Shown here: piece after piece, positions 1 through 64,000 of the stretch | Position numbering within the stretch: position 1 is the stretch's first letter | Layout of the letters: every line of letters starts with the position of its first letter | Assembly: GCA_029240815.1 (NCBI GenBank) | Contig: JARDZO010000001.1 | Span: forward strand, 1 to 64,000 | Direction: 5' to 3' | DNA length: 64,000 bases | Source: Brevibacillus sp. | GTDB lineage: Bacteria > Bacillota > Bacilli > Brevibacillales > Brevibacillaceae | The notes under the pieces: model-generated | Database searches by the model: none | What the model was told of the DNA's origin: nothing | What the model saw: the letters and a program-made list of their open reading frames with translations, nothing else | Translations under genes and position numbers: made by a program

Positions 1-1
1 C

Positions 2-760
2 AAATTGTTTCAGCGGACCGGACATACGATTTCATTGACCAAAGAAGGCGACCTTTTCCTTCCGTACGCCAAAAACATTCTGCACATGCTGCAAGAGGGG
101 CAGCAAGCCATCCAGCGCTCCTATGGCGATGTGGAGGGCGAGCTGGTCATCTCTACGGTTTTTGTCGCTGCCTTTTACATCCTTCCTGATTTGGTCGAAC
201 AATTTCAAAAGCTGTATCCCAAGATCAAGCTGACGATTCTCACTGGTCATTCCCATCAAGTTCTAGAGATGGTGCTGAATCATGAAGTTGCCTTTGGCAT
301 TGCCCGTGAAGTGACCCACCCTCAGATTAATCGCATCCAGCTCATGTCAGACGATATGGTACTCGCCATCTACCCGGAGCATCCATTCTCCAGCCGGCAC
401 CAGGTCTCGATCGAAGAGGTGGCACGGGAACGTCTGATTTTGTTCAATCGCGGTTCGTTGGACTGGAAACTGATCAGCAGTGCCTTTAGTCATCATCAGC
501 TGCAGAACAACGTCGTGATGGAAGTGGATAACATCGAAGTCGTCAAACGAATGGTCAAGCAAAAGCTGGGCATTGCATTTTTACCCCGTTTTTCCATTCA
601 AAAGGACTTGTCTGAGGGTGAACTGCTCGAGGTAACCGTGCATAACCTGCCCCAGATCAATCGCAACTTCGAGCTCATCTATCTCAAGGACACGCCGCTC
701 CACGGAATCATGCGGACCTTTATCGACTTTTTAATGCAAAGCAAAGTCCTGCAGACGTGA
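2..760 (+). CDS. LysR-family transcriptional regulator, 5' truncated by window edge
   Basis: Only the end of the gene is present. The reading frame is open from base 2, and the first residues (KLFQRTGHTISLTKEG) match the end of the LysR winged-helix DNA-binding domain, so roughly the first 45-50 residues lie outside the window. The rest is the periplasmic-binding-like effector domain that senses a small ligand in the cytoplasm. LysR proteins usually control a divergent neighbour, which here would lie left of the window, so the target is not visible. Assignment to the family is secure; the ligand is unknown. Confidence 0.9.
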   Translation, partial: KLFQRTGHTISLTKEGDLFLPYAKNILHMLQEGQQAIQRSYGDVEGELVISTVFVAAFYILPDLVEQFQKLYPKIKLTILTGHSHQVLEMVLNHEVAFGIAREVTHPQINRIQLMSDDMVLAIYPEHPFSSRHQVSIEEVARERLILFNRGSLDWKLISSAFSHHQLQNNVVMEVDNIEVVKRMVKQKLGIAFLPRFSIQKDLSEGELLEVTVHNLPQINRNFELIYLKDTPLHGIMRTFIDFLMQSKVLQT

Positions 761-787
761 CCTCACCATTCCATTTTGGAGAAACAA

Positions 788-820
788 AAACCGCGGAGTA
801 TACCCCCGCGGCTATTTTGC
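788..820. terminator. bidirectional terminator between convergent genes
   Basis: Hairpin with CCGCGG arms at 791-796 and 806-811, A-rich on the left and T-rich on the right. It sits between the convergent LysR gene and the oxidoreductase, so it can stop both. Confidence 0.75.
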
Positions 821-835
821 TTTTCCGCTACTCTA

Positions 836-1792
836 CTAGTGGCTTCCCAGCAAACCTTCCAACACCTTTTGCACTTTTACGCCGGTCTCAAACGTCACCA
901 GTCTCGCTTCTCGCCCTTCGATCGCATTCGCGAACTCATCCAGCAGATGCGCTAGGCGATCAATCAAGGGAATTTCGACTGGGACAACCGCCTCGTTGTC
1001 TTTCCCTACGAACAGATTCGTCCAGTTTTGCAGGCTGAGCGTCCCCTCTGTCCCATATATGCGATAGTCCAGATGCTCTTGGTGCGCGATGCCAGCCAAT
1101 CCGTTGATGGTAACAGGTGTCCCGTCTGCCAATCGCAGAACAGCGGATACGCCTGTCTCGCACGCTTCAGGATCTGCAGGATAATCTACCTCCGAGAGGA
1201 TGACCTCCAGATCTCCAAACAAGGCATAGGTGAGGTGTGTGAAATGAGGCAAGACTTCCCGAATGAATCCCCCCTGCTCACGACCGGAGAGCCAAGGCGT
1301 TTGCTGCCAAGGGCGTGGCCATTGATGGAAATGAGTAAGGATATCAATCCGGCGAATTTGCCCGAGCTCTTCCAGACGACGTTTCAGCTCCGGAAAGATC
1401 GCCTGATAGTACGTCGGGAAGTTCATCGCGTGTACGACTCCTGCGTCTTTCGCGGCCTGCAGCATTTCCTCCGCTTCCTCCAAGGAATTTGCCAGCGGCT
1501 TTTCGCACAGGAAATGCTTTTTGTGCGCCAGCACGTCCAGCGCAATCGCGTGATGGAATTTGGGTGGGACTGCCAAGTAGACGGCATCCAGCTCTTCATT
1601 CGAAAGCAGTTCCCGATGATCGGTATACCAAGGAACGTCTCCGGACAGCTTGGCTGCTTCTTGCGCCCGATCTGCGGACACATCGCTGATGGCCGCTATA
1701 TGAAACGTTTGATGAGTTCGGAGAGCATTCATCATCCGCTCCCCCATCACACCCGCTCCAATGACACCTATTTTATAGACTGGTTGACTCAT
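836..1792 (-). CDS. Gfo/Idh/MocA-family NAD(P)-dependent oxidoreductase
   Basis: A 318-residue cytosolic dehydrogenase of the Gfo/Idh/MocA family, which oxidises or reduces sugars, inositols and related compounds with NAD(P). The N-terminal Rossmann fold carries GVIGAGVMG at residues 9-17, and the family EKP motif is at 97-99. The second half is the alpha/beta substrate domain. Length is normal. The ATG at 1792 follows an AGGGA site. No sugar-catabolic partners sit nearby, so the substrate cannot be named. Structured repeat A1 lies about 190 bases upstream, in what should be its promoter region. Confidence 0.88.
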   Translation of the reverse strand: MSQPVYKIGVIGAGVMGERMMNALRTHQTFHIAAISDVSADRAQEAAKLSGDVPWYTDHRELLSNEELDAVYLAVPPKFHHAIALDVLAHKKHFLCEKPLANSLEEAEEMLQAAKDAGVVHAMNFPTYYQAIFPELKRRLEELGQIRRIDILTHFHQWPRPWQQTPWLSGREQGGFIREVLPHFTHLTYALFGDLEVILSEVDYPADPEACETGVSAVLRLADGTPVTINGLAGIAHQEHLDYRIYGTEGTLSLQNWTNLFVGKDNEAVVPVEIPLIDRLAHLLDEFANAIEGREARLVTFETGVKVQKVLEGLLGSH

Positions 1793-1978
1793 CTAAAAAT
1801 CCCTCGCTTCTCGTCTTCTTATTTTGACAGCTTTATGTCACTCCTTACCCCATTTCTCCATTGGTCTGAACAATCCTTGTGTGCAACCTGTTGCCGCGAA
1901 AAAAAAAAATTCACTCTCGTAGATGGATAAGAAAAACGCGGGAAGTGCACCCGAGTCCTTTTGGTAGGCGGTCGGTGA

Positions 1979-2205
1979 GGCTGTGGTGGAGGAGAGGAAA
2001 AGGGAGAAAAAGCTCCAGCTTCTTGGGTCCCCTGCTGAGGGGTCATCCCTGCACGGTTCCATGAAAAAAGAGAAACCTCGTCCAAAGTAGCCGATCAATG
2101 ACGCTTCTCAGAGGTGGACGCGTAAGACCGTGTTTCTCTTTTTTCATTCCACCTCGGGCTGGCCCCAAAGAGCTTCGCTTTTTTCTCCCTTTTCCTCGAC
2201 CAGCC
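1979..2205. repeat. structured repeat family A, copy A1
   Basis: About 227 bases forming a nested long inverted structure. Outer arm 1994-2013 pairs with 2177-2197 (20 bp with one bulged T), inner arm 2061-2076 pairs perfectly with 2132-2147 (16 bp), and CGTCC 2079-2083 pairs with GGACG 2116-2120. GGCTG at 1979 pairs with CAGCC at 2201. A second copy is at 24850-25102: unpaired stretches such as TCCTGCACGG are conserved, and the stems differ by compensating changes. No transposase or target duplication is seen. Function unknown; structured RNA or non-autonomous element are both possible. Confidence 0.85.
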
Positions 2206-2245
2206 ATAACACTTTCAAGCGCCTTCCTAATCGTTTACACGAAAA

Positions 2246-2275
2246 ACCGTCAGGGCTCACATTGACGGTCCTTTT
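2246..2275. terminator. terminator-like hairpin inside the gap
   Basis: ACCGTCA (2246-2252) pairs with TGACGGT (2263-2269). Read on the minus strand, the stem is followed by TTTTTC. No minus-strand gene lies immediately upstream, only repeat B1, so it could end a B1 transcript. Confidence 0.5.
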
Positions 2276-2351
2276 ACTGTAGCGGACATCCGAAAGTTTG
2301 TATTCATATCCGTGCAGACCTTTATAATCTCTGGATACAGATAAGATAAAG

Positions 2352-2374
2352 AGGGCCCTTTGTGAGGACCCTCT
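2352..2374 (-). terminator. duplicate copy of the symporter terminator hairpin
   Basis: 23 bases matching 22 of 23 with the hairpin at 2790-2812 (AGGGCCC arm, TGTGAGG loop region, GGACCCT arm). The two copies flank repeat B1. Confidence 0.5.
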
Positions 2375-2559
2375 TCAGAAGTGTTGAGAAACCCCATGCA
2401 TATCGGGATTTACTTTTATTTGCATGATGTTTGTGCATAAAAATCGTCGCTAGCATAAATCGTGAACGCGATTCTAAAGAGAAATATTCCTTTATTTTTT
2501 GCAACCTAGAGTGTCCCAAAAGATTTTAGGAAAGCTCGAGAAGCAGAATCAGTTCGCTA

Positions 2560-2758
2560 GAGAAGCATGTTTCCAGGCGGAGCGACTGTGGAGTCCTGCT
2601 CAGCGTAGCCATGAATCCCGAGGCAACAGAATCGCTATCTATGAATTACCTTCGTAGCTGCGCGCCGTTTTGCGATTCCCTCGGGATCATGTCGGAGCGG
2701 ACAGTCACCACTCCCTTGCAGGACGTAGCCCGGAGCGGAGAATGGAAACAGGCTTCTC
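2560..2758. repeat. structured repeat family B, copy B1
   Basis: A 199-base element closed by GAGAAGCATGTTTCC (2560-2574) pairing with 2744-2758 with one mismatch. Inside are GACTGT/ACAGTC (2584-2589 with 2701-2706), ATCCCGAGG/CCTCGGGAT (2615-2623 with 2679-2687) and GAATCGC/GCGATTC (2629-2635 with 2672-2678). The last two stems abut on the 3' side and are separated by five bases on the 5' side. Copy B2 at 48128-48328 has the same architecture with different stem sequences, and shares unpaired blocks such as AGGCGGAGCGACT. It lies just past the terminator of the downstream symporter gene. Confidence 0.88.
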
Positions 2759-2789
2759 TCACTGTAGCCACTATCTCGACAGCCTGAAA

Positions 2790-2812
2790 AGGGCCCTCTG
2801 TGAGGACCCTCT
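2790..2812 (-). terminator. terminator of the DAACS symporter gene
   Basis: On the minus strand, AGGGTCC and GGGCCCT form a stem followed by TTTT, 12 bases past the symporter stop. Confidence 0.65.
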
Positions 2813-2823
2813 CCTTTCACTCA

Positions 2824-4065
2824 TCAAGCTGAAGCTGATTGACTTTGCGCAGGCTCCGTATCTTTCCGGAATACTCCTTCCCATTTCGCCACAGCGATGC
2901 AGGAAAAGACATGTCCAAAGACGTTGACTGCTGTACGTGCCATATCGATGACGCGGTCGATACCGATGATCAGAGCGACACCTTCAGGCGGCAAGCCTAC
3001 TGCGGTAACAGTCGCCAGCAAGATGACCATAGACGAAGATGGCACCGCTGCGACACCTTTACTCGTCACGATGAAAAAGAGCACCATCATCAGCTGTTGC
3101 TGCCACGACATGTCGATGCCAAAGGCCTGGGCGATAAACGGCCCTGCAATCGTCAAGTAAAGGGTGGTTCCATCGGAATTGAGCGGCATGCCAGCAGGGA
3201 TGACGAACGAGGTGATGTACTTGGGTACGCCGTACTTTTCCAATCGTTGCATCAGCTGTGGCACGACGGTCTCCGTGCTTCCCGTAGAAGCGCCGACAAT
3301 CATCAGATCCCACACCATTTTATAGATTTCTTTAATCGGAACTCGGAGGAATAGAGCGACGAGAGAAAAGAGTCCAAACACAACGACTGCCAAACCGAGG
3401 TAAGCGGTACCAATTAATTTCAGGAGTGGAACGATCAATGCGATTCCGTATGTGCCAATGGTATTGGACATCAAGGCAAACACACCGATGGGAGCCGTCA
3501 GCATGACCATGTTCACGAGCTGGAAGGAGGCTTTGGAGGCAATCTCCAGCATGGTCACAAACGGTTTGGCTTCATTGCCTAGCTTGACTAGCGCTACTCC
3601 GAACAACATACAGAAGAAAATAACAGCCAGCAAATCATTCTTCGCCATCACATCGACGATATTGGTAGGGATGATATGAAGCAACAGCGTTTTGCCATCG
3701 AGAACGGTCGAGGTATTGGATGCGACCGTAGTTAAATCTGCCTGGGGAAGATTCGTGAGATCAATTCCTTTCCCTGGCTTCACCAGATTGGCGATGGCGA
3801 GCCCGATAAACAAAATCAGCGTGGTAATGAGCTCAAACCAAATGACCGTCTTAATCCCGATTCGTCCCATCCGTTTGATGTCACCGATACCCGCGATGCC
3901 GACGAGCAAGGTCGTGACGATGACCGGTATGACAATCATTTTGAGCAAGCGGATAAACGCATCACCGAGAAATTTGATATCCTTACCGAGCTCTGGAAAA
4001 AAATGACCAAAGGCTGCACCCAGCACTGTAGCACCTAAGATGTAAAACGCAAACTTAGTCTTCAT
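2824..4065 (-). CDS. dicarboxylate/amino acid:cation symporter (DAACS family)
   Basis: A 413-residue integral membrane transporter of the GltP/GltT/DctA family, which imports glutamate, aspartate or C4-dicarboxylates with protons or sodium. It has about eight hydrophobic segments plus re-entrant hairpins, with the family's serine-rich loop (GASTGSTETVVP) and the substrate-site region near IIGIDRVIDMARTAVNV. The frame is open further upstream, but ATG 4065 has a GGGGGA ribosome site and matches the usual N-terminus. It is divergent from the aminotransferase at 4164, with a large inverted repeat between them, suggesting import and transamination of one amino acid under the RpiR regulator at 5597. 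A paralogue is at 29792. Confidence 0.92.
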   Translation of the reverse strand: MKTKFAFYILGATVLGAAFGHFFPELGKDIKFLGDAFIRLLKMIVIPVIVTTLLVGIAGIGDIKRMGRIGIKTVIWFELITTLILFIGLAIANLVKPGKGIDLTNLPQADLTTVASNTSTVLDGKTLLLHIIPTNIVDVMAKNDLLAVIFFCMLFGVALVKLGNEAKPFVTMLEIASKASFQLVNMVMLTAPIGVFALMSNTIGTYGIALIVPLLKLIGTAYLGLAVVVFGLFSLVALFLRVPIKEIYKMVWDLMIVGASTGSTETVVPQLMQRLEKYGVPKYITSFVIPAGMPLNSDGTTLYLTIAGPFIAQAFGIDMSWQQQLMMVLFFIVTSKGVAAVPSSSMVILLATVTAVGLPPEGVALIIGIDRVIDMARTAVNVFGHVFSCIAVAKWEGVFRKDTEPAQSQSASA

Positions 4066-4097
4066 AATATTCCCCCTGTTCGTAAAATTCATAGGCA

Positions 4098-4144
4098 TGA
4101 AATGATTATTGCAAATTACAAAGGTCCATGCAATAATAATTTCA
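4098..4144. promoter_or_regulatory. large inverted repeat in the divergent promoter region
   Basis: The 16-base arms at 4098-4113 (TGAAATGATTATTGCA) and 4129-4144 (TGCAATAATAATTTCA) are complementary at 15 of 16 positions, with a 15-base spacer. The site lies between the symporter and aminotransferase starts, where a regulator could control both. RpiR-type regulators bind TGAAA-type dyads, and one is encoded at 5597, so it is the likely binder (inference). Confidence 0.7.
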
Positions 4145-4163
4145 CAAACAAGGAGGTAATGAA

Positions 4164-5522
4164 ATGAAAATTTCATCGTTGCAAACTACCTTTCAGAAGA
4201 CTCGACCAAACTCTGCGGCTTTTTTCGAGCGCGCTAAGCATACGATTTCCGGTGGCGTAAACGGCAACCTGCGCTACTTTGCACCGTTTCCGATCATTTT
4301 TGAAAAAGCGGAAGCTGCCAGCCTGATCGATCTGGACGGTCACCGTTATGTCGACTATTTGCTGTCCTATGGCGCTCTGATGCTCGGACATGCACATCCG
4401 GAGGTACTGAAAGCGACCCAAAAGGTGTGGGACGAGCAAGGTACGAGCAGCTTTGGAGCCACTCATCCGCTGGAAATGGAAATGACAGACGAGCTTCTGG
4501 AGCTGTACCCGAGCTTTGATCAAGTACGTTTTACGAACTCCGGACTGGAAGCGACACTCTTTGCGCTGCGCCTCGCAACGGCGTATACCGGCAAATCCCA
4601 CATCGCCAAATTTGAAGGACACTATCACGGCGCACACGACCATGTTCTGCAGAGCGTAAACCCAACTGCAGACCTCGCTGGCACGACCCATTCGCCGCAA
4701 GCGGTGCCTGAATCCCTCGGGACTCCTGACTACTACCGCAATCACAGTGTCATCCTGCCCTTTAATGACTGGGATGCCTGCGAGCGCATTTTGACAGAAA
4801 AAGCAGACCACATTTCGTCTGTGATCATGGAGCCGATGCTCTCCGGCTATATTGCTGCCAATCGCACGTTTATGAAAAATCTGCGTGAGCTCACCACTCA
4901 ATTGGGCATCCTTCTTATTTTTGACGAAGTGAAAACGGGTTTCCGCATCGAGGTAGGAGGCGCACAAGCCTTTTACGGCGTCGAGCCTGATTTGACCGCT
5001 CTGGGGAAAGTAGTGGGCGGCGGCTTCCCAATCGGAGTCGTCGGGGGAAAACGTTCCATCATGGAGCTGTCCTCCCCGCTCCGTTCCAGCAAAAAATCGG
5101 AGGTCGTCTTCCACAGCGGGACATTCAACGGCAATCCTTTGTCCATTGCCGCTGGTCTTGCTACGATCCGTTACTTGAAACAGCCCGGAAATTTTGCGCA
5201 GCTCGTCGCAAACACCAACGAGCTGCGCGCCGGTATCGACGCACTTGCCAAGCAATATGACCTGCCTTTCCAAACGCTCGGTGAAGGTAGCATCTTTAAT
5301 GTCTTGGCGACGCACGCACCTGTCGGCCATTATCGTGATCTCGGCCACAACAACAATCAGCTGCGACTCGCTCTCGACTACTTGCTGATGGAAAATGGCG
5401 TCTACTCCAAACCGATGAACCGTTTCTCGATGTCCGCCGCACACGGTCCGGCCGAGATCAAAGCGACATTGGATGCCTTTGAAAAAAGCATGGCAGCTCT
5501 CAAACAAGATCCCCTTGTGTAA
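4164..5522 (+). CDS. class-III PLP aminotransferase, glutamate-1-semialdehyde-aminomutase-like
   Basis: A 452-residue cytosolic PLP enzyme of aminotransferase class III. GGVNGNLRYF and the HYHGAHD segment (near 153-159) resemble glutamate-1-semialdehyde 2,1-aminomutase. The cofactor aspartate lies in FDEVKTGFR (253-261), and Lys282 in TALGKVVGGG should bind PLP. It is not next to heme genes; it is divergent from an amino-acid/dicarboxylate symporter and followed by an RpiR regulator. A catabolic amino-acid aminotransferase or racemase is therefore more likely than heme synthesis. ATG 4164 has an AAGGAGG site. A 474-residue antisense frame over this gene is an artefact of its codon bias. Confidence 0.85.
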   Translation: MKISSLQTTFQKTRPNSAAFFERAKHTISGGVNGNLRYFAPFPIIFEKAEAASLIDLDGHRYVDYLLSYGALMLGHAHPEVLKATQKVWDEQGTSSFGATHPLEMEMTDELLELYPSFDQVRFTNSGLEATLFALRLATAYTGKSHIAKFEGHYHGAHDHVLQSVNPTADLAGTTHSPQAVPESLGTPDYYRNHSVILPFNDWDACERILTEKADHISSVIMEPMLSGYIAANRTFMKNLRELTTQLGILLIFDEVKTGFRIEVGGAQAFYGVEPDLTALGKVVGGGFPIGVVGGKRSIMELSSPLRSSKKSEVVFHSGTFNGNPLSIAAGLATIRYLKQPGNFAQLVANTNELRAGIDALAKQYDLPFQTLGEGSIFNVLATHAPVGHYRDLGHNNNQLRLALDYLLMENGVYSKPMNRFSMSAAHGPAEIKATLDAFEKSMAALKQDPLV

Positions 5523-5596
5523 GGGGTAATAATTGTCACTCCTCCGTTCCTGTCGTATACTTATCGCAGTATTTGCGCTGGACAGGAGTGAACCCA

Positions 5597-6466
5597 TTGA
5601 ATCAGAGCCCTACCGTCTTACAAAAGTTGTCTCATATGTACCCGCAGATGAGCCCTTCCCAGCAGGCGATTGCGGATGTGATAATGCGTGATCCCGAGGC
5701 ATCGGCCTTTTATAATGTAGCGGAAATGGCCCGTGAGGCAAACGTGAGCGAATCTACCATCACGCGATTTGCCACGTTCCTCGGCTTTTCCGGATTCCCC
5801 GGACTCTCTCGTGAGCTACAGGAAATGGTTCGCTCACGCCTGACGACGGGCCAACGCTTTCAGCTGTCTCGCAGCATTACCAAAGCAGAGCAGCAAACGG
5901 TCGTGCAGCATTTTGAAGAGGATGTTCACAACCTGAATCTGATGATGGAACGGATCGACCTCAATGCGCTAGAGCGGATCGTACAGCTGCTTTTGTCAGC
6001 CAAACGGATCGGCATCGTGAGCGCACGCAGCGCCTTGGCACTGGGCACGTTTTTTGATTTTTACCTGAATCTGTTGAATAAGGACACCCTCCTGTTTAAT
6101 GGAGATCCTCGAACCGTGGATCGGATCCATCGTTTCCAAGCAGATGACGTCATCGTCGGGATCGGCTTTGCTCGCTATACCCGCTTTAGCGTCGATTGCC
6201 TCGCGATCGGGAAAAAGCGTGGTGCTCGAATCATCATCATCACCGACTACCCTTCTTCGCCGCTTGTCCAATATGCGGATGAGGTCTTGTATACGCCGAC
6301 AGGAATCGCCTCACACATGGAATCCTTCGTCGCACCGATGTCCCTCTTGACGGCCATCTTGCGCTCCATGTTCCATCTGGATTCCGAAAAGGCTACAGGC
6401 TTGTTGACCGACATGGAAGAAGCGTGGATCGGATTGGGAACTTATTACGATCCGAACAAGTCTTAA
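5597..6466 (+). CDS. RpiR/MurR-family regulator (HTH plus SIS domain)
   Basis: A 289-residue regulator. An N-terminal RpiR helix-turn-helix (about 1-80, including NVSESTITRFATFLGFSGFP) is followed by a SIS sugar-phosphate-binding domain (about 120-260, with IGIVSARSALALGTFFDF and DDVIVGIGFARYTRF). The TTG at 5597 is chosen because AGGAGTG ends 6 bases upstream; an upstream ATG at 5573 lacks a site. It follows the aminotransferase by 74 bases and probably controls that gene and the divergent symporter through the dyad at 4098-4144. Many RpiR proteins sense phosphosugars; the effector here is unknown. It is not adjacent to murQ, so MurR identity is not supported. Confidence 0.88.
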   Translation: MNQSPTVLQKLSHMYPQMSPSQQAIADVIMRDPEASAFYNVAEMAREANVSESTITRFATFLGFSGFPGLSRELQEMVRSRLTTGQRFQLSRSITKAEQQTVVQHFEEDVHNLNLMMERIDLNALERIVQLLLSAKRIGIVSARSALALGTFFDFYLNLLNKDTLLFNGDPRTVDRIHRFQADDVIVGIGFARYTRFSVDCLAIGKKRGARIIIITDYPSSPLVQYADEVLYTPTGIASHMESFVAPMSLLTAILRSMFHLDSEKATGLLTDMEEAWIGLGTYYDPNKS

Positions 6467-6481
6467 ATCAGAACTCCAATC

Positions 6482-6540
6482 AAAAAGGCAGCGGTAGTCT
6501 CGGACGGAACATACAGTCCTGGACTGCCGCTGCCTTTTTT
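6482..6540 (+). terminator. terminator after the RpiR gene
   Basis: An 18-bp stem (6482-6499 with 6522-6539) with one G-T pair and a T6 tail. Confidence 0.88.
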
Positions 6541-6703
6541 GCCTTATCGGTAACAATCCCCGCATCATTTCCGTCCTGCTAGTCCCCCAGGTCATTAAGC
6601 GGTTTGCGGTCACCAAATTTCGTTTGAGCAACATCATGCAAGAACCACTTCCATGAGTGTGGTATGTTATCCCTACATCAACAAGCTAAGGGGGAAAAAA
6701 CGA

Positions 6704-7558
6704 ATGGCCAATGAGGTACGGACGGTCTGTTTTGATAAAGAATTAAAAATAGAGGCTTATTGTTTCAAAGGAATCATGCAGAAATTCCCAAACCATTTTC
6801 ATGATTATTATGTCTTGGGCTTTATCGAAAAGGGAAAGCGTTATCTGTTATGTAAAAATCAGGAGTATATAACGAACGCCGGCGATGTGATCATTTTTAA
6901 CCCACGCGATGCTCATACTTGTGAACAGGTGGACGGGAAAACGCTGGACTATCGCAGTCTTAACATTCCTGAGGACATCATGCGCCAAGCCGTATGGGAA
7001 ATCACAGGAAGGGAATACCTGCCACGCTTTACACAAACCGTTCTTTATCGCAGCGAACTTGCAGCCTCGCTTCGGGAGCTTCATCTGATGATTTCTGAGG
7101 GAGACAGTGGCTTCAAAAAAGAGGAGCTGTTTCTGTTTCTCATCGAGCAGCTCATACAAGAATATTCCGATACCGTACCGGAACATCGCCCACAAGAACC
7201 TACCTCTGAATTGAGAATGGTCTGTGAGTATTTGGAATCAAACTACTCACATCCAATTACGCTGGACCAGTTGAGTGATTTGACGAAAGTAAGCAAATAT
7301 CATCTGCTGCGCTCTTTTACCAAACAAAATGGCATCTCCCCCTATAGTTACCTTGAAACCATTCGGATCGGAAATGCTAAAAAACTGTTGGAACAAGGCG
7401 TTCCGCCGATGGAGGTCGCCTTTCAAACCGGCTTTAGCAACCAAAGTCATTTTTCGAATTTCTTCAAAAAAATGATCGGATTAACCCCTAAGCAATACAT
7501 GAAAATATTTGAACCTGTGACACAATCGCTATTGCCGACCAGCAGGGGAGATCGCTAA
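6704..7558 (+). CDS. AraC-family transcriptional regulator (cupin plus HTH)
   Basis: A 284-residue regulator. The N-terminal cupin/AraC-binding domain includes NHFHDYYVLGFIEKGKR and NAGDVIIFNPRDAHTC. The C-terminal double helix-turn-helix covers roughly 185-280, with LSDLTKVSKYHLLRSFTK and FSNQSHFSNFFKKMIGLTP. Start ATG 6704 has AAGGGGG nine bases upstream; an earlier in-frame ATG at 6653 has no site. The stop touches the EamA start directly, so the two genes are co-transcribed, and the regulator probably controls the exporter in response to the exported compound. Confidence 0.9.
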   Translation: MANEVRTVCFDKELKIEAYCFKGIMQKFPNHFHDYYVLGFIEKGKRYLLCKNQEYITNAGDVIIFNPRDAHTCEQVDGKTLDYRSLNIPEDIMRQAVWEITGREYLPRFTQTVLYRSELAASLRELHLMISEGDSGFKKEELFLFLIEQLIQEYSDTVPEHRPQEPTSELRMVCEYLESNYSHPITLDQLSDLTKVSKYHLLRSFTKQNGISPYSYLETIRIGNAKKLLEQGVPPMEVAFQTGFSNQSHFSNFFKKMIGLTPKQYMKIFEPVTQSLLPTSRGDR

Positions 7559-8512
7559 ATGAAGACTCAGCAAATATCTGCGGGGCATCTGGCTGCATTT
7601 GTTACGATTCTGATTTGGGGCATGACTTATATATCCACCAAACTATTACTGGCCGATTTTACTTCTATTGAGATTCTCTTTTTTCGATTTATCATTGGCT
7701 ATCTTACCCTGCTGCTTGTGTATCCGCGTCGAATCAAAACAAGAGATTGGAAAGAGGAGCTGCTTTATATCTTTGCGGGGCTGTGTGGCGTTACCTTGTT
7801 CTTTTTACTGGAAAATATCGCACTTACCTATACGTTTGCTTCCAACGTCGGTGTGATCGTTTCCATTTCCCCGTTTTTTACAGCTGTTTTAGCCCACTTT
7901 AGCTTGGAGGGAGAAAAATTACGTCTTCGCTTTTTGGTAGGCTTTGGTATCGCGATCATCGGAATTGTATTGATTATGTGTAACGGCAGCTTTCTTTTAC
8001 AGCTGAATCCTCTTGGAGACTTACTGGCCATCCTTGCATCCATCGTTTGGGCTGCTTATTCTGTACTCATGCGAAAAATAAGCAAGCTTGGCTATCATAC
8101 CGTGGGTAGCACGCGCAAGGTATTCTTCTACGGTTTGCTGTTCATGCTGCCTGCATTAGTGTCTCTGGACTTTCCCTTCGACTTTCCGAGGTTCGTTAGC
8201 GTCCCCAATCTATTCAATCTATTATTTCTGGGCTTTGCAGCTTCTGCCTTATGCTTTGTAAGTTGGAACTGGGCCGTGGGGATTTTAGGAGCGGTAAAAA
8301 CAAGTTTGTATATTTATATGGTGCCAGTGATTACCATCGTAGCCTCTTCGCTTATTTTGCATGAGAAAATCACATGGATCGCGATGGCAGGGGCTGCGCT
8401 TACCTTGGTAGGACTGTTTGTTTCAGATGGGACGAAGCTTGGCTTGAAGGGAACGTTCTTCAGACAGGCTGACCGAGAAAACCAAGTAAGCGTAAAGAAG
8501 TCCCCCGGTTGA
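7559..8512 (+). CDS. EamA/DMT-family transporter
   Basis: A 317-residue membrane protein with about ten transmembrane helices in two repeated EamA domains (about 10-145 and 155-295). The family exports amino acids or other metabolites. It starts on the base after the AraC stop, with AGGGGAG just upstream. The stop codon lies in the loop of a terminator hairpin, so the last codons form its stem. Substrate unknown. Confidence 0.9.
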
Positions 8513-8545
8513 GAAGGAACTTCTTTACGCTTACGATTTTCATTT
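8486..8545 (+). terminator. terminator overlapping the EamA stop
   Basis: A perfect 16-bp stem (8486-8501 with 8519-8534) with the TGA stop in the loop, followed by T-rich sequence. Confidence 0.88.
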
Positions 8546-8551
8546 CCATTT

Positions 8552-8998
8552 TCATTTTTTCAACCAAGCCAGAAGCGCCCAGCGCCTTTCCATCCGGCGT
8601 TTATAGGAAGGCAGTCCGCGATAAACTTCCACCGCTTCCAGGTATGCCTGCTTGGCTTTTTCTTTTTGCTGCAGCTCGGCATACAGCTCTCCCTGTTTGA
8701 AGTATACCTCGCATGACGACATGTTGATCTTGGCCAGTTCTTCTAGACTTGCGAGAGCTTTTTCCCTCTGGTTCTGTTTCGCGTGTGCCTCTGCTACTCT
8801 GAGATAAGGTTCTCCATATTTGACCCTAGGATTGGCTCTCAATGCCTGCTCAATCAGGAGCAAGCCCTCTTCCATACGCCCCACCTTCAGGAGGCAGATG
8901 CCCTTGTCGCACAAATATTCTGGAGAGTCCTGCATCAATGATGAAATTCCTTCTAAATAGGACAATGCCTCCCCGAATTGCCGTTTCTCCATAAGCAA
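8552..8998 (-). CDS. tetratricopeptide-repeat protein, possibly truncated at its start
   Basis: A 148-residue protein built of TPR helices (EALSYLEGISSLMQDSPEYLCDKG, EGLLLIEQALRANP, KALASLEELAKINM, KAKQAYLEAVEVY), a fold used for protein-protein contacts. TTG 8998 has GGAGG seven bases upstream. The same frame stays open and TPR-like for 39 more codons up to 9115 (including NALKNQLRLNP and AKLEAARLL) but has no start codon there. A strong AGGGAGG at 9123-9129 is followed by ATAGT where ATGAGT would restore a start, so a one-base deletion may have removed the native start. Partner unknown. Confidence 0.75.
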   Translation of the reverse strand: MLMEKRQFGEALSYLEGISSLMQDSPEYLCDKGICLLKVGRMEEGLLLIEQALRANPRVKYGEPYLRVAEAHAKQNQREKALASLEELAKINMSSCEVYFKQGELYAELQQKEKAKQAYLEAVEVYRGLPSYKRRMERRWALLAWLKK

Positions 8999-9203
8999 AC
9001 GGGCTGCCTCCAGCTTGGCAGGAGTATCATGTGGATTGAGACGGAGCTGATTCTTGAGAGCGTTTAAATTTCCCCAATGCTTTTCCCTCGATCCTCTGTT
9101 TTGTTCTTCCTTACTATAAGAGCCTCCCTGCTAAATTGTCAAATTTTGTTATTTTTGCGCGAGGCTTCCCCTACTGGAACTTAAGGTGGAGCGTTGCCCA
9201 TAA

Positions 9204-9246
9204 GAAAACCGGTTATCACCACGTAAGGTGTAACCGGCTTTTTTTA
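9204..9246. terminator. terminator after the MFS gene
   Basis: Arms 9207-9220 and 9227-9240 pair through AACCGGTTA/TAACCGG and CACC/GGTG. They are flanked by A and T runs, so the hairpin can work on both strands. Confidence 0.75.
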
Positions 9247-10572
9247 GAGTGTCAACCTTTCGGATTTCTCCGCTCTCTGACTTCCGTGGTACCATATGCC
9301 GACTGGTATCAGAAGCAGAGAAAGGATGCCTCCAGCAAGTGAGAGTGTTGCGTAGCTGGCGTTTGCGACGACCATACCAGACAATGCTCCACCCGATGCC
9401 CCTGCCAAAGCAATCAAGACATCGATCGTTCCCTGCGTTTTTGCTCGGGTGCTTGGGTGAGTGGCATCTACAATGAGCGCTGTGCCGCTAATTAAACCGA
9501 AGTTCCAACCCAGTCCGAGAAGCGCGAGAGCCGTGATCAGGAGTGCCATGGAATCGGCTGGCGCTAACGCTGCGGTAATGCCTGCCGCAAGTAAAATGGC
9601 GCCAGAAGCAAACGACATCGCTGTACGACCGAGCTTATCGACGAGGACGCCGGTCAACAGAGATGGAAGGTACATCGCGCCAATATGAATGCTGATTACT
9701 AATCCTACCTCTCCCAATCCGTGTCCATGATGCTTCATGTGGATGGGCGTCATCGTCATAATGGCGACCATGACGATTTGCGTTAAAATCATGACCACTG
9801 CCCCAACGATAATTCCTCGGTTGTTGGTGACAGCCTTGTTCTCATTCAAGTATGACAAGTTACTCTGTTCCGCCTTCTGTTCTTCGGCGATGGCTTTTGC
9901 AACGAGCAACGGATCAGGGCGTAGGAAAAGTAGAAACACGAGGCCGGCCAGGATAAAGGCTGCGGCACCTAAAATAAAAGGGCCGGCTAGAGCTGGAATA
10001 CCCAGTGAGGCAGCAAAACCACCCATGACTTCAACCAGGTTGGGACCCGCTACTGCACCGAATGTCGTTGAGACCATGGCAATACTGACGGAGGTTGCCC
10101 GCTGCTTGGGCTTTGCCAAATCTGTCCCTGCATAGCGTGCTTGCAGGTTTGTAGCAGTTCCAGCGCCATATATCAGCAGAGAAATAAAAAGAAGGGGAAC
10201 ATTCTGACCAATCGCCGCAAAAATGACGCCAATAGCCCCAATGCCGCCTGCTAAAAACCCTGCCGCGAGTCCGAAACGACGTCCAAACCGTTGTGAGATC
10301 CGTCCAACCAGCAGCGCGGCCACTGCAGACCCGAGGGTGAGCAAGGCAGAAGGAATCCCAGCCAAGCTCTCCGTTCCCAGCATATCTTGGGCGAGAAGCG
10401 CTCCGACAGTGACTCCCGCTGCAAGTCCGGCACCGCCAAAGATTTGGGAAAGGATCACGATCAGAAGAGTCCGTTTATATAGCTTTTGCTGTTTTTCGGG
10501 TGAATCGATCAAACATCGTATACTTGATGTTTGTTTTTCGAGAACGCCTGTTTCTTTCGGTTCACGTGACAT
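9244..10572 (-). CDS. major facilitator superfamily transporter
   Basis: A 442-residue membrane protein with about 12 helices and a 35-residue hydrophilic N-terminal extension. The MFS loop 2-3 motif is seen as GRISQRFGRRFG and the repeat as GVLVDKLGRTA. Positive charges fall on cytoplasmic loops as expected. A GAGGTGG site precedes the ATG. It stands alone between two terminators. No specific drug-efflux signature allows naming a substrate. Confidence 0.88.
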   Translation of the reverse strand: MSREPKETGVLEKQTSSIRCLIDSPEKQQKLYKRTLLIVILSQIFGGAGLAAGVTVGALLAQDMLGTESLAGIPSALLTLGSAVAALLVGRISQRFGRRFGLAAGFLAGGIGAIGVIFAAIGQNVPLLFISLLIYGAGTATNLQARYAGTDLAKPKQRATSVSIAMVSTTFGAVAGPNLVEVMGGFAASLGIPALAGPFILGAAAFILAGLVFLLFLRPDPLLVAKAIAEEQKAEQSNLSYLNENKAVTNNRGIIVGAVVMILTQIVMVAIMTMTPIHMKHHGHGLGEVGLVISIHIGAMYLPSLLTGVLVDKLGRTAMSFASGAILLAAGITAALAPADSMALLITALALLGLGWNFGLISGTALIVDATHPSTRAKTQGTIDVLIALAGASGGALSGMVVANASYATLSLAGGILSLLLIPVGIWYHGSQRAEKSERLTL

Positions 10573-10697
10573 CGCTCAGAACCACCTCTCTATTTGCATG
10601 TTTACGGAAGGCTTCAACGAACACATTTATTTTACAATATTTGTACAAAAATGGAGAGGCGAAATTATCAAACTTGCACTTTGCGGCACTTGAACAA

Positions 10698-10748
10698 TAA
10701 AAAAACGGCAGCTGCAGATCTGAACATGACTGCACTGCCGTTTTTTTT
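10698..10748 (-). terminator. terminator of the first amidohydrolase gene
   Basis: ACGGCAG and CTGCCGT arms, with TGCAG/CTGCA inside, and a long T run on either strand. Confidence 0.8.
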
Positions 10749-10768
10749 AATGATCGCTCTTCGCTGAA

Positions 10769-12400
10769 TCACTTCACCGCGAGTGAATTCGTATGGTCAT
10801 ACACAACGTTTCCATCGACAATCGTTACCTGTACTTTTACTTCAGGGATGTCTTCGAGCGGCACTTCAAAGAGATTTCGCTCCAGGACGACAATATCAGC
10901 AAGCTTGCCTACTTCCAACGTCCCTAATTCCTGCTCTCTACATGTACCGTAAGCGGATCCGGCTGTGTATGCTTTCAATGCTTCGGCAAGAGTAATGCGC
11001 TCATGTGGATGCCAAACCGTTTTTCCGCTGCTGTCGATTCTCGTTACTGCCCGATAAATTTGGAGGAGTGGATTTAAGACATCAATGGGGAAGTCCGTCC
11101 CAAACGCCAACTTCGCACCAGCTTTTTGCAAGGTATGAATCGAGAAAACATTCTTTTCTCGTTCAGCACCAATTCGATCCGTGTACACTCCTCTTTCAGA
11201 CATCGCAAAGTGATCTGGCTGCATCGAAGCAGTCACACCCAGCTCTTTGAAGCGATGGATATCATCAGGATGAATTACTTCTACGTGCTCAATGGAATGG
11301 CGTGAATCTCGCTTCCCGTTCGACTTTTGCGCTTTCTCATAGGCATCGAAAGCAAGGCGAATCGCTCCATCTCCAATCGCATGAAAACGAATGCTGAAGC
11401 CCTCTTTATCTGCTTCCACGACCCAATTCTTGATCGTCTCAGGAGGGAAAGAAGTCTCTCCGCGTGTTTCTTTATCATCCGCATAAGGCTCCAGTAAATA
11501 AGCGGTACGAGCAGTAATGACGCCATCGATAAATTGTTTCAGTCCTGACATACGGAGCATATCCGATTGATACGTATCTCGCAATTGCTTGGCATGTTCC
11601 AGATTGCCATCTAAAGCAGGCCACAAATGAATGCGCGTGGTTAATTTCCCTTCGTCCTCAAATTCTTTGAAAAGCTCATAGTCCGTAATAATAGCCATAG
11701 ATTCTGTTGCAAACAAATCGTGGACGGCCGTTACTCCTAGACTGGCTGCATGTGCAAGGAAATTTGAAAAAAGCTCTCTCTTTTTTTCCTTTGAAAAACG
11801 ATAGGCGTGCTCAATCACTGCTCCCATTGCTTTTTCGTACAAAAGACCGTCTGGCTCTCCGTTTTCGTCTTTCCCGATGATCCCGTAAGCAGGGTTTGGT
11901 GTATCACGATGAATGCCCGCAATCTCCAGGGCTTTCGAATTCACCCATGCATAATGGCCTTCGGCGTGAAACATAAGCGCGGGACGATCCGGGAGAATCC
12001 GATCCAATGCATGGCGATTGGGTAATTGTTGCGTATCCCAATAACCTGAATCCCATGTTGAGCCGATTACCCATGGTTCGTCTGGTCGGGATTCGGCAAA
12101 TTCACGAATGATTTCTAGTGTTTCTTCTTCGGACCGGGCTGAGAATAAATAGGCACTATCCATCGTGACAGCCCCATCCATCACGTGAAGGTGAAAATCA
12201 TGAAAGCCTGGCATGATGAATTGGTCTTGATATTGATAGATTTTTGTTTGCTCCCCTGTGAAAGGTCTCATTTCCTCCGCGGAACCGATCGCAATGATCT
12301 TGCCCTCTGCGATCGCGATAGAAGCAGGCTCTGGGTGATCAGAAAGCCCTGTAAACACAGCATTACTTGAAATAATCATATCCGCTATTTGTTGAGTCAT
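10769..12400 (-). CDS. metal-dependent amidohydrolase (YtcJ/amidohydrolase-3 type), copy 1
   Basis: A 543-residue amidohydrolase. The N-terminal beta-sandwich opens with ISSNAVFTGL; the TIM barrel carries the metal motif in GFHDFHLH, further histidines in FHAEGHYAWV, FHAIGDGA and SIEHVEVI, and the catalytic Asp in AFGTDFPID. Such YtcJ-like enzymes hydrolyse amide or ester bonds of unknown small molecules. The ATG at 12400 is preferred over an upstream TTG. A near-copy lies at 13808, with an amino-acid permease between them, suggesting uptake and hydrolysis of an amino-acid derivative (inference). The middle third is almost identical to copy 2. Confidence 0.88.
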   Translation of the reverse strand: MTQQIADMIISSNAVFTGLSDHPEPASIAIAEGKIIAIGSAEEMRPFTGEQTKIYQYQDQFIMPGFHDFHLHVMDGAVTMDSAYLFSARSEEETLEIIREFAESRPDEPWVIGSTWDSGYWDTQQLPNRHALDRILPDRPALMFHAEGHYAWVNSKALEIAGIHRDTPNPAYGIIGKDENGEPDGLLYEKAMGAVIEHAYRFSKEKKRELFSNFLAHAASLGVTAVHDLFATESMAIITDYELFKEFEDEGKLTTRIHLWPALDGNLEHAKQLRDTYQSDMLRMSGLKQFIDGVITARTAYLLEPYADDKETRGETSFPPETIKNWVVEADKEGFSIRFHAIGDGAIRLAFDAYEKAQKSNGKRDSRHSIEHVEVIHPDDIHRFKELGVTASMQPDHFAMSERGVYTDRIGAEREKNVFSIHTLQKAGAKLAFGTDFPIDVLNPLLQIYRAVTRIDSSGKTVWHPHERITLAEALKAYTAGSAYGTCREQELGTLEVGKLADIVVLERNLFEVPLEDIPEVKVQVTIVDGNVVYDHTNSLAVK

Positions 12401-12443
12401 TACCAATCAATCCTCTCATTTTCATGTTTTTACTCCCCTATGA

Positions 12444-13787
12444 TCAAGCTTCCTCAATGGCAAGCTCGGGAGGGGGTTGTCTAAACATTTTCGTAAGGTT
12501 CAGCAGGTACAAAAATCCTAATGCAAGCCAAGCACTGCCTAAAATAAGGGAGTGAATGTCTAACTTTAGCCAAAATAATCCTGTGAGGCAGGCGCCTATT
12601 AATGGAATCAGAAAATACCGAATGGTCCCCATTATTGACCTCTGTTTTTCTCGAATAAAATAATGAGAGATCACCGAAAGATTCACGAAAGTAAATGCGA
12701 AAAAGGCACCAAAGCTGATGAGCGATACGGCTGTCGTCAGATTTAAGAAAAGAGCGCAAAGCGCAATGCTCCCTATCAGAAGCAGGTTGAAGACAGGCGT
12801 TTGGTAGGTCGGCGAGAGATACCCAAATATTTTGGCGGGAAGCACACGTTCACGCCCCATGGCATATAGGATACGAGAAGCGCTTGTCCCTGACGCAACG
12901 GCTGATGAAAAACTTGACATGATTCCTTCCGCAAGAACATAACTGATCAGGAAATTTCCCCCGATCTCAAAGGCGATCTCCATATAGGCAGCTTCCGGGT
13001 CTTGAAATGATTGATAGTCTGGCCAAACAAGCTGTAAAAAATAAGAACCAATCATGTAATAGATTCCACCAATGATGGTAATGAGATAAATAGCGCGAGG
13101 AAGAGATTTTCGAGGGTTTTTCGTCTCTTCCGAAAGAGTGGTTACCGCATCAAACCCTAAAAAAGAAAAGCATAAAAGGGGGATGACAGCCATAAAGTCC
13201 GACAGATTAACATGGGAATCCACAAACGGCAGGACCGAAAAAAGGGTTCCTGCTCCTTTACCATTCAGGAGACCCTGAACAGAAAAAGCCACAAACAGAG
13301 CGAGTGTTCCGAATTGCAAGAACAAAAGACCCGTATTAAACTTGGCGGCAACGGTAATACCGAGTATATTGACAGAGGTAACCGTAACGATAAAGACGAG
13401 AATCCAAATGTACATCGGAATCGAAGGGAAGTACGCCCCCATAGCGATCCCTAGCAGCAGTGCACTGATCATGGGACTAAGCACATAATCCAGCAGAATG
13501 GTCCAACCTACGAGGAAGCCAATATGGGGACTTAGAGATTTCTGTGTAAATGTATAGGCTGCACCGGCATTTGGAAGGGCTTTTACCATTTGTGCATAGC
13601 TGTAGGCCGTAAATAACATGACGATCAAGGCAACGATATAAGCGGTTGGAATCATCCCGTTGGTGCTATGAACAGCTACTCCATATGTTGAAAACATCGT
13701 AGTCGGAGCCATAAAGGCCAACCCGAAAAACACAACGTACTTTAATGAAAGAGAACGCTTCAGCGTTGGTGAGCCCGTATTACTCAT
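12444..13787 (-). CDS. APC-family amino acid permease
   Basis: A 447-residue permease of the amino acid-polyamine-organocation superfamily with about 12 membrane helices. The conserved opening is GLAFMAPTTMFSTYGVA, and FLGFDAVTTLSEETKNPRKSLPRAI is the typical helix-6/loop block. ATG 13787 follows AGGAGGAAGG. It lies 43 bases upstream of amidohydrolase copy 1 and 20 bases downstream of copy 2, all on the minus strand, so the three form one operon. It likely imports the substrate of the hydrolases. Confidence 0.9.
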   Translation of the reverse strand: MSNTGSPTLKRSLSLKYVVFFGLAFMAPTTMFSTYGVAVHSTNGMIPTAYIVALIVMLFTAYSYAQMVKALPNAGAAYTFTQKSLSPHIGFLVGWTILLDYVLSPMISALLLGIAMGAYFPSIPMYIWILVFIVTVTSVNILGITVAAKFNTGLLFLQFGTLALFVAFSVQGLLNGKGAGTLFSVLPFVDSHVNLSDFMAVIPLLCFSFLGFDAVTTLSEETKNPRKSLPRAIYLITIIGGIYYMIGSYFLQLVWPDYQSFQDPEAAYMEIAFEIGGNFLISYVLAEGIMSSFSSAVASGTSASRILYAMGRERVLPAKIFGYLSPTYQTPVFNLLLIGSIALCALFLNLTTAVSLISFGAFFAFTFVNLSVISHYFIREKQRSIMGTIRYFLIPLIGACLTGLFWLKLDIHSLILGSAWLALGFLYLLNLTKMFRQPPPELAIEEA

Positions 13788-13807
13788 CTACCCTTCCTCC
13801 TCATTCG

Positions 13808-15421
13808 TCACGTAAGGAAACGATTTTCATAGACCACATTACCATCCACGATCGTCAGCCGAACCTTCGTATCCGGTATTTCGTCTACCGGCACTTCAAA
13901 GAGATTTCGTTCCAAGACGACGAGATCAGCAAGCTTGCCTGCTTCCAATGTCCCGAGTTCATGTTCTCTGAAGACACCGTAAGCGGCTCCAGACGTATAC
14001 GCCTTCAATGCATCGGCAAGCGAGATTCGCTCATGCGGATGCCAAACCGTTTTTCCGCTGCTGTCGATTCTGGTCACGGCTCGATAAATTTGCAGGAGCG
14101 GATTGAGGACATCAATGGGGAAGTCCGTTCCAAACGCCAGCTTCGCACCGGCTTTTTGCAAGGTATGAATGGAGAAAACATGCTTTTCTCGTTCCGTACC
14201 AATGCGATCGGTGTACACCCCTCTTTCGGACATCGCTAAGTGATCTGGCTGCATCGAAGCAGTTACACCAAGCTCTTTGAAACGATGGATGTCATCAGGG
14301 TGAATCACTTCTACATGCTCAATGGAATGGCGAGAATCCCGCTTCCCGTTTGACTTTTGCGCTTCCTCATAGGCATCGAAAGCAAGACGAATCGCTCCAT
14401 CTCCAATGGCATGAAAACGAATGCTGAAGCCCTCTTTATCTGCTTCCACCACCCATTTTTTGATTGTCTCAGGAGGATAAGACGTCTCTGTGCGTGTATC
14501 TGCTTGATCCGCATAAGGTTCGAGTAAATAAGCAGTGCGCGCAGTAATCACGCCATCGATAAATTGTTTCAGTCCGGACACTCGGAGCATGTCCGATTGG
14601 TACCTCGCACGTAATTGCTTGGCATGTTCCAGATCGCCATCTAAAGCAGGCCACAAATGAATGCGTGCGGTTAATTCCCCACTGTCTTCAAAGCCTTTAA
14701 AAACATCGTAGGCTTCTATTGTTTTCAATGCATGTAAATCATGGACAGCCGTTACTCCTAATCCTCTTGCGTAAGCTAGGAAATGAGAGAAGATTTCCTT
14801 CTTTTGGTCATGGGAAAAATCAAAGGCATGATGAATTACGGGACCCATTGCTTTTTCGAATAAAATACCATCGGGCTCTCCCCATTCGTCTTTTCCGATC
14901 TTCCCGTAAGCCGGGTTTTCCGTCTTCCGAGTAATGCCTGCGATTTCCAAAGCTTTCGAATTCACCCATGCGTGGTGACCTTCGGCGTGAAATAGAATGG
15001 CCGGTCGATCAGGAAGGATGCGATCCAAGGAATGGCGTGACGGCAATTGTTGGGTATCCCAATAACCCGCATCCCACATAAAGCCGATGACCCACGGATT
15101 TTCCGGTTTGGATTGTGCGAATTCGCGAATCATCTCTGCCGCTTCCTCTTCTGAGCGGGCAGAGAACAGATTGACACTCCCCAGCGCGACGGCACCTTGC
15201 ATGATGTGAAGATGAAAATCATGGAATCCCGGCATGATCAATTGGTCGTGGAAGCGATACATTTTCGTGTGCACACCGACGTAGCCTTTCAAATCTTCCT
15301 CAGAACCAACCGCTACAATTTTGTTGGCCTTAATCGCGATACAAGCGGGTTCGGGCCGGTCGGAAAGTCCTGTGAAGACAGCATTGCTGGAAATCATAAC
15401 GTCAGCTGGCAGATGACTCAT
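13808..15421 (-). CDS. metal-dependent amidohydrolase (YtcJ type), copy 2
   Basis: A 537-residue paralogue of the enzyme at 10769 with the same motifs (GFHDFHLH, FHAEGHHAWV, FHAIGDGA, SIEHVEVI, AFGTDFPID). Start ATG 15421 aligns with the paralogue's start; a longer frame reaches 15544 but its extra N-terminus has no counterpart. The region from the SGLKQFIDGVITARTAYLL segment to HPHERI differs from copy 1 at only a few residues, while the first 90 residues and the C-terminus are much more diverged. It is the first gene of the amidohydrolase-permease-amidohydrolase operon. Confidence 0.87.
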   Translation of the reverse strand: MSHLPADVMISSNAVFTGLSDRPEPACIAIKANKIVAVGSEEDLKGYVGVHTKMYRFHDQLIMPGFHDFHLHIMQGAVALGSVNLFSARSEEEAAEMIREFAQSKPENPWVIGFMWDAGYWDTQQLPSRHSLDRILPDRPAILFHAEGHHAWVNSKALEIAGITRKTENPAYGKIGKDEWGEPDGILFEKAMGPVIHHAFDFSHDQKKEIFSHFLAYARGLGVTAVHDLHALKTIEAYDVFKGFEDSGELTARIHLWPALDGDLEHAKQLRARYQSDMLRVSGLKQFIDGVITARTAYLLEPYADQADTRTETSYPPETIKKWVVEADKEGFSIRFHAIGDGAIRLAFDAYEEAQKSNGKRDSRHSIEHVEVIHPDDIHRFKELGVTASMQPDHLAMSERGVYTDRIGTEREKHVFSIHTLQKAGAKLAFGTDFPIDVLNPLLQIYRAVTRIDSSGKTVWHPHERISLADALKAYTSGAAYGVFREHELGTLEAGKLADLVVLERNLFEVPVDEIPDTKVRLTIVDGNVVYENRFLT

Positions 15422-15541
15422 CCTTTCATCATTCCTTTCATTTATCAATGCGTCTCGCAGGATGCATCCGAAAACGCTTTCACTAGCATGAGCCCAGTAT
15501 AAAGTCTCGTCTAACTCCAGAGTAAAGCGTAAATTTACAGA

Positions 15542-15590
15542 CAAAAAAACAGCCTCTGAAATGAACCTCTCGTCATTTCGAAGGCTGTTT
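15542..15590 (-). terminator. terminator of the MerR gene
   Basis: AACAGCCT and AGGCTGTT arms with a further TCATTTC/GAAATGA pairing, and a T7 tract on the minus strand. Confidence 0.82.
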
Positions 15591-16454
15591 CTAGTCGACT
15601 TTCACTTGAATCGGAATTTGTATCTCATAATAGGCTTCCTCATATTGATCCGTCAAAGAAACGTCCACTTGCATAATTCGGACGGCGTCACCCGTAATCA
15701 CATAACCATGCGTATCGCAATATTCGAGGAGCTTTTTCAGCTGAGTCAGCATTTTCTCCCGGATTAGTCCCCCGTGATAGGAACATATAAATGATCCTTT
15801 TTCAATCTTTTGCGTGGGCTGCTCCGACGCTTCCTCTTGTACCAGCAAGAAAATTTGCGACTCCAATTCGCCAAAACTGTGGGTAAAATCGGTTGTTTGA
15901 CGGATTTGATCAAAATACTCTTTTGGGATAAAGTCTCCAAATTTATTGCTAGCCAATACCGGAATCATTCCGCCGATCCGGCTTTCCAGCTCCAGGAATC
16001 CAAAGTATGCTTCTTCGGTATCCGCCCATTTTACCGGTCTGGCTAGCTGTATGTATTCCCGTTCTTCAAAATGCTTGACTACGATATCCGAATCCTTGTA
16101 GCTTTCGAGAAACATTTCAATGTTGGTTAACCGGTTCATCATGATGGTATGAATGGCTTGCAGTTCCTTTATTTTTTCTTGGATCTTGTCCATCGATTGT
16201 TGCAGGAATTGAACCGATTTTTTGACGTTGCGATTCGTGAGAAAATCTTTGATTTCCTCTAAGGAAAAACCGATTCTCCGCAGTTCCTTTATCGTTCCGA
16301 GAACTTCATACTGGGAGATCGAATAATAACGATAACCCGTATCGGGATCGATGTGATACGGCTTTAGCAATCCGATTTTGTCGTAATGACGCAGCGTGTC
16401 CACGCTAACGCCCCGCAGCTTCGCCATTTCTCCGATAGACAGCTTATTTTGCAT
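15591..16454 (-). CDS. MerR-family regulator with GyrI-like effector domain
   Basis: A 287-residue BmrR-like activator. The MerR winged helix is at the N-terminus (LSIGEMAKLRGVSVDTLRHYDKIGLLKP, then DTGYRYYS), followed by a coiled coil and a GyrI-like drug-binding domain from about residue 125. Such proteins sense hydrophobic cations or other toxic compounds and unwind long-spacer promoters. ATG 16454 has AGGAGA eight bases upstream. A perfect 21-bp tandem duplication repeats both the ribosome site and the ATG, so an in-frame start at 16475 is equally equipped. No transporter is adjacent on the same operon. Confidence 0.88.
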   Translation of the reverse strand: MQNKLSIGEMAKLRGVSVDTLRHYDKIGLLKPYHIDPDTGYRYYSISQYEVLGTIKELRRIGFSLEEIKDFLTNRNVKKSVQFLQQSMDKIQEKIKELQAIHTIMMNRLTNIEMFLESYKDSDIVVKHFEEREYIQLARPVKWADTEEAYFGFLELESRIGGMIPVLASNKFGDFIPKEYFDQIRQTTDFTHSFGELESQIFLLVQEEASEQPTQKIEKGSFICSYHGGLIREKMLTQLKKLLEYCDTHGYVITGDAVRIMQVDVSLTDQYEEAYYEIQIPIQVKVD

Positions 16455-16493
16455 GGTTTTTTCTCCTGCTGACATGGTTTTTTCTCCTGCTGA
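16452..16493. repeat. perfect 2 x 21-bp tandem duplication over the MerR start
   Basis: Units 16452-16472 and 16473-16493 are identical. Read on the minus strand, each holds AGGAGA and an in-frame ATG, giving the repeated leader MSAGEKT before the normal N-terminus. Confidence 0.95.
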
Positions 16494-16716
16494 GCAAAAT
16501 TGAAAATAATCATAATCTCCTACAGTATACTTCAAAGTTAGCGTACATTTAAGAGAACGTGAACGGTTCATTAGTTGTAAATCACAAATGCATATTTTAT
16601 GCCAAATCAAATAATCGCTCTGGGTGCCGGTTTATTTATGAGGACCCTGAATAGAAAAGTAATCAAATTTGCACGGTTTATCCATTTTTGAATATGCAAG
16701 CTGTTACCGATTAATC

Positions 16717-17769
16717 TCACTCTTCCACTAGTATTTTCATACTCACTTCCCCAACCCATTGATGATCCAGCATCGCCTTGAATCTAACGTAATGTTCTCC
16801 CGTTTTTTCAGCTTTGAATATTCCTACTACATACGTGTAGCTATGATCGGATGAAGTAGGTCCCTCAAGCCCTGTTACGTTGTCCGACCAAGTTACATGG
16901 TAGCCTTGCTTGGCATATTGTTTGGGTATTTTTGCGATGAGTACGACTTGCCCTCCTGCTCTCAAGCTAGGATTATGAACTAGCGGGACGAAACCCACCC
17001 TTACATTTTTCAGTTCTTCCCGTTTCACTTTTATCCCTTTTTCTGCTATTCCCTCCCACTGCTTCCCTTTTTCATCGGTCATCAACAGTCGGAAGCGAAT
17101 CGTATACTCTCCCTCTTGTTGCGGAATAAAATACCCAGTGGTAGTATATTTGAAGGTTGATTGTACGGTTTTCGTACCTGTTACTTTTTCATCCCCATTA
17201 GGTCTAAAGAGCAGTTCAAATTTGGCATCATCATCCATTGTCCCTTTTTTAGGTGTGGATACCGTAAACGTAATTTTCTTCCCGACCTCATACTTGCTGG
17301 TCGATGTCGTCATTTTCGATTCGACTACTTCTGGATTACCAGGCACAAAGATATCTCCCTCATTCAGGACCCTAATCTTTGCAGTAATGGAATCAACCGT
17401 ATAAGAACGATTTTCTTCTCCCACTCCGATCGTGAACTTCAGCGTATAGTTTCCTTTTTTCTTGGGCGTGAAATCACCCGTGATCTTGAAGTGCTTTCCG
17501 TTATCGGTCAAAACCGTTTCTACATTCTCCACCACTTTATTGGTGTCACCCTCAAAAGCAAACTCCGCTTTCTTTACCTCTCCATCCATGCTGAGAGATT
17601 CTACTTCCAGCTTGTATGTTTTTCCCACAACGAAATAATCAGGTAAATCTTTAAACTCGAGTTCGAGTGTGGGCTCGGCAGGTGCTGACGCATTCGCACT
17701 CCCAAAGGAAACTGCCAGTCCTACCAGTACTGAAAAAAAGACAACAGACATTCGTATCCATAATCTCAT
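16717..17769 (-). CDS. secreted protein with repeated beta-sandwich-like domains, function unknown
   Basis: A 350-residue exported protein. Residues 1-27 form a signal peptide ending in ANASA. The mature part looks like three successive beta-rich modules of about 100 residues, each with a YxVGKxYxLxV or YEVGKKITFTV opening and a closing KKGxYTLKF, QEGEYTIRF or KTGEHYVRF strand. This resembles Ig-like or YtkA-type folds. The ATG at 17769 follows GGGAGAAGAG; the longer frame to 17850 lacks a site. It lies downstream of a sigma/anti-sigma pair but behind a terminator-like hairpin. No function can be given. Confidence 0.8.
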   Translation of the reverse strand: MRLWIRMSVVFFSVLVGLAVSFGSANASAPAEPTLELEFKDLPDYFVVGKTYKLEVESLSMDGEVKKAEFAFEGDTNKVVENVETVLTDNGKHFKITGDFTPKKKGNYTLKFTIGVGEENRSYTVDSITAKIRVLNEGDIFVPGNPEVVESKMTTSTSKYEVGKKITFTVSTPKKGTMDDDAKFELLFRPNGDEKVTGTKTVQSTFKYTTTGYFIPQQEGEYTIRFRLLMTDEKGKQWEGIAEKGIKVKREELKNVRVGFVPLVHNPSLRAGGQVVLIAKIPKQYAKQGYHVTWSDNVTGLEGPTSSDHSYTYVVGIFKAEKTGEHYVRFKAMLDHQWVGEVSMKILVEE

Positions 17770-17881
17770 TGTGATCTCTTCTCCCTTTTTCATCATAGAA
17801 TGTACGGTTTCAATATTTTTCCAGATGATAATTACACTAAATATTACCATAATTGTTTTTTATTAAAAAGAGTTAGAATAA

Positions 17882-17918
17882 GCCAGTCAAAACACGGATC
17901 ATACCGTGCTAGACTGGC
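17882..17918 (-). terminator. hairpin after the anti-sigma gene
   Basis: GCCAGTC/GACTGGC (17882-17888 with 17912-17918) enclosing CACGG/CCGTG. The T run on the minus strand is weak. Confidence 0.6.
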
Positions 17919-17947
17919 CTGGCTCCTTTTCAACCGTTTTCCCTCTT

Positions 17948-18754
17948 TTACTCGCTCTCCACAGACAACGAATCGATGATTTTACCGATTGTCTCATGAT
18001 CAAAATCCTTCTCGGCCATTTGATACATTTCGTAGGTGAATCCTTCATGCTCCCAAATCACAATTCCGTTCGCAAAATAGACTTTATGCCCGCTGATTGT
18101 TTCGATTTTGACTTGATCCGTGGTACTGATACCGTTTTTCGAACCAGTTGAGATCAACATTGAAATGACCTCGTCTCCCTTTGCATATTGCACCTCCACC
18201 ATCTGTTTTCCATGAATGACACTGTTCACATATTGATAATCCGACATCCATCCTGGTGTAGGGAAGTCGATTCCCAAAGCCTCACGCGCTTCTTTCACCG
18301 TCATCTTTTTCGGGGCCACTCCTCTTTGTGATTTTTCCGGGGAATCGGGAGAAACCGGCGCTGGGCCTACAGTGGCTTCTTCTCGTTTGTTATCTACAGA
18401 ACTGTATTCCTTCTCAACAGGCAGCTCTTTATCGTATTGAGTAATTTCCATGTTTCCAACCTGGAAGCGTGCCAAGATCGATTGAATCATCCCTTGCGCA
18501 AATGAGGTAGTCGAAAATGCACCGCAAAGAAGGACAACAGCAACAGCACTAACCGTGAGTGATTTCCATTTATTTTTTCTCATGAGTATCCCATCCTCTT
18601 CTTGTTTGGTATCGAATTTTTGAATGGTTCCTGCTTCTAGTTTGAATTTCAGGCGCTTGTAAATCCGGTCTTTGTGCGCATTTCCATCGATTTCAGTCTC
18701 TGTGAGCAAGTCCGTCACTTCCCGAAATTCACGAAGATCCCGTTTTTTATTCAT
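17948..18754 (-). CDS. membrane-anchored anti-sigma-like protein with DUF4367 domain
   Basis: A 268-residue protein with a cytosolic N-terminus of about 60 residues, one membrane helix at about 64-85, and an extracytoplasmic domain. The C-terminal part (about 155-266; EAREALGIDFPTP, VEVQYAKGDEVISMLIS, KVYFANGIVIWEHEGFTYEM) is a DUF4367 module common in anti-sigma factors. It starts 8 bases inside the sigma-factor gene, so translation is coupled. It most likely holds the sigma factor inactive until an envelope signal arrives (inference from layout). Confidence 0.82.
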   Translation of the reverse strand: MNKKRDLREFREVTDLLTETEIDGNAHKDRIYKRLKFKLEAGTIQKFDTKQEEDGILMRKNKWKSLTVSAVAVVLLCGAFSTTSFAQGMIQSILARFQVGNMEITQYDKELPVEKEYSSVDNKREEATVGPAPVSPDSPEKSQRGVAPKKMTVKEAREALGIDFPTPGWMSDYQYVNSVIHGKQMVEVQYAKGDEVISMLISTGSKNGISTTDQVKIETISGHKVYFANGIVIWEHEGFTYEMYQMAEKDFDHETIGKIIDSLSVESE

Positions 18755-19331
18755 ACAGGAACCCTCCTTTATCCAGTTCTTTTTGCAGCTTTTTTAAACT
18801 TCTGTAGAGAACTACCCCAATATTTGAGCCACTTACGCCCAAGAGGTCAGCAATTTCCGAGTTTTTTAGGCCCGCTGCGTATTTCATGGCAATGATATTT
18901 CGTTCCTTGTCACTTAGCTTTGCGAGTGCCAGAAACAAGGCTCGGTTGTTGTCGCCCTGGATCACCATTTCTTCGGGTGATGGCTTGGCTAGAACCATAT
19001 CCAGGATGGAATCCAGCGAAAAGACCGCTCTTTTTTTCTTCAGTGAGCGAAAGTAATCCGTGACAGCATTTCTCGCAATGGCAAACAGCCACACTTCAAA
19101 ATTCGATTTTTCCGGTGAGAAGGTACTGTATTTGGAAATAACCGCTTCAAAGATATGACTGCATAATTCTTCGGCTGCGTAGTGGTTATTGATTCGATAG
19201 CAAACATATTTATAGACACGTGTATAGTACGCATCATAGATTTGAGTAAATATCTCTGACGACAGGAGTCTGTCATGCGTGTCGCTTTGTTGGCTGTGGC
19301 AAAATCCTGATGGTATCTGGACGATCTCCAC
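18747..19331 (-). CDS. sigma-70 family (ECF-like) RNA polymerase sigma factor
   Basis: A 194-residue sigma factor. Region 2 spans roughly 28-95 (DAYYTRVYKYVCYRI, EELCSHIFEAV, FEVWLFAIARNAVTDYFR) and region 4 about 130-185 (LSDKERNIIAMKYAAGLKNSEIADLLGVSGSNIGVVLYRSLKKL). Region 3 is missing, as in ECF factors. The GTG at 19331 has GGAGG eight bases upstream. It overlaps the anti-sigma gene by 8 bases. A perfect 20-bp palindrome lies just upstream and may regulate the operon. Confidence 0.9.
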   Translation of the reverse strand: MEIVQIPSGFCHSQQSDTHDRLLSSEIFTQIYDAYYTRVYKYVCYRINNHYAAEELCSHIFEAVISKYSTFSPEKSNFEVWLFAIARNAVTDYFRSLKKKRAVFSLDSILDMVLAKPSPEEMVIQGDNNRALFLALAKLSDKERNIIAMKYAAGLKNSEIADLLGVSGSNIGVVLYRSLKKLQKELDKGGFLYE

Positions 19332-19358
19332 CTGTTTCTCCTCCCTTCCTTCGTCATC

Positions 19359-19378
19359 AACAAATTGCGCAATTTGTT
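19359..19378. promoter_or_regulatory. perfect 20-bp palindrome upstream of the sigma-factor gene
   Basis: AACAAATTGC pairs exactly with GCAATTTGTT. The centre is about 38 bases upstream of the GTG start, a typical operator position. The binder is unknown. Confidence 0.6.
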
Positions 19379-19431
19379 TTTAGAAGTCTTACAGTAGCTA
19401 ATACGTAAAACTCGCGATTGTATTAACAAAC

Positions 19432-19460
19432 AAAAAAAACTGACTTCAAATAGAAGTCAG
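19432..19460 (-). terminator. terminator of the LysE-family gene
   Basis: CTGACTTC/GAAGTCAG stem, five-base loop, T8 on the minus strand. Confidence 0.85.
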
Positions 19461-19531
19461 CTCAGCAGAAATACTATCCTGAAACATCTTGCTCATCCGA
19501 TCACCTGCGTTCTTCGTAAATATATCACTCA

Positions 19532-20158
19532 TCACCGACTCTGAAATGCCACTTTCAATCCCAGCCCGATATAAATGACTCCGACCAATTTACCGCTCCA
19601 GCGTCCCATCCATGGAACACGCTTGACCAGTCTTCCAAGCTGGCGAACGCTTATCGCGATCAATGTCGTGTACATCACACTAAGCGTCACAAAGAGCAGT
19701 CCCAGTACCAAAAACTGAAGGAACGAAGCCCCGCTCTCTGGATGAACAAACTGAGGCAAGAATGCTAAAAAGAACAGTGCTGTCTTCGGATTTAATACTT
19801 CGACTAGAATGGCTTCACTGTATGTACGCAGGTTGGACATCGGTGCTACTTGCGGCAAACTCGGATCTGATGGTTTCTCTAAGATCGCTCGAATCCCCAG
19901 GTAAAGCAAGTACGCGGCACCGGCAAATTTGACGACCTGGAAAGCCATCGCGGAAGTCATCAGGATGGCCGACAAACCGATTGCCGCAAAAAGCGTATGG
20001 ATTAAATCTCCCGTAGCAATGCCGAGACCAGCCATAATACCAGCCTGGCGTCCGCCCTGTACTGTACGAGTGGCAGTCAATAGTACTGCTGGCCCAGGTA
20101 TCAAAAACAAGCCGATGACAATGATAATGAATGTGCTCAATGTGGAAACGGTAAACAT
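19532..20158 (-). CDS. LysE-family amino-acid exporter (RhtB type)
   Basis: A 208-residue membrane protein with six predicted helices and the family signature LIPGPAVLLTATRTVQGGRQAGIMAGLGIATGD near the N-terminus, plus LNPKTALFFLAFLPQF in the middle. LysE/RhtB proteins export amino acids. ATG 20158 follows AGGGGAGGAG. It stands alone. A truncated relative is found at 35899. Confidence 0.9.
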   Translation of the reverse strand: MFTVSTLSTFIIIVIGLFLIPGPAVLLTATRTVQGGRQAGIMAGLGIATGDLIHTLFAAIGLSAILMTSAMAFQVVKFAGAAYLLYLGIRAILEKPSDPSLPQVAPMSNLRTYSEAILVEVLNPKTALFFLAFLPQFVHPESGASFLQFLVLGLLFVTLSVMYTTLIAISVRQLGRLVKRVPWMGRWSGKLVGVIYIGLGLKVAFQSR

Positions 20159-20236
20159 GTGCTCCTCCCCTTGCCTTCCTTTTCTCTTCTCCCCCTATTG
20201 TAACGGGGAGCAAGCAATCTGGTAAACGGAAACTAC

Positions 20237-20290
20237 TTGACGCGAAACCAATTGGTTTCCTATAATAAACGCGAAACGTTTTGGTTTCGC
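20237..20290 (+). promoter_or_regulatory. sigma-A promoter with two palindromic operators
   Basis: TTGACG (20237-20242), 18-base spacer, TATAAT (20261-20266). The spacer is almost filled by a perfect 16-bp palindrome, GAAACCAATTGGTTTC (20244-20259). A second dyad, GCGAAAC-N6-GTTTCGC (20271-20290), covers the expected start site. Both share the half-site GCGAAAC. This position suits repression by the ArsR protein of the same operon. Confidence 0.85.
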
Positions 20291-20336
20291 TTTTTGATTT
20301 GTCTGTTACTTGATTTCATTCATATGGAGGTTGCTC

Positions 20337-20762
20337 ATGTCAAACCATGCCAACGGAACGATTCCTGATATCGTTCAGACACTCGTATTTGAAGCTCCTT
20401 TGCAAAAAGTATGGCAAGCTGTTTCTACTGCAGATGGGATTACTGCTTGGTTTATGCCAAACGATTTTCAAGCCATTGAAGGACATGCCTTCACGATTTT
20501 CTCGCCTTATGGAGACTCGCCATGCGTGGTAAAAGAGCTGGATCCCCCCAATCGCCTCGTTTTTACATGGGGCAAGGACTGGGTTGTCACCTTCTCCTTG
20601 AAGGATCTGGATGGGAAAACAGAGTTTACTTTGATCCACTCCGGCTGGTCCGAAGCCACCGTCACAGAAGTGGGCGAAACACATACCGTTGTCAGAGATC
20701 GCATGAATCAAGGCTGGGGTTCTTCTGTACTGCCTAAACTGCGCCAATACGTGGAGCAGTAA
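20337..20762 (+). CDS. SRPBCC/AHSA1-domain protein
   Basis: A 141-residue single-domain protein of the START-like AHSA1 group (VFEAPLQKVWQAVSTADGITAWFMPNDF, PPNRLVFTWGKDW, SGWSE, GWGSSVLPKLRQYVEQ). These bind hydrophobic ligands; the exact role is usually unknown. ATG 20337 has GGAGG seven bases upstream. Its TAA overlaps the start of the ArsR gene, a pairing often seen for AHSA1 proteins. Confidence 0.88.
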   Translation: MSNHANGTIPDIVQTLVFEAPLQKVWQAVSTADGITAWFMPNDFQAIEGHAFTIFSPYGDSPCVVKELDPPNRLVFTWGKDWVVTFSLKDLDGKTEFTLIHSGWSEATVTEVGETHTVVRDRMNQGWGSSVLPKLRQYVEQ

Positions 20763-21148
20763 TGAGCTCATCTGCCGCCAAGCATGATGTCTTTCAAGCC
20801 ATCGCAGACCCGACCAGGCGCCAGCTTTTGCATCTGCTAGTCGAGCAGGAAATGTCGGTCACAACGATCAGCGGACATTTTCCCATGAGTCGGACAGCCG
20901 TTTCCAAGCATCTGCGAGTCTTGTCAGAAGCAGGTCTGGTCAAAGAGCAAAAGGTGGGCCGCGAGACGAGATACCGCATGCTTCCGGAGCCATTGATGGA
21001 ACTGAGGGACTGGCTGTCATACTACGAGCGTTTTTGGGAGAACAAAATGCAAGCGCTCAAACGCTTTGTGGAGGAAGAGCCATCCGAGGACAGCTTGCCT
21101 GCCAAGCCCGGACTGGTAGAAAGATCGCCTAAAAAAAATTCTCGCTGA
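20762..21148 (+). CDS. ArsR-family winged-helix regulator
   Basis: A 128-residue repressor. The winged helix spans about 10-90 (AIADPTRRQLLHLLVEQEMSVTTISGHFPMSRTAVSKHLRVLSEAGLV, GRETRYRM), followed by a charged tail. No metal-binding cysteine motif is seen, so it belongs to the non-metal AHSA1-linked type. The start overlaps the SRPBCC stop (TAATG). It probably represses its own operon through the palindromes at 20244-20290. Confidence 0.9.
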   Translation: MSSSAAKHDVFQAIADPTRRQLLHLLVEQEMSVTTISGHFPMSRTAVSKHLRVLSEAGLVKEQKVGRETRYRMLPEPLMELRDWLSYYERFWENKMQALKRFVEEEPSEDSLPAKPGLVERSPKKNSR

Positions 21149-21231
21149 CGAATGTGCAAGTCATTGAAACGGATCGCGATGGATCTCGTCCCATATACGT
21201 AAAACTCACAACATGAGACGAGGTGGCTCTA

Positions 21232-21891
21232 ATGAAAGTACGCAATCTGATGGCTCTGCCGATCGTAGCACTGCTCACACTTTCCTTTGGTCAACAAAGT
21301 TTTGCTGCAACCACTCCTTTTACGGATCTCAATCAGGTAGCAGCAAAAGAAAAAATCATCGCGTTACAGGAAAAAGGATACGTGCATGGTGTGGATGCAA
21401 ATCGCTACATGCCAGAAGCTGTCATGACAGCAGCCCAAGGCATTCAGTTGATTGTAAACACCCTGAACCTGGAGGCTGATCCGGCAAGCGCTGGAAAACC
21501 CGCTCTAACGATTGATCCAGACGAGTGGTATGCGGATGTCTTGCAGATTGCTATCCAAAACGGGATCGAGCTGCCTTCTGATTTTGATCCAAACAAATCC
21601 TGGACGCGGGAAGAATTTATCCACCAGCTCATGGTAGCGATGGAGAAACAGAATCATCTTCCTTTGATCAAAATTGCTCCTGTAGAATTTGCGGACAGCG
21701 ACGAGCTCACTGCGGAATACCAAGGTGCGATTCAACGAGCGATTGTTCTCAAAATCGTTCAGCTGGATGCCGATCGCAAACTGCATCCAAAAGAAGAATT
21801 GACCCGCGCAGACGCTGCCGAGCTCATCTACCATGCCCTTGAATATTTGCAGGCACACCCTGGACCTGCCGCTGAAACTCCAAAATCGTAA
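21232..21891 (+). CDS. secreted protein with S-layer-homology-like repeats
   Basis: A 219-residue exported protein. A signal peptide (1-26, ending QQSFAA) precedes SLH-like modules: FTDLNQVAAKEKIIALQEKGYVHGVDANRYMPEAVMTAAQGIQLIV, then EWYADVLQIAIQNGIELPSDFDPNKSWTREEFIHQLM, then ADSDELTAEYQGAIQRAIVLKIVQLDADRKLHPKEELTRADAAELIYHAL. SLH modules bind pyruvylated cell-wall polymers. The ATG at 21232 is chosen over GTG 21223 because GAGG is eight bases upstream. No enzyme domain is attached. Confidence 0.85.
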   Translation: MKVRNLMALPIVALLTLSFGQQSFAATTPFTDLNQVAAKEKIIALQEKGYVHGVDANRYMPEAVMTAAQGIQLIVNTLNLEADPASAGKPALTIDPDEWYADVLQIAIQNGIELPSDFDPNKSWTREEFIHQLMVAMEKQNHLPLIKIAPVEFADSDELTAEYQGAIQRAIVLKIVQLDADRKLHPKEELTRADAAELIYHALEYLQAHPGPAAETPKS

Positions 21892-21900
21892 ATATTTTCG

Positions 21901-21936
21901 CCTGCCACCAGTGTCATACAGGTGGCGGGTTTTTTG
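21901..21936 (+). terminator. terminator of the SLH gene
   Basis: CCTGCCACC and GGTGGCGGG arms followed by T7. Confidence 0.88.
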
Positions 21937-21989
21937 TCTCGTCTCAGCAATTAAAAAACTTGGCTACGCCAAGCCTTTGGTGGAGCCTA

Positions 21990-22036
21990 AAAAAAACGGA
22001 CCCGTTCCTGTTCCGAGGAACAACGGGTCCTTTTTC
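21990..22036 (-). terminator. terminator of the MFS gene
   Basis: GGACCCGTT (21998-22006) pairs perfectly with AACGGGTCC (22022-22030). A/T runs flank both sides. Confidence 0.85.
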
Positions 22037-22039
22037 TGA

Positions 22040-23245
22040 TTAGGATTGAGCCGCAATGGTCTTGATTTTTCTGCGCCCTTCTCTTCTCGAAAGAAACAGG
22101 CTGACAATCAAAATAATCGCACCGATTAAATAAGGAGCATTCAAATGCACATCGTACAGCGTGCCTGCTGCAGCTGGTCCGAAGATGTTACCCAGACTCA
22201 TGTAGGCGTTGTTCATGCCCGCCACGAAGCCTTGTTCGTCACCGGCCTTCTTGGAGATGAGCGTATTGATTGCTGGACGCATAATGGAAGTGAGTGTAAA
22301 GAAAATAACGGTCAGCACGAGCATATACCAAAAGTTCCCCGACAGAAGCATCAATACCATGGAGATTGCGGAGAAGAAGAACGTCCAGTTGATCAGATTT
22401 TTCTCACCAAAGCGAGTGATCAGCTTTCCGATAAACGCCGCCTGAACAATCGTCCCTGCCAATGCCCCTACCGTGATAATAATGGAAATGTCACGAGCGG
22501 TGTAAGCGAATTTCGCATCTACAAACAGCGGAAAGATCGCTTCAAAGTTCGCCAAGCCAAAGGTCATCGTAAAGATGAGGATCAGCATGATGAAATAGGG
22601 CGCTTTAATCGACTTACCCAGTTGGACAAATATGTTTTCTTTCTTTTCTTTTGCATTTCGCGACACCATCTGCGCTTCTTTCGAGAGCGATTCTGGCAGG
22701 AACAGCAAGGAGCCAATGGTCGCCAGTGCCCCTACCGCTGCCGATACGTACAACGGCGTCCGCAGTCCCAGCTCAGCGAGGAAACCACCAATCCCAGGCC
22801 CAATCACAAAACCAAGCGACATGGCCGCGCCGAGGAGGCCCAAGCCTTTGCCCCTTTTTTCTTCCGTAGTGATGTCTGCCACATACGCCAGCATCGAAGG
22901 GATCATAGCTGCAGCGCCGATTCCACCGATCAACCGGGAAATGTACAGCATCGAGATGTGTTCTGCCATTGCAAAAAGCAGGTTCGAAATCGTAAACAAC
23001 GCTAGTCCGGATACGATCATGATCTTCCGCCCGTATTTATCGGACCATTCCCCTGCAATCGGTGAAAACAAAAACTGCGTCAAACCCAGAGCCGCGATCA
23101 AATATCCGGCGGTCTTGCCACCCGCGTCAAATTCCTTTAAAAATTCGGGAAGAATGGGAATGATCAGGCCGATTCCCAGCATCGCAATGAACATGTTGAC
23201 CATGAGGAAAAGAATCGGTCGTTGATTATTCTCTGTACTTCTCAT
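22040..23245 (-). CDS. MFS multidrug transporter (Bmr/NorA-like)
   Basis: A 401-residue transporter with 12 predicted helices. Motif A is seen in GEWSDKYGRKIMIVSG and the antiporter motif C in GAAMSLGFVIGPGIGGFLAE, both typical of 12-helix drug/proton antiporters such as Bmr, Blt and NorA. It stands alone with its own terminator. Drug range cannot be read from sequence. Confidence 0.88.
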   Translation of the reverse strand: MRSTENNQRPILFLMVNMFIAMLGIGLIIPILPEFLKEFDAGGKTAGYLIAALGLTQFLFSPIAGEWSDKYGRKIMIVSGLALFTISNLLFAMAEHISMLYISRLIGGIGAAAMIPSMLAYVADITTEEKRGKGLGLLGAAMSLGFVIGPGIGGFLAELGLRTPLYVSAAVGALATIGSLLFLPESLSKEAQMVSRNAKEKKENIFVQLGKSIKAPYFIMLILIFTMTFGLANFEAIFPLFVDAKFAYTARDISIIITVGALAGTIVQAAFIGKLITRFGEKNLINWTFFFSAISMVLMLLSGNFWYMLVLTVIFFTLTSIMRPAINTLISKKAGDEQGFVAGMNNAYMSLGNIFGPAAAGTLYDVHLNAPYLIGAIILIVSLFLSRREGRRKIKTIAAQS

Positions 23246-23298
23246 TTCTATTTTATCCAGTCCTATCCATGTATATTTTTCTCTCTACGCGCCTCTCT

Positions 23299-23862
23299 TT
23301 ATCCCTGAAGCTTGACTTTCACACTGTCGATCACCGTACGCCAAATAGCAGGATCGGTCGTGATTTGTTGTTTGAAGTCGCGATAGACGTTTTTCTGTTT
23401 TTCTTCAAAATCTGGTGCATCCGCGGCAGGCAATTGACTGCGCAAACTGGTGATCAGCTCCTGCACCTCAGGCGATCTTGGTCCCCACACCGCCTTCATT
23501 TCTCCCGCTTGGTCGATGAAGATGAAGATCGGAATCGCACGGGACGTTCCATTGGTCAAATACTGATCCATCAGTTCGAGATTCTCGTCACGGATCAAAT
23601 AACGCAGCTCCACCTGACTCTGTTCTGCGATTTTTTGCACGATTGGCACATTCAGGGCAGCATCCCCGCACCAATCAGCTGTAAGAACGATGCCTCTCCA
23701 GTTACGCTGAGCGACTTCCTTCCATACCGCCAAATCATCCGTAGAAAACTCGAGCTGCTCATAGACGCGAGTCAGCTCTTCTCGGTTTACCTTCATGATC
23801 TCCACGTACTGTTCAAATGCCATACCTTTTTCAAACCATGGATTGTGTGCAACAGCAGCCAT
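23299..23862 (-). CDS. thioredoxin-like protein with a single active-site cysteine
   Basis: A 187-residue cytosolic protein of the Thioredoxin_9 type. The active-site strand-turn reads IVLTADWCGDAALNVP with only Cys65: the resolving Cys of the usual CxxC is missing. IPIFIFIDQ supplies the cis-proline region. ATG 23862 has AGGGGG upstream. It may act as a monothiol reductase, bacilliredoxin-like protein or thiol-binding chaperone; no partner is nearby. Confidence 0.82.
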   Translation of the reverse strand: MAAVAHNPWFEKGMAFEQYVEIMKVNREELTRVYEQLEFSTDDLAVWKEVAQRNWRGIVLTADWCGDAALNVPIVQKIAEQSQVELRYLIRDENLELMDQYLTNGTSRAIPIFIFIDQAGEMKAVWGPRSPEVQELITSLRSQLPAADAPDFEEKQKNVYRDFKQQITTDPAIWRTVIDSVKVKLQG

Positions 23863-23897
23863 CCTTTTTCCCCCTATGCATGATACGGTATAAACCG

Positions 23898-24290
23898 TTA
23901 TTCCCAGATAGCAGAAGTTCCCAAGCGATTGCGGATGTACCGATGCTCCGCGTTCCTTTTTTCTCTACCTTGCGAGTTCTTTTGCAATGATTTGGATGTC
24001 GCAACAAGTTCCCGAAACCATTCCTGATCTCTCGTCGCCAAGGCGAGATCAATCAGCTCGCGCACTTGCTCCTCGTCAAAAGCAGCAGACTCATTCATGA
24101 CCTCGACCTTGTTTATCGGGGTAGCAATTACTTTGCCCACCGTCATGTCGTTATCACAATTAACCACGTACACATGAACGGTGCTCCCTGTTGAATCGAT
24201 GCTCTCCACGAAACCGTGGATCAGCTCACCTTTTTTCGTCTTGCCTCGGACCCATTCGCCAACTATCCATTGTTCCTCACGATTCATCAT
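23898..24290 (-). CDS. IDEAL-domain protein
   Basis: A 130-residue protein. The first 65 residues form a small beta domain (GEWVRGKTKKGELIHGFVESID, GKVIATPINKVEVM) and residues 72-98 (FDEEQVRELIDLALATRDQEWFRELVA) match the short IDEAL motif found in Bacillales regulators. The C-terminus is basic. Function unknown. Either of two adjacent ATGs (24290, 24287) may be used; AAGGTGG precedes them. Confidence 0.7.
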   Translation of the reverse strand: MMNREEQWIVGEWVRGKTKKGELIHGFVESIDSTGSTVHVYVVNCDNDMTVGKVIATPINKVEVMNESAAFDEEQVRELIDLALATRDQEWFRELVATSKSLQKNSQGREKRNAEHRYIRNRLGTSAIWE

Positions 24291-24355
24291 ATCGCACCAC
24301 CTTACGTGTATTTGGAAAAGTTACAGTTTGGATAAAGAAAACAGAAATTCAATTG

Positions 24356-24772
24356 CTATGGCTGCTTGATTCGATCCAGCACCGACTGAATGGTAAGCTG
24401 CTCCAGATACTTGGTGTAGTGGACTTCAGCTTCTGTAAAAATTTGATCCATCACACAGTGCATTTTGGCAGAGACGACACAGGTATCTTGTGGATCTCCC
24501 GTGCACCAATGCGGCTTTAGCGTTCCATTCGAGATCGTTCGGTAAATTTGGGCCAGGTTTACTTCACGTGGATCGCAGTCCAGAATGTAGCCTCCCCCGA
24601 TCCCCTCCTTTGTCCGTACAAAGCCATGCTTTCGCAGTATACTCATGATCTTTCGGATTCTTGCCGGATTCGTACATACATTTTTCGCAATGTGTTCACT
24701 GCTCGCCATATGGTCAGGAAGATTCGCCAATAAGGCTAAGCTGTGGACAGCTATCGTAAATTCGCTATTCAC
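24356..24772 (-). CDS. Rrf2-family regulator with cysteine triad
   Basis: A 138-residue Rrf2 protein. The winged helix covers 1-65 (FTIAVHSLALLAN, SEHIAKNVCTNPARIRKIMSILRKHGFVRTKEGIGGGY). Three cysteines (90, 98, 106; C-x7-C-x7-C) sit where IscR and NsrR hold an iron-sulfur cluster, though the spacing differs. It may sense redox or nitric oxide, or be a cluster-free member. Its start lies 78 bases from structured repeat A2. Targets unknown. Confidence 0.88.
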   Translation of the reverse strand: MNSEFTIAVHSLALLANLPDHMASSEHIAKNVCTNPARIRKIMSILRKHGFVRTKEGIGGGYILDCDPREVNLAQIYRTISNGTLKPHWCTGDPQDTCVVSAKMHCVMDQIFTEAEVHYTKYLEQLTIQSVLDRIKQP

Positions 24773-24849
24773 TTCATCGACTTCCTCCTCCAGAAGAGTA
24801 CTGTAATTTTAATTCGTACAGTTTATAAAGTCAACTGCTCAAAAAACTT

Positions 24850-25102
24850 TGGCTATTGCGAGTAGAAGGAACAATGTGGAGGAGCGGAAAAAGGGGAAAA
24901 CGCTCCAGGTTAGTAGGGACACTCGCGCGGGGGTCATTCCTGCACGGCTCCGCTCCAAAAACGGAACCGCGTCCAAAAGTAGATCTGGCGAGGAAGTATC
25001 TCAGAGGTTGGACGCTAACAGCCTGTTCCGTTTTTTCCTCTTCGCCTCGGTTGTGTCCCTAATACCTTCGCTTTTTTCCCCTTTTTCCTGGACAGCTAGC
25101 CA
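24850..25102. repeat. structured repeat family A, copy A2
   Basis: Second copy of the element at 1979-2205. Outer arm 24886-24900 pairs perfectly with 25074-25088 (15 bp), inner arm 24957-24967 pairs perfectly with 25025-25035 (11 bp), TAGGGACAC 24914-24922 pairs with GTGTCCCTA 25053-25061, and TGGCTA/TAGCCA closes the ends. Stem sequences differ from A1 but stay paired; stretches such as GGGGTCAT, CCTGCACGG and CTCAGAGGT are shared. It fills most of the 449-base gap between the Rrf2 and quinone reductase genes; nothing else is seen there. Confidence 0.85.
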
Positions 25103-25221
25103 GTTAGGCGGGCTATTACTACGTCCTTTCTTTGTACCCCTACATAACGTTCGATAATTTGATAAAGCGAAAAAAAGCTCTCTTCTTTTGGACAAGAACT
25201 TTTCCTATGTTCTTCGAATGT

Positions 25222-26202
25222 TTACTTCCTCACATCGAGCAGCACTTTTCCCGTACTCTGTCTGCTCTCCACCCACGCGTGGGCCTTGGCTGCTTCTTCT
25301 AGAGCGAAGCGTCTGCCGATCTTGATTTTTAAGCTTCCATCGACTAAGTACTGGAACACTTTTTCTGCTGTGTCCTGCAAAAGATGCGGGCGCTTGTTGC
25401 GCGTCGTTCCAAAGCTAAAGCCTAACACAGAGCGGCAGCTCGAATGCAGATCAAGCGTCTTGATCGTCCCGATTTCCCCGCTGGCATTTCCAAAGTGGAC
25501 GAGTCTTCCGTACCACGCCAGGCACTCCATGCTTCTCTCCGAAACCGCCCCGGAAATGGAATCCAGAATCACGTCAGCGCCAGCTCCATCGGTCAGTTCG
25601 TTCACTTTTACTGCGAAATCCTCCGTATCATTGCAGACGACGTGATCCGCACCTGCTTCGAGTGCGATCGCAGCTTTGCTCTCATTGCCCACCGTGCCGA
25701 TTACTTTGCCTGCTCCCAGCAGCTTGGCGAGTTGAATCGCTGTCGTTCCAATCCCACCGGCTGCAGCGTGAACCAAGACCGTCTCACCCGGGACAAGCCT
25801 CGCCACATCTGCCAGCAGTTTATAGGAAGTAAACGAAACAACGGGGCTCGCCGCCGCGGTATCAAAATCGATGCTGTCCGGAAGTGCAAATGTCAGGTCT
25901 TCACTCGCAACGACGTACTCTGCGTACGTACCGTTGGCAGGGAATGCTACGACGCGCTGTCCTGGCTGGAAGCGTTCTACCTCATGGCCGACTTGCTCGA
26001 TGACGCCTGCCGCGTCCAGACCCGGGATAAAGGGGAGCTTGCCCGCTCCTTTTTTTCCATAACGCGACTTGATGTCCGCAAAATTCACGCTTGTCTTTTC
26101 CACGCGGATCAGGACTTGCTTCGGTTGTATCTGTGGAATTTCCATATCCACGAGCTTCATGTGCTCAGGTCCGCCAAACTCAGTTACAACGATGGCTTTC
26201 AT
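25222..26202 (-). CDS. zinc-independent quinone oxidoreductase (MDR family)
   Basis: A 326-residue NADPH:quinone reductase-like enzyme of the medium-chain dehydrogenase superfamily. The GroES-like N-terminus (KTSVNFADIKSRYG, IPGLDAAGVIEQVG) is followed by a Rossmann domain with AAAGGIGTTAIQLAKLLGAGKVIGTVGN. The catalytic-zinc cysteine is absent, as in quinone reductases (QOR). It reduces quinones or enals with NADPH in the cytosol. ATG 26202 has GGAG upstream. It lies 39 bases from the DUF1802 gene and may be co-transcribed with it. Confidence 0.9.
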   Translation of the reverse strand: MKAIVVTEFGGPEHMKLVDMEIPQIQPKQVLIRVEKTSVNFADIKSRYGKKGAGKLPFIPGLDAAGVIEQVGHEVERFQPGQRVVAFPANGTYAEYVVASEDLTFALPDSIDFDTAAASPVVSFTSYKLLADVARLVPGETVLVHAAAGGIGTTAIQLAKLLGAGKVIGTVGNESKAAIALEAGADHVVCNDTEDFAVKVNELTDGAGADVILDSISGAVSERSMECLAWYGRLVHFGNASGEIGTIKTLDLHSSCRSVLGFSFGTTRNKRPHLLQDTAEKVFQYLVDGSLKIKIGRRFALEEAAKAHAWVESRQSTGKVLLDVRK

Positions 26203-26241
26203 TTTTGGACTCCTCCACTCGTTTGCCGCTTCTTACATCCA

Positions 26242-26829
26242 TCAGCGGTTCAAAATGTTCAGGATTGCCTCTCTTTTCTGAGCATACTCCGCCTCAGACA
26301 GCACAGGCTCAAAGCTTTGGCCCGGTATGGCTTCTAGCAGATCATGCCACGATTTGCAGCCTTTATACGCTTCATCTATGTGGATTTCCACTGGCTGCTG
26401 CAGACGGTACACGCGCGCGAACAAGATATGGAGAGGCTTTTGTTTCTTCCAGTGGAGGCGGACATCCGCGAAATTGTCCGTCCAAATATGATAAGGCGAG
26501 AGCGCACGGAGCTTTTCCACGTCTATGAGCTCTACATCATCTGTTACTTCCGCAAAATAAGCAATTTCCACCGTTTCCTTCTCCGGCGACCAGGCGATCC
26601 GTGTCGCCTCCAGCAACTGGTGATGCTCCGGTTTGACCATCTCCTGCTTTTGGTGCTCATAGGTCGGGTACAGATAAAACTGGTTATTTTCCAGCCTGAA
26701 CTCTCGCGTTTCTTCATATAACCCGCCCTTGCGGATCGTAATGATCTGGTGTCCTTCTCCCAGCGCTTTGACGGCGACAGCCCATTCCTTTAGAGAAAGG
26801 GGTGATACGGGTTGCGTGATGGTGTGCAT
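26242..26829 (-). CDS. DUF1802 family protein
   Basis: A 195-residue protein matching DUF1802: LKEWAVAVKALGEGHQIITIRKGGLYEE and FYLYPTYEHQKQEMVKPEHH are the conserved opening, followed by a mixed alpha/beta region. The family has no known function. ATG 26829 is preferred over 26850 because AAGGGAG lies between them. Confidence 0.82.
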   Translation of the reverse strand: MHTITQPVSPLSLKEWAVAVKALGEGHQIITIRKGGLYEETREFRLENNQFYLYPTYEHQKQEMVKPEHHQLLEATRIAWSPEKETVEIAYFAEVTDDVELIDVEKLRALSPYHIWTDNFADVRLHWKKQKPLHILFARVYRLQQPVEIHIDEAYKGCKSWHDLLEAIPGQSFEPVLSEAEYAQKREAILNILNR

Positions 26830-26904
26830 CCAAAAGCAGCTCCCTTCCATGTGTTCGATATGCTTGTTGCTCTAGTCTAGCCGAATTTACAGCTACTGGG
26901 AAGT

Positions 26905-27933
26905 CTATAGAAGCAGCAAAGCGTCCACATGCTGCATCGCTTGTCGCAGCCGGTCTTGGTAATTCCCTCCGATCTGTACGTACGAGATGTTACGCTTATC
27001 GAGCATCTGCTTGAGTCTCTCGTTGTTCTCTTGACGGACATTGCCTTCCCCATGTACGCGCAACCCATCATCTACCCACGGCACGTCTGGTTCGAGGAAA
27101 AGCCAGAGATCGTACTTTTGCTCTCTCGCTACCTGATCCAGTACAGGGAAGGTACGTCCCGTGTACAGCTCCGAATAGAACTGCGTCACGATGGCTTCCG
27201 TATCGATAAACAGAAGCTTGTTTGCCTGCTTGATCGCTTCGTACTCTTTCATCTTGTGTCCATAGGCAATGTACGGGTAGTACTCCTCGGTCAATATGGT
27301 CTCGCACCCGCCGACCTCTTCGCACACGGTACGCCCGTACTCTTCCACAAACACGGTGTTGTACACCTTTGCCAAGTATCGGGTCAGTGTTGATTTGCCA
27401 CAGCTCTCCGTACCGACTACCACCACCTTTTTCACAAATGTCGGACGGACGATGGCAGGGATCTGCTCCCAATGGGCAAACACCCCTTCCTCTCGAATCC
27501 GCGTCGCCGAAATCGGGACCTGTCTGCGGTCCGCGTCGATGATGACGTGCTTTGCCTCCGGGTACAGCTCGTGGAATATGGGCTCGTATGCTCTCTCCGA
27601 GCTGAAGACGTAGTCGATTGGCTTGCCAATTTTACGGCGTATATCAGCAGCCCCCGCAGCCCAATCATAACTTTCGTCGCTATCAGCCGTATCTTCTACT
27701 GCCAGCACGTGCACATTTTCCATGTCTTTCGCAATACCGGACAACCAGCGGAGTCGAACTTCATACGGCATTTCCTGGATTCTTGCTGCCTCACAAAGCT
27801 TGCGGTCGCGAAGCTGACTGTAGGAGAGGATGACATACAGCTCGTCGCAGCAGCACGCCGCCTGGGTAATCGCGTACACATGCCCTTGGTGAAGCGGCAA
27901 AAACTTTCCGCCAATAAACCCTACTGTCCCCAT
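26905..27933 (-). CDS. nadR: bifunctional NMN adenylyltransferase / ribosylnicotinamide kinase
   Basis: A 342-residue NadR without the N-terminal repressor domain. The adenylyltransferase half opens GFIGGKFLPLHQGH (5-18; HxGH nucleotide-binding motif) and ends with ISATRIREE (141-149). The kinase half has Walker A GTESCGKS (174-181) followed by a P-loop kinase fold. It phosphorylates imported nicotinamide riboside to NMN and then makes NAD. ATG 27933 has GGAGG seven bases upstream, inside pnuC; the two overlap by 13 bases. A frame extending to 28107 is an overlap artefact. Part of the nrtR-like/pnuC/nadR salvage locus. Confidence 0.94.
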   Translation of the reverse strand: MGTVGFIGGKFLPLHQGHVYAITQAACCCDELYVILSYSQLRDRKLCEAARIQEMPYEVRLRWLSGIAKDMENVHVLAVEDTADSDESYDWAAGAADIRRKIGKPIDYVFSSERAYEPIFHELYPEAKHVIIDADRRQVPISATRIREEGVFAHWEQIPAIVRPTFVKKVVVVGTESCGKSTLTRYLAKVYNTVFVEEYGRTVCEEVGGCETILTEEYYPYIAYGHKMKEYEAIKQANKLLFIDTEAIVTQFYSELYTGRTFPVLDQVAREQKYDLWLFLEPDVPWVDDGLRVHGEGNVRQENNERLKQMLDKRNISYVQIGGNYQDRLRQAMQHVDALLLL

Positions 27934-28634
27934 ACCTGTTCCTCCTTTTGCACGCGATATTGTGTTCTCCAGTTCAGCCATCCATAGATCGCATTCACGA
28001 GGTACGCCGTCCACATGACGAGGATAGAAACGTCGTTGCCATCCCCCATAAAGGCGACTACCCACATGTAGATGGTCAGCAGGTCGATGATGATCCAGAC
28101 GACCCATTGTTCCACAAAGCGCTTCACCATGAAGATCATCGCCACGATGGAAAGAACAGCGGTCAAGGAGTCAATAAAGGGGAGTGCCCCACCCATTGCC
28201 TTTAGCACCCAAGCATACGCAAGCGTCACAGCGAGACATAGTACGCTCCAATAGATCCGAGCACGGTTGGTCATCACTGCTACTTTCACATCGTTGCGTT
28301 TCGTTTCCGACAATCCGTTCTTTCTCCACATGAACAGCCCGATAAACTGCATCGGTAAAAAGTAGAGAAGATTGAGCATGACTTCTCCGTAATACTTTTG
28401 GCCATAGGCGACGAAAGCGTAAAGCACCACATTAATGATGCCCGGGTAGTAGTTCGAAGTCTTTCCTTTGGCGACGAGGACCACGCTAAGCATCCCGGTC
28501 AACGAGGCGATCAAGCCGATGAGCGTATCATCCAAGGCGAAAAACAGGTAAATATTGAGAACGGTAAAAGCAAGCAGCCAAAGTCTTTCAAACCAGCTCC
28601 AGTCTGCGAAGTAACCGGTCCATTTTGCAATCAT
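27921..28634 (-). CDS. pnuC: nicotinamide riboside transporter PnuC
   Basis: A 237-residue membrane protein with about seven helices. PnuC hallmarks are YYPGIINVVLYAFVAYGQKYYGEVMLN, LLYFLPMQFIGLFMWRKNG and EQWVVWIIIDLLTIYMWV. It imports nicotinamide riboside by facilitated diffusion, trapped by NadR kinase. ATG 28634 is chosen because GGGAGAG is six bases upstream; ATG 28655 has no site. Overlap with nadR shows coupling. Confidence 0.94.
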   Translation of the reverse strand: MIAKWTGYFADWSWFERLWLLAFTVLNIYLFFALDDTLIGLIASLTGMLSVVLVAKGKTSNYYPGIINVVLYAFVAYGQKYYGEVMLNLLYFLPMQFIGLFMWRKNGLSETKRNDVKVAVMTNRARIYWSVLCLAVTLAYAWVLKAMGGALPFIDSLTAVLSIVAMIFMVKRFVEQWVVWIIIDLLTIYMWVVAFMGDGNDVSILVMWTAYLVNAIYGWLNWRTQYRVQKEEQVWGQ

Positions 28635-28678
28635 AGGTTTCTCTCCCGTTTTCATATTCGTTCGTATCCATCTATGGG

Positions 28679-29605
28679 TTACGCCTTATCTGTCCAATCC
28701 GGATTGAATCGGTAGTACTTTGAAGGCCGATGCCCTGCGTGCTTGCGATAGTGATTCGTCTCGATCACCTTGTCGGCAACCTTTCTGCGGAAAGCCGCGG
28801 CCAACAATTCCTTGCCTAAGATAACCTCGTACACTAGCTGAAGCTCCGTCAGCGTAAACAATTCTGGCATCAGGGCGAATGCAATGTCGGTATACTCGAT
28901 CTTGTTGCGCAAACGCTCTAAAGCATACTGGATGATCTTGGCATGATCAAAGGCGACTTGATTCGTCTCCACGATTTCTCGATCTTCCCGCACAGTACGC
29001 CCTGACACTGTGCGAGTGATTTTCACCGTGGCTGACAGCTCCTCTGTTTCATTCCAGAAGCGAAGCTCCACCCATTTTTCTGTAATGGTTCCTTCCTCCG
29101 TAGCGATCTTGTTTTCGCGCAGCCATTTGTCCTCGATGCGAAACCATCTGGCATCATCTGCATCATCACCCGCTTTTACTTCCAATGACTCACTATCAAC
29201 TAGCGCCATATACGAGGCACTGATGACTCGCGTTCGCGGGTCCCTGTTTACTTCCCCCCACGTGTAGAGCTGCTCCAAATAAATGTCGTCGATATTCGTC
29301 TCCTCTCGTAACTCGCGACGAGCTGCCTCCTCCAAGCTTTCATCCGAAGAGACAAATCCTCCCGGCAAGGCCCACTGCCCAATGAAAGGATGATCGGCTC
29401 GCTTTACCAGCAATATCTGCAGCGATTTCGGGGAGAGCTTGCGATAATTTGGCTCTTGTTCATCCGCCACGGTAAAAATGAGCATGTCGACCGTGACAGA
29501 TGGTCGTGCAAACTTGCTTGCGTCGTAACTCTGCAAAAATTGTTGTTCCGTCAATCCGTCCTTGTTCGTAATCGGTGAATTTTTCACTTGGCCGTTCGCC
29601 TCCAC
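28679..29605 (-). CDS. Nudix-domain regulator/hydrolase with C-terminal winged helix (NrtR-like)
   Basis: A 308-residue protein with a Nudix domain (about 35-175) and a C-terminal winged helix (about 240-305, ending KHAGHRPSKYYRFNP). The Nudix box at residues 83-105 keeps Glu89 and RELREE, so it may still hydrolyse, but the family Gly is Asn104. This layout and its place directly upstream of pnuC-nadR match NrtR, the ADP-ribose-sensing repressor of NAD genes. The GTG at 29605 has a weak site; GTG 29587 downstream of GGAGG is an alternative start. Repeated ATAACA half-sites upstream could be its operators. Confidence 0.82.
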   Translation of the reverse strand: MEANGQVKNSPITNKDGLTEQQFLQSYDASKFARPSVTVDMLIFTVADEQEPNYRKLSPKSLQILLVKRADHPFIGQWALPGGFVSSDESLEEAARRELREETNIDDIYLEQLYTWGEVNRDPRTRVISASYMALVDSESLEVKAGDDADDARWFRIEDKWLRENKIATEEGTITEKWVELRFWNETEELSATVKITRTVSGRTVREDREIVETNQVAFDHAKIIQYALERLRNKIEYTDIAFALMPELFTLTELQLVYEVILGKELLAAAFRRKVADKVIETNHYRKHAGHRPSKYYRFNPDWTDKA

Positions 29606-29618
29606 ACAAACATTTCCC

Positions 29619-29674
29619 GAGATAACACGAATTACTGTTATCTCTTTCGTGTTATTATCAAATTGTTATTATCA
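29619..29674. promoter_or_regulatory. cluster of ATAACA half-sites upstream of the NAD salvage operon
   Basis: GAGATAACA/TGTTATCTC (29619-29627 with 29636-29644) overlaps ATAACACGAA/TTCGTGTTAT (29622-29631 with 29646-29655). A direct repeat of GTTATTATCAA follows at about 29651 and 29664. These overlapping dyads fit autoregulation by the Nudix/HTH protein (inference). Confidence 0.65.
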
Positions 29675-29738
29675 ATTCATTAACATGATCTTACCTTTCC
29701 TTTTTCTCCCTGTCAATAGGCAGCCTGGAAAATGAAAA

Positions 29739-29778
29739 AAGCCTTTTGCCCGGATTGCTCCTGACAAAAGGCTTGGTG
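29739..29778 (-). terminator. terminator of the second symporter gene
   Basis: AAGCCTTTTG (29739-29748) pairs with CAAAAGGCTT (29765-29774). T6 follows on the minus strand. Confidence 0.88.
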
Positions 29779-29791
29779 AGTCTATTGGTAA

Positions 29792-31060
29792 TTAAGCGGC
29801 TTTCGCACTTACTTCTTTCAGGTATTGCTCAGCTTTTTTCTTGTCAAACTGACCTTCCCAGCGAGAAATAACGACAGCTGCCAGAGAGTTTCCGATTACG
29901 TTTACAACGGTACGCGCCATATCCAGCAGGCGATCGACACCCGCGATGAAAGCGAGACCTTCCAATGGGATACCAACTGAACCCAATGTCGCCAAAAGGA
30001 CAACGAAAGATACGCCAGGTACACCAGCAATCCCTTTGGAGGTTACCATCAGAACAAGCATAAGTGTAATCTGTGCACTGATTGGCATGTGGATGCCGTA
30101 CATTTGCGCAATAAACAATGCTGCCAACGCTTGGTACAGCGTCGAACCGTCCAGGTTAAAGGAATAGCCTGTCGGGATAACAAACGAGGTAATCGCTTTT
30201 GGACAACCGAGACGTTCCATCTTCTCCATGATTTTTGGCAAGACGGTCTCGGAGCTGGAAGTAGAGTAAGCCAAAAGCAGCTCGTCCTTCAAAATGCGGA
30301 TAATCTGCGTGATTTTGATTCCGCTGATTCTTGCAATGGTTCCCAAAACAACGAAAATGAAGAACAGCATCACGATGTGTACGAGAATAACTAATTTCCC
30401 TAATGGAACAAGGGAAGATAGTCCAAACTTGGATACTGTAACCCCGATCAGGGCAAATACCCCGAATGGAGCAAAACGCATGATCGCATTTACTACCCAG
30501 AACATAGCGTCTGCTACACCCTGGAAGAAGTTTAGTACCGGTTTTCCGCGTTCCCCTGCGGCAGCTACCCCCAGACCGAAAAGGACCGAGAAGAAGATAA
30601 TCGCCAGCATGTCACCACGGACAATGGCATCAAAAATGTTTTTTGGAACGATGTTCACAAAGGTATCAATCATACTGTGGCTTTGCGTAGTTTCTGCGGT
30701 TTCCACATAGGTATGAATATCGGTTTTCGCCAGATTCGACATGTCCACGCCAACACCCGGCTGAAAGATGTTCGCAGCCAGAAGACCGACAAGAATCGCA
30801 ATCGTGGTAACGATTTCAAAGTATAAAATGGTTTTTCCGCCGATTTTACCCAGCTTCTTGACGTCTCCCACTCCCGCAACACCGACGATCAACGTCGCGA
30901 TTACGATCGGGATTACGATCATTTTAATTAAACGAAGGAAAACATCACCAATTGGTTGCAAATAGGTCGCCACAGCAGGATTGCCAAAGAAAATGGCGCC
31001 CACTAGGATACCCAGAATGAGACCGATGACAATCTGAATCGCTAATCCAAACCGCTTCAT
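29792..31060 (-). CDS. dicarboxylate/amino acid:cation symporter (DctA/GltP-like)
   Basis: A 422-residue DAACS transporter with the family layout: AIFFGNP early loop, serine-rich AYSTSSSETVLPKIMEKMERLG, SYSFNLDGSTLYQ-type substrate motif (seen as GYSFNLDGSTLYQ) and AGVDRLLDMARTVVNVIGN. It imports C4-dicarboxylates, glutamate or aspartate with cations. It stands alone with its own terminator and a 428-base upstream gap. A paralogue lies at 2824; the motif here (NLDGS) is nearer to the DctA/GltP consensus than that copy's NSDGT. Confidence 0.92.
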   Translation of the reverse strand: MKRFGLAIQIVIGLILGILVGAIFFGNPAVATYLQPIGDVFLRLIKMIVIPIVIATLIVGVAGVGDVKKLGKIGGKTILYFEIVTTIAILVGLLAANIFQPGVGVDMSNLAKTDIHTYVETAETTQSHSMIDTFVNIVPKNIFDAIVRGDMLAIIFFSVLFGLGVAAAGERGKPVLNFFQGVADAMFWVVNAIMRFAPFGVFALIGVTVSKFGLSSLVPLGKLVILVHIVMLFFIFVVLGTIARISGIKITQIIRILKDELLLAYSTSSSETVLPKIMEKMERLGCPKAITSFVIPTGYSFNLDGSTLYQALAALFIAQMYGIHMPISAQITLMLVLMVTSKGIAGVPGVSFVVLLATLGSVGIPLEGLAFIAGVDRLLDMARTVVNVIGNSLAAVVISRWEGQFDKKKAEQYLKEVSAKAA

Positions 31061-31488
31061 TCTGACACCTCACTTAAGATAAAGTAATGTATATCTACAC
31101 GAATTCAGACATTTTGTCGAACTGTGTCGATTTATATTTCACATTCTAGCAGAGACCTGTTTTTATTCTCAATGTAAATAGATTCCTCTGCCTCTTCCAT
31201 ACTTTTCCTTGCTATATACCTTAGTGACTCTTGGCCGATAATCATATAGATAAGTATCATATCACGTCATTTACGTTAACCTGATTTTTTGTATTTTTTT
31301 ATTAATACTTATTATTTCGATAGTTTGTTCACAATATCGATGGTCATTAGTCCGAATATGATGGGGAATGGATGATTTACAGGTAAGTCGCCTTATGAAG
31401 TGAGTACATTGTTTTACCCCTAACAAAAATGATAAAATAGGTAAGATTGGATATAACCTGCTACTTATAAGAATCAGAATGGAGCCTT
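31061..31488. other. AT-rich intergenic gap
   Basis: 428 AT-rich bases between divergent genes. No gene, terminator or structured repeat is seen. A GATAAAAT box near 31431 with TTGTTT 17-18 bases upstream is a plausible promoter for the YtvI-like gene. Confidence 0.5.
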
Positions 31489-31491
31489 TTG

Positions 31492-32523
31492 ATGACGATT
31501 CGGAAAATTATATTGTTAGGAGTTCTCCTAGCGATCACGCTATTTCTGCTACCGTATTCCGTTCCCTTTATCCTTGCGTTATTGACCGCGATCTTGTTGG
31601 AACCATTTGTGCTGTTTCTCGTCCGGAATCTACGCATCAATCGTTTAAGTTCCGTCATCTGTTCCTTTCTCGTGTTTCTGTTATCATTCGCAATCATTGC
31701 CTACTGGTTAGGCACCCAGATTGTTGTCCAAAGTGTTGACTTGGCTCAGCGACTTCCCACTTATTCCCAACACTTATTTGAATTACTCGAGTCCACTATT
31801 GGGAGGTGGGAACTGTATTACGCCACTTTGCCAGCAGACACCGTCTTCCAAATTCAACAGGTGTTCGACAGCTTAAAAACGTCCGCGATCAACGCCGCCT
31901 CTACTCTTGCCAGAGGGATTCTCGGTGCGGTCGCGATCATTCCCGGATTTTTGCTCACGACGATCATCTACCTGGTCGCTCTGTTCCTAATCAGTCTGGA
32001 TCTCCCTCGATTGAGGGCTGGTTTTATGCGGATGTTCACCGTGTCTGCCAGAGAAAAGATAAACGTGGTATTAACTCAGTTGAACCGTGCCACGATCGGT
32101 TTTTTACGGGCCCAGATCATTCTCAGCTTCGTTACTTTCATGATCGCTTGGCTTGGCCTGATCATCTTGAAAATCAAGTACTCTGCTGTCATCGCTCTTT
32201 TGATCGTACTGGTAGACATCCTCCCGATACTGGGGACAGGATCTTTTCTCGTGCCATGGGCCGCTTACAATTTTTTCACGGACAAGACACACCTCGCCAT
32301 CGGTCTGGTCATCCTCTTTTTGGCAATCACCGTGATCCGGCGCATCATCGAACCCAAAATTTTGGCTTCGAACCTTGGCATCAGTGCATTGGCAGCATTG
32401 GTCAGCCTCTTTCTAGGATTTCAGGTCCTTGGCTTCTTCGGTCTCATACTGGGTCCTGCGCTCGTCATTATTTATGAAGCACTTCGCAAAGCAGGATTCC
32501 TGAAGTTTAAAATCGATTTCTAA
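31492..32523 (+). CDS. AI-2E-family membrane protein, YtvI-like
   Basis: A 343-residue membrane protein with about eight helices and the AI-2E transporter-family ending (VDILPILGTGSFLVPWAAYNFF, RRIIEPKILASNLGISALAALVSLFLGFQVLGFFGLILGPALVII). In Bacillus, YtvI of this family acts in sporulation; others move small molecules or ions. ATG 31492 has GGAG seven bases upstream. Function is by family only. Confidence 0.85.
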   Translation: MTIRKIILLGVLLAITLFLLPYSVPFILALLTAILLEPFVLFLVRNLRINRLSSVICSFLVFLLSFAIIAYWLGTQIVVQSVDLAQRLPTYSQHLFELLESTIGRWELYYATLPADTVFQIQQVFDSLKTSAINAASTLARGILGAVAIIPGFLLTTIIYLVALFLISLDLPRLRAGFMRMFTVSAREKINVVLTQLNRATIGFLRAQIILSFVTFMIAWLGLIILKIKYSAVIALLIVLVDILPILGTGSFLVPWAAYNFFTDKTHLAIGLVILFLAITVIRRIIEPKILASNLGISALAALVSLFLGFQVLGFFGLILGPALVIIYEALRKAGFLKFKIDF

Positions 32524-32624
32524 CAAGCAGAGCAACGATGCGAGCGGCCGTTTTTTCCGGGGAAGTCCCAGAGAGGACGGTCGTTCTCTTCCATTTTCCG
32601 AAACACAAAAGGAGTTGGCTGCCT

Positions 32625-33869
32625 ATGTACAAAGATCTAAATTTGTCTTTGCGTACAATCCTGACCCCAGGCCCTGTCGAAGCCGAGCCTCGTGTACTGC
32701 GTGCCATGTGTACCCCGATTCTAGGGCAATTCGATCCAGAATTTACTGCTATCATGAATGAAACCATGGAGATGCTACGCAAGCTATTCCAGACAAATAA
32801 TCATTGGGCGTTCCCCGTTGACGGTACTTCCCGAGCAGGCATCGAGGCTGTACTCGGCAGTCTCATCGAACCGGGGGATCGTGTGCTCGTCCCGATTTAC
32901 GGCCGCTTTGGACATCTGCTCACTGAAATTTCAGAGCGTTACGGAGCGCACGTCGTCACCATGGAAACGGCTTGGGGACAAGTATTTGATCCAGCTGCAG
33001 TCATTCGCGAAATCGAACGCATCCAACCCAAAATCGTCGCGATGGTCCACGGTGAAACGTCTACTGGTTGCATGCAGCCTCTCCAGGAAATCGGATTGGC
33101 TTGCCGGCAGATGAATGTTTTGTTCGTCGTCGATGCTGTCGCCTCTATCGGTGGCACGGACGTAAAAGTGGATGATTGGTACATAGACGCTTGCATCGGC
33201 GGTACGCAAAAATGTCTATCGGTTCCATCCGGTATGGCTCCCATCACGTTCAATTCCCGCGTAGAAGCCCTCCTCCTGGAACGCAAGAAAATCGAGAGGG
33301 GCTTAGCAGATCCTGACGCACAATACTCAATGGGTTTGGGGCGGACCATTCGCAGCAACTATTTTGACCTCAGCCAGCTCATGGACTATTGGGGTCCTGT
33401 GCGACTCAATCATCACACGGAAGCCACCAGCATGTTGTACGCTTTACGTGAAGGGGTACGTATTGTTCTGGAGGAAGGTCTGGAGGAACGCTTTTCCCGA
33501 CATCGACTGCATGAAACAGCTCTGGTTCGGGGAATTACGGCGATGGGTCTGGAGCTGTACGGCGATCCTGCCTGCAAGCTGCCCGTCGTTACGTGCATCT
33601 CTGTGCCTGATGGGGTTAACGGAGAATCCGTACGAGCGATGTTGTTGGAAGATTTCCACATCGAAATTGCCAGTTCGTTCGGAGCACTCAAAGGGAAAAT
33701 TTGGCGGATCGGGACCATGGGCTACAGCTGCCGGAAGAAAAACATTCTGCATGTTCTAGGAGCACTGGAGGCTGTTTTGATTCGGCATGGGGTGAATGTG
33801 CATACGGGGCGGGCGGTGCAAGCTGCTTTGGATGTTTATCATGGGGAGAAGCACTTGGGCTATCTGTAG
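32625..33869 (+). CDS. PucG-like glyoxylate aminotransferase
   Basis: A 414-residue class-V PLP aminotransferase. The N-terminal TILTPGPVEAEPRVLRAM matches serine-/alanine-/ureidoglycine-glyoxylate aminotransferases, DAVASIGGTDVKVDDW holds the cofactor Asp, and GGTQKCLSVPSG the PLP lysine. It closely resembles B. subtilis PucG, which transfers the amino group of ureidoglycine to glyoxylate to give glycine in purine catabolism. No other purine-degradation gene is nearby, so another glyoxylate-dependent role is possible. AAAGGAG precedes ATG 32625. Confidence 0.88.
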   Translation: MYKDLNLSLRTILTPGPVEAEPRVLRAMCTPILGQFDPEFTAIMNETMEMLRKLFQTNNHWAFPVDGTSRAGIEAVLGSLIEPGDRVLVPIYGRFGHLLTEISERYGAHVVTMETAWGQVFDPAAVIREIERIQPKIVAMVHGETSTGCMQPLQEIGLACRQMNVLFVVDAVASIGGTDVKVDDWYIDACIGGTQKCLSVPSGMAPITFNSRVEALLLERKKIERGLADPDAQYSMGLGRTIRSNYFDLSQLMDYWGPVRLNHHTEATSMLYALREGVRIVLEEGLEERFSRHRLHETALVRGITAMGLELYGDPACKLPVVTCISVPDGVNGESVRAMLLEDFHIEIASSFGALKGKIWRIGTMGYSCRKKNILHVLGALEAVLIRHGVNVHTGRAVQAALDVYHGEKHLGYL

Positions 33870-34046
33870 CCCACGATCAGCAAAAGTTTGTTGCTGCTGT
33901 CACACCTCCTGTTGCCATGGCTCTCGCCTAGACTGAATAATAAAGTATTGGACTGGATAATAATGTCGTAAACTGGCAGTTGCTTTAAGCTAACAGGCAA
34001 TTTTCGCTAGTACACTGGGGAGTCAAATAGTTGAGAAAACTCATAG

Positions 34047-34077
34047 GAAAAGCTGCCGAACGCTTCGGCAGCTTTTC
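34047..34077. terminator. bidirectional terminator
   Basis: A perfect 14-bp hairpin (34047-34060 with 34064-34077), three-base loop and A/T flanks, between convergent genes. Confidence 0.88.
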
Positions 34078-34109
34078 ATCAACTGACATCTCATGTCTCT
34101 TCTTTCAAA

Positions 34110-34868
34110 TTAGAACGTGTATGATTCTCCATCATCTGGCACTATAACGCTAGAGTCGATTCCTTTTTCTTTAGTAAAGCTTTTTAATTCTTCTCTGGAT
34201 AATGTCCAATGGTTTACGGCCTCCATATGAACTGCAATAATTTTTGCGTTAGGAGCTGCCTTGTATACTTCGTAAACATCCTCTTTGCCCATAACTAAAG
34301 AACCGCCTTCAAAGAATTGATTATCTCCAGCATTCACTACAATTATTTCCGGATTACGTGTGTCGATTACTTTGTAAACTCCTTCATACCAAACCGTATC
34401 TCCAGCCACATATAATATTTTCTCCGTTGGGTGTTTAAAGACAACACCACATACTTGACCAGCAAGTTTTAAAATTTCTCCTCTTCCGTGCTCACCTTTT
34501 GTTTTGATCAGGTGGATATCTTCAAAGAGCGTATTCTCTTGTAAAACCTCTACATTTTGAAAATCAGCGTTTCTAATTTCAATAGCATCTTCTTCATTTT
34601 GCACAAAGATTTTTATATCTTTTGGTAAAACCTCTTTGGCTACATCATCAAAATGATCCAAGTGAAGATGAGTTACAATGACAGCATCTACATTTATAAT
34701 ATTGTCGAGTGATGTTGGTAAGCTAACTAAAGGGTTATTTTGATCTTGTCTTAACGAATTGGGGAACGGCGGGTAAGTACCCTTATCTGCTAAGAATGGA
34801 TCGATTAAGAACTTTTTCCCTGCATATTCTACTACCAGAGTCGCATTCCTTATTTGTGTTACTTTCAT
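34110..34868 (-). CDS. MBL-fold metal-dependent hydrolase (UlaG-like)
   Basis: A 252-residue metallo-beta-lactamase-fold protein. The zinc motif THLHLDHFDD (66-75) is intact, and further ligands lie in VAGDTVWYEG and VHMEAVNHW. Its closest class is the UlaG-like group, which includes lactonases and phosphodiesterases; the substrate is unknown. Codon use is much more AT-rich than neighbours. It is divergent from an Lrp regulator with the same bias, which may control it. Confidence 0.88.
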   Translation of the reverse strand: MKVTQIRNATLVVEYAGKKFLIDPFLADKGTYPPFPNSLRQDQNNPLVSLPTSLDNIINVDAVIVTHLHLDHFDDVAKEVLPKDIKIFVQNEEDAIEIRNADFQNVEVLQENTLFEDIHLIKTKGEHGRGEILKLAGQVCGVVFKHPTEKILYVAGDTVWYEGVYKVIDTRNPEIIVVNAGDNQFFEGGSLVMGKEDVYEVYKAAPNAKIIAVHMEAVNHWTLSREELKSFTKEKGIDSSVIVPDDGESYTF

Positions 34869-35082
34869 TTTCTCAGCTCCATTAATTTTTATGTATTTAG
34901 TTTATATTATGTGCAATCATCTTTTACATAGATAACATCAAGTCATTTAAGGCTTTGACTTGATTTTTGAAATTCGTTTTATTCATGGTCAGGAATGAGC
35001 TTATTACCTTATTAGGGTATCCCTGAGTATTGAGAAGTAATTTCATTAGATTATTTTACTTTCACGAATAGGATGTGATTTC

Positions 35083-35496
35083 ATGTTAGATCAAACAGAC
35101 AAGCGGATATTGGAAGAGCTATCCGAAAATAGTCGTATCACCATGAAAGAATTAGGAGAGAAAGTCCATTTGACTGGACAAGCAGCAGCAACTAGAGTAG
35201 CTAAATTGGAGGATAATGGGGTGATCGAGGGTTACACGATTAAAGTTAATCAAGTTAAATTAGGGTGTTTTATACATGCTTTGATTACCGTCATCACAAC
35301 AAGCACTTATCATAAACCTTATCTTTCATTTATAAACACACAAGAGAAATACATCATAAATAATTATAAAATTAGTGGGGATGGTTGTTATTTTCTAGAA
35401 TGTAGATTTCATTCAAACGAATTATTGGATCAATTCTTGGTAGAGCTAAACGAGCATGCAAATTATAAATTATCAATTGTTATTAATAAGTTGTGA
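35083..35496 (+). CDS. Lrp/AsnC-family regulator
   Basis: A 137-residue Lrp-type regulator: HTH (1-55: MLDQTDKRILEELSENSRITMKELGEKV, AAATRVAKLEDNGVIEGYTI) and a RAM ligand-binding domain (about 65-135). It responds to amino acids or similar ligands. ATG 35083 has AGGATGTG upstream. AT-rich like the divergent MBL gene, its probable target; both may have been acquired together. Confidence 0.88.
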   Translation: MLDQTDKRILEELSENSRITMKELGEKVHLTGQAAATRVAKLEDNGVIEGYTIKVNQVKLGCFIHALITVITTSTYHKPYLSFINTQEKYIINNYKISGDGCYFLECRFHSNELLDQFLVELNEHANYKLSIVINKL

Positions 35497-35656
35497 ATTA
35501 GGTCTGAACAACCGATCCCATCACACCCTGAGTATGATTACGCTAACTGGGATCTATAGTTCAATGAGCAGTCTACAACTTTATTACTCGATTTTCTTAA
35601 GCAACTTTCTTCAAGACCACAATGCGTCTAAAACTATTATTGATATTTTAAAGATC

Positions 35657-35700
35657 AAAAAGACCGGGATTCCTTAATAGACAAGGAGTTCCGGTCTATT
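35657..35700. terminator. terminator hairpin after the Lrp gene
   Basis: AGACCGG (35661-35667) pairs with CCGGTCT (35691-35697), with TTCCTT/AAGGA inside. Confidence 0.65.
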
Positions 35701-35714
35701 ACTTTATTATCACT

Positions 35715-35852
35715 TTACACTAAGGTTTCCCCTACTTCCACAGCCCCTCCTGGAGGACCCCAATAAAAGGAATCGCACTTTCGATCCTTGACGATCAAAA
35801 TTTGACCGCTTTCGTTTGTAATGATTGCGGATACTAGATCGACTCTATTCAA
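35715..35852 (-). pseudogene. truncated Nudix hydrolase remnant
   Basis: 45 codons from TTG 35852 (AGGAG ten bases upstream) give a normal Nudix N-terminus: VDLVSAIITNESGQILIV, then YWGPPGGAVEVGETL. The frame stops exactly where the catalytic REVxEE helix should begin, so the Nudix box is cut in half. It is too short to be functional and reads as a decayed or deletion-truncated gene. Confidence 0.75.
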
Positions 35853-35898
35853 GGTCGTTTCTCTCCTCTTTCATAAAGTGTCCCCACTGTGATTTTGC

Positions 35899-36096
35899 TC
35901 ATCTGGCTTTAACGACCATCCAACGCCATCCGTGCAGCCAGCGCTGTTCAAACATGGTGGCAAAAATGTACACGACAAACCCAAGCATCACTCCGCACAA
36001 GGAAATGACTCCGGCCATACGTCCCTGTGTAATGATGCGAGAGATCAGGTAAATCATTTTTGGTCCCGGAGAACAGACCATTCCGAGCGAGACCAA
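35899..36096 (-). pseudogene. truncated LysE-family exporter remnant
   Basis: 65 codons cover only the first two helices of a LysE/RhtB exporter (LVSLGMVCSPGPKMIYLISRIITQGRMAGVISLCGVMLGFVVYI), then run into an unrelated short tail (RWLHGWRWMVVKAR) and stop. A full-length member is about 205 residues (compare 19532). The central and C-terminal membrane helices are missing, so it is a remnant. Confidence 0.75.
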
Positions 36097-36159
36097 TGCA
36101 AACCTTCCCGATCAAATGGATTTCTTCATATGACTGACAAACAATGACAAAAACAAGCA

Positions 36160-36201
36160 AAAAGCCCTTGCATACCCGAAAGAGCGATGCAAGGACTTTT
36201 C
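36160..36201 (-). terminator. terminator at the end of the muropeptide/GlcDF gene run
   Basis: AAGCCCTTGCAT (36162-36173) pairs with ATGCAAGGACTT (36187-36198), with T-rich sequence following on the minus strand. This is the first good terminator after murQ, glcD and glcF. Confidence 0.82.
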
Positions 36202-36209
36202 ACTTTAGC

Positions 36210-37538
36210 TTATGCTCTTCGTTCCAAGGATGTTCCATTTTTTCTTTGGACACGAGCCAATAAATCAACGAGGTGCACGGCTTCCATCTGGTCTTCCAAG
36301 CCTGCGCGCTTGATCCCTGCTTTCATTTGCAGCAGACAGCCCGGATTGGATGTGACCAAGATATCGGCCTGGGTGGCGGCGACGTGGCCCATTTTTTCGT
36401 CCAGCAGATTGCCCGCCATCTCTGGCTGTACCAGATTGTATATTCCTGCCGATCCGCAGCAGCGGTCACCTTCCCGCAGGGGCACATAAGTGGCACCTTG
36501 AATCGACTGTAGGAGATTTATTGGCTCTTTGGTGACCTTCATGCCATTGCGCAGGTGGCAGGATGATTGATAGGTGATCCGCTTGGACTGAGGCAGAGCT
36601 CCCCATGTATTCGGTTCTACCAGCTCCACCAACAGCTCGCTGATATCTTTGACCCGGGAGGAAAACCACTCTGCCCGTTCGTGCCATTCCGAATCATGCT
36701 CCAGCAGATGATTGTACTCCTGCAGTAAAGCCCCGCAGCCACCTGCATTGGATACGATCACATCCACATCAGCCGCGCTGAATGCAGCGATGTTTTTCCT
36801 CGCCAGATTTCTTGCTTCTTCTCTTTCCCCGCTATGGGCATGCAGTGCCCCACAGCATACCTGCCCCTCTGCAATCACGACCTCACAGCCCGCCTCGGTC
36901 AATAGCCGTACGGTGTTGAGATTGGTCTCACTAAACAGCACATCCATGATGCAGCCGTGAAACATGCCGACCCGAAGCTTCTGTTCTCCAACAGCCGGAA
37001 TGACCGTAGCCCCGAGGTATTGGGTGATTCCTTTTCCGGACGCTTCTGGCATGATCGCTTCCATCTCACCCAGCTGTTTCGGCAGGATGCGGAGTACACC
37101 GAGCTTGCGTACCGCTTTTTGCATTCCAGATCGCTGGTAGAAACGCAACATGCTACCTAATCGATAGAGTCGGTCCTGACGTGGGAATAGATGAGTGAAG
37201 GCCACTTTGCGGACAGCTTTGACCCATGTCGGATGCTCTTGCACTTCCTCGATGGCCTCTCTCGTCTGTTCAATCAGCTGACCATAGGGAACGCCTGCCG
37301 GACAAACCGGTTCGCAGGCACGACAGCCGAGGCACAGATTCATTTGATCGACAAAGTCCTTGTCCGGCTGCATGACGCCGTCTGCCACAGCTTTCATCAA
37401 AGCGATCCGGCCCCGTGGAGATGCAGCCTCATATCCCGTCTCGCGAAAGGTCGGACAAGCAGGCTGGCAAAAACCGCAGCGCATGCAGTTGGACAGCTCT
37501 TCATAATCCAGTTTATCTATCAAGGCTTCTTTAAGCAC
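36210..37538 (-). CDS. glcF: glycolate/D-lactate oxidase iron-sulfur subunit
   Basis: A 442-residue FeS subunit. Two 4Fe-4S motifs are seen: C18-x2-C21-x2-C24-x3-C28P and C69-x2-C72-x2-C75-x3-C79P. Two CCG domains follow (VCCGALHAHSGE, DRCCGSAGIYN). GlcF passes electrons from the flavin subunit to the membrane quinone pool. It overlaps glcD by 8 bases. Because murQ lies directly upstream of glcD, the natural substrate may be D-lactate released by MurQ rather than, or besides, glycolate (inference). Confidence 0.9.
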   Translation of the reverse strand: MLKEALIDKLDYEELSNCMRCGFCQPACPTFRETGYEAASPRGRIALMKAVADGVMQPDKDFVDQMNLCLGCRACEPVCPAGVPYGQLIEQTREAIEEVQEHPTWVKAVRKVAFTHLFPRQDRLYRLGSMLRFYQRSGMQKAVRKLGVLRILPKQLGEMEAIMPEASGKGITQYLGATVIPAVGEQKLRVGMFHGCIMDVLFSETNLNTVRLLTEAGCEVVIAEGQVCCGALHAHSGEREEARNLARKNIAAFSAADVDVIVSNAGGCGALLQEYNHLLEHDSEWHERAEWFSSRVKDISELLVELVEPNTWGALPQSKRITYQSSCHLRNGMKVTKEPINLLQSIQGATYVPLREGDRCCGSAGIYNLVQPEMAGNLLDEKMGHVAATQADILVTSNPGCLLQMKAGIKRAGLEDQMEAVHLVDLLARVQRKNGTSLERRA

Positions 37539-38946
37539 GGTTGACCACCACTCTGTTCCGGGTTTCTTTGGCGAACATCTTGCCAGGATTCAGTAGGTTG
37601 TGCGGGTCAAAAGCCTGTTTGATGCCCTTCATCACTTCGATCCCCGCGGCACCCACTTTCCATTCGAGATAGGGTGCCTTGACGATACCCACGCCATGCT
37701 CACCTGTAATGGTTCCGCCCAAATCGATAGCGGCTTCAAATATTTCCGCAAACGCGTCCTCGACCCGCTCGATTTCTTCGTGATTGCGCGCATCGGTCAT
37801 ACAGGTGGGATGCAGATTGCCGTCACCTGCATGACCAAAGGTACAAATGTTCAGACCATACCGCTCCGTGATTTCTTGAATAGCCGCTACCATCGGGGCA
37901 ATCTGCGCCCGTGGAACAGTCGCATCCTCAAGAATCGTGGTCGGGCGCATCCGAGACAGGGCAGCCAGTGCACTTCGTCTCGCCGTCATGACTTCGTCCG
38001 CTTCTTCTGGTGTCGTGGCGACTTTGATCTGGACGGCGTCGTTTTTCTTGCAAATCGCAGAAATCTTCTCGATGTCACGATCTACCGATTCCGCTTCTCC
38101 ATCCTGGCCGATCAGCAAAATGGCAGCCACATCAGTCGGCAGACCAATCTGCTTGAAATCTTCCACAACTCGAATGGTTCCCTGATCCAAAAACTCCAGT
38201 GTTCCCGGGATGATCCTGTTCGCGATAATGTCAGAAACGGAGCGAGCCGCTTGGGACATATCCGCATACATCGCCAGCATGACGCGCTGGGTCTGTGGTT
38301 TTGGAATCAGCTTGAGGATCGCCTGGGTGATGATGGCCAGCGTTCCCTCACTGCCTACCAGCAGCTTGGTCAAGTCATATCCCGCCACATCTTTCATCAG
38401 CTTGCCACCTGTGCGAATGATCTCCCCATTCGGCAGAACCGCTTCCAATCCGAGTACGTAATCCTTTGTCGTTCCGTATTTCAGTCCGCGGAGTCCTCCC
38501 GAATTGAGAGCGATATTCCCGCCAATCGTCGAGATGACCATACTGCCCGGGTCCGGAGGATAAAACAGACCGTGCGCTTCGACCGCCTGATGAATGTCAG
38601 CGGTGCGCACACCCGGCTGTACGGTGATCGTCAGATTTTGCTCGTCGATCTCCACGATCTGATTCATTCGGTTCAAGACGAGGACAATGCCTCCCCCGAC
38701 CGGAATCGTTCCTGCACAAAGATTAGACCCTGCACCGCGCGTCACGATCGGGATTTGATGCTTTGCCGCTACCCGCATGACTTGTTGAACTTCTTCCGTG
38801 CTTTGCGGCATCACCACGACGTCGGGCAGTGACTGCTGCATAGGCGTCGCATCATACGAGTAAGCGACCAACGCTTCCTGCCGATCCAGACAATGCTTCT
38901 CTCCCACGATCGCGCGCAACTCGGAGCGAATGTGTTCGGGCAACAT
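37531..38946 (-). CDS. glcD: FAD-linked glycolate/D-lactate oxidase subunit
   Basis: A 471-residue flavoprotein of the GlcD/D-lactate dehydrogenase family. The FAD-binding (PCMH) domain carries PIVTRGAGSNLCAGTIPVGGGIVL and PPDPGS; the C-terminal cap has FGHAGDGNLHP and TGEHGVG. The ATG at 38946 follows GAGGAGGG by five bases; an earlier start at 38961 lacks a site. Only 18 bases separate it from murQ, with no terminator. It oxidises a 2-hydroxyacid to the oxoacid; sequence alone does not tell glycolate from D-lactate. Confidence 0.9.
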   Translation of the reverse strand: MLPEHIRSELRAIVGEKHCLDRQEALVAYSYDATPMQQSLPDVVVMPQSTEEVQQVMRVAAKHQIPIVTRGAGSNLCAGTIPVGGGIVLVLNRMNQIVEIDEQNLTITVQPGVRTADIHQAVEAHGLFYPPDPGSMVISTIGGNIALNSGGLRGLKYGTTKDYVLGLEAVLPNGEIIRTGGKLMKDVAGYDLTKLLVGSEGTLAIITQAILKLIPKPQTQRVMLAMYADMSQAARSVSDIIANRIIPGTLEFLDQGTIRVVEDFKQIGLPTDVAAILLIGQDGEAESVDRDIEKISAICKKNDAVQIKVATTPEEADEVMTARRSALAALSRMRPTTILEDATVPRAQIAPMVAAIQEITERYGLNICTFGHAGDGNLHPTCMTDARNHEEIERVEDAFAEIFEAAIDLGGTITGEHGVGIVKAPYLEWKVGAAGIEVMKGIKQAFDPHNLLNPGKMFAKETRNRVVVNRA

Positions 38947-38964
38947 GGAAACCCTCCTCAAGAA

Positions 38965-39873
38965 TTAACTGTACTTCTGAATTGCTTCCCGAATTCTTCC
39001 TTTGGTGAGATTTAACAATTGTGCGGCTTCTTCCCTGCTGGTATTCGTCAATTTCATCAAAATCGCCGTCTTGGCATCCCCTTTTGCCTGATCCGCCAGT
39101 CGCTCCGCTTCAGCGTAGCTTGCGCCGGTTACTTCCATGACGATCCGTTTGACCCGTTCCTTGAGCTTGAGGTTTGTCGCCTGAACATTCACCATCAGGT
39201 TGCCGTACACCTTGCCGAGCTTGATCATGGTAGCTGTCGTCAGCATATTGAGGACGAGCTTTTGTGCCGAGCCTGCCTTGAGTCGTGTCGAGCCAGTCAA
39301 TACCTCTGGTCCAACGACGACATTGATCGCAACATCTACCCCTTTGTTAATAAAAGAAGGCTGGTTGCATGATACCGCAATGGTACGGGCACCGATCGCC
39401 TGCGCTTCTTGCAGAACTCCGAGCACATATGGAGTCCGACCGCTTGCCGCGATACCGACCACCACATCTCGATCCGTCACACCGTATTTGCGCACATCCT
39501 CAATCCCCAGCTCCACGGAATCTTCCGCGCCTTCGACTGCACGGATCATGGCAGATGGCCCGCCAGCGATGACTCCCTGAACCAATTCAGGATCCGTCCC
39601 AAATGTCGGCGGGCATTCAGACGCATCGAGAATTCCCAATCGTCCGCTTGTTCCCGCTCCAAAGTAAAAGAGTCTGCCATCTTTCTCCAATGCCGCCACG
39701 ATCAGCTCGACCGCTTCAGACACTTGATCCAAGACGCGCTCAACTGCGTAAGGTACTTTTTTATCTTCATCGTTCATCAGCTGAACGATTCCCCGGGTAC
39801 TCAACCGATCAAGGTCCTGAGTGCTTTCGTTTTTTCCTTCTGTCGTTAATGCTTGCAAGTTCTCCAGCTTCAC
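38965..39873 (-). CDS. murQ: N-acetylmuramic acid 6-phosphate etherase
   Basis: A 302-residue MurQ. The SIS domain has FGAGTSGRLGILDASECPPTFG, including the DASE segment with the catalytic glutamate, and GIAASGRTPYVLG; the C-terminal helical end has NTSREEAAQLLNLTKGRIREAI. It splits MurNAc-6-phosphate into GlcNAc-6-phosphate and D-lactate in the cytosol. The GTG at 39873 is chosen because AAAGGAGG is nine bases upstream; the longer frame overlaps the transporter gene. Last of the importer block and first before glcDF. Confidence 0.95.
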   Translation of the reverse strand: MKLENLQALTTEGKNESTQDLDRLSTRGIVQLMNDEDKKVPYAVERVLDQVSEAVELIVAALEKDGRLFYFGAGTSGRLGILDASECPPTFGTDPELVQGVIAGGPSAMIRAVEGAEDSVELGIEDVRKYGVTDRDVVVGIAASGRTPYVLGVLQEAQAIGARTIAVSCNQPSFINKGVDVAINVVVGPEVLTGSTRLKAGSAQKLVLNMLTTATMIKLGKVYGNLMVNVQATNLKLKERVKRIVMEVTGASYAEAERLADQAKGDAKTAILMKLTNTSREEAAQLLNLTKGRIREAIQKYS

Positions 39874-39896
39874 TCTCTCCGAACCTCCTTTTGTTT

Positions 39897-40883
39897 TCAT
39901 ACTTGCGGCCTAATTGCGCCCTCGTCCAGATGGCAGGAAACCCAATGTCCTGCTGCTAGCTCTCGTGCAGGCGGGGCACTTGTCTTGCAAATGTCCATGC
40001 AGTGTCGGCAACGCGGATGGAACGTGCAACCCGATGGCGGATTGGCTGGGCTCGGCAAGTCTCCCTCCAAAATGATGCGCTGTGTCGTCAGGTGCGGATT
40101 CGGAACAGGTACAGCTGATAGCAAAGCCTGCGTGTACGGATGTGTCGGGTGTTCATATAAGGATTGCTTGTCTGCTACCTCTACCACTTTTCCCAGATAC
40201 ATGACCGCGACTCGGTCGGAAATGTGACGCACGACACTCAAATCGTGGGAAATAAACAGATAGGTCAAATTAAATTCCTTTTGCAAATCTTGCATCAGGT
40301 TGAGGATTTGCGCCTGGATGGATACGTCCAGCGCAGATACTGGCTCGTCAGCAATAATCAGCTTGGGTCGCAAAATCAGTGCACGGGCGATCCCGATCCG
40401 CTGGCGTTGTCCCCCGGAAAACTCGTGGGGAAAACGGTCCAGATGCTGCTTGGACAACCCGACAATCCCGATCATTTCCTCTACCTGACGGCGGCGTTCT
40501 TGTGCCGTGCCAATCCCATGTATGATCAATGGATCTTCTAGTAGCTGTCCGATTGTTTTGCGTGGATTCAGCGATGCAAAGGGGTCCTGAAAAACGAGCT
40601 GCATGTCGCGGCGGGCACGGCGCAAATCCGTCTCGTTCAGCTTGCGGATGTCGTTTCCTTCGAACAGGATTTCCCCATCGGTCGGCTCGATCAACCGCAA
40701 AATGCAGCGACCCGTTGTTGATTTACCGCAGCCGGATTCACCTACGATACTGACTGTCTCCCCCGGATAGACCGTGAGATTGACGCCATCGACGGCGCGG
40801 ACGACCTTTTCCTTGCTGAAAAAGCCCTGCTTGCTCGTGAAATGCTTGGTTAACGATTTGATCTCCAAGAGTGGTTTTGTCAT
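39897..40883 (-). CDS. oligopeptide/muropeptide ABC importer, ATP-binding protein (OppF/DppF type)
   Basis: A 328-residue ATPase: Walker [10 protein letters not shown] (48-56), signature FSGGQRQR (155-162), Walker B LIIADEP (175-181), and the OppF-type C-terminal cysteine-rich oligo-HPY tail ([15 protein letters not shown]). It energises uptake with the neighbouring OppD-like ATPase. ATG 40883 has AGGGGGA upstream and overlaps that gene by four bases. The cargo is probably a muropeptide or peptide from cell-wall turnover, judged by anmK and murQ in the same operon. Confidence 0.9.
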
Positions 40884-41854
40884 TGTGCTTCCCCCTCGCG
40901 ATACAGCCAGCACCGGCATTTTTGCGAATCGGAGACAGACATGAGCTCCGGATTTTTCTCCCGGCAGATGTCCATCGCTTCAGAACAACGTGGGGCAAAG
41001 CGACATCCCGCTGGCATTTCACTCAGCAGTGGAACAGCACCCGGAATGGCATCCAGCCGCTCCTGATTTACGTTGACGCTCGGCATGGACTTCATCAGAC
41101 CTCTGGTGTACGGGTGCTTGGGTTCGTCAAACAGCTTTTTGACGTCCGCTTCCTCCACAATCTGGCCGGCGTACATGACGATTACGCGGTGGCACATCTC
41201 GGCTACCACACCCAAGTCGTGGGTGATCAGCATGATGGAAGTCCCTCTCTCGTTGCGCACCTTTTTCATCAATTCGAGAATCTGCGCCTGAATCGTCACA
41301 TCGAGGGCAGTCGTCGGTTCATCCGCGATCAGCAATTTTGGCTCACAAGCCATCGCCATGGCGATCATGACGCGCTGACGCATCCCGCCCGAGAGCTGGT
41401 GCGGATAGTCTGCAATGATTTCATCTGCACGAGGAATCCCCACCTGCCTGAGCAGCTCGATCGTCCGCTCTTTCGCAGCTTGCTTGGACAAGCCCATATG
41501 ACGGCGCAATGGTTCGCTGATCTGTTTTCCGATCGGATGCAGCGGATTGAGCGAAGTCATCGGTTCCTGAAAGATCATCGCGATCTCGTTTCCCCGTATC
41601 TTTTGCATTTCTTTATCTGAAAGGGTCAGCAATTCTTTATCCTGAAATCGAATGCTGCCGCTCATTTCCACATTTCGTCCCAAAAGCTGCATGATGGACA
41701 TGCTGGTCACGCTTTTTCCACAACCCGACTCGCCTACCACCCCTACGGTTTCGCCAGGTTCCACAGTCAGGCTGACCCCTTCGATGACGGTCAGCTTATT
41801 GCCAGATTGAAGAAAGGATGTTCGTAAATTATCGATCGCAAGCATAGCTGTCAT
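40880..41854 (-). CDS. oligopeptide/muropeptide ABC importer, ATP-binding protein (OppD/DppD type)
   Basis: A 324-residue ATPase: Walker A GESGCGKS (41-48), signature LSGGMRQRV (154-162), Walker B LLIADEP (174-180), and an oligo-HPY tail with GCRFAPRCSEAMDIC. It is the partner of the OppF-type protein directly downstream. ATG 41854 follows GGGGGAG. It overlaps the end of the serine hydrolase gene by 26 bases, an unusually long overlap that ties their expression. Confidence 0.9.
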   Translation of the reverse strand: MTAMLAIDNLRTSFLQSGNKLTVIEGVSLTVEPGETVGVVGESGCGKSVTSMSIMQLLGRNVEMSGSIRFQDKELLTLSDKEMQKIRGNEIAMIFQEPMTSLNPLHPIGKQISEPLRRHMGLSKQAAKERTIELLRQVGIPRADEIIADYPHQLSGGMRQRVMIAMAMACEPKLLIADEPTTALDVTIQAQILELMKKVRNERGTSIMLITHDLGVVAEMCHRVIVMYAGQIVEEADVKKLFDEPKHPYTRGLMKSMPSVNVNQERLDAIPGAVPLLSEMPAGCRFAPRCSEAMDICREKNPELMSVSDSQKCRCWLYREGEAQ

Positions 41855-43091
41855 GGGTACTCCCCCTTTCTCTCGATGAGCCGACTGGCTTGATGCCGTT
41901 CAAAATTTGATTGTGGTGAGCGATGCGCCACGGCCCGATCAAAGGACTTGCGACAGGATGGACCCGATTGGTCAACGTAATTACCGTCACTTCTCTGATC
42001 GGATCGGACCAGATCGACGTTCCTGTAAAGCCTGTATGGCCAAAAGAGCGTTCTGACACCATGTCTCCTCCTGTACAGCCAGCCGCAAGCTGTTCGAGTG
42101 AACCGCCTGTAGATGAGGCGATCCAGCCGAGGCCTCTGCGATGAGTGGAGGGATCTGTATGGGAGCGAGTAGACAGCGCCCTCAGAACAGGATCGATGCG
42201 GACCGGAGCATCATCGGAAGTCCAGATCTCCATATAGCGCTCGACATCGCGAACAGTCGCAAAGAGACCGGCATGTCCGCTGATTCCTCCGAGGCCGTAA
42301 TGTGCGTTGCAGTCGTGGACCGTACCGCAGATCACGCCTTGTCGCCACTTATAATCCGCCAGCTTTTCTCTCCACTCCGCCACTCTCGGATGATCGAAAG
42401 GCTCCATTTCTGCCAAGTAGTTCTCTGCCATATTTTTCTCAAACGCATTGCCATTTTCCGTAAGCGCAATCCCGCTGATCTCAAGCATGGATTGCTGCAG
42501 AGGAACATAACAGGCGCTTTCCATTCCGCTCGGTTTAAAAATGAGTCTTTTAGCGAGTGAGTCCAGCTCTTCCCCCCAGACGCGCTCCAGCAGAAAGCCG
42601 AGTAACATAAATCCTAAATCACTGTAGACGACCTGACTGCCAGGAGTGCCAATCAGCTGCTCCTGGGAGATTAGTCGAATGTAGTCCGCTCTGCCCTGAC
42701 CAATCAGAAAAAACGGGCGCCATGCAGGAAGTCCAGACGTGTGCGTGAGCAAGTGCGCAATTTTGATCTGCGCTTTTCTTTCCCTGTCTCTGCCCTCTCC
42801 CATTTCTGGTATATGGGTGATGAGTGCATCTGCGAGGGACAGCTTGCCGGTTTGGATGCTGAGTAAAACGAGCGGCAGCGTCACGACGACTTTCGTCAGG
42901 GATGCAAGATCGTATAAAGTCTGAGCATCGACAGTTGCTGCTCCCTCTTCTACCCCCGTCATGCCTTTGACCGTTGTCAGTGTCGGCGCTCCTTTTCTCA
43001 TCACACTGACAGCAGCACCCGGAAAAATACCTTTTCGAATCCCATCCTCCAGACTTTGTTCCATCCGAACCATGAGCTCGATTCCGTTCAT
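41829..43091 (-). CDS. class-C beta-lactamase-related serine hydrolase (AmiE/EstB-like), cytosolic
   Basis: A 420-residue serine hydrolase. S64-L-T-K67 is the nucleophile motif, Tyr156 in YSD replaces the usual YxN, and HTG (352-354) closes the active site; GGISGHAGLFAT is typical of the AmiE/EstB group. No signal peptide is present, so it should act in the cytosol. Lying between the permease and ATPase genes of the importer and near anmK and murQ, it likely trims peptide or ester groups from imported muropeptides, as AmiE does outside B. subtilis cells. The exact bond cut is not known. Confidence 0.83.
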   Translation of the reverse strand: MNGIELMVRMEQSLEDGIRKGIFPGAAVSVMRKGAPTLTTVKGMTGVEEGAATVDAQTLYDLASLTKVVVTLPLVLLSIQTGKLSLADALITHIPEMGEGRDRERKAQIKIAHLLTHTSGLPAWRPFFLIGQGRADYIRLISQEQLIGTPGSQVVYSDLGFMLLGFLLERVWGEELDSLAKRLIFKPSGMESACYVPLQQSMLEISGIALTENGNAFEKNMAENYLAEMEPFDHPRVAEWREKLADYKWRQGVICGTVHDCNAHYGLGGISGHAGLFATVRDVERYMEIWTSDDAPVRIDPVLRALSTRSHTDPSTHRRGLGWIASSTGGSLEQLAAGCTGGDMVSERSFGHTGFTGTSIWSDPIREVTVITLTNRVHPVASPLIGPWRIAHHNQILNGIKPVGSSRERGSTHDSYACDR

Positions 43092-43106
43092 TTCGATTCC
43101 TCCCGC

Positions 43107-43940
43107 CTACTTGCCGCGATGACGCGGATCGAGAATATCGCGAACTGCATCGCCGAACATGTTGCAGGCAAGAATGGTCACGGTCATGGCAAGACATGGC
43201 CAAATGATCATCCCAGGAGCCAATTCCATATAACGGCGTGCCTCTGAAATCATACCGCCCCATGATGGATCAGGCGGTTGGATGCCCAAGCCCAAAAAGC
43301 TGAGAGCGGATTCGGTCAAAATCGCACCGGAAATCGCCAACGAGGATTGCACCAAGAGTGGCGCAGTCACATTCGGAAAGATTTCCAGGAACAAAATACG
43401 TTTCGTGCTTGCCCCAATAGCTCGTGCGCTCTCCACGTATTCCAGGTTCTTGATGGAGAGTACAGCTCCCCTGACGGTGCGGGTAAAAATGGGAATATTC
43501 ACAATCCCGATGGCCATGATGGTATTAAATGTACCCGGACCTAACGCCGCGACAATCGCCAGCGCCAGCAAAATCTCTGGAAAGGCAAACAGCACATCCA
43601 TGCAGCGCATGATAAAACCGTCCACCCAACGCCCGAAGTAACCAGCTATCAATCCAAACAGCGTCCCAAATACGACACTGACCAATACGGCAGACACGCC
43701 CACCACTAGAGATACGCGCGCTCCGTAGATAATGCGGCTCAACAGGTCACGACCAAACTGGTCCGTTCCCAGCATAAACTCACCAGAGCTGCCTTCCATC
43801 CGATGCTCCTGAAACATCTGCGTCGGGTCATGCGGTGCCAACACCGGCGCCAATGCAGCCGTTACACAGAGCAGCGCCAGCAACACGGAACAGAAGACGG
43901 CCGTTTTATTTGCGAAAAATCGCTTTCGAAAAGTGCTCAT
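43107..43940 (-). CDS. ABC importer permease (OppC/DppC type)
   Basis: A 277-residue inner-membrane permease with an N-terminal OppC segment, an extracytoplasmic loop (LGTDQFGRDLLSRIIYGARVSLVVG) and the EAA loop seen as ARAIGASTKRILFLEIFPNVTAPLLV. About six helices. It pairs with the DppB-type permease 15 bases upstream. ATG 43940 follows a GGGGAA site. Confidence 0.92.
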   Translation of the reverse strand: MSTFRKRFFANKTAVFCSVLLALLCVTAALAPVLAPHDPTQMFQEHRMEGSSGEFMLGTDQFGRDLLSRIIYGARVSLVVGVSAVLVSVVFGTLFGLIAGYFGRWVDGFIMRCMDVLFAFPEILLALAIVAALGPGTFNTIMAIGIVNIPIFTRTVRGAVLSIKNLEYVESARAIGASTKRILFLEIFPNVTAPLLVQSSLAISGAILTESALSFLGLGIQPPDPSWGGMISEARRYMELAPGMIIWPCLAMTVTILACNMFGDAVRDILDPRHRGK

Positions 43941-43955
43941 GTCGCATTCCCCTTG

Positions 43956-44897
43956 TCAATACTTGATACGCGGATCAATCCAGGTATAGATCAGGTCGAT
44001 GAGCAGATTGACCAGGACAAACACCAGAGCGACAAATAAGACGCCTCCCTGTACAACCGGATAATCCCGCTGATAGATGCCTTCTAAAATGTACTGACCC
44101 AATCCCGGTATCGAAAACAGCTGCTCCACGATGACTGATCCGCCCAACAGGTATCCGATCTGCATGCCGGCAATGGTCACGATCGGAATCGAGGAGTTGC
44201 GGAACGCGTGACCCATGACGATGGTCCATTGACTGTTCCCTTTTGCACGTGCTGTACGGATGAAGTCCTTGTCCATGGTTTCCAAGAAAGCAGATCGCGT
44301 CATCCTCATCACGCCTGCAGCTACGACAATGCCCATCGTCACCGCTGGCAGGATAAACACCTTGAAGGCTTCCACGGGATTTTCCCAGAAGCTGACGACA
44401 TCAATCGGCGGAAACCAGTTGAAATAGAGAGAAAGGCCCAACAAGAGAAGGGTCCCGATCGCAAAATTGGGTACCGAGATTCCCAGCAACGTAACCACGC
44501 GGACGATGATATCTGTCTTGGAGTGCGCGCGGATGGCGGACAGGATGCCAAACGGAATGGCGAGCGCCCAGCCGATCAGGACGCCAAATACCGTCAGCTG
44601 CAGCGTGATCAAAAAGCGCTTGAAGATTTGCGGCAAGATTTCCTCGCCAGAATGGACAGATACTCCAAAGTTCCCCTGCAGCATTCCGCCGATCCAATGA
44701 AAGTACTGCGTGATCAACGGCTGATCCAGTCCCATGCTCTTGTGCAGGGCAGCGATGGCTTCTGGGGTAGCGTTTGTTCCCAGCATGATAGAAGCAGGAT
44801 CACCCGGCACCAGATGCAGGATGGTAAATACCAAAACGGAGATGCCAAACAGGATGGGAATCAGGCTGGCGACGCGTTTGATTAGATAAGATCCCAC
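43956..44897 (-). CDS. ABC importer permease (OppB/DppB type)
   Basis: A 313-residue permease with the DppB/OppB opening (IKRVASLIPILFGISVLVFTILHLVPGDPASIMLG), EAA loop RTARAKGNSQWTIVMGHAFRNSSIPIV and the ending GGVLFVALVFVLVNLLIDLIYTWIDPRIKY. GTG 44897 has GGAGGG six bases upstream. It is separated from the binding-protein gene by an intercistronic hairpin. Confidence 0.92.
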   Translation of the reverse strand: MGSYLIKRVASLIPILFGISVLVFTILHLVPGDPASIMLGTNATPEAIAALHKSMGLDQPLITQYFHWIGGMLQGNFGVSVHSGEEILPQIFKRFLITLQLTVFGVLIGWALAIPFGILSAIRAHSKTDIIVRVVTLLGISVPNFAIGTLLLLGLSLYFNWFPPIDVVSFWENPVEAFKVFILPAVTMGIVVAAGVMRMTRSAFLETMDKDFIRTARAKGNSQWTIVMGHAFRNSSIPIVTIAGMQIGYLLGGSVIVEQLFSIPGLGQYILEGIYQRDYPVVQGGVLFVALVFVLVNLLIDLIYTWIDPRIKY

Positions 44898-44922
44898 GAG
44901 GTTCCCTCCAAATTAGAAACTT

Positions 44923-44948
44923 GGCTCCGCCAGAGGCCAGGCGGAGCC
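44923..44948 (-). promoter_or_regulatory. intercistronic hairpin between binding protein and permeases
   Basis: GGCTCCGCC (44923-44931) pairs perfectly with GGCGGAGCC (44940-44948). The following T tract is weak, so it likely attenuates or stabilises rather than fully stops, giving more binding protein than permease. Confidence 0.7.
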
Positions 44949-44963
44949 TTGATCATCTATCTA

Positions 44964-46514
44964 TTACTTGATCGCAGTCTTGATCAGAGAGTACACTTCA
45001 CCCGCTGCGCTTGGTGTGAAATCGATGTTGTCACGTACAGCATAGTAGTTCTTTGGAGAAGCCAGGAACAGGTTCGGTGCATCTGCTACCAGCATGGTTT
45101 GTGCTTGTTCGTACAGTTTTTTGCGTTCTGCCTGATCTACGGTAGCCAAGGCTTTTCCGACCAGCTCATCATAAGCCGGGTTGGAGTAGTTCCATACATT
45201 CGCAGAACCGGTGGTCGAGAAGAAGAAGCGCATCGAACGGTCAGCATCTACACCGGATGTGTTGCGTCCAACCATCAAGTTCATGTCTTTGGACTTCCAT
45301 ACTTCGATGTAGTTACCCCATTCCAGCTGGTTGATCTTGGCGTTGATTCCGATTGCTTTCAGTTGTTGCTGAATCACTTGCGCGGTTTCTACCATGTCTG
45401 GGTAAGTAGCAGCTGTTTCGATTTGAGTCTCAAATCCGTTTGGGAAGCCTGCTTCTGCGAGCAATTGTTTTGCTTTTTCTACATCCGTTTTGTAAGTCGG
45501 ATACGTAGCTGTATCTACTGCCCAGTTCGTGATAGCAGGAGCGATTGGACCAGTCAAGGCTGCTTCGCCTTTCCAAACAGTCTGTACGATCTGGTTGCGG
45601 TCTACCGCATAGCTGATCGCTTCACGTACTTTTGGGTTGTCAAAAGGCTTCTTGTTTACGTTAATGCCCAGGTAGCTGTACTCCAGAGATTGATAGTTTT
45701 TCACTTGAACCCCTGGCTTGCCTTCCAGAAGCTTCGCGGAATCGGCAGACACTACGCTGATGTCGATTTTGCCGGAACGGATCGCTGCCAGACGTTCAGC
45801 CTCGTCCTTCATGATCTGGAATTTGATCGTTTCCACTTTTGGCACATCTTTATTGAAATAATCCGGATTTTTCTTCAGTAATACGTATTGGCCAGGCTCG
45901 GCTTTTTCCATTTTGAACGGCCCTGTACCAATCGCCTCTTTTGTCAGATCCGTTGATCCGCTCGGTACGATAGAAGCATACGCGCTCGCAGTGTTTGCGA
46001 TGAACGCTGCATCCGCATTTTTCAGCTTGAATACGATTGTGGTTGGGTCTTTTACTTCGATCGACTCTACACTGGAGAAGTACGATTTCGCGATCGAGCC
46101 TGTGTCTGGATTCATGATGCGTTCAAAGGTGAATTTCACATCGTCAGCTGTCATGTCTTTGCCATTGTGAAATTTCACACCTTTGTGCAGGAACATAGTG
46201 ATGCTCTTGCCATCTGGAGCCACTTCCCACTTTTCAGCCAGGTTCGGGATGATGTTCATGTTTTCATCCAGCTTGGTCAAGCTGTCATAGATGAGGGCGT
46301 AAACACGAACGCTGGATGCTGCTGGAACCTTGTGCGGGTCATAGCCCACTGGCTCTTGCTCAGCTGCTACCACCAGCTCTGTTTTTGCTGCTGCGGTTTG
46401 CCCTTCCTGCGGCTTTGCTGGATCAGCTGGAGCAGCCGTTCCTCCTCCGCCGGAACAAGCGGAAAGCATCAGGGATAAAGATAGAAAAAAGCCTGCCAAC
46501 ACTCGTTTTTTCAC
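44964..46514 (-). CDS. ABC importer solute-binding lipoprotein (family 5, OppA/DppA type)
   Basis: A 516-residue lipoprotein. The signal peptide ends in lipobox LSAC with Cys20, then a GGGGTAAPADPAKP linker. Family-5 features are YDPHKVPAASSVRVYALIYDSLTKLDENMNIIPNLAEKWEVAPDGKS and LHKGVKFHNGKDMTADDVKFTFERIMNP. It captures substrate outside the membrane and delivers it to the permeases. GTG 46514 has AGGGGG seven bases upstream. Peptide versus muropeptide cargo cannot be told from sequence; the neighbours favour cell-wall fragments. Confidence 0.9.
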   Translation of the reverse strand: MKKRVLAGFFLSLSLMLSACSGGGGTAAPADPAKPQEGQTAAAKTELVVAAEQEPVGYDPHKVPAASSVRVYALIYDSLTKLDENMNIIPNLAEKWEVAPDGKSITMFLHKGVKFHNGKDMTADDVKFTFERIMNPDTGSIAKSYFSSVESIEVKDPTTIVFKLKNADAAFIANTASAYASIVPSGSTDLTKEAIGTGPFKMEKAEPGQYVLLKKNPDYFNKDVPKVETIKFQIMKDEAERLAAIRSGKIDISVVSADSAKLLEGKPGVQVKNYQSLEYSYLGINVNKKPFDNPKVREAISYAVDRNQIVQTVWKGEAALTGPIAPAITNWAVDTATYPTYKTDVEKAKQLLAEAGFPNGFETQIETAATYPDMVETAQVIQQQLKAIGINAKINQLEWGNYIEVWKSKDMNLMVGRNTSGVDADRSMRFFFSTTGSANVWNYSNPAYDELVGKALATVDQAERKKLYEQAQTMLVADAPNLFLASPKNYYAVRDNIDFTPSAAGEVYSLIKTAIK

Positions 46515-46539
46515 GATGGTACCCCCTACGTTTCTCAGT

Positions 46540-47760
46540 TTAAAAGCATATATTTCCTAACGGTACGGCCCTCTTGGCACCTGTAACTGACGGTACATTC
46601 GATGGTCGTCCCATTAGTGTCTCATGACCCAAAATGGCAAAAGCGACAGCTTCCTTCGCGTCATCCGGCATGCCGAATTGCTGTGTCGTCGTGACGGTCA
46701 TTCCTGCCCCCAATTGACTTTGCAGCATGCGAAGCAGTGTCTGGTTGTGTGCGCCTCCTCCAGAGACGATCACTTCCTCCACCTTGGTTGTAGGTAAAAC
46801 GAATTGCAGGTACGCCTGTGCGATGGAAGTCGCGGTCAAAGCCGTAACTGTCGCGATCAGGTCAGGTCCACTGAGGCCGAGCTTCCCTTGCTCTGCCAAC
46901 AGTTCCTCGGCAAAGGCCTTTCCATATACTTCACGGCCTGTGCTCTTGGGTGGTTTGATCTGGTAGTACGGATCTTGCATCAGTCGCGCGAGCAGCGGTT
47001 GGGAGACTACTCCGGAAGCCGCCAGCCGACCCGCTTCATCGTATCGCAGCTTACCCTCGGTGACAATCTGGACGATCTGGTCCATGATCATATTACCTGG
47101 GCCCGTATCAAACGCAACCACTTCTTCGATGCTGGCTCCTGCTGGGAGAACAGTCACGTTGGCTATTCCACCGATGTTTTGCAGCAGTCTTCCTTTTTTC
47201 GCGTCACGGAACAGAATGTAATCGGCATACGGTACGAGAGGTGCCCCTTCGCCATCCGCTGCCAAGTCGCGCGCCCGGAAATTGCCTACGACTGGAATGC
47301 CCGTGCGTTCTGTCAAGGTAGAAAGCTCACCGATTTGCAAGGAAGCTCGCACTTCTGTCATCCCGGTTGGCCCTGGAAATGGCGTGCGTCCCGCAATGTG
47401 CCAAATCGTTTGTCCGTGCATGCATACCGCATCCACTTCCGCCGCTGTTACGCCAGCCTTTTCCATCAACTGATTCACTGCGTATGCGTACCATTCCGAC
47501 AATCCGTAATGCACTGCTGTCAGTTGATCCAGCCGAGCTGTTTCCACACTGCAGAGATTCATGACCCAATCGCGCAAGTCATCCGAGTATGGCATGTAAT
47601 AAAACTCACGAAGGGCTACGTCTTCAATCTCTCCGTTCCCATTCGTGCGGATCGCCACTAGTGCAGCATCAATACCGTCCAACGAGGTACCGGACATGAG
47701 ACCGATGAGCAAATGCTCCCTTTTTGAGCGATAATCTAGCAATCTCGCAGGTTGATCCAT
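46540..47760 (-). CDS. anmK: anhydro-N-acetylmuramic acid kinase
   Basis: A 406-residue AnmK. The ASKHA-fold phosphate loop is GLMSGTSLDGIDAAL (20-34), with CMHGQTIWH, NIGGIANVT and FDTGPGNMIMD as further family blocks, and EVIVSGGGAHN near the end. It opens and phosphorylates 1,6-anhydroMurNAc to MurNAc-6-phosphate, the substrate of MurQ. First gene of the minus-strand run; the stop is 25 bases from the binding-protein start. An inverted repeat about 60-115 bases upstream may be its operator. Confidence 0.94.
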   Translation of the reverse strand: MDQPARLLDYRSKREHLLIGLMSGTSLDGIDAALVAIRTNGNGEIEDVALREFYYMPYSDDLRDWVMNLCSVETARLDQLTAVHYGLSEWYAYAVNQLMEKAGVTAAEVDAVCMHGQTIWHIAGRTPFPGPTGMTEVRASLQIGELSTLTERTGIPVVGNFRARDLAADGEGAPLVPYADYILFRDAKKGRLLQNIGGIANVTVLPAGASIEEVVAFDTGPGNMIMDQIVQIVTEGKLRYDEAGRLAASGVVSQPLLARLMQDPYYQIKPPKSTGREVYGKAFAEELLAEQGKLGLSGPDLIATVTALTATSIAQAYLQFVLPTTKVEEVIVSGGGAHNQTLLRMLQSQLGAGMTVTTTQQFGMPDDAKEAVAFAILGHETLMGRPSNVPSVTGAKRAVPLGNICF

Positions 47761-47822
47761 CGTGCAACCCCCGTCCGCTATGGAGAATAGTTAAAATATT
47801 CGCTTGTTTCCGCTTTCATTAT

Positions 47823-47872
47823 AAGAAATAAAATTACATCAGTCAATCCGAAAATAGTAAACTTTATTTCTT
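47823..47872. promoter_or_regulatory. inverted repeat upstream of anmK
   Basis: AAGAAATAAA (47823-47832) and TTTATTTCTT (47863-47872) are perfect complements 30 bases apart; the inner TTAC/GTAA flanks extend the symmetry. This resembles an RpiR-type operator but no regulator gene lies in the cluster. Confidence 0.5.
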
Positions 47873-48127
47873 TTGCTTTTTATATTTCCTTGGATAGTTG
47901 CCTTGGGTGGGAGAAGAATGTTTCAGGAGGGTTACGATAAGATTTCAAAAGATGAATACCATCAATACCACTTCCCTGTTTCTACCGAAGTAAACCCTCA
48001 TAGTACTCCTGTTCTTAAGTCAAACGATGATGGCTGAGCAGAATACCCTTCGAAGCCGAGCGATTGGGAAAGAACCTTACTGTCATAAATCTCCGAAAAA
48101 AAGTGCTAGAAACCACAAAAGCTCGCA

Positions 48128-48328
48128 GGAGAAGCAGGTTTCCAGGCGGAGCGACTTCGGAACCCAACCTAGCGTAGCAACGAATTCACGGGATCAAGAA
48201 GCGGTACCTCTGAGTTCACAGCGAAGCGGCTACTACTTTACCGCTTCCCCGTGAATCGTTGCGGAGCGGACAGTCTATTCTTCTTCGCAGGGTGTAGACC
48301 GGAGCACAGATCGGAAACCTGCTTCTCC
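48128..48328. repeat. structured repeat family B, copy B2
   Basis: 201 bases closed by a perfect 16-bp stem (48128-48143 with 48313-48328). Inside: GACT/AGTC (48153-48156 with 48272-48275), TTCACGGG/CCCGTGAA (48185-48192 with 48248-48255) and GAAGCGGTA/TACCGCTTC (48198-48206 with 48239-48247). The last two stems abut on the 3' side and have five bases between them on the 5' side, exactly as in B1. It lies in the 684-base gap upstream of anmK and beyond the aldo-keto reductase terminator. The rest of that gap (47873-48127) shows nothing recognisable. Confidence 0.88.
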
Positions 48329-48381
48329 TCCCCTCAGCTAAGTTGGTATCACGATGCATTTTTCATTTTGCTATCGGTTCA

Positions 48382-48425
48382 AAAAAAATGCCCCACCAGC
48401 AGTACCTTCTGCTGATGAGACACTC
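48382..48425 (-). terminator. terminator of the aldo-keto reductase gene
   Basis: CACCAGCAG (48394-48402) pairs with CTGCTGATG (48409-48417, one G-T pair). T8 follows on the minus strand. Confidence 0.82.
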
Positions 48426-48444
48426 TTTTCATAGCTTCCATTCA

Positions 48445-49287
48445 TTAAAAATCAAAGTTATCCGGGTCTGGACCTACACGAACTCCTTCATTTAACGCAT
48501 CGATTTTCGCCATGTCTTCTGCGGACAGCTCGAAGTTGAAGACATCTGCGTTTTCCACGATCCGATGCTCTTTCGTTGACTTCGGAATGGTAACCACACC
48601 GTTTTGCAGATCCCAGCGCACGATGACTTGCGCAATGGATTTTTGGTGACTATCCGCTATTTCTTTGAGTACGGGATGATCGAGCAATTGCCCTTGCATC
48701 AACGGAGACCATGCTTCCATCTGGATGCTATTCTCCCCGCAAAATGCCTGGAGTTCTTTTTGAGTCAGGCGCGGGTGGTATTCGACCTGGTCGACCATTG
48801 GCTTCATTTCTGCATCCTTCATGAGATCTTGCAGATGATGCACATGGAAGTTGGAAACGCCGATCGCTTTTACTCTTCCTTCTTTATAGATCGTCTCCAG
48901 AGCGCGCCAAGCCTCTTTATACTTGCCTTCGACCGGCCAGTGAATCAGGTACAGATCGAGGTAGTCCAAGCCCAGCTTTTTCAGACTCGTTTCGTAGGCT
49001 GCCAGAGTGGACTCGTAGCCAAGATCAGCATTCCATACTTTCGAGGTGACGAACAAATCCTCTCTCGTGATGCCCGCATCTTTCATCCCCAGGCGAATTC
49101 CTTCTCCTACGCCTTCCTCATTACCGTAGATCGCGGCCGTATCGATGCTTCGATAGCCATGTCGGATAGCCGCACGTACCGCTTCGACCAGCTCAGGTCC
49201 TTCTTCCACTTTAAATACTCCGAGACCTAGCCAAGGCATTTTGACTCCGTTGTAAAGAGTTGTGGTATCTTGCAGATGTTTTGTCAT
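48445..49287 (-). CDS. aldo-keto reductase
   Basis: A 280-residue TIM-barrel reductase with the full catalytic tetrad Asp49, Tyr54, Lys83 and His116, and the NADPH-site IPKST near the C-terminus. It reduces aldehydes and ketones such as methylglyoxal or other toxic carbonyls. ATG 49287 overlaps the MFS stop as ATGA, so the two are coupled; ATG 49293 is a possible alternative. The divergent HxlR regulator suggests induction by reactive carbonyl or quinone stress (inference). Confidence 0.92.
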   Translation of the reverse strand: MTKHLQDTTTLYNGVKMPWLGLGVFKVEEGPELVEAVRAAIRHGYRSIDTAAIYGNEEGVGEGIRLGMKDAGITREDLFVTSKVWNADLGYESTLAAYETSLKKLGLDYLDLYLIHWPVEGKYKEAWRALETIYKEGRVKAIGVSNFHVHHLQDLMKDAEMKPMVDQVEYHPRLTQKELQAFCGENSIQMEAWSPLMQGQLLDHPVLKEIADSHQKSIAQVIVRWDLQNGVVTIPKSTKEHRIVENADVFNFELSAEDMAKIDALNEGVRVGPDPDNFDF

Positions 49288-50507
49288 GAACATACTACCT
49301 CCTGATTGTTTTTCCCTACCCTAGAATTGCCATCCTTACTTTCTAATACTCGGCTCAAGCCAGTTAATACAACGGCTCCGAGGACCATGATTCCCCCGAC
49401 CCATGTCGTGTGGATGAGTCCGATCGAATCTGTAATAACCCCACCCAAGTACGCGCCGATTGCAATACCTGCATTGAATGCAGCGATGTTAATAGCAGAA
49501 GCCACATCCTTTGCACTCGGAACAAATCGCTCTGCCAGTATGACGACGTACACTTGCAGCCCTGGAACGTTCATGAATGCCAAAATCCCCATGAAAAAGA
49601 TCGTGATCAGACCGGCGAGCTTGAACGGTACAGTGACAAACATGATAAACAGAACAATCGCTTGAATGCTAAACATACGAAACAAGGCAGCCAACGGATT
49701 TTTATTGGCCAGCTTCCCGCCGATCACGTTGCCAATGGCAATGGCAATCCCGTAGACCACCAGGATGATCGCTACTGTACCTGCTGAAAAACCGGTAATG
49801 TCTGTCAACAACGGAGACAGGTACGTAAATACAACAAACGTCCCGCCATATCCCATCATGGTAATGATAAACAGCAGCAGCAGTCGGGCATTTGTGACCA
49901 GCTTGAGCTGATCGCCAAAGGTCGTCTTGACCCCTTTACGCAGATTCGAAGGCACCAGAATCAGATTGGCAATCAAAGCGATCATACCGACCGCCACAAT
50001 CGCTACAAATGCGATTCGCCATCCAAGCAGTTGTCCCAAATACGTTCCCATTGGCACGCCTGTGACCGTCGCGACAGTCAGACCGGTAAACATGAGGGAA
50101 ATCGCGCTCGCTCTGCGGTCCGCCGTCACAAGGTCCGCGGCAATGGTCGATCCGATGGACATGAACACACCATGAGCCAACGCGGAGACGACCCGCCCGA
50201 TCAGCAACATGCTAATCGTGGTCGAACTGGCGGCAATGCTGTTCCCTGCAACGAAAATGACCATAATCCAGAATAGCAGCATTTTCCGGGGAACCCTGGA
50301 TGTCAATGAAGTGAGGACAGGTGCTCCTACTGTAACCCCTAATGCATATAACGTAACGGTCAGACCTGCTGTCGTGACCGGAATTTGCAAGTCTTGCGAA
50401 ATCAACGGCAACAATCCTACGCTGATAAATTCCGTCGTACCGATGGCGAAAGCACTGATAGCCAAGGCGAGCAATGCCAATGTGCTTCGCTTTCTTCCTT
50501 CTGTCAC
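49284..50507 (-). CDS. MFS transporter (AraJ/YdhP-like)
   Basis: A 407-residue MFS protein with 12 helices. The FAIGTTEFISVGLLPLISQDL opening and the GAPVLTSLTSRVPRKMLL loop match the DHA1 AraJ/YdhP sugar- and drug-efflux group. GTG 50507 has AGGAGG seven bases upstream. First gene of a pair with the aldo-keto reductase, divergent from HxlR. Confidence 0.9.
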   Translation of the reverse strand: MTEGRKRSTLALLALAISAFAIGTTEFISVGLLPLISQDLQIPVTTAGLTVTLYALGVTVGAPVLTSLTSRVPRKMLLFWIMVIFVAGNSIAASSTTISMLLIGRVVSALAHGVFMSIGSTIAADLVTADRRASAISLMFTGLTVATVTGVPMGTYLGQLLGWRIAFVAIVAVGMIALIANLILVPSNLRKGVKTTFGDQLKLVTNARLLLLFIITMMGYGGTFVVFTYLSPLLTDITGFSAGTVAIILVVYGIAIAIGNVIGGKLANKNPLAALFRMFSIQAIVLFIMFVTVPFKLAGLITIFFMGILAFMNVPGLQVYVVILAERFVPSAKDVASAINIAAFNAGIAIGAYLGGVITDSIGLIHTTWVGGIMVLGAVVLTGLSRVLESKDGNSRVGKNNQEVVCS

Positions 50508-50639
50508 ACGTATTCCTCCTTGTATGTTGTATCTCTCGTTCGTTCACCGCGAACGGAATAAATGAATGGGTATGGTGAATACCAGCTGGCAAATGCTATT
50601 ATGGATGATAGAAAACATAATGAGAAGTACACACTTTTT

Positions 50640-50673
50640 AGTACTATAGGTACCGGAAAGTATTATAGGTACT
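50640..50673. promoter_or_regulatory. direct repeats in the MFS/HxlR intergenic region
   Basis: AGTACTATAGGTACC (50640-50654) and AGTATTATAGGTACT (50659-50673) match at 13 of 15 bases with a 19-base period, and each holds a GTAC/TAC dyad. They lie between divergent starts and could be HxlR-binding sites. Confidence 0.6.
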
Positions 50674-50704
50674 TTTAAGTGCCTATCCGAAAGAAGGGGC
50701 TGTC

Positions 50705-51073
50705 ATGAAGAAAAAGAAATACAACATCTCTGTAGAAGCCACACTAGAAGTGATCGGCGGAAAGTGGAAATGCGTCATACTCTGCCATCTCACACACGGC
50801 GAAAAACGCACGAGTGAACTCAAGCGTCTAATGCCTGGCATTACCCAGAAAATGCTGACTCAACAGCTGCGGGAATTGGAGGACGACGGAATCATCAATC
50901 GGATCGTCTACAACCAAGTCCCGCCGAAGGTCGTATACGAGCTGAGTGAATACGGCTGGAGCCTTAGAGGGATACTGGATACTCTCTGCGCGTGGGGCGA
51001 ACGGCATATTATTCGTGTGTATGGGGATACTGCGGATATGCTGGAGGATAGCATCTTAAATCACAAGAACTGA
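50705..51073 (+). CDS. HxlR-family regulator
   Basis: A 122-residue winged-helix protein with the HxlR signature (VIGGKWKCVILCHLTHGEKRTSELKRLMPGITQKMLTQQLRELEDDGIINRIVYNQVPPKVVYELSEYGWSL). Some HxlR proteins sense electrophiles by cysteine; Cys residues at about 23, 27 and 94 are candidates, but the N-terminal Cys of YodB is absent. It is divergent from the MFS/aldo-keto reductase pair, its likely target. Confidence 0.9.
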   Translation: MKKKKYNISVEATLEVIGGKWKCVILCHLTHGEKRTSELKRLMPGITQKMLTQQLRELEDDGIINRIVYNQVPPKVVYELSEYGWSLRGILDTLCAWGERHIIRVYGDTADMLEDSILNHKN

Positions 51074-51088
51074 CCCATGAGAAAATAG

Positions 51089-51127
51089 AAAAAGGTCACC
51101 CAGTGTTTGGTCTGGATGACCTTTTTT
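51089..51127. terminator. bidirectional terminator
   Basis: AAAGGTCA and TGACCTTT arms with A and T runs, between HxlR and the convergent VOC gene. Confidence 0.85.
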
Positions 51128-51148
51128 CATGCCAACTAACATTGTTCT

Positions 51149-51526
51149 TTACACAAACAGACTGATGAGATTTCCATCCGGGTCGGTGACGATCGCATAG
51201 CGCTGGCCCCAGAAGGCATCCCACGGTTCGCGATGTCCTTCGTAGCCGTGTTGCACCAGCTTTTCGTACAGGGCATTCAAAGCGTCAGCACTGTCACACA
51301 AAAACGCCAGCTCGATTCGGTGCCCGGTAGGCTCATCCCAACTGCCATATACACCTTTGGCTACCTCAACCGTGTCAAAAGCGAGGCGCAAGCCGTCCTG
51401 TGCCACTTCCACATGCATTTCCGTGTTTGCACTCTCCGGTATTTCCAAGCCGAGCAAACGATAAAAATCCAGTGATTTCTTCATATCCCGCACGACAATT
51501 CCCACCATATCCAGCTTGATTCCCAT
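51149..51526 (-). CDS. VOC-family (glyoxalase/dioxygenase-fold) protein
   Basis: A 125-residue VOC protein with two beta-alpha-beta-beta-beta modules (MVGIVVRDMKKSLDFYRLLGLEIPE, then VTDPDGNLISLFV). Metal-ligand candidates include Glu at EMHVE and Glu at HRIELAF. Members range from glyoxalase-like enzymes to antibiotic-binding proteins; the role is unknown. It lies 17 bases after the YjbR-type gene and is probably co-transcribed. Confidence 0.85.
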   Translation of the reverse strand: MGIKLDMVGIVVRDMKKSLDFYRLLGLEIPESANTEMHVEVAQDGLRLAFDTVEVAKGVYGSWDEPTGHRIELAFLCDSADALNALYEKLVQHGYEGHREPWDAFWGQRYAIVTDPDGNLISLFV

Positions 51527-51543
51527 TGTGATCGCTCCTGTTC

Positions 51544-51906
51544 CTACTTGATATTTTGCAGCTCCAGCATTATTTTTTTAGGTAGCTTTTGGACGACGAG
51601 CTCATGCGAGTGAGCGATGAGACGTTCCCACAGCCCCTCTGGAATGTCTGCATCGAAGTAAATGGAATTCCAATGCGTTTTGTTCATGTGGTAGCCCGGA
51701 ATGATGCCTTCGTAGATTTCTCGCAATTCGTCTGCACGAGCCGGGTCACATTTCAATGTCAGGATGTCTTTCCCTTTGGAATCGCCACCGATCATCGCAA
51801 ACATTTTTCCGCCTACATGGTAACGATCGCATTCCCAATCGACCTGATAATCATGGGTGCAGCCTAGCTGCTTGCGGCAATACGCATCCAATGTTTCCTT
51901 ATTCAC
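51544..51906 (-). CDS. MmcQ/YjbR-family protein
   Basis: A 120-residue protein of the MmcQ/YjbR family (CyaY-like fold): LDAYCRKQLGCTHDYQVDWECDRYHVGGKMFAMIGGD, DILTLKCDPARADELR, GYHMNKTHWNSIYFDADIPEGLWERLIAHSHELVV. Function unknown; some are suggested to bind DNA. GTG 51906 has AAAGGGGG upstream and begins the homologous region. Confidence 0.87.
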   Translation of the reverse strand: MNKETLDAYCRKQLGCTHDYQVDWECDRYHVGGKMFAMIGGDSKGKDILTLKCDPARADELREIYEGIIPGYHMNKTHWNSIYFDADIPEGLWERLIAHSHELVVQKLPKKIMLELQNIK

Positions 51907-52002
51907 TATACTTCCCCCTTTCCTTGAAATGGTCGCTACCACGTATTCTCGTTACCAGTATAGACAGTCACCAACGGGTAGACTTGTAAAAATCGGACAA
52001 GA

Positions 52003-52842
52003 TTACGAGTGGACATTCACGGATAGCTTGGCTCCAAATACATGGGAGGGCACCAGTCCGTAATAGCGTTTGAAATCCTTGATAAAATGCGGCTGATCAA
52101 AATATCCGTACGTGTGCGCCAGCTGAGTCTGGTGAGAAGTCGGCATGTGATAAAGGCTTTGAAGCATCGCTTGAAATCGAATGATTTGGGACAGCTCTTT
52201 AGGAGAGACTCCTAACTCATGTTGAAACATCCTTCGCAGATTTCGCTCACTGTAGCAAAGTGTTTCCGCTAATGCCTTTACGGAAAGATTGCCTTGGGCC
52301 GCATACAGATAAGAAATACTTGTCTGTAGCAAGCTCTCCGAAATGGACGAATGACTACGTAGGCAGCGAAGCAGCTTTCTTTCCACAATCTCAATCATGT
52401 CACGGATTCCGGTTGCCTCCATCATCTCTTCTACCAGCAGTCCTGCCTCATTCCCCCAGAGATCAGCGAGCAAGGGATGACTGCCGCGAAACGCTGAAAC
52501 AGGATCGCGTAGAAATATGCGGATGGTTTCAGCAAAAAAGCGAATGCCGAACAGCGCTTGGGGGCGAGTGAGGTCGAGTACTTCATAGCTCGTCATCAGT
52601 TCCGAGATAAAAGCGCCTTTGGCGAGTGAGGCAGCCCTCCGATCAACAATGATGTCGATGCAGCCATCTGGAATAATCCGATGCTGCTGAACGTGCTCGG
52701 TCGGGGAATAGTCGCTTGTCCAATAACACGCAACATATGGCTCCAAGCATTTACTCGGTTGATACTCCCGATAATCATAGTGGGGTTGCAAAAGACCCTT
52801 TTGGATGACAGGCGGCTGTAACGGTCGATAGATTCGCTTCAA
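52003..52842 (-). CDS. AraC-family regulator
   Basis: A 279-residue AraC protein of the type with a DUF6597-like N-terminal sensor (LEPYVACYWTSDY, IIPDGCIDIIVD, FGIRFFAETIRIFL) and a C-terminal HTH (SVKALAETLCYSERNLRRMFQHELGVSPKELSQIIRFQAML, YFDQPHFIKDFKRYYGLVPS). TTG 52842 has AGGAGG seven bases upstream. The VOC and YjbR genes lie downstream on the same strand and could be targets. Confidence 0.9.
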   Translation of the reverse strand: MKRIYRPLQPPVIQKGLLQPHYDYREYQPSKCLEPYVACYWTSDYSPTEHVQQHRIIPDGCIDIIVDRRAASLAKGAFISELMTSYEVLDLTRPQALFGIRFFAETIRIFLRDPVSAFRGSHPLLADLWGNEAGLLVEEMMEATGIRDMIEIVERKLLRCLRSHSSISESLLQTSISYLYAAQGNLSVKALAETLCYSERNLRRMFQHELGVSPKELSQIIRFQAMLQSLYHMPTSHQTQLAHTYGYFDQPHFIKDFKRYYGLVPSHVFGAKLSVNVHS

Positions 52843-53013
52843 TGATGCACCTCCTTTTCATTTTCTCCATGAACGATCCGATTCCCTCATTTTACCACCT
52901 GAAATCTGCTTGTTATACAATCTCAACAAAGAATTCAGACAGAGACTCACTCCTCGCGTGTCCCTCGTATATCATAGCGAGAATGGACTATTTCCAAGCG
53001 AGGTGCATGGTGT

Positions 53014-53808
53014 ATGATCTCCTCCTCCAAATGGAGCCTTCACAAATTTTTTGCCAAGAGCCCGCACATTCGTCCCTTCTTACCTCCCACCTCTTTGTAT
53101 CAGCCGTCCCTGCTCAGCACCTATTTAGGCAAATATGACACCGTCTTCATCAAACCGACGAAAACCCATATGGGAAAAGGCATTTTGCGCGTACAAAAAA
53201 AGGACAGCGGCTATCAGTTCGTCAAGGAACGTGGAGAGCCCGTACATGTCTCCTCTCTTGAAGAACTGCAAAGAAAACTGGGGAAACAGTGTGTAGAAAA
53301 AAATTACATCATTCAAAAAGGAATCGATCTGGCGGAGTTGAACGGACGCCCCTACGACATCCGCGTGATGATGATGCGAAACGGCCTAGGTAAGTGGCAG
53401 TACGCAGGGATGCTGGCGAAAGTCGCCGGGTCTGACAGTATTATTACAAATGTGGCGCGTGGTGGCGGGTATGCCGTCACAGTCCCCCATGCCTTGGAAA
53501 AATCGTTATCTCTGGGCGCCAATGAAATTCGCAAAATCAAACAGAACCTCATTGGTCTCAGCTATCAAGTATGCTCTCATTTCAATAAATACAGGCATTC
53601 TGCCCAAATCGGGGTAGACTTTGCCATCGACAAACAGGGCAAAATTGTCGTGATCGAGGTCAATTACGACTTTCCTTCCCACGGATTATTCGCCAAGCTC
53701 AAGGACAAAACCTACTTTCGGACGATCAAGCGGCTCCACTTTCAATACCGCAATCGAGTCAAACGAAAAAAAGGCAGTGTCACCCCCACAAAAAAAAGGA
53801 GAGCATGA
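53014..53808 (+). CDS. YheC/YheD-family ATP-grasp, spore-coat associated
   Basis: A 264-residue protein of the YheC/D family: TVFIKPTKTHMGKGILRVQK, YIIQKGIDLAELNGRPYDIRVMMMRNGLGKWQYAGMLAKVAG, GVDFAIDKQGKIVVIEVNYDFPSHG, all ATP-grasp blocks. In Bacillus these are endospore coat-associated proteins of unknown chemistry. Shorter than typical YheD (about 450 residues), it lacks the N-terminal domain. The basic tail ends inside a terminator hairpin. Confidence 0.82.
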   Translation: MISSSKWSLHKFFAKSPHIRPFLPPTSLYQPSLLSTYLGKYDTVFIKPTKTHMGKGILRVQKKDSGYQFVKERGEPVHVSSLEELQRKLGKQCVEKNYIIQKGIDLAELNGRPYDIRVMMMRNGLGKWQYAGMLAKVAGSDSIITNVARGGGYAVTVPHALEKSLSLGANEIRKIKQNLIGLSYQVCSHFNKYRHSAQIGVDFAIDKQGKIVVIEVNYDFPSHGLFAKLKDKTYFRTIKRLHFQYRNRVKRKKGSVTPTKKRRA

Positions 53809-53823
53809 GTGCCCTCCTTTTTT
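53791..53823. terminator. terminator between convergent genes
   Basis: AAAAAAAGGAG (53791-53801) pairs with CTCCTTTTTT (53814-53823). It contains the stop of the spore-coat gene. Confidence 0.82.
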
Positions 53824-53824
53824 G

Positions 53825-54292
53825 CTATTCTGTTGCCAGAGATTGTGAACCGTGACCTTCCAGCACGGAGGTGCAATTCGGGCAGCGCGTCGCCTTCAAC
53901 GGGATAGAGGTAATGCAGTGCGGGCATTCCTTGGTCGTTACTGGAGCTTTGACCTCTTCCTGCTTGCGTTTGAATCGGTTCAATTGCTTGATCACCATAA
54001 AGATCGAGAATGCGATGATCAAAAAGTCGATGACGCTGTTGAGGAACAAGCCGTAGTTCAGGGTCGCCGCCCCATTTTTCTTGGCTTCTGCCAACGTCTC
54101 GTAATGAACGCCACTCAAATTGATGAACAGATTGGAAAAATCAACCTTGCCAAGCAACAACCCGATCAGCGGGGTAATCAAGTCATTTACCAGAGAGGTA
54201 ACAATCTTTCCAAATGCACCACCGATCACGACACCGACTGCCAGATCAAGCACGTTGCCTTTTAAGGCAAACTCTTTAAATTCTTTCAACAA
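53825..54292 (-). CDS. mscL: large-conductance mechanosensitive channel with zinc-ribbon tail
   Basis: A 155-residue MscL. The N-terminus ([43 protein letters not shown]) and second helix ([19 protein letters not shown]) are canonical. The tail adds C123PHC126...C137PNC140, a zinc-ribbon-like module absent from classic MscL. It opens under membrane tension to release osmolytes. The start is TTG 54292 with GAGGAGA eight bases upstream; an upstream extension to 54415 overlaps the nucleoside hydrolase and is not used. Confidence 0.92.
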
Positions 54293-54357
54293 GGCTATCG
54301 TCTCCTCTTCTCCTATGTACTCGCCTGATAAAAACAGGCGGTATTCCTTTTTACCAG

Positions 54358-55287
54358 CTACATGACAAACTCCAGAAAATGCTGGACGAAGCGTTCGTGG
54401 TCCACTTCGACGCATACATCCACATTGGGCGGGAACTCCGGATGCTTCCGTCTGTCGCCAATCGTGCGCGCATCACTAGCACTCCCTGAAGTATCTACCT
54501 GGACGTGCATCGGAACAGCTGTCACAAACGTAGGGTCGATGACGACACCGACTGCGAGCGGATCATGTAGTCCGCATCCGCGAACATTCCCGACTTTTGC
54601 GTACGCATCCATGTAGACGTCGCAAATATCGGCGAAAAAGCGGCTAACCTTTGTATCGCGCGCTCTCCATTGCTGCAGATGCTCTCGCGTGAGCAGTGTC
54701 TGCATGGTCACATCCAGTCCAACCAGAGTCAGTGGGATACCTGATTGAAAGACGTACGATGCTGCCTCAGGATCCGCACAAATATTCGCTTCTGCGACGG
54801 GCGTCCGATTGCCCGGCACAGCCACAGCTCCCCCCATGACAACGACCCGCTTGACGAGAGAGACGATTTCCGGCGCAGCCATGATCGCCAAAGCCAGATT
54901 GGTCATGCTTCCTACCGTGACCAAGGTAATTTCATTCGGCTGTGCCTTGATCGCCGACACGATATATTCTGCCGCACTCATCGCTTGGGGAGTGGAAGTA
55001 GGAAAGGGCAGCATGATATTACCCAGACCGTTCTCTCCATGAAACAGCTTGGCCTTTTCTTTTAGTACGCGAACGAGTGGCTTGGAAGCCCCCTGATAGA
55101 CTGGGATGTCTGTAGCACCAACCAGCTCCAGTACTTGAAGCGTGTTGCGTGTCGCTTCTTCGACACTGATATTTCCAAACGTGGTCGTAACCCCGCAAAC
55201 CTCCAAATCAGGAGAATGAACGGCGTAGGAGAGCGCCATTGCGTCATCGATTCCGGTGTCCACGTCGATGATCACTTTTTTCTTCAT
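54358..55287 (-). CDS. nucleoside hydrolase (IU-NH type)
   Basis: A 309-residue inosine-uridine-preferring nucleoside hydrolase. The calcium motif DVDTGIDDA (8-16) is intact with Asp8, Asp10, Asp14 and Asp15, [12 protein letters not shown] and the GLHDPLA histidine-aspartate are also present. It splits ribonucleosides into base and ribose for purine or pyrimidine salvage. ATG 55287 overlaps the stop of the upstream paralogue by one base (TGATG). Confidence 0.92.
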
Positions 55288-56153
55288 CACAAGCTCCCCT
55301 CCTTGTCAGATATACCCCGCAGCCACTGACGAAACGCCTCCACATCAATGCCTACTACGACTTCGGTGTCGATTCCTACGCTGGGCTTTGCCCGCAAATC
55401 AGCCAAAACCGCTCCACGCGACAAGGTACTGTGGCATTCGATCGTTAGTTTCATTTGCTGCTTATGTATGAGCTCAGGGTGCAACGCTGCGATCATGGCA
55501 CCCGACGCATCCAAACCAGTGCCATCCTGTAAAGACGGTTCCCCTTTTTCCTCAGATGCTTTTGTGATTCCGAGCGCGACGGCTTTGCTCAAGATTCCCT
55601 GGCTCTCCTCTTGTGACAGTCGCAAATGGTCTGTGGCGTCAAGTGGAACCAACAGCAGGGGCAAGCCTGCCGCCCATACAAAAGCAGCCGCTTCCGGATC
55701 TGCGTGCAGATTCGTCTCCGCTATAGCCGTCGCATTTCCCGGCACACGGATCGCTCCTCCCTGGACGACGACTTGCTTCAGCTTTTCTGGTATTCGCGGG
55801 TCAATCGCCACGGCTTTTGCCAGATTGGTCAAGCGCCCCAGTGTGACCACCGTGAGCTCTCCCTTATATTCATTGGCTTTTTCCACGAGCAGGTGCGCAG
55901 CTGCTTGAGCATCCTCGGGAAGACCAAATAAAGACTGACTGGCTCCGGTTGCCACTGGGATCTCGCTATCCAGTTGAGTCAACGCTATCATCCTTTTCAC
56001 GAGACTGCTTCCCCGCTCCATATCCGTATCGCTGCAGCCGACACCGACAACCTCCACTTCAGGTGCTTGCAAGGCGTACCACAAAGCGACGGCATGGTCG
56101 ATGCCCCCGCAAAAATCAATCAATAGCTTCTGTTTATTTGCCAACGTCCTCAC
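55287..56153 (-). CDS. nucleoside-hydrolase-like protein with degenerate active site
   Basis: A 288-residue paralogue of the downstream enzyme. The calcium/catalytic motif reads D13-F-C15-G-G-I-D19-H20: the catalytic base aspartate (Asp10 of the sister) is Cys, and the second calcium Asp is His. The C-terminal HD is also altered (GLDASGAM). It keeps the fold (TLGRLTNLAKA, GGAIRVPGN). It is likely inactive as a hydrolase, perhaps a regulatory partner or binding protein of the co-translated active copy. Confidence 0.85.
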   Translation of the reverse strand: MRTLANKQKLLIDFCGGIDHAVALWYALQAPEVEVVGVGCSDTDMERGSSLVKRMIALTQLDSEIPVATGASQSLFGLPEDAQAAAHLLVEKANEYKGELTVVTLGRLTNLAKAVAIDPRIPEKLKQVVVQGGAIRVPGNATAIAETNLHADPEAAAFVWAAGLPLLLVPLDATDHLRLSQEESQGILSKAVALGITKASEEKGEPSLQDGTGLDASGAMIAALHPELIHKQQMKLTIECHSTLSRGAVLADLRAKPSVGIDTEVVVGIDVEAFRQWLRGISDKEGSL

Positions 56154-56392
56154 CTCTTGCCATGCTTCTCTTTTTCTCGCAATGTTTCACTCACCTATGC
56201 TAACCATTTCAATAACAGCCGTCAAATGTATGCATTCATACTACTTCTCGCCTATTGCAACCAGCTAGTAACTATTTTACACTTAACGTTGACTTCGACA
56301 AAATCCGCCACATTTCACAAACCTCCTGACCCGCCCCGACGGTAGTCGAAGCCAATGAAAATTGGTCACGAACCAGCAAAGGAGATAGGGTC

Positions 56393-56740
56393 ATGCTCTC
56401 TATTGAACCCTCGACTATCGAACTACTTTCCCTGGCAAAAGCTCAGCTCCTCCGTGCCCTACACCAACAGAAGACAAAGCCGTATTTGCCAGTATGGGGA
56501 GAGCTGTTTACCTCACTGCGAGAAATCGTCAAACATGGAAAGCAAGCGCAAGAAAACATACTCGTCTATCCTATGCGCCCGACCGGAACTCTCTGGTATC
56601 TCCATCAGGAAAATCAGTTCCTGGCCGATCTACCCGATCCTGGTATAACGATCTCCATGACGCAAGAACAACTGCTAGATGCCCTGGTAAAAGGAAGTTT
56701 TCCACCACAAACGACTGACAACAGGTCCATCCACGGATAA
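56393..56740 (+). CDS. hypothetical protein
   Basis: A 115-residue soluble protein, not recognised. It is mostly helical in appearance with a central stretch LPVWGELFTSLREIVKHGKQAQENILVYPMRPTGTLWYLHQENQFLAD. ATG 56393 has AAAGGAG eight bases upstream, a strong point for a real gene. It stands alone, with hairpins downstream and no visible partner. Confidence 0.65.
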   Translation: MLSIEPSTIELLSLAKAQLLRALHQQKTKPYLPVWGELFTSLREIVKHGKQAQENILVYPMRPTGTLWYLHQENQFLADLPDPGITISMTQEQLLDALVKGSFPPQTTDNRSIHG

Positions 56741-56814
56741 AACGGTCACTCCCGTATCCAGGTGGGCCTTTTTGGTTCCTCAAAAGAAAAACTAGCAACG
56801 TCTTTCCTAAACAC

Positions 56815-56845
56815 AAAAAAGCCCAGGCTATCAAAACCTGGGAAG
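56815..56845 (-). terminator. terminator-like hairpin
   Basis: CCCAGG/CCTGGG stem; T6 on the minus strand. Confidence 0.6.
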
Positions 56846-56981
56846 AGTAGTACGGAATATTCACGTGAACAACTTTATCTTATATCCAAATACCTGATTT
56901 ATCTACCTGTATTTTTAGGTACATATACCTAATTTCACCTGTTTGGAAATCGGTGAGAAAACCTCTACCGAGGCCAGCGTT

Positions 56982-57022
56982 AAAAAAAAGAGGCGGCCCT
57001 CCTGCACAGTTTGGGTGCCGCC
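56982..57022 (-). terminator. terminator-like hairpin
   Basis: GGCGGC (56992-56997) pairs with GCCGCC (57017-57022). TCT8 follows on the minus strand. Confidence 0.6.
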
Positions 57023-57132
57023 ATCCCGAACTTCCCCAAGTTCGTTCATACAGGCATTGTACTATGAATCTTTGTTATCGAAAAGTGTCAGGTTTTGTTT
57101 TATATCGAAATATTGAAAATATCTATGTCCCA

Positions 57133-57177
57133 GAGTAAAAAAACCCTGATTCGAGGCGGCGAACCAGGGCCTACTCT
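57133..57177 (-). terminator. terminator of the small gene at 57179
   Basis: CCCTG/CAGGG with TTCG/CGAA inside, plus outer AGAGTA/TACTCT; T7 on the minus strand. Confidence 0.75.
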
Positions 57178-57178
57178 T

Positions 57179-57394
57179 CTATTTGTTGTCGCCGCCTGCC
57201 GCATCTGCTGCCCTCGGTCCAAAGAGAATATACAGATAGACGTATTGACTGACACTCACTTTGGGAAAAACAAAAGCAATGCTAGATTTGCCTTCCATTT
57301 GCCTGACCATATACCGCAGTTTACTCGTTTTGATCTTCTTCATGATTCGGGATGCTTCTCGCCACGTTACGGAAAATTGGACGTTTTTTTCCAT
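57179..57394 (-). CDS. small hypothetical protein
   Basis: A 71-residue basic protein (MEKNVQFSVTWREASRIM start, FGPRAADAAGGDNK end), not recognised. ATG 57394 has GAGGTG eight bases upstream, and a good terminator follows the stop. It is 58 bases after the ABC permease gene with no terminator between, so it may be the last gene of the efflux operon. Confidence 0.55.
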   Translation of the reverse strand: MEKNVQFSVTWREASRIMKKIKTSKLRYMVRQMEGKSSIAFVFPKVSVSQYVYLYILFGPRAADAAGGDNK

Positions 57395-57452
57395 CAGACA
57401 AACACCTCACGCGGCTAGTATGCCCGAATTGGAAAATTTAAACACCCGCTCT

Positions 57453-58670
57453 TTATTCGTAACGCAGGGCATCTATCGGCCCCAGCTGCGCTGCTTTTCT
57501 CGCCGGATAGACACCGAAAACGACGCCGACCAGAGAAGAGGTCAAAAACGCATACAGGATGGGGGAAATACTAATCGTAGTAGTCATGCCTCCAAATTTG
57601 CTGATCATAAGCGCTGCGCCGACGCCCAAGACAATTCCTACGATCCCGCCGATCAAGCTGAGCGTGACCGCTTCAATCAGAAATTGTCGAAGAATGTCGC
57701 CACGTTTCGCGCCGATCGCTTTGCGAATACCGATCTCTCGCGTACGCTCGGTTACAGACACCAGCATAATATTCATGACCCCGATGCCGCCAACGATCAA
57801 GGAAATCGCTGCTATCCCTGACAACAAGGCTGTCATCGAGCTGGATACTTCCTGTGCGGTGCTGAGAATATCCGTCTGTGACGTGACGCGAAAATCATCT
57901 GCCGCCTGCGGTCTGAGATTGTGCTTGCTGCGCAGCGTACTCTGGATGTCCTGTTGTGCTTGCTCCATCTGATCCGAGGACACGGCAGAAACGTAGATCG
58001 TGCCGACATTCTTCCCGCCAGTCAAGCGATTCATCGCCGTCGTAATCGGGATGATGATGCGGTCGTCATTGTTGGTCATCCCGGAGCTTCCCTGACTTTT
58101 CAATACACCGATGATCGTAAAGGGAATCTTGTTTATCTGCACGGTTTGCCCAATCGGGTTTGTGTTGTTATTCGAGAACAGATTGTTGGCTACCTCCGTA
58201 CCAATGACAGCCACATTGAATTGCTGCTTGACTTCAAAATTGGTGAAAAAGCGCCCTTTCTCTACCTGGACATTGCGTACTTTGGGGAACGCGGCCGTGG
58301 TCCCTTCAAGGGAACTGGAGTAGTTATTGCTCCCCCATACGATCTGCCCTCTGCCATTCACACTTGGGGCTACGCCTGACACAGACTCCTTTTGCTCGAT
58401 CGCCTCAGCATCGGCCAGCGTCAACGTATTGAGAGAGCCTGCTCCCAGATTGACCCCTCCTTGTGTTGCTTGCCCCGGCGAGACAATCAGGAGGTTACTC
58501 CCCAGACCATTGATCTGGGAAGCCACACTGCTGGAAGTACCTTCTCCGATCGCGACCATAGCGATGACCGCCGCTACGCCGATGATGATGCCCAGCATGG
58601 TGAGAACGGACCGTAAACCATTAGCTCGGATGCTTCGAAATGAAATACGTATGCACTCTACAAAACTCAT
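57453..58670 (-). CDS. MacB/YknZ-like ABC exporter permease
   Basis: A 405-residue FtsX/MacB-type permease with an N-terminal helix ([23 protein letters not shown]), a large extracytoplasmic MacB-PCD domain (about 40-270) and three C-terminal helices ([42 protein letters not shown]). Such permeases export antimicrobial peptides, toxins or macrolides with an adaptor. Start overlaps the ATPase stop (ATGA). Resembles B. subtilis YknZ. Confidence 0.9.
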
Positions 58671-59389
58671 CGCTTCACTTCCTCTGGAAACGCTCTTCTC
58701 CGCTCGGATACCACTTCATTGGATACGATCTGTCCATCACGGAAACGAACAATCCGCTTGGCATATTCCGCGATATCCGGTTCATGTGTCACGAGAATGA
58801 CGGTCTTTCCTGCATCGTTTAGCTCTTGAAAGATACCCATGATTTCTTCACTCGTCTTGGTGTCCAGGGCACCTGTCGGCTCATCCGCCAGCAAAATGAC
58901 AGGGTCATTGACCAGTGCTCTGGCGATGGACACACGCTGCTGCTGACCACCTGACAACTCGTTCGGTTTGTTGTTCAGACGCTCTTCAAGACCGACATCG
59001 ATCAATGCTTGAATGGCCCGCTCCCGCCGTTCTCTTGCAGATGCGCCCCCATACAAGAGCGGCAACTCCACATTTTCTACAGCTGTCGTGCGGGGGAGCA
59101 GATTGAAATTTTGAAAGACAAAACCGATCTTGCGATTGCGGATTTCCGCGAGTTCATCGTCATGTGCCTGCGACACAGGGTAGCCATCCAGGTAAAACTC
59201 TCCCGAAGTCGGTTTATCCAGACAACCGATCACATTCATCATCGATGACTTTCCAGAACCGGATGGTCCCATGATCGCGACGAAATCGCCCTCTTCGATT
59301 ATCAAACTGACGCCGCGCAGCGCTTGAATTTCCTGGTCTCCGATGCGATACAGCTTTTTCAGTTCTTCTATTTGAATGACTGGTTTCAT
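58667..59389 (-). CDS. ABC exporter ATP-binding protein (LolD/YknY-like)
   Basis: A 240-residue ATPase: Walker A GPSGSGKS (41-48), signature LSGGQQQR (145-152), Walker B VILLADEP (164-171). It belongs to the MacB/LolD/YknY group and powers the permease immediately downstream. Five bases from the adaptor gene. Confidence 0.93.
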
Positions 59390-59393
59390 TTGA

Positions 59394-60923
59394 TCATCGA
59401 CCTACTCTCACTCCGCTGCCTCCCCCTCCAGTGAAGCCGCCTCCCATACCAGGCATGCCACCCATGCGAATGGTGTTCTGGTTTGTCGACGCGGAGGCAG
59501 ATACGGTGTTTGCTATGAGAACGACTTTGTCGCCCTCTTTTAATCCTTCCGTGATTTCTACCTTGTCCGAAGCAAAGTATCCGATCTTGACCGCTTGAAA
59601 CCGATACGGTCTACCCGAGTTTTTCTCGGCACTGCCTGCGTACAGATACACACCGTCTTTACCGTTCTGGGTCTGTAAGGCCTGAGCGGGAACGACCAGC
59701 ACATTTTGATGGGTCCCGATCTCGATCGTCACATTCATCGTCATACCGATCTTCAGCAGGCCTTCCTTGTTGGAAACCGCGAGCAAAACATCATAGCTCG
59801 TCACGCCTGAGTCCGTTTTTGCCTCCGGATACACCAGCTTGACGGTTCCCGTGAATGTCTTGTCTGTATAGGAGCTCGTTGTAAAGTTGACGTTCAGACC
59901 TTCTTTTACTTTGCCGATATCGCTCTGGCTGATTTGCGCCAATACTTCCAGCGCACCGGAATTCGAGTTGTCCATAATGATGAAATCACTGCCTGGTATC
60001 TCCCCGACGTTTCCATTCAGTTGTACGATCACGCCATCCATCGGAGCTTTCAAGGTAACCGCGTTTAGAGCCTTTTGCGCTTGCTGCAGCTGCGCTTTTG
60101 CCTGCTCGACTGCCGCTTTGGCAGACAGGACGGTTGAGGCATCGGGACCTTCATGGGCTTCGTTCAACGCTTCTACTGCCGTATCGTAGGCCGCCTGCGC
60201 CTGCTCTACCTTGCTAGTCGATTGGCCTTTGGTTTGACCGGCTGTCAGGACGGCTGTGTTGTAATCACGCTGCGCCTGATCCAGATCTGTCTGCGCAGTA
60301 TCATACTCCGTCTTGGATATAGCACCTGCCTCGTACAAGGCTTTTTGCGACGCGTATGTTTTCTGTGCATTGGCCAGACTGGCTTTGGCTTTTGCCTCAT
60401 CGTTGATCGCTTTTTGCGAGTCGATAGACTGCTTTGCCAGCTCCAGATCGGTCTTGGTCTGGTTGACGTTTGCCTGCAAGGTGTTCATTTCTGCAGTGGT
60501 CTTGCGCTTCTGGGCTTCTTCCAGCTTGGCTTGGGCTGACAAAAGATTTGCCTGGGAATTGGTGACCTGGATTTGTGCGACAGAATCATCCATCGTGGCC
60601 AGCACTTGTCCTGCTTTTACCTGATCGCCTACCCCGACCTTGATCGAGGAAATCGAATCCTTGGCATCCTCTACATCAGCGAAGGACAGGGACGTTCGCT
60701 TGGATGCCTGCACGGTACCGGATGCCAGTACAGTCTCAGATACGTCACCCGTTTTCACGGTTTCTACCTGAAAAGCCGCTTGGGCCCTTGTCGGGGTCAT
60801 GAGAGTTTGATAGCCATATACCCCACCTCCGATCAGCACGACCGCCAATCCGAGTACAATCCATCGCGTTTTGTTCGTTCTTCCTTTGGAGAATAACGTA
60901 CGTTTTTTATCCGCTTCCGTCAC
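59394..60923 (-). CDS. membrane-fusion/adaptor subunit (RND-type periplasmic adaptor, YknX-like)
   Basis: A 509-residue adaptor with one N-terminal membrane helix (about 21-40), a lipoyl/barrel-sandwich part, a long coiled-coil hairpin (about 120-260, rich in AQ/EEAQ repeats) and a beta-barrel ([16 protein letters not shown]). It ends in a Gly/Met-rich tail ([16 protein letters not shown]). In Gram-positives such proteins assist MacB-type ABC exporters. GTG 60923 follows GGGGGAG. First gene of the adaptor-ATPase-permease operon; a direct repeat upstream could bind the response regulator at 62477. Confidence 0.9.
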
Positions 60924-60994
60924 TTTTCAGACTCCCCCCGTTGCTTTCTTGTTTGCTGCTGGATCTTTTGATGGGATCAATATACGGAACGAAT

Positions 60995-61012
60995 GCGTCA
61001 GGATCGCGTCAG
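60995..61012. promoter_or_regulatory. direct repeat, candidate response-regulator site
   Basis: GCGTCAG occurs at 60995-61001 and 61006-61012, an 11-base period, typical of OmpR/PhoB-family sites. It lies upstream of the adaptor gene. Confidence 0.55.
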
Positions 61013-61030
61013 ATTTGGGTGGCTTATCGC

Positions 61031-61065
61031 AAAAAAAACGACCTCGCCCACTGGCAACGTCGTTT
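61031..61065 (-). terminator. terminator after the histidine kinase gene
   Basis: AACGAC (61037-61042) pairs with GTCGTT (61059-61064). T8 follows on the minus strand, so the two-component genes and the efflux genes are separate transcripts. Confidence 0.82.
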
Positions 61066-61077
61066 GTATCCATCTAT

Positions 61078-62484
61078 TCATTTTCGCAGGATCAGCGTAA
61101 AGGTCGTTCCGACTTCCGAGCTATTCGTCAGCACCAGATTTCCTCCCAGCGCCTGCGCAATCATCCGGCTGAAGGACAGGCCTAATCCCAATCCACGTAC
61201 CGTATGCTTTTTCGCTTCGCCTCGATAGAATCGATCAAAGACAAACGGCTGTTCTGCTACCGGAATCCCCATCCCGTTATCTTTTACAACGATCCGAATC
61301 TCCTGGTCCGTCTCGGACAGACTGACATCGATTCGTCCTCCGGGTAAAGTCGCTTGCGCCGCATTGTTCAGCAAATTGTACAGCACCTGCTGAATTCGCA
61401 GAGGGTCTGTAGACACAATGATGTCCGTAGCTGGTTTGTCGACATGCAGTGCAACCGTGTCCTCCTCTTGAACGATCCGCCACTGATGCGTGATTTCCTG
61501 GACCAGCTCATACACATTTTGACTCTCCCTGCGGATACGAATATCCCCCACTGCGAACGAGTTGAAGTCGAGCAGATCCTCTACCATTTTTTGCAGGCGC
61601 GCCGTTTCTTTGGAGCAGATCTCCAAGAACTCCTTGGCTTCCACACCCGTGACGATGTCATCCTTCACCGCCTGAACAAGCCCGCTAATCGAGGTCACAG
61701 GCGTTTTCAGCTCATGTGTTACACCCGCCAACAGCTCCGTTCGCATCATTTCCAGCTGCCGCAGACGGTCCGCCATCTCTTTGAACGAATGGATTAATTC
61801 GTATATTTCGGTTTCTCGACTGTTTTTGTCCAAATGAATGTCGTAATCACCTATGACGATTTGTTTCGCCGCATCTGCGACGTCCTTGATCGGCTGCGAC
61901 AGCTTTTTCGTCAGCAAATAGATGACGAGCCAGCCGAGCAGCCCCAGACTGATCAGCATAATGAACAACAGCTGAAATTCAGTCGTGCTCCTCGTCATTT
62001 CTTTTTTGGGTGTGAACAGGAAGACCCACCCTACATTTTTCTGCTGTACGGTTATACTCCGTTTCACAAACAAAAATTCTTCTCCCCTGGAGAGCGTAAT
62101 CTCCGTGACATCATCCCCCGCTTCCGTGAGCTCCGCCGCGCGTTGTGCCAGCTCGTTGGAAAAGGGACCGGGAACGTCAAACATCGACCGTTTCTGGGAA
62201 CCTAAAATCAGCATGAATGGCTTGTAGTTTTGACGCAATGATTCCTGGCGACTGTCCAGAATCCGAAACAAAAACGGCGCCATCTTGACTTTCCCTTCGG
62301 AATCGACGATGCGTTCTGAAATTTCTGCAGCCGTCAGTCTCATGAAATCCAGACGTTTTTGCGTTTCGTTGTAGGTGATCCAAATACTCGAAGCGATCCC
62401 TACGACCAACAAACCAACACACAGTATGATCAGGTAACGCGTCGTCCAGTAGCGAAAGAGAGTAGTCTGTTTGTTCTTATTCAT
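61078..62484 (-). CDS. two-component sensor histidine kinase
   Basis: A 468-residue membrane kinase. Two helices (about 17-38 and 168-190) flank an extracytoplasmic sensor; a HAMP domain follows (LLTKKLSQPIKDVADAAKQIVIGDYD). The kinase core has H-box GVTHELKTPVTSI, N-box NLLNNA, G1 DNGMGIP, F-box FDRF and G2 GLGLGLSFSR, all intact. It overlaps the response regulator gene by 8 bases. It probably senses the compound exported by the downstream ABC pump (inference). Confidence 0.94.
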   Translation of the reverse strand: MNKNKQTTLFRYWTTRYLIILCVGLLVVGIASSIWITYNETQKRLDFMRLTAAEISERIVDSEGKVKMAPFLFRILDSRQESLRQNYKPFMLILGSQKRSMFDVPGPFSNELAQRAAELTEAGDDVTEITLSRGEEFLFVKRSITVQQKNVGWVFLFTPKKEMTRSTTEFQLLFIMLISLGLLGWLVIYLLTKKLSQPIKDVADAAKQIVIGDYDIHLDKNSRETEIYELIHSFKEMADRLRQLEMMRTELLAGVTHELKTPVTSISGLVQAVKDDIVTGVEAKEFLEICSKETARLQKMVEDLLDFNSFAVGDIRIRRESQNVYELVQEITHQWRIVQEEDTVALHVDKPATDIIVSTDPLRIQQVLYNLLNNAAQATLPGGRIDVSLSETDQEIRIVVKDNGMGIPVAEQPFVFDRFYRGEAKKHTVRGLGLGLSFSRMIAQALGGNLVLTNSSEVGTTFTLILRK

Positions 62485-63160
62485 AGACGCACAACTTGTA
62501 TCCCAATCCGCGATAGGTTCGGATCTCCCCTTCTGCAGTCGGCCAGTTCTCCAGCGATCTTCGGATCCGTTTGATCGCCAGGTCTACGGCACGGTCGCTC
62601 CCTTCGTAATCCATGCCCCACACTTGTTCGATGAGCTGCTCTCTCGTGAACGTCTGATTTTTGTACTGTGCCAAAAACAGAAACAACGACAGGTCTTTCG
62701 GAGTAAACGCCAGCTCAATCCCGTGCAAGGTGACGGTATACGCCTTGAAGTCCACCTTCAGGCTGCCGAAATGACGGAGCTGATCGCCCTGTATGATATG
62801 AGCGGATCGTCGCAGCACAGCTTGGACGCGTGCTACGACCTCATCCGCAATGAACGGCTTCGTTATGTAATCGTCTGCTCCCTGATGCAATCCCATCAGT
62901 TTATTGTCAATCTGCCCGAGTGCGGTCAGCATGATCACCGGGCACGAGCTTTTTTTGCGTATATGTTCCAAAATGCTCCAGCCACTTTTGCCTGGAAGCA
63001 TGACATCCAACAAGACAAGCGCCGGGTTGACCGCATCAAATTTGTGCACAGCCTCGTCACCGGTAAACGCCTGCTCCACCTGAAACTGACTCTTTTCCAG
63101 ATAGGCCTTCAAAACACGGGAGATCGGCAATTCGTCTTCCACAATCAGGATGTTCTTCAT
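62477..63160 (-). CDS. OmpR/PhoB-family response regulator
   Basis: A 227-residue regulator. The receiver domain has phospho-acceptor Asp52 in LLDVMLPGKSGW and KPF; the C-terminal winged helix (about 130-225) ends with the wing IRTYRGLGYKL. Together with the overlapping kinase it forms a two-component system, and it likely activates the adaptor-ABC operon through the 11-base-period repeat at 60995-61012. Confidence 0.94.
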   Translation of the reverse strand: MKNILIVEDELPISRVLKAYLEKSQFQVEQAFTGDEAVHKFDAVNPALVLLDVMLPGKSGWSILEHIRKKSSCPVIMLTALGQIDNKLMGLHQGADDYITKPFIADEVVARVQAVLRRSAHIIQGDQLRHFGSLKVDFKAYTVTLHGIELAFTPKDLSLFLFLAQYKNQTFTREQLIEQVWGMDYEGSDRAVDLAIKRIRRSLENWPTAEGEIRTYRGLGYKLCVYE

Positions 63161-63298
63161 TCCCGCTTCACTCCTCTTTCAATCGCACACTCCTTTACTA
63201 GCGTATGAGAGGAATATGTCAAGCAGATGTCTGGAAGGAAACCTCTTTACCCAGTAAAATGAAAGGAAATTGAAATGGGCAGGAGGTTTTTTCCAATC

Positions 63299-63964
63299 AT
63301 GAATCGATTGACAGACGAAGAAAAAATCGGTCTCTATAAAGCCATTAGCAATCGAAGAGATATACGCACATTTCGCAGCGACCCCGTCCCGTCTGAAAAG
63401 CTAACCATGATCCTCGCTGCAGCACATCACGCCCCATCTGTCGGGTTTATGCAGCCGTGGAATTTCATCATGGTTACAGACGATGCCCTCAAACAGCAAC
63501 TGGCTGACAGTGCTGACAAAGAAAGGCGTGCCCTGGCCATTCATTATGAAGGCTCCGGGCGTGAGTCTACTTTCCGAGAGTTGAAAATCCAAGGAATCAA
63601 GGAAGCACCTGTCACGATCTGTGTGACCTGTGACCCGACTCGTGGAGGAGACCACGTCCTTGGACGAAATTCGATCCCGGAAACAGACATCATGTCGGTC
63701 AGCTGTGCCATCCAAAACATGTGGCTGGCTGCTTACGCCGAAGAACTGGCGATGGGGTGGGTCAGCTTTTATAAAAAATCAGATGTCCGCCGGATTCTGG
63801 ACATCCCCCCTCACATCGATCCGGTAGCCTTGCTATCCATCGGGTACACCGATCACTATCCCGACCGTCCTCTCCTGGAGATCCACCAGTGGGAAAAACG
63901 TCAGGATTTGCAAAAGCTCATTTACCGCGAACGTTGGGGAACGGGCACAATCGTACCGGAGTAA
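63299..63964 (+). CDS. bluB: 5,6-dimethylbenzimidazole synthase (BluB, nitroreductase fold)
   Basis: A 221-residue flavin-dependent protein of the BluB branch of the nitroreductase family. NRRDIRTFRSDPVPSEKL, HHAPSVGFMQPWNFI and SVSCAIQNMWLAAYAEELAMGWVSFYKK match BluB, which breaks down reduced FMN with oxygen to make the lower ligand of vitamin B12. ATG 63299 is preceded by AGGAGG but at 12 bases; ATG 63275 with AAAGGA seven bases upstream is a real alternative. No cobalamin genes are in the window. A terminator begins after the stop but is cut by the window end. Confidence 0.88.
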   Translation: MNRLTDEEKIGLYKAISNRRDIRTFRSDPVPSEKLTMILAAAHHAPSVGFMQPWNFIMVTDDALKQQLADSADKERRALAIHYEGSGRESTFRELKIQGIKEAPVTICVTCDPTRGGDHVLGRNSIPETDIMSVSCAIQNMWLAAYAEELAMGWVSFYKKSDVRRILDIPPHIDPVALLSIGYTDHYPDRPLLEIHQWEKRQDLQKLIYRERWGTGTIVPE

Positions 63965-64000
63965 TACAGAGGCTGACCAAAAAAAAAAGGGGCTGCTTGC

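Follow-up and report, generated by a model that had tools for sequence, protein, structure and literature searches.

A high-copy family of covarying hairpin modules at transcription terminators of Brevibacillus with the features of mobile DNA

Introduction

Elements of the IS200/IS605 and REP/RAYT types have folded ends and a strand preference at the replication fork; to our knowledge, their mechanism makes no target duplication. Group IIC introns insert next to terminators. In Bacilli, bcr1 is a dispersed, mobile-like structured repeat. The list of repeats in PMC2267715 places it in the Bacillus cereus group with a length of 147–167 bp. Bacterial MITEs, as the relevant part of PMC10969869 portrays them (QMITE2 of C. 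burnetii and BOX, RUP and SPRITE of pneumococcus), are short, non-coding, intergenic and multi-copy, and have terminal inverted repeats, a target duplication and a stable stem-loop. IS1272 and TnSha1, of the IS1182 family, target hairpins, many of them terminators, with no sequence consensus. For IS1272, the section on insertion in PMC4923244 gives a blunt cut, deletion of part of the stem-loop, no target duplication and no orientation bias.

We analysed a 64,000-nt stretch of Brevibacillus sp. DNA (GenBank assembly GCA_029240815.1, contig JARDZO010000001.1, positions 1 to 64,000), referred to here as the window. A preliminary description had recognized an element of about 200 nt present twice, which it interpreted as a selected RNA and called Family B, and had kept it apart from a second repeat, Family A. 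These repeats are termed here module B, with window copies B1 and B2, and module A. Module B belongs to a high-copy mobile DNA family and is not a two-copy RNA gene. It is probably the structured portion of a MITE-like mobile DNA element that is non-autonomous and inserts at intrinsic terminators.

As a kind, the element is MITE-like, and the MITE traits listed in that source are common to B elements. Its distinguishing traits are the hairpin-length duplication, the module's size and covariation, and fork polarity. Unlike in the MITEs of that source, an entire terminator hairpin is duplicated and its length varies, the module is a covarying one of 200 nt, composite A-B or B-B units occur, and one group has a strict orientation to the fork. 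Hairpins or terminators are the target for B as for IS1272, but B is flanked by two full copies of the hairpin and has different ends from IS1272. The likeness to bcr1, drawn from its listed description alone, is that of a dispersed, mobile-like structured repeat of Bacilli; the size differs. Folded ends and a fork strand preference are shared with IS200/IS605 and REP/RAYT, but Y1 genes are not regularly beside the modules and a target duplication is present. Terminator-adjacent insertion is shared with group IIC introns, but solo B units are only ~250 nt and the target is duplicated. No Rfam match to group IIC domain V or to a ribozyme family was obtained in the window, at three related loci or, at a relaxed threshold, in one composite copy.

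Results

Copies of modules A and B in the window

The following features were located in the window.

48128–48327, + (as-given) strand: B2, a module B, an imperfect covarying hairpin of ~200 nt
47926–48127, no strand: left part of the B2 unit, a spacer and a degenerate B-like module (by eye)
47926–48381: stretch of 456 nt absent from a relative at the B2 locus (L087)
48389–48424 (approximate), − strand: intrinsic terminator of the minus-strand aldo/keto reductase gene, beside the 3' end of B2 (by eye)
2559/2560–2758, + strand: B1, a module B
2375–2786, + strand: B1 unit, between two copies of one terminator-like hairpin
2349–2374: left copy of the duplicated hairpin at B1, 92% identical to the right copy
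2787–2812: right copy of that hairpin, behind the dicarboxylate symporter gene at 2824–4176
1994–2197, + strand: module A, which in related genomes precedes B within composite A-B units
24885–25089, + strand: second window copy of module A

The coordinates first proposed for B1 and B2 were right within a base, and the common orientation and architecture of the two copies and their position beside terminators were all borne out. The minus-strand gene beside the 3' end of B2 was named aldo/keto reductase by gene-family assignment. By eye, the outer end of the degenerate B-like module, GGGTGGGAGAAGAATGTTTC, mirrors the right end of the B2 unit, and the B1 unit ends in an imperfect terminal inverted repeat, TTCAGAAGTGTTGAGAAA / TTCAGGCTGTCGAGATA. 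A B profile search of the window found no B adjoining the module A copy at 24885–25089. The closest relative compared with the window is 85–86% identical over two stretches. At the B2 locus, the relative (G015, locus L087) has an apparent deletion relic that retains both unit ends (by eye), hence no clean empty site.

Folding and covariation of module B

B2 folded better than 200/200 shuffles on both strands, whether as RNA (z −4.9 and −4.0) or as DNA (z −5.7 and −5.4), and B1 also folded better than 200/200 shuffles as RNA (z −2.9). As had been described, the outer stem is nearly or fully paired (15/15 pairs in B2 and 14/15 in B1, by eye) and both inner stems pair perfectly in B1 and B2 (by eye). 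These two stems adjoin directly at the 3' side; at the 5' side they are separated by five bases, a gap retained in 69 of 70 aligned copies.

Covariation was measured on an alignment of 70 of the 71 unique rows, the omitted row having a loop insertion. Paired states fill 97.1% of cells, two-sided changes occur at 30 of 46 pairs, and the covariation score is 0.410, compared with 0.150 ± 0.006 for shuffled and at most 0.078 for slid alignments. All five covariation measures exceed those of 500/500 shuffles. The compensating changes that had been noticed between two copies are true covariation by this statistical test. The GACT/AGTC stem of the preliminary description was not substantiated, as all four pairs form in only 43/70 copies and covariation is equal to the shuffle level.

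The blocks previously described as unpaired are indeed conserved, but they contain CGNAG motifs that partly face one another across the stem. GNA lies opposite GNA at columns 49–51/145–147 in 58 of 70 copies, and these facing trinucleotides would form stacked G.A-type internal loops. The DNA d(GCGNAGC) is a very stable mini-hairpin. CGNAG occurs 5.7 times per copy on the as-given strand, compared with 1.7 times on its complement and 1.4 times after block shuffling. At several of the eight recurring positions N varies while the other four letters are constant.

To count wobble pairs, 145 rows were reduced to 82 rows below 85% identity. On the as-given strand G.T fills 72 and A.C 33 of 3526 cells, at 25 and 14 sites, respectively. 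Functional RNAs are usually richer in G.U, which makes DNA-level pairing no less likely than pairing in RNA. The module B consensus has nearly equal energy on the two strands (−69.5 and −69.7, 82 copies), and module A folds better on the other strand than on the as-given strand. Pairing that is nearly pure Watson-Crick and strands that fold alike are no less consistent with a fold in DNA than with one in RNA.

Family size and composite units

A gapped pattern search found 16 stretches in a species-level genome collection, of which 12 were in named Brevibacillus records, and the genomes behind these loci were the starting set for a blastn survey. Module B was present in 25 of 26 Brevibacillus genomes by blastn. 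The covariance-model genome search that the preliminary description had proposed was run with a model of 70 copies. Across the order it detected B in 36 of 39 genomes and not in the other three. G021 gave no blastn match and eight model matches (best 3.8e-17). Model matches were often close to 64 per genome, a number that is a lower bound. One genome had 105 and another 74; some of these are weak matches to the reverse strand of copies already counted, and the 105 matches occupy at least 67 distinct places. Both window copies are real, but "present twice" does not describe a family with many copies per genome.

The separation of Family B from Family A was incomplete. In related genomes, 62 of 147 B copies have a module A on the same strand no more than 150 nt upstream, mostly at a distance of 76–81 nt. 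Tandem arrays were seen of A-B units and of either module alone. In G023 many copies form inverted pairs around spacers of 0.1–2.4 kb, and in a few cases a small gene or an IS is located in the spacer. The cargo of one B pair is an IS605-like element with tnpA- and tnpB-like ORFs. The spacers at L242, L246, L069, L244, L245 and L243 contain in some cases ORFs judged by eye to encode lipoprotein-like or small membrane proteins, an ISL3 transposase or an element resembling IS605, as if paired modules might frame cargo. The unit takes three forms: B with ~29 nt on each side (~250 nt), A-linker-B, and two inverted B modules around a spacer. Genes around the copies were called with a script based on the codon usage of the window, and none of the 147 full-length copies lies inside a called gene.

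Insertion at terminators

Behind a gene named mutY by eye from its protein, G026 carries B and the orthologous site in G009 is empty. Positions 1–1472 of the filled site align with 1152–2623 of the empty site (95.7%) and 1724–3198 with 2598–4057 (88.0%). The insert is 251 nt, and the 26-bp overlap consists of the gene end, stop and terminator hairpin. This is the only clean empty/filled pair, and a precise deletion between the 26-bp repeats could also produce it. An A-B unit near mutY was occupied in 9/9 genomes compared, with no empty site.

Duplicated hairpins were sought around 30 of the 81 model matches in G009 and G026, those with loci given. Matching terminator hairpins flank 24 of the 30 copies at a score of at least 16; control scores have a median of 8, 95th and 99th percentiles of 13.5 and 20.5, and a maximum of 27.5. 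Among the six copies below 16, L273 was clear in a separate comparison, four have weaker pairs and one has none. The duplication is of variable length, roughly 20–36 nt in the listed cases. Hairpin sequences differ between copies, and in several the arms match better than the loops, as is seen for the duplicated terminators at L265, L268, L269 and L271. At L272 and L287 the flanking hairpins look reverse-complementary instead of direct copies, as if one had flipped.

The comparison was widened to 192 flanked copies from many genomes. A strong hairpin (arm of at least 7) was found in 45, with a median start at +30. It was duplicated upstream in 12/45 compared with 1/45 controls, and 33/45 had no duplicate at this cut-off. 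The window copy B1 is among the 12, which come mostly from the G009/G026 clade and among which no A-B unit was seen. Hairpin duplication is thus established for one clade and B1, and not for the A-B group. At B2 a terminator lies alongside and a duplicate hairpin was not found.

In the G009/G026 clade, CAGnnTGnAGACAAA occurs at both ends as an imperfect terminal inverted repeat, similar by eye to the B1 ends. The element ends read CAGACTGAAGACAAA and CAGTGTGTAGACAAA. The terminal-repeat pattern matched 38 times in G009, 12 in G026 and 2 in G019, compared with 0, 0 and 1 for the reversed control, and 33 of the 38 G009 matches are within 130 nt of a listed B match.

Conservation at orthologous sites

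One A-B site, the one occupied in all nine genomes compared, was aligned from six of the nine loci, omitting one double unit and two loci with partial B. Module A is 95.1% and module B 94.8% identical, compared with 76.9% for the linker and 79.5% for the next 30 nt. DNA 600–900 nt upstream, taken as coding from its conservation, is 95.3% identical. Among 82 orthologous locus pairs, 38 have a single full-length B on both sides; over these pairs, some of which represent one site twice so that not all are independent, B is 95.2% identical compared with 79.9% for the 60 nt upstream. The B identity exceeds that expected of a decaying MITE. The copies are therefore not decaying like dead MITEs, and selection or concerted evolution may hold them. 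Paralogues in the same genome reach 94.2% at best and 91.8% on average, and the orthologue was closer in 23 of 38 cases. Because paralogues nearly match orthologues, the uniformity of the copies may be due to gene conversion or to a recent expansion.

Orientation relative to the replication fork

Orientation was determined in six related genomes (G008, G011, G012, G013, G024 and G025), each with one main contig of 6.2–6.7 Mb, after the origin was placed by dnaA. The as-given strand runs against the fork in 119/119 listed high-scoring copies and, with copies grouped into sites at 5 kb, at 86/86 sites. A single apparent exception in G008 disappeared after origin placement. Because sites are common to them, the six genomes are not independent; G013 alone has 21/21 sites against the fork. 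The counts for these six genomes and for G023 cover high-scoring listed copies and omit one low-scoring row of G013 and the seven lowest of G023. With that row restored, lower-scoring copies of G013 gave 25/33. Elsewhere polarity is weak or absent (25/55 for the paired units of G023, 5/7 in G016, 1/4 in G014, 1/2 in G007 and 3/3 in G015).

The downstream gene is antiparallel to B in 98 of 147 copies and parallel in 32, with none called in 17. Gene direction is not the cause of the polarity, since genes adjoining B are mixed and copies are 119/119 in one direction.

In the six genomes, roughly the initial seventh of either arm, counted from the origin, has none of the listed high-scoring copies. 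In most of the six, the terminus half of the arms has fewer of them than the origin half.

Search for an enzyme partner

A Y1 transposase was rejected as partner on current evidence, as only one of 30 Y1 loci examined has a partial A nearby. IS1595, hinted at by one spacer, was also rejected with three matches in 2/26 genomes, one of them being that spacer. Seven loci have terminal repeats unmatched by a listed B; three retain a weak partial B match, and at three unmatched-repeat loci no transposase was seen among listed ORFs of at least 150 aa. No autonomous element with matching ends was found by the Y1, IS1595 and terminal-repeat pattern searches or at the loci inspected.

In B. panacihumi W25, six near-identical IS1182-family elements of 1.96–1.97 kb (NF033551; L047–L052) lie at terminator-like hairpins and hold B between the transposase start and one end. 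When rejoined, the six sites fold as hairpins with energies from −11 to −27 kcal/mol; one hairpin is weak, and three of the six sites have an exact 8–9 bp duplication. The ends of the one IS1182 element compared, AGAGCCCTGCAAAATCC, are unlike the B ends, CAGnnTG... IS1182 is accordingly a carrier for the six W25 copies, in which B is hitchhiking, and was rejected as a general one. An IS1182-like enzyme is nevertheless the first candidate, because IS1272 targets terminator hairpins and the W25 element carries B.

The view that B is not a known RNA family held, with no Rfam match in the window at gathering score. One composite copy gave four matches at a relaxed threshold, all far below gathering score, and three related loci gave nothing except tmRNA beside one IS copy. 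Phage and plasmid records gave no blastn match to B2, and viral contigs no match to one exact gapped pattern. Integron attC-like arrays and SpoIIIE/KOPS-like polar sites were set aside on inspection by eye.

Discussion

By comparison with MITEs, terminal inverted repeats are present, and a target duplication was found at the empty site (26 bp) and around 24/30 copies but was not seen for A-B units. The reading of B as a selected RNA element gives way, for the most part, to mobile DNA: an empty site with a duplication, inverted repeats, duplicated hairpins at 24/30 copies and carriage within an IS1182-family element all point that way. A free-standing, multi-copy structured non-coding RNA is improbable. 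It would account for the strong covariation, for the excess of G.T over A.C on the as-given strand (72 and 33 cells, 25 and 14 sites) and for the concentration of CGNAG on that strand (5.7 and 1.7 per copy). At one site the unit also lies, by eye, between a gene end and a terminator-like hairpin of the same direction, and so may be co-transcribed. However, G.T fills only 2% of cells, the B strands fold equally and A folds better on the other strand, no promoter-like sequence is common to the flanks outside the unit (by eye), as-given RNA would oppose the fork in 119/119 listed copies of six genomes, and there are an empty site and a target duplication. Neutral palindromic repeats, whose arms are matched by template switching or gene conversion with no selection on the fold, are also improbable. 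The family is quasi-palindromic, forms tandem arrays and has few wobble pairs, but the five-base bulge is kept in 69/70 copies and four letters of CGNAG stay constant while N varies; template switching should erase both the bulge and the GNA/GNA loops.

A third alternative is that the elements were formerly mobile and now serve the host, with A and B acting at gene ends or forks, for example as insulating or polar one-strand structures. We consider this rather unlikely, although several observations favor it. At one site A (95.1%) and B (94.8%) are about as conserved as the upstream DNA (95.3%) and far more so than the linker (76.9%) or the next 30 nt (79.5%). The same holds for B and the 60 nt upstream over the 38 pairs, not all independent (95.2% compared with 79.9%), and all 119 listed copies in six related genomes oppose the fork. 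Against it, copies within a genome resemble one another almost as closely as orthologues do (94.2% for the best paralogue and 91.8% on average, with the orthologue closer in 23/38), G021 has no blastn match and eight model matches (best 3.8e-17), and three genomes of the order have no B.

For a MITE-like mobile element, the following steps can be envisaged. Insertion would take place at an intrinsic transcription terminator; in one clade the whole stem-loop is indeed present on both sides. Because a terminator remains on each flank, neighboring genes would stay insulated. An enzyme acting in trans would recognize the folded ends and may cut at the foot of a target hairpin that is extruded, whether as a single strand or as a cruciform. 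With cuts there, the duplication would have the length of the hairpin and no fixed size. Insertion, or else survival, may be tied to one fork strand in the lineage whose A-B units are asymmetric. Covariation may be retained either since the DNA fold serves movement or since the copies serve the host. We tentatively propose, as a possibility short of an even chance, that transposition is guided by target shape: the two feet of the terminator hairpin would be cut, the hairpin itself would become the duplication, termination would be kept on both sides, and one lineage would insert on one fork strand only. No description of hairpin-duplicating transposition or of this family was found in the open literature searched, outside of which most subscription journals lie.

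If this reading is right, a mobile DNA family can yield covariation of the sort normally read as a sign of functional RNA, so RNA discovery screens may be gathering such elements. If the proposed mechanism is true, the family would be a natural, high-copy record of structure-directed DNA insertion in which the target is carried along as a duplicated hairpin. A strand- or fork-linked step would become testable. It would also suggest how a parasite occupies gene ends without breaking termination.
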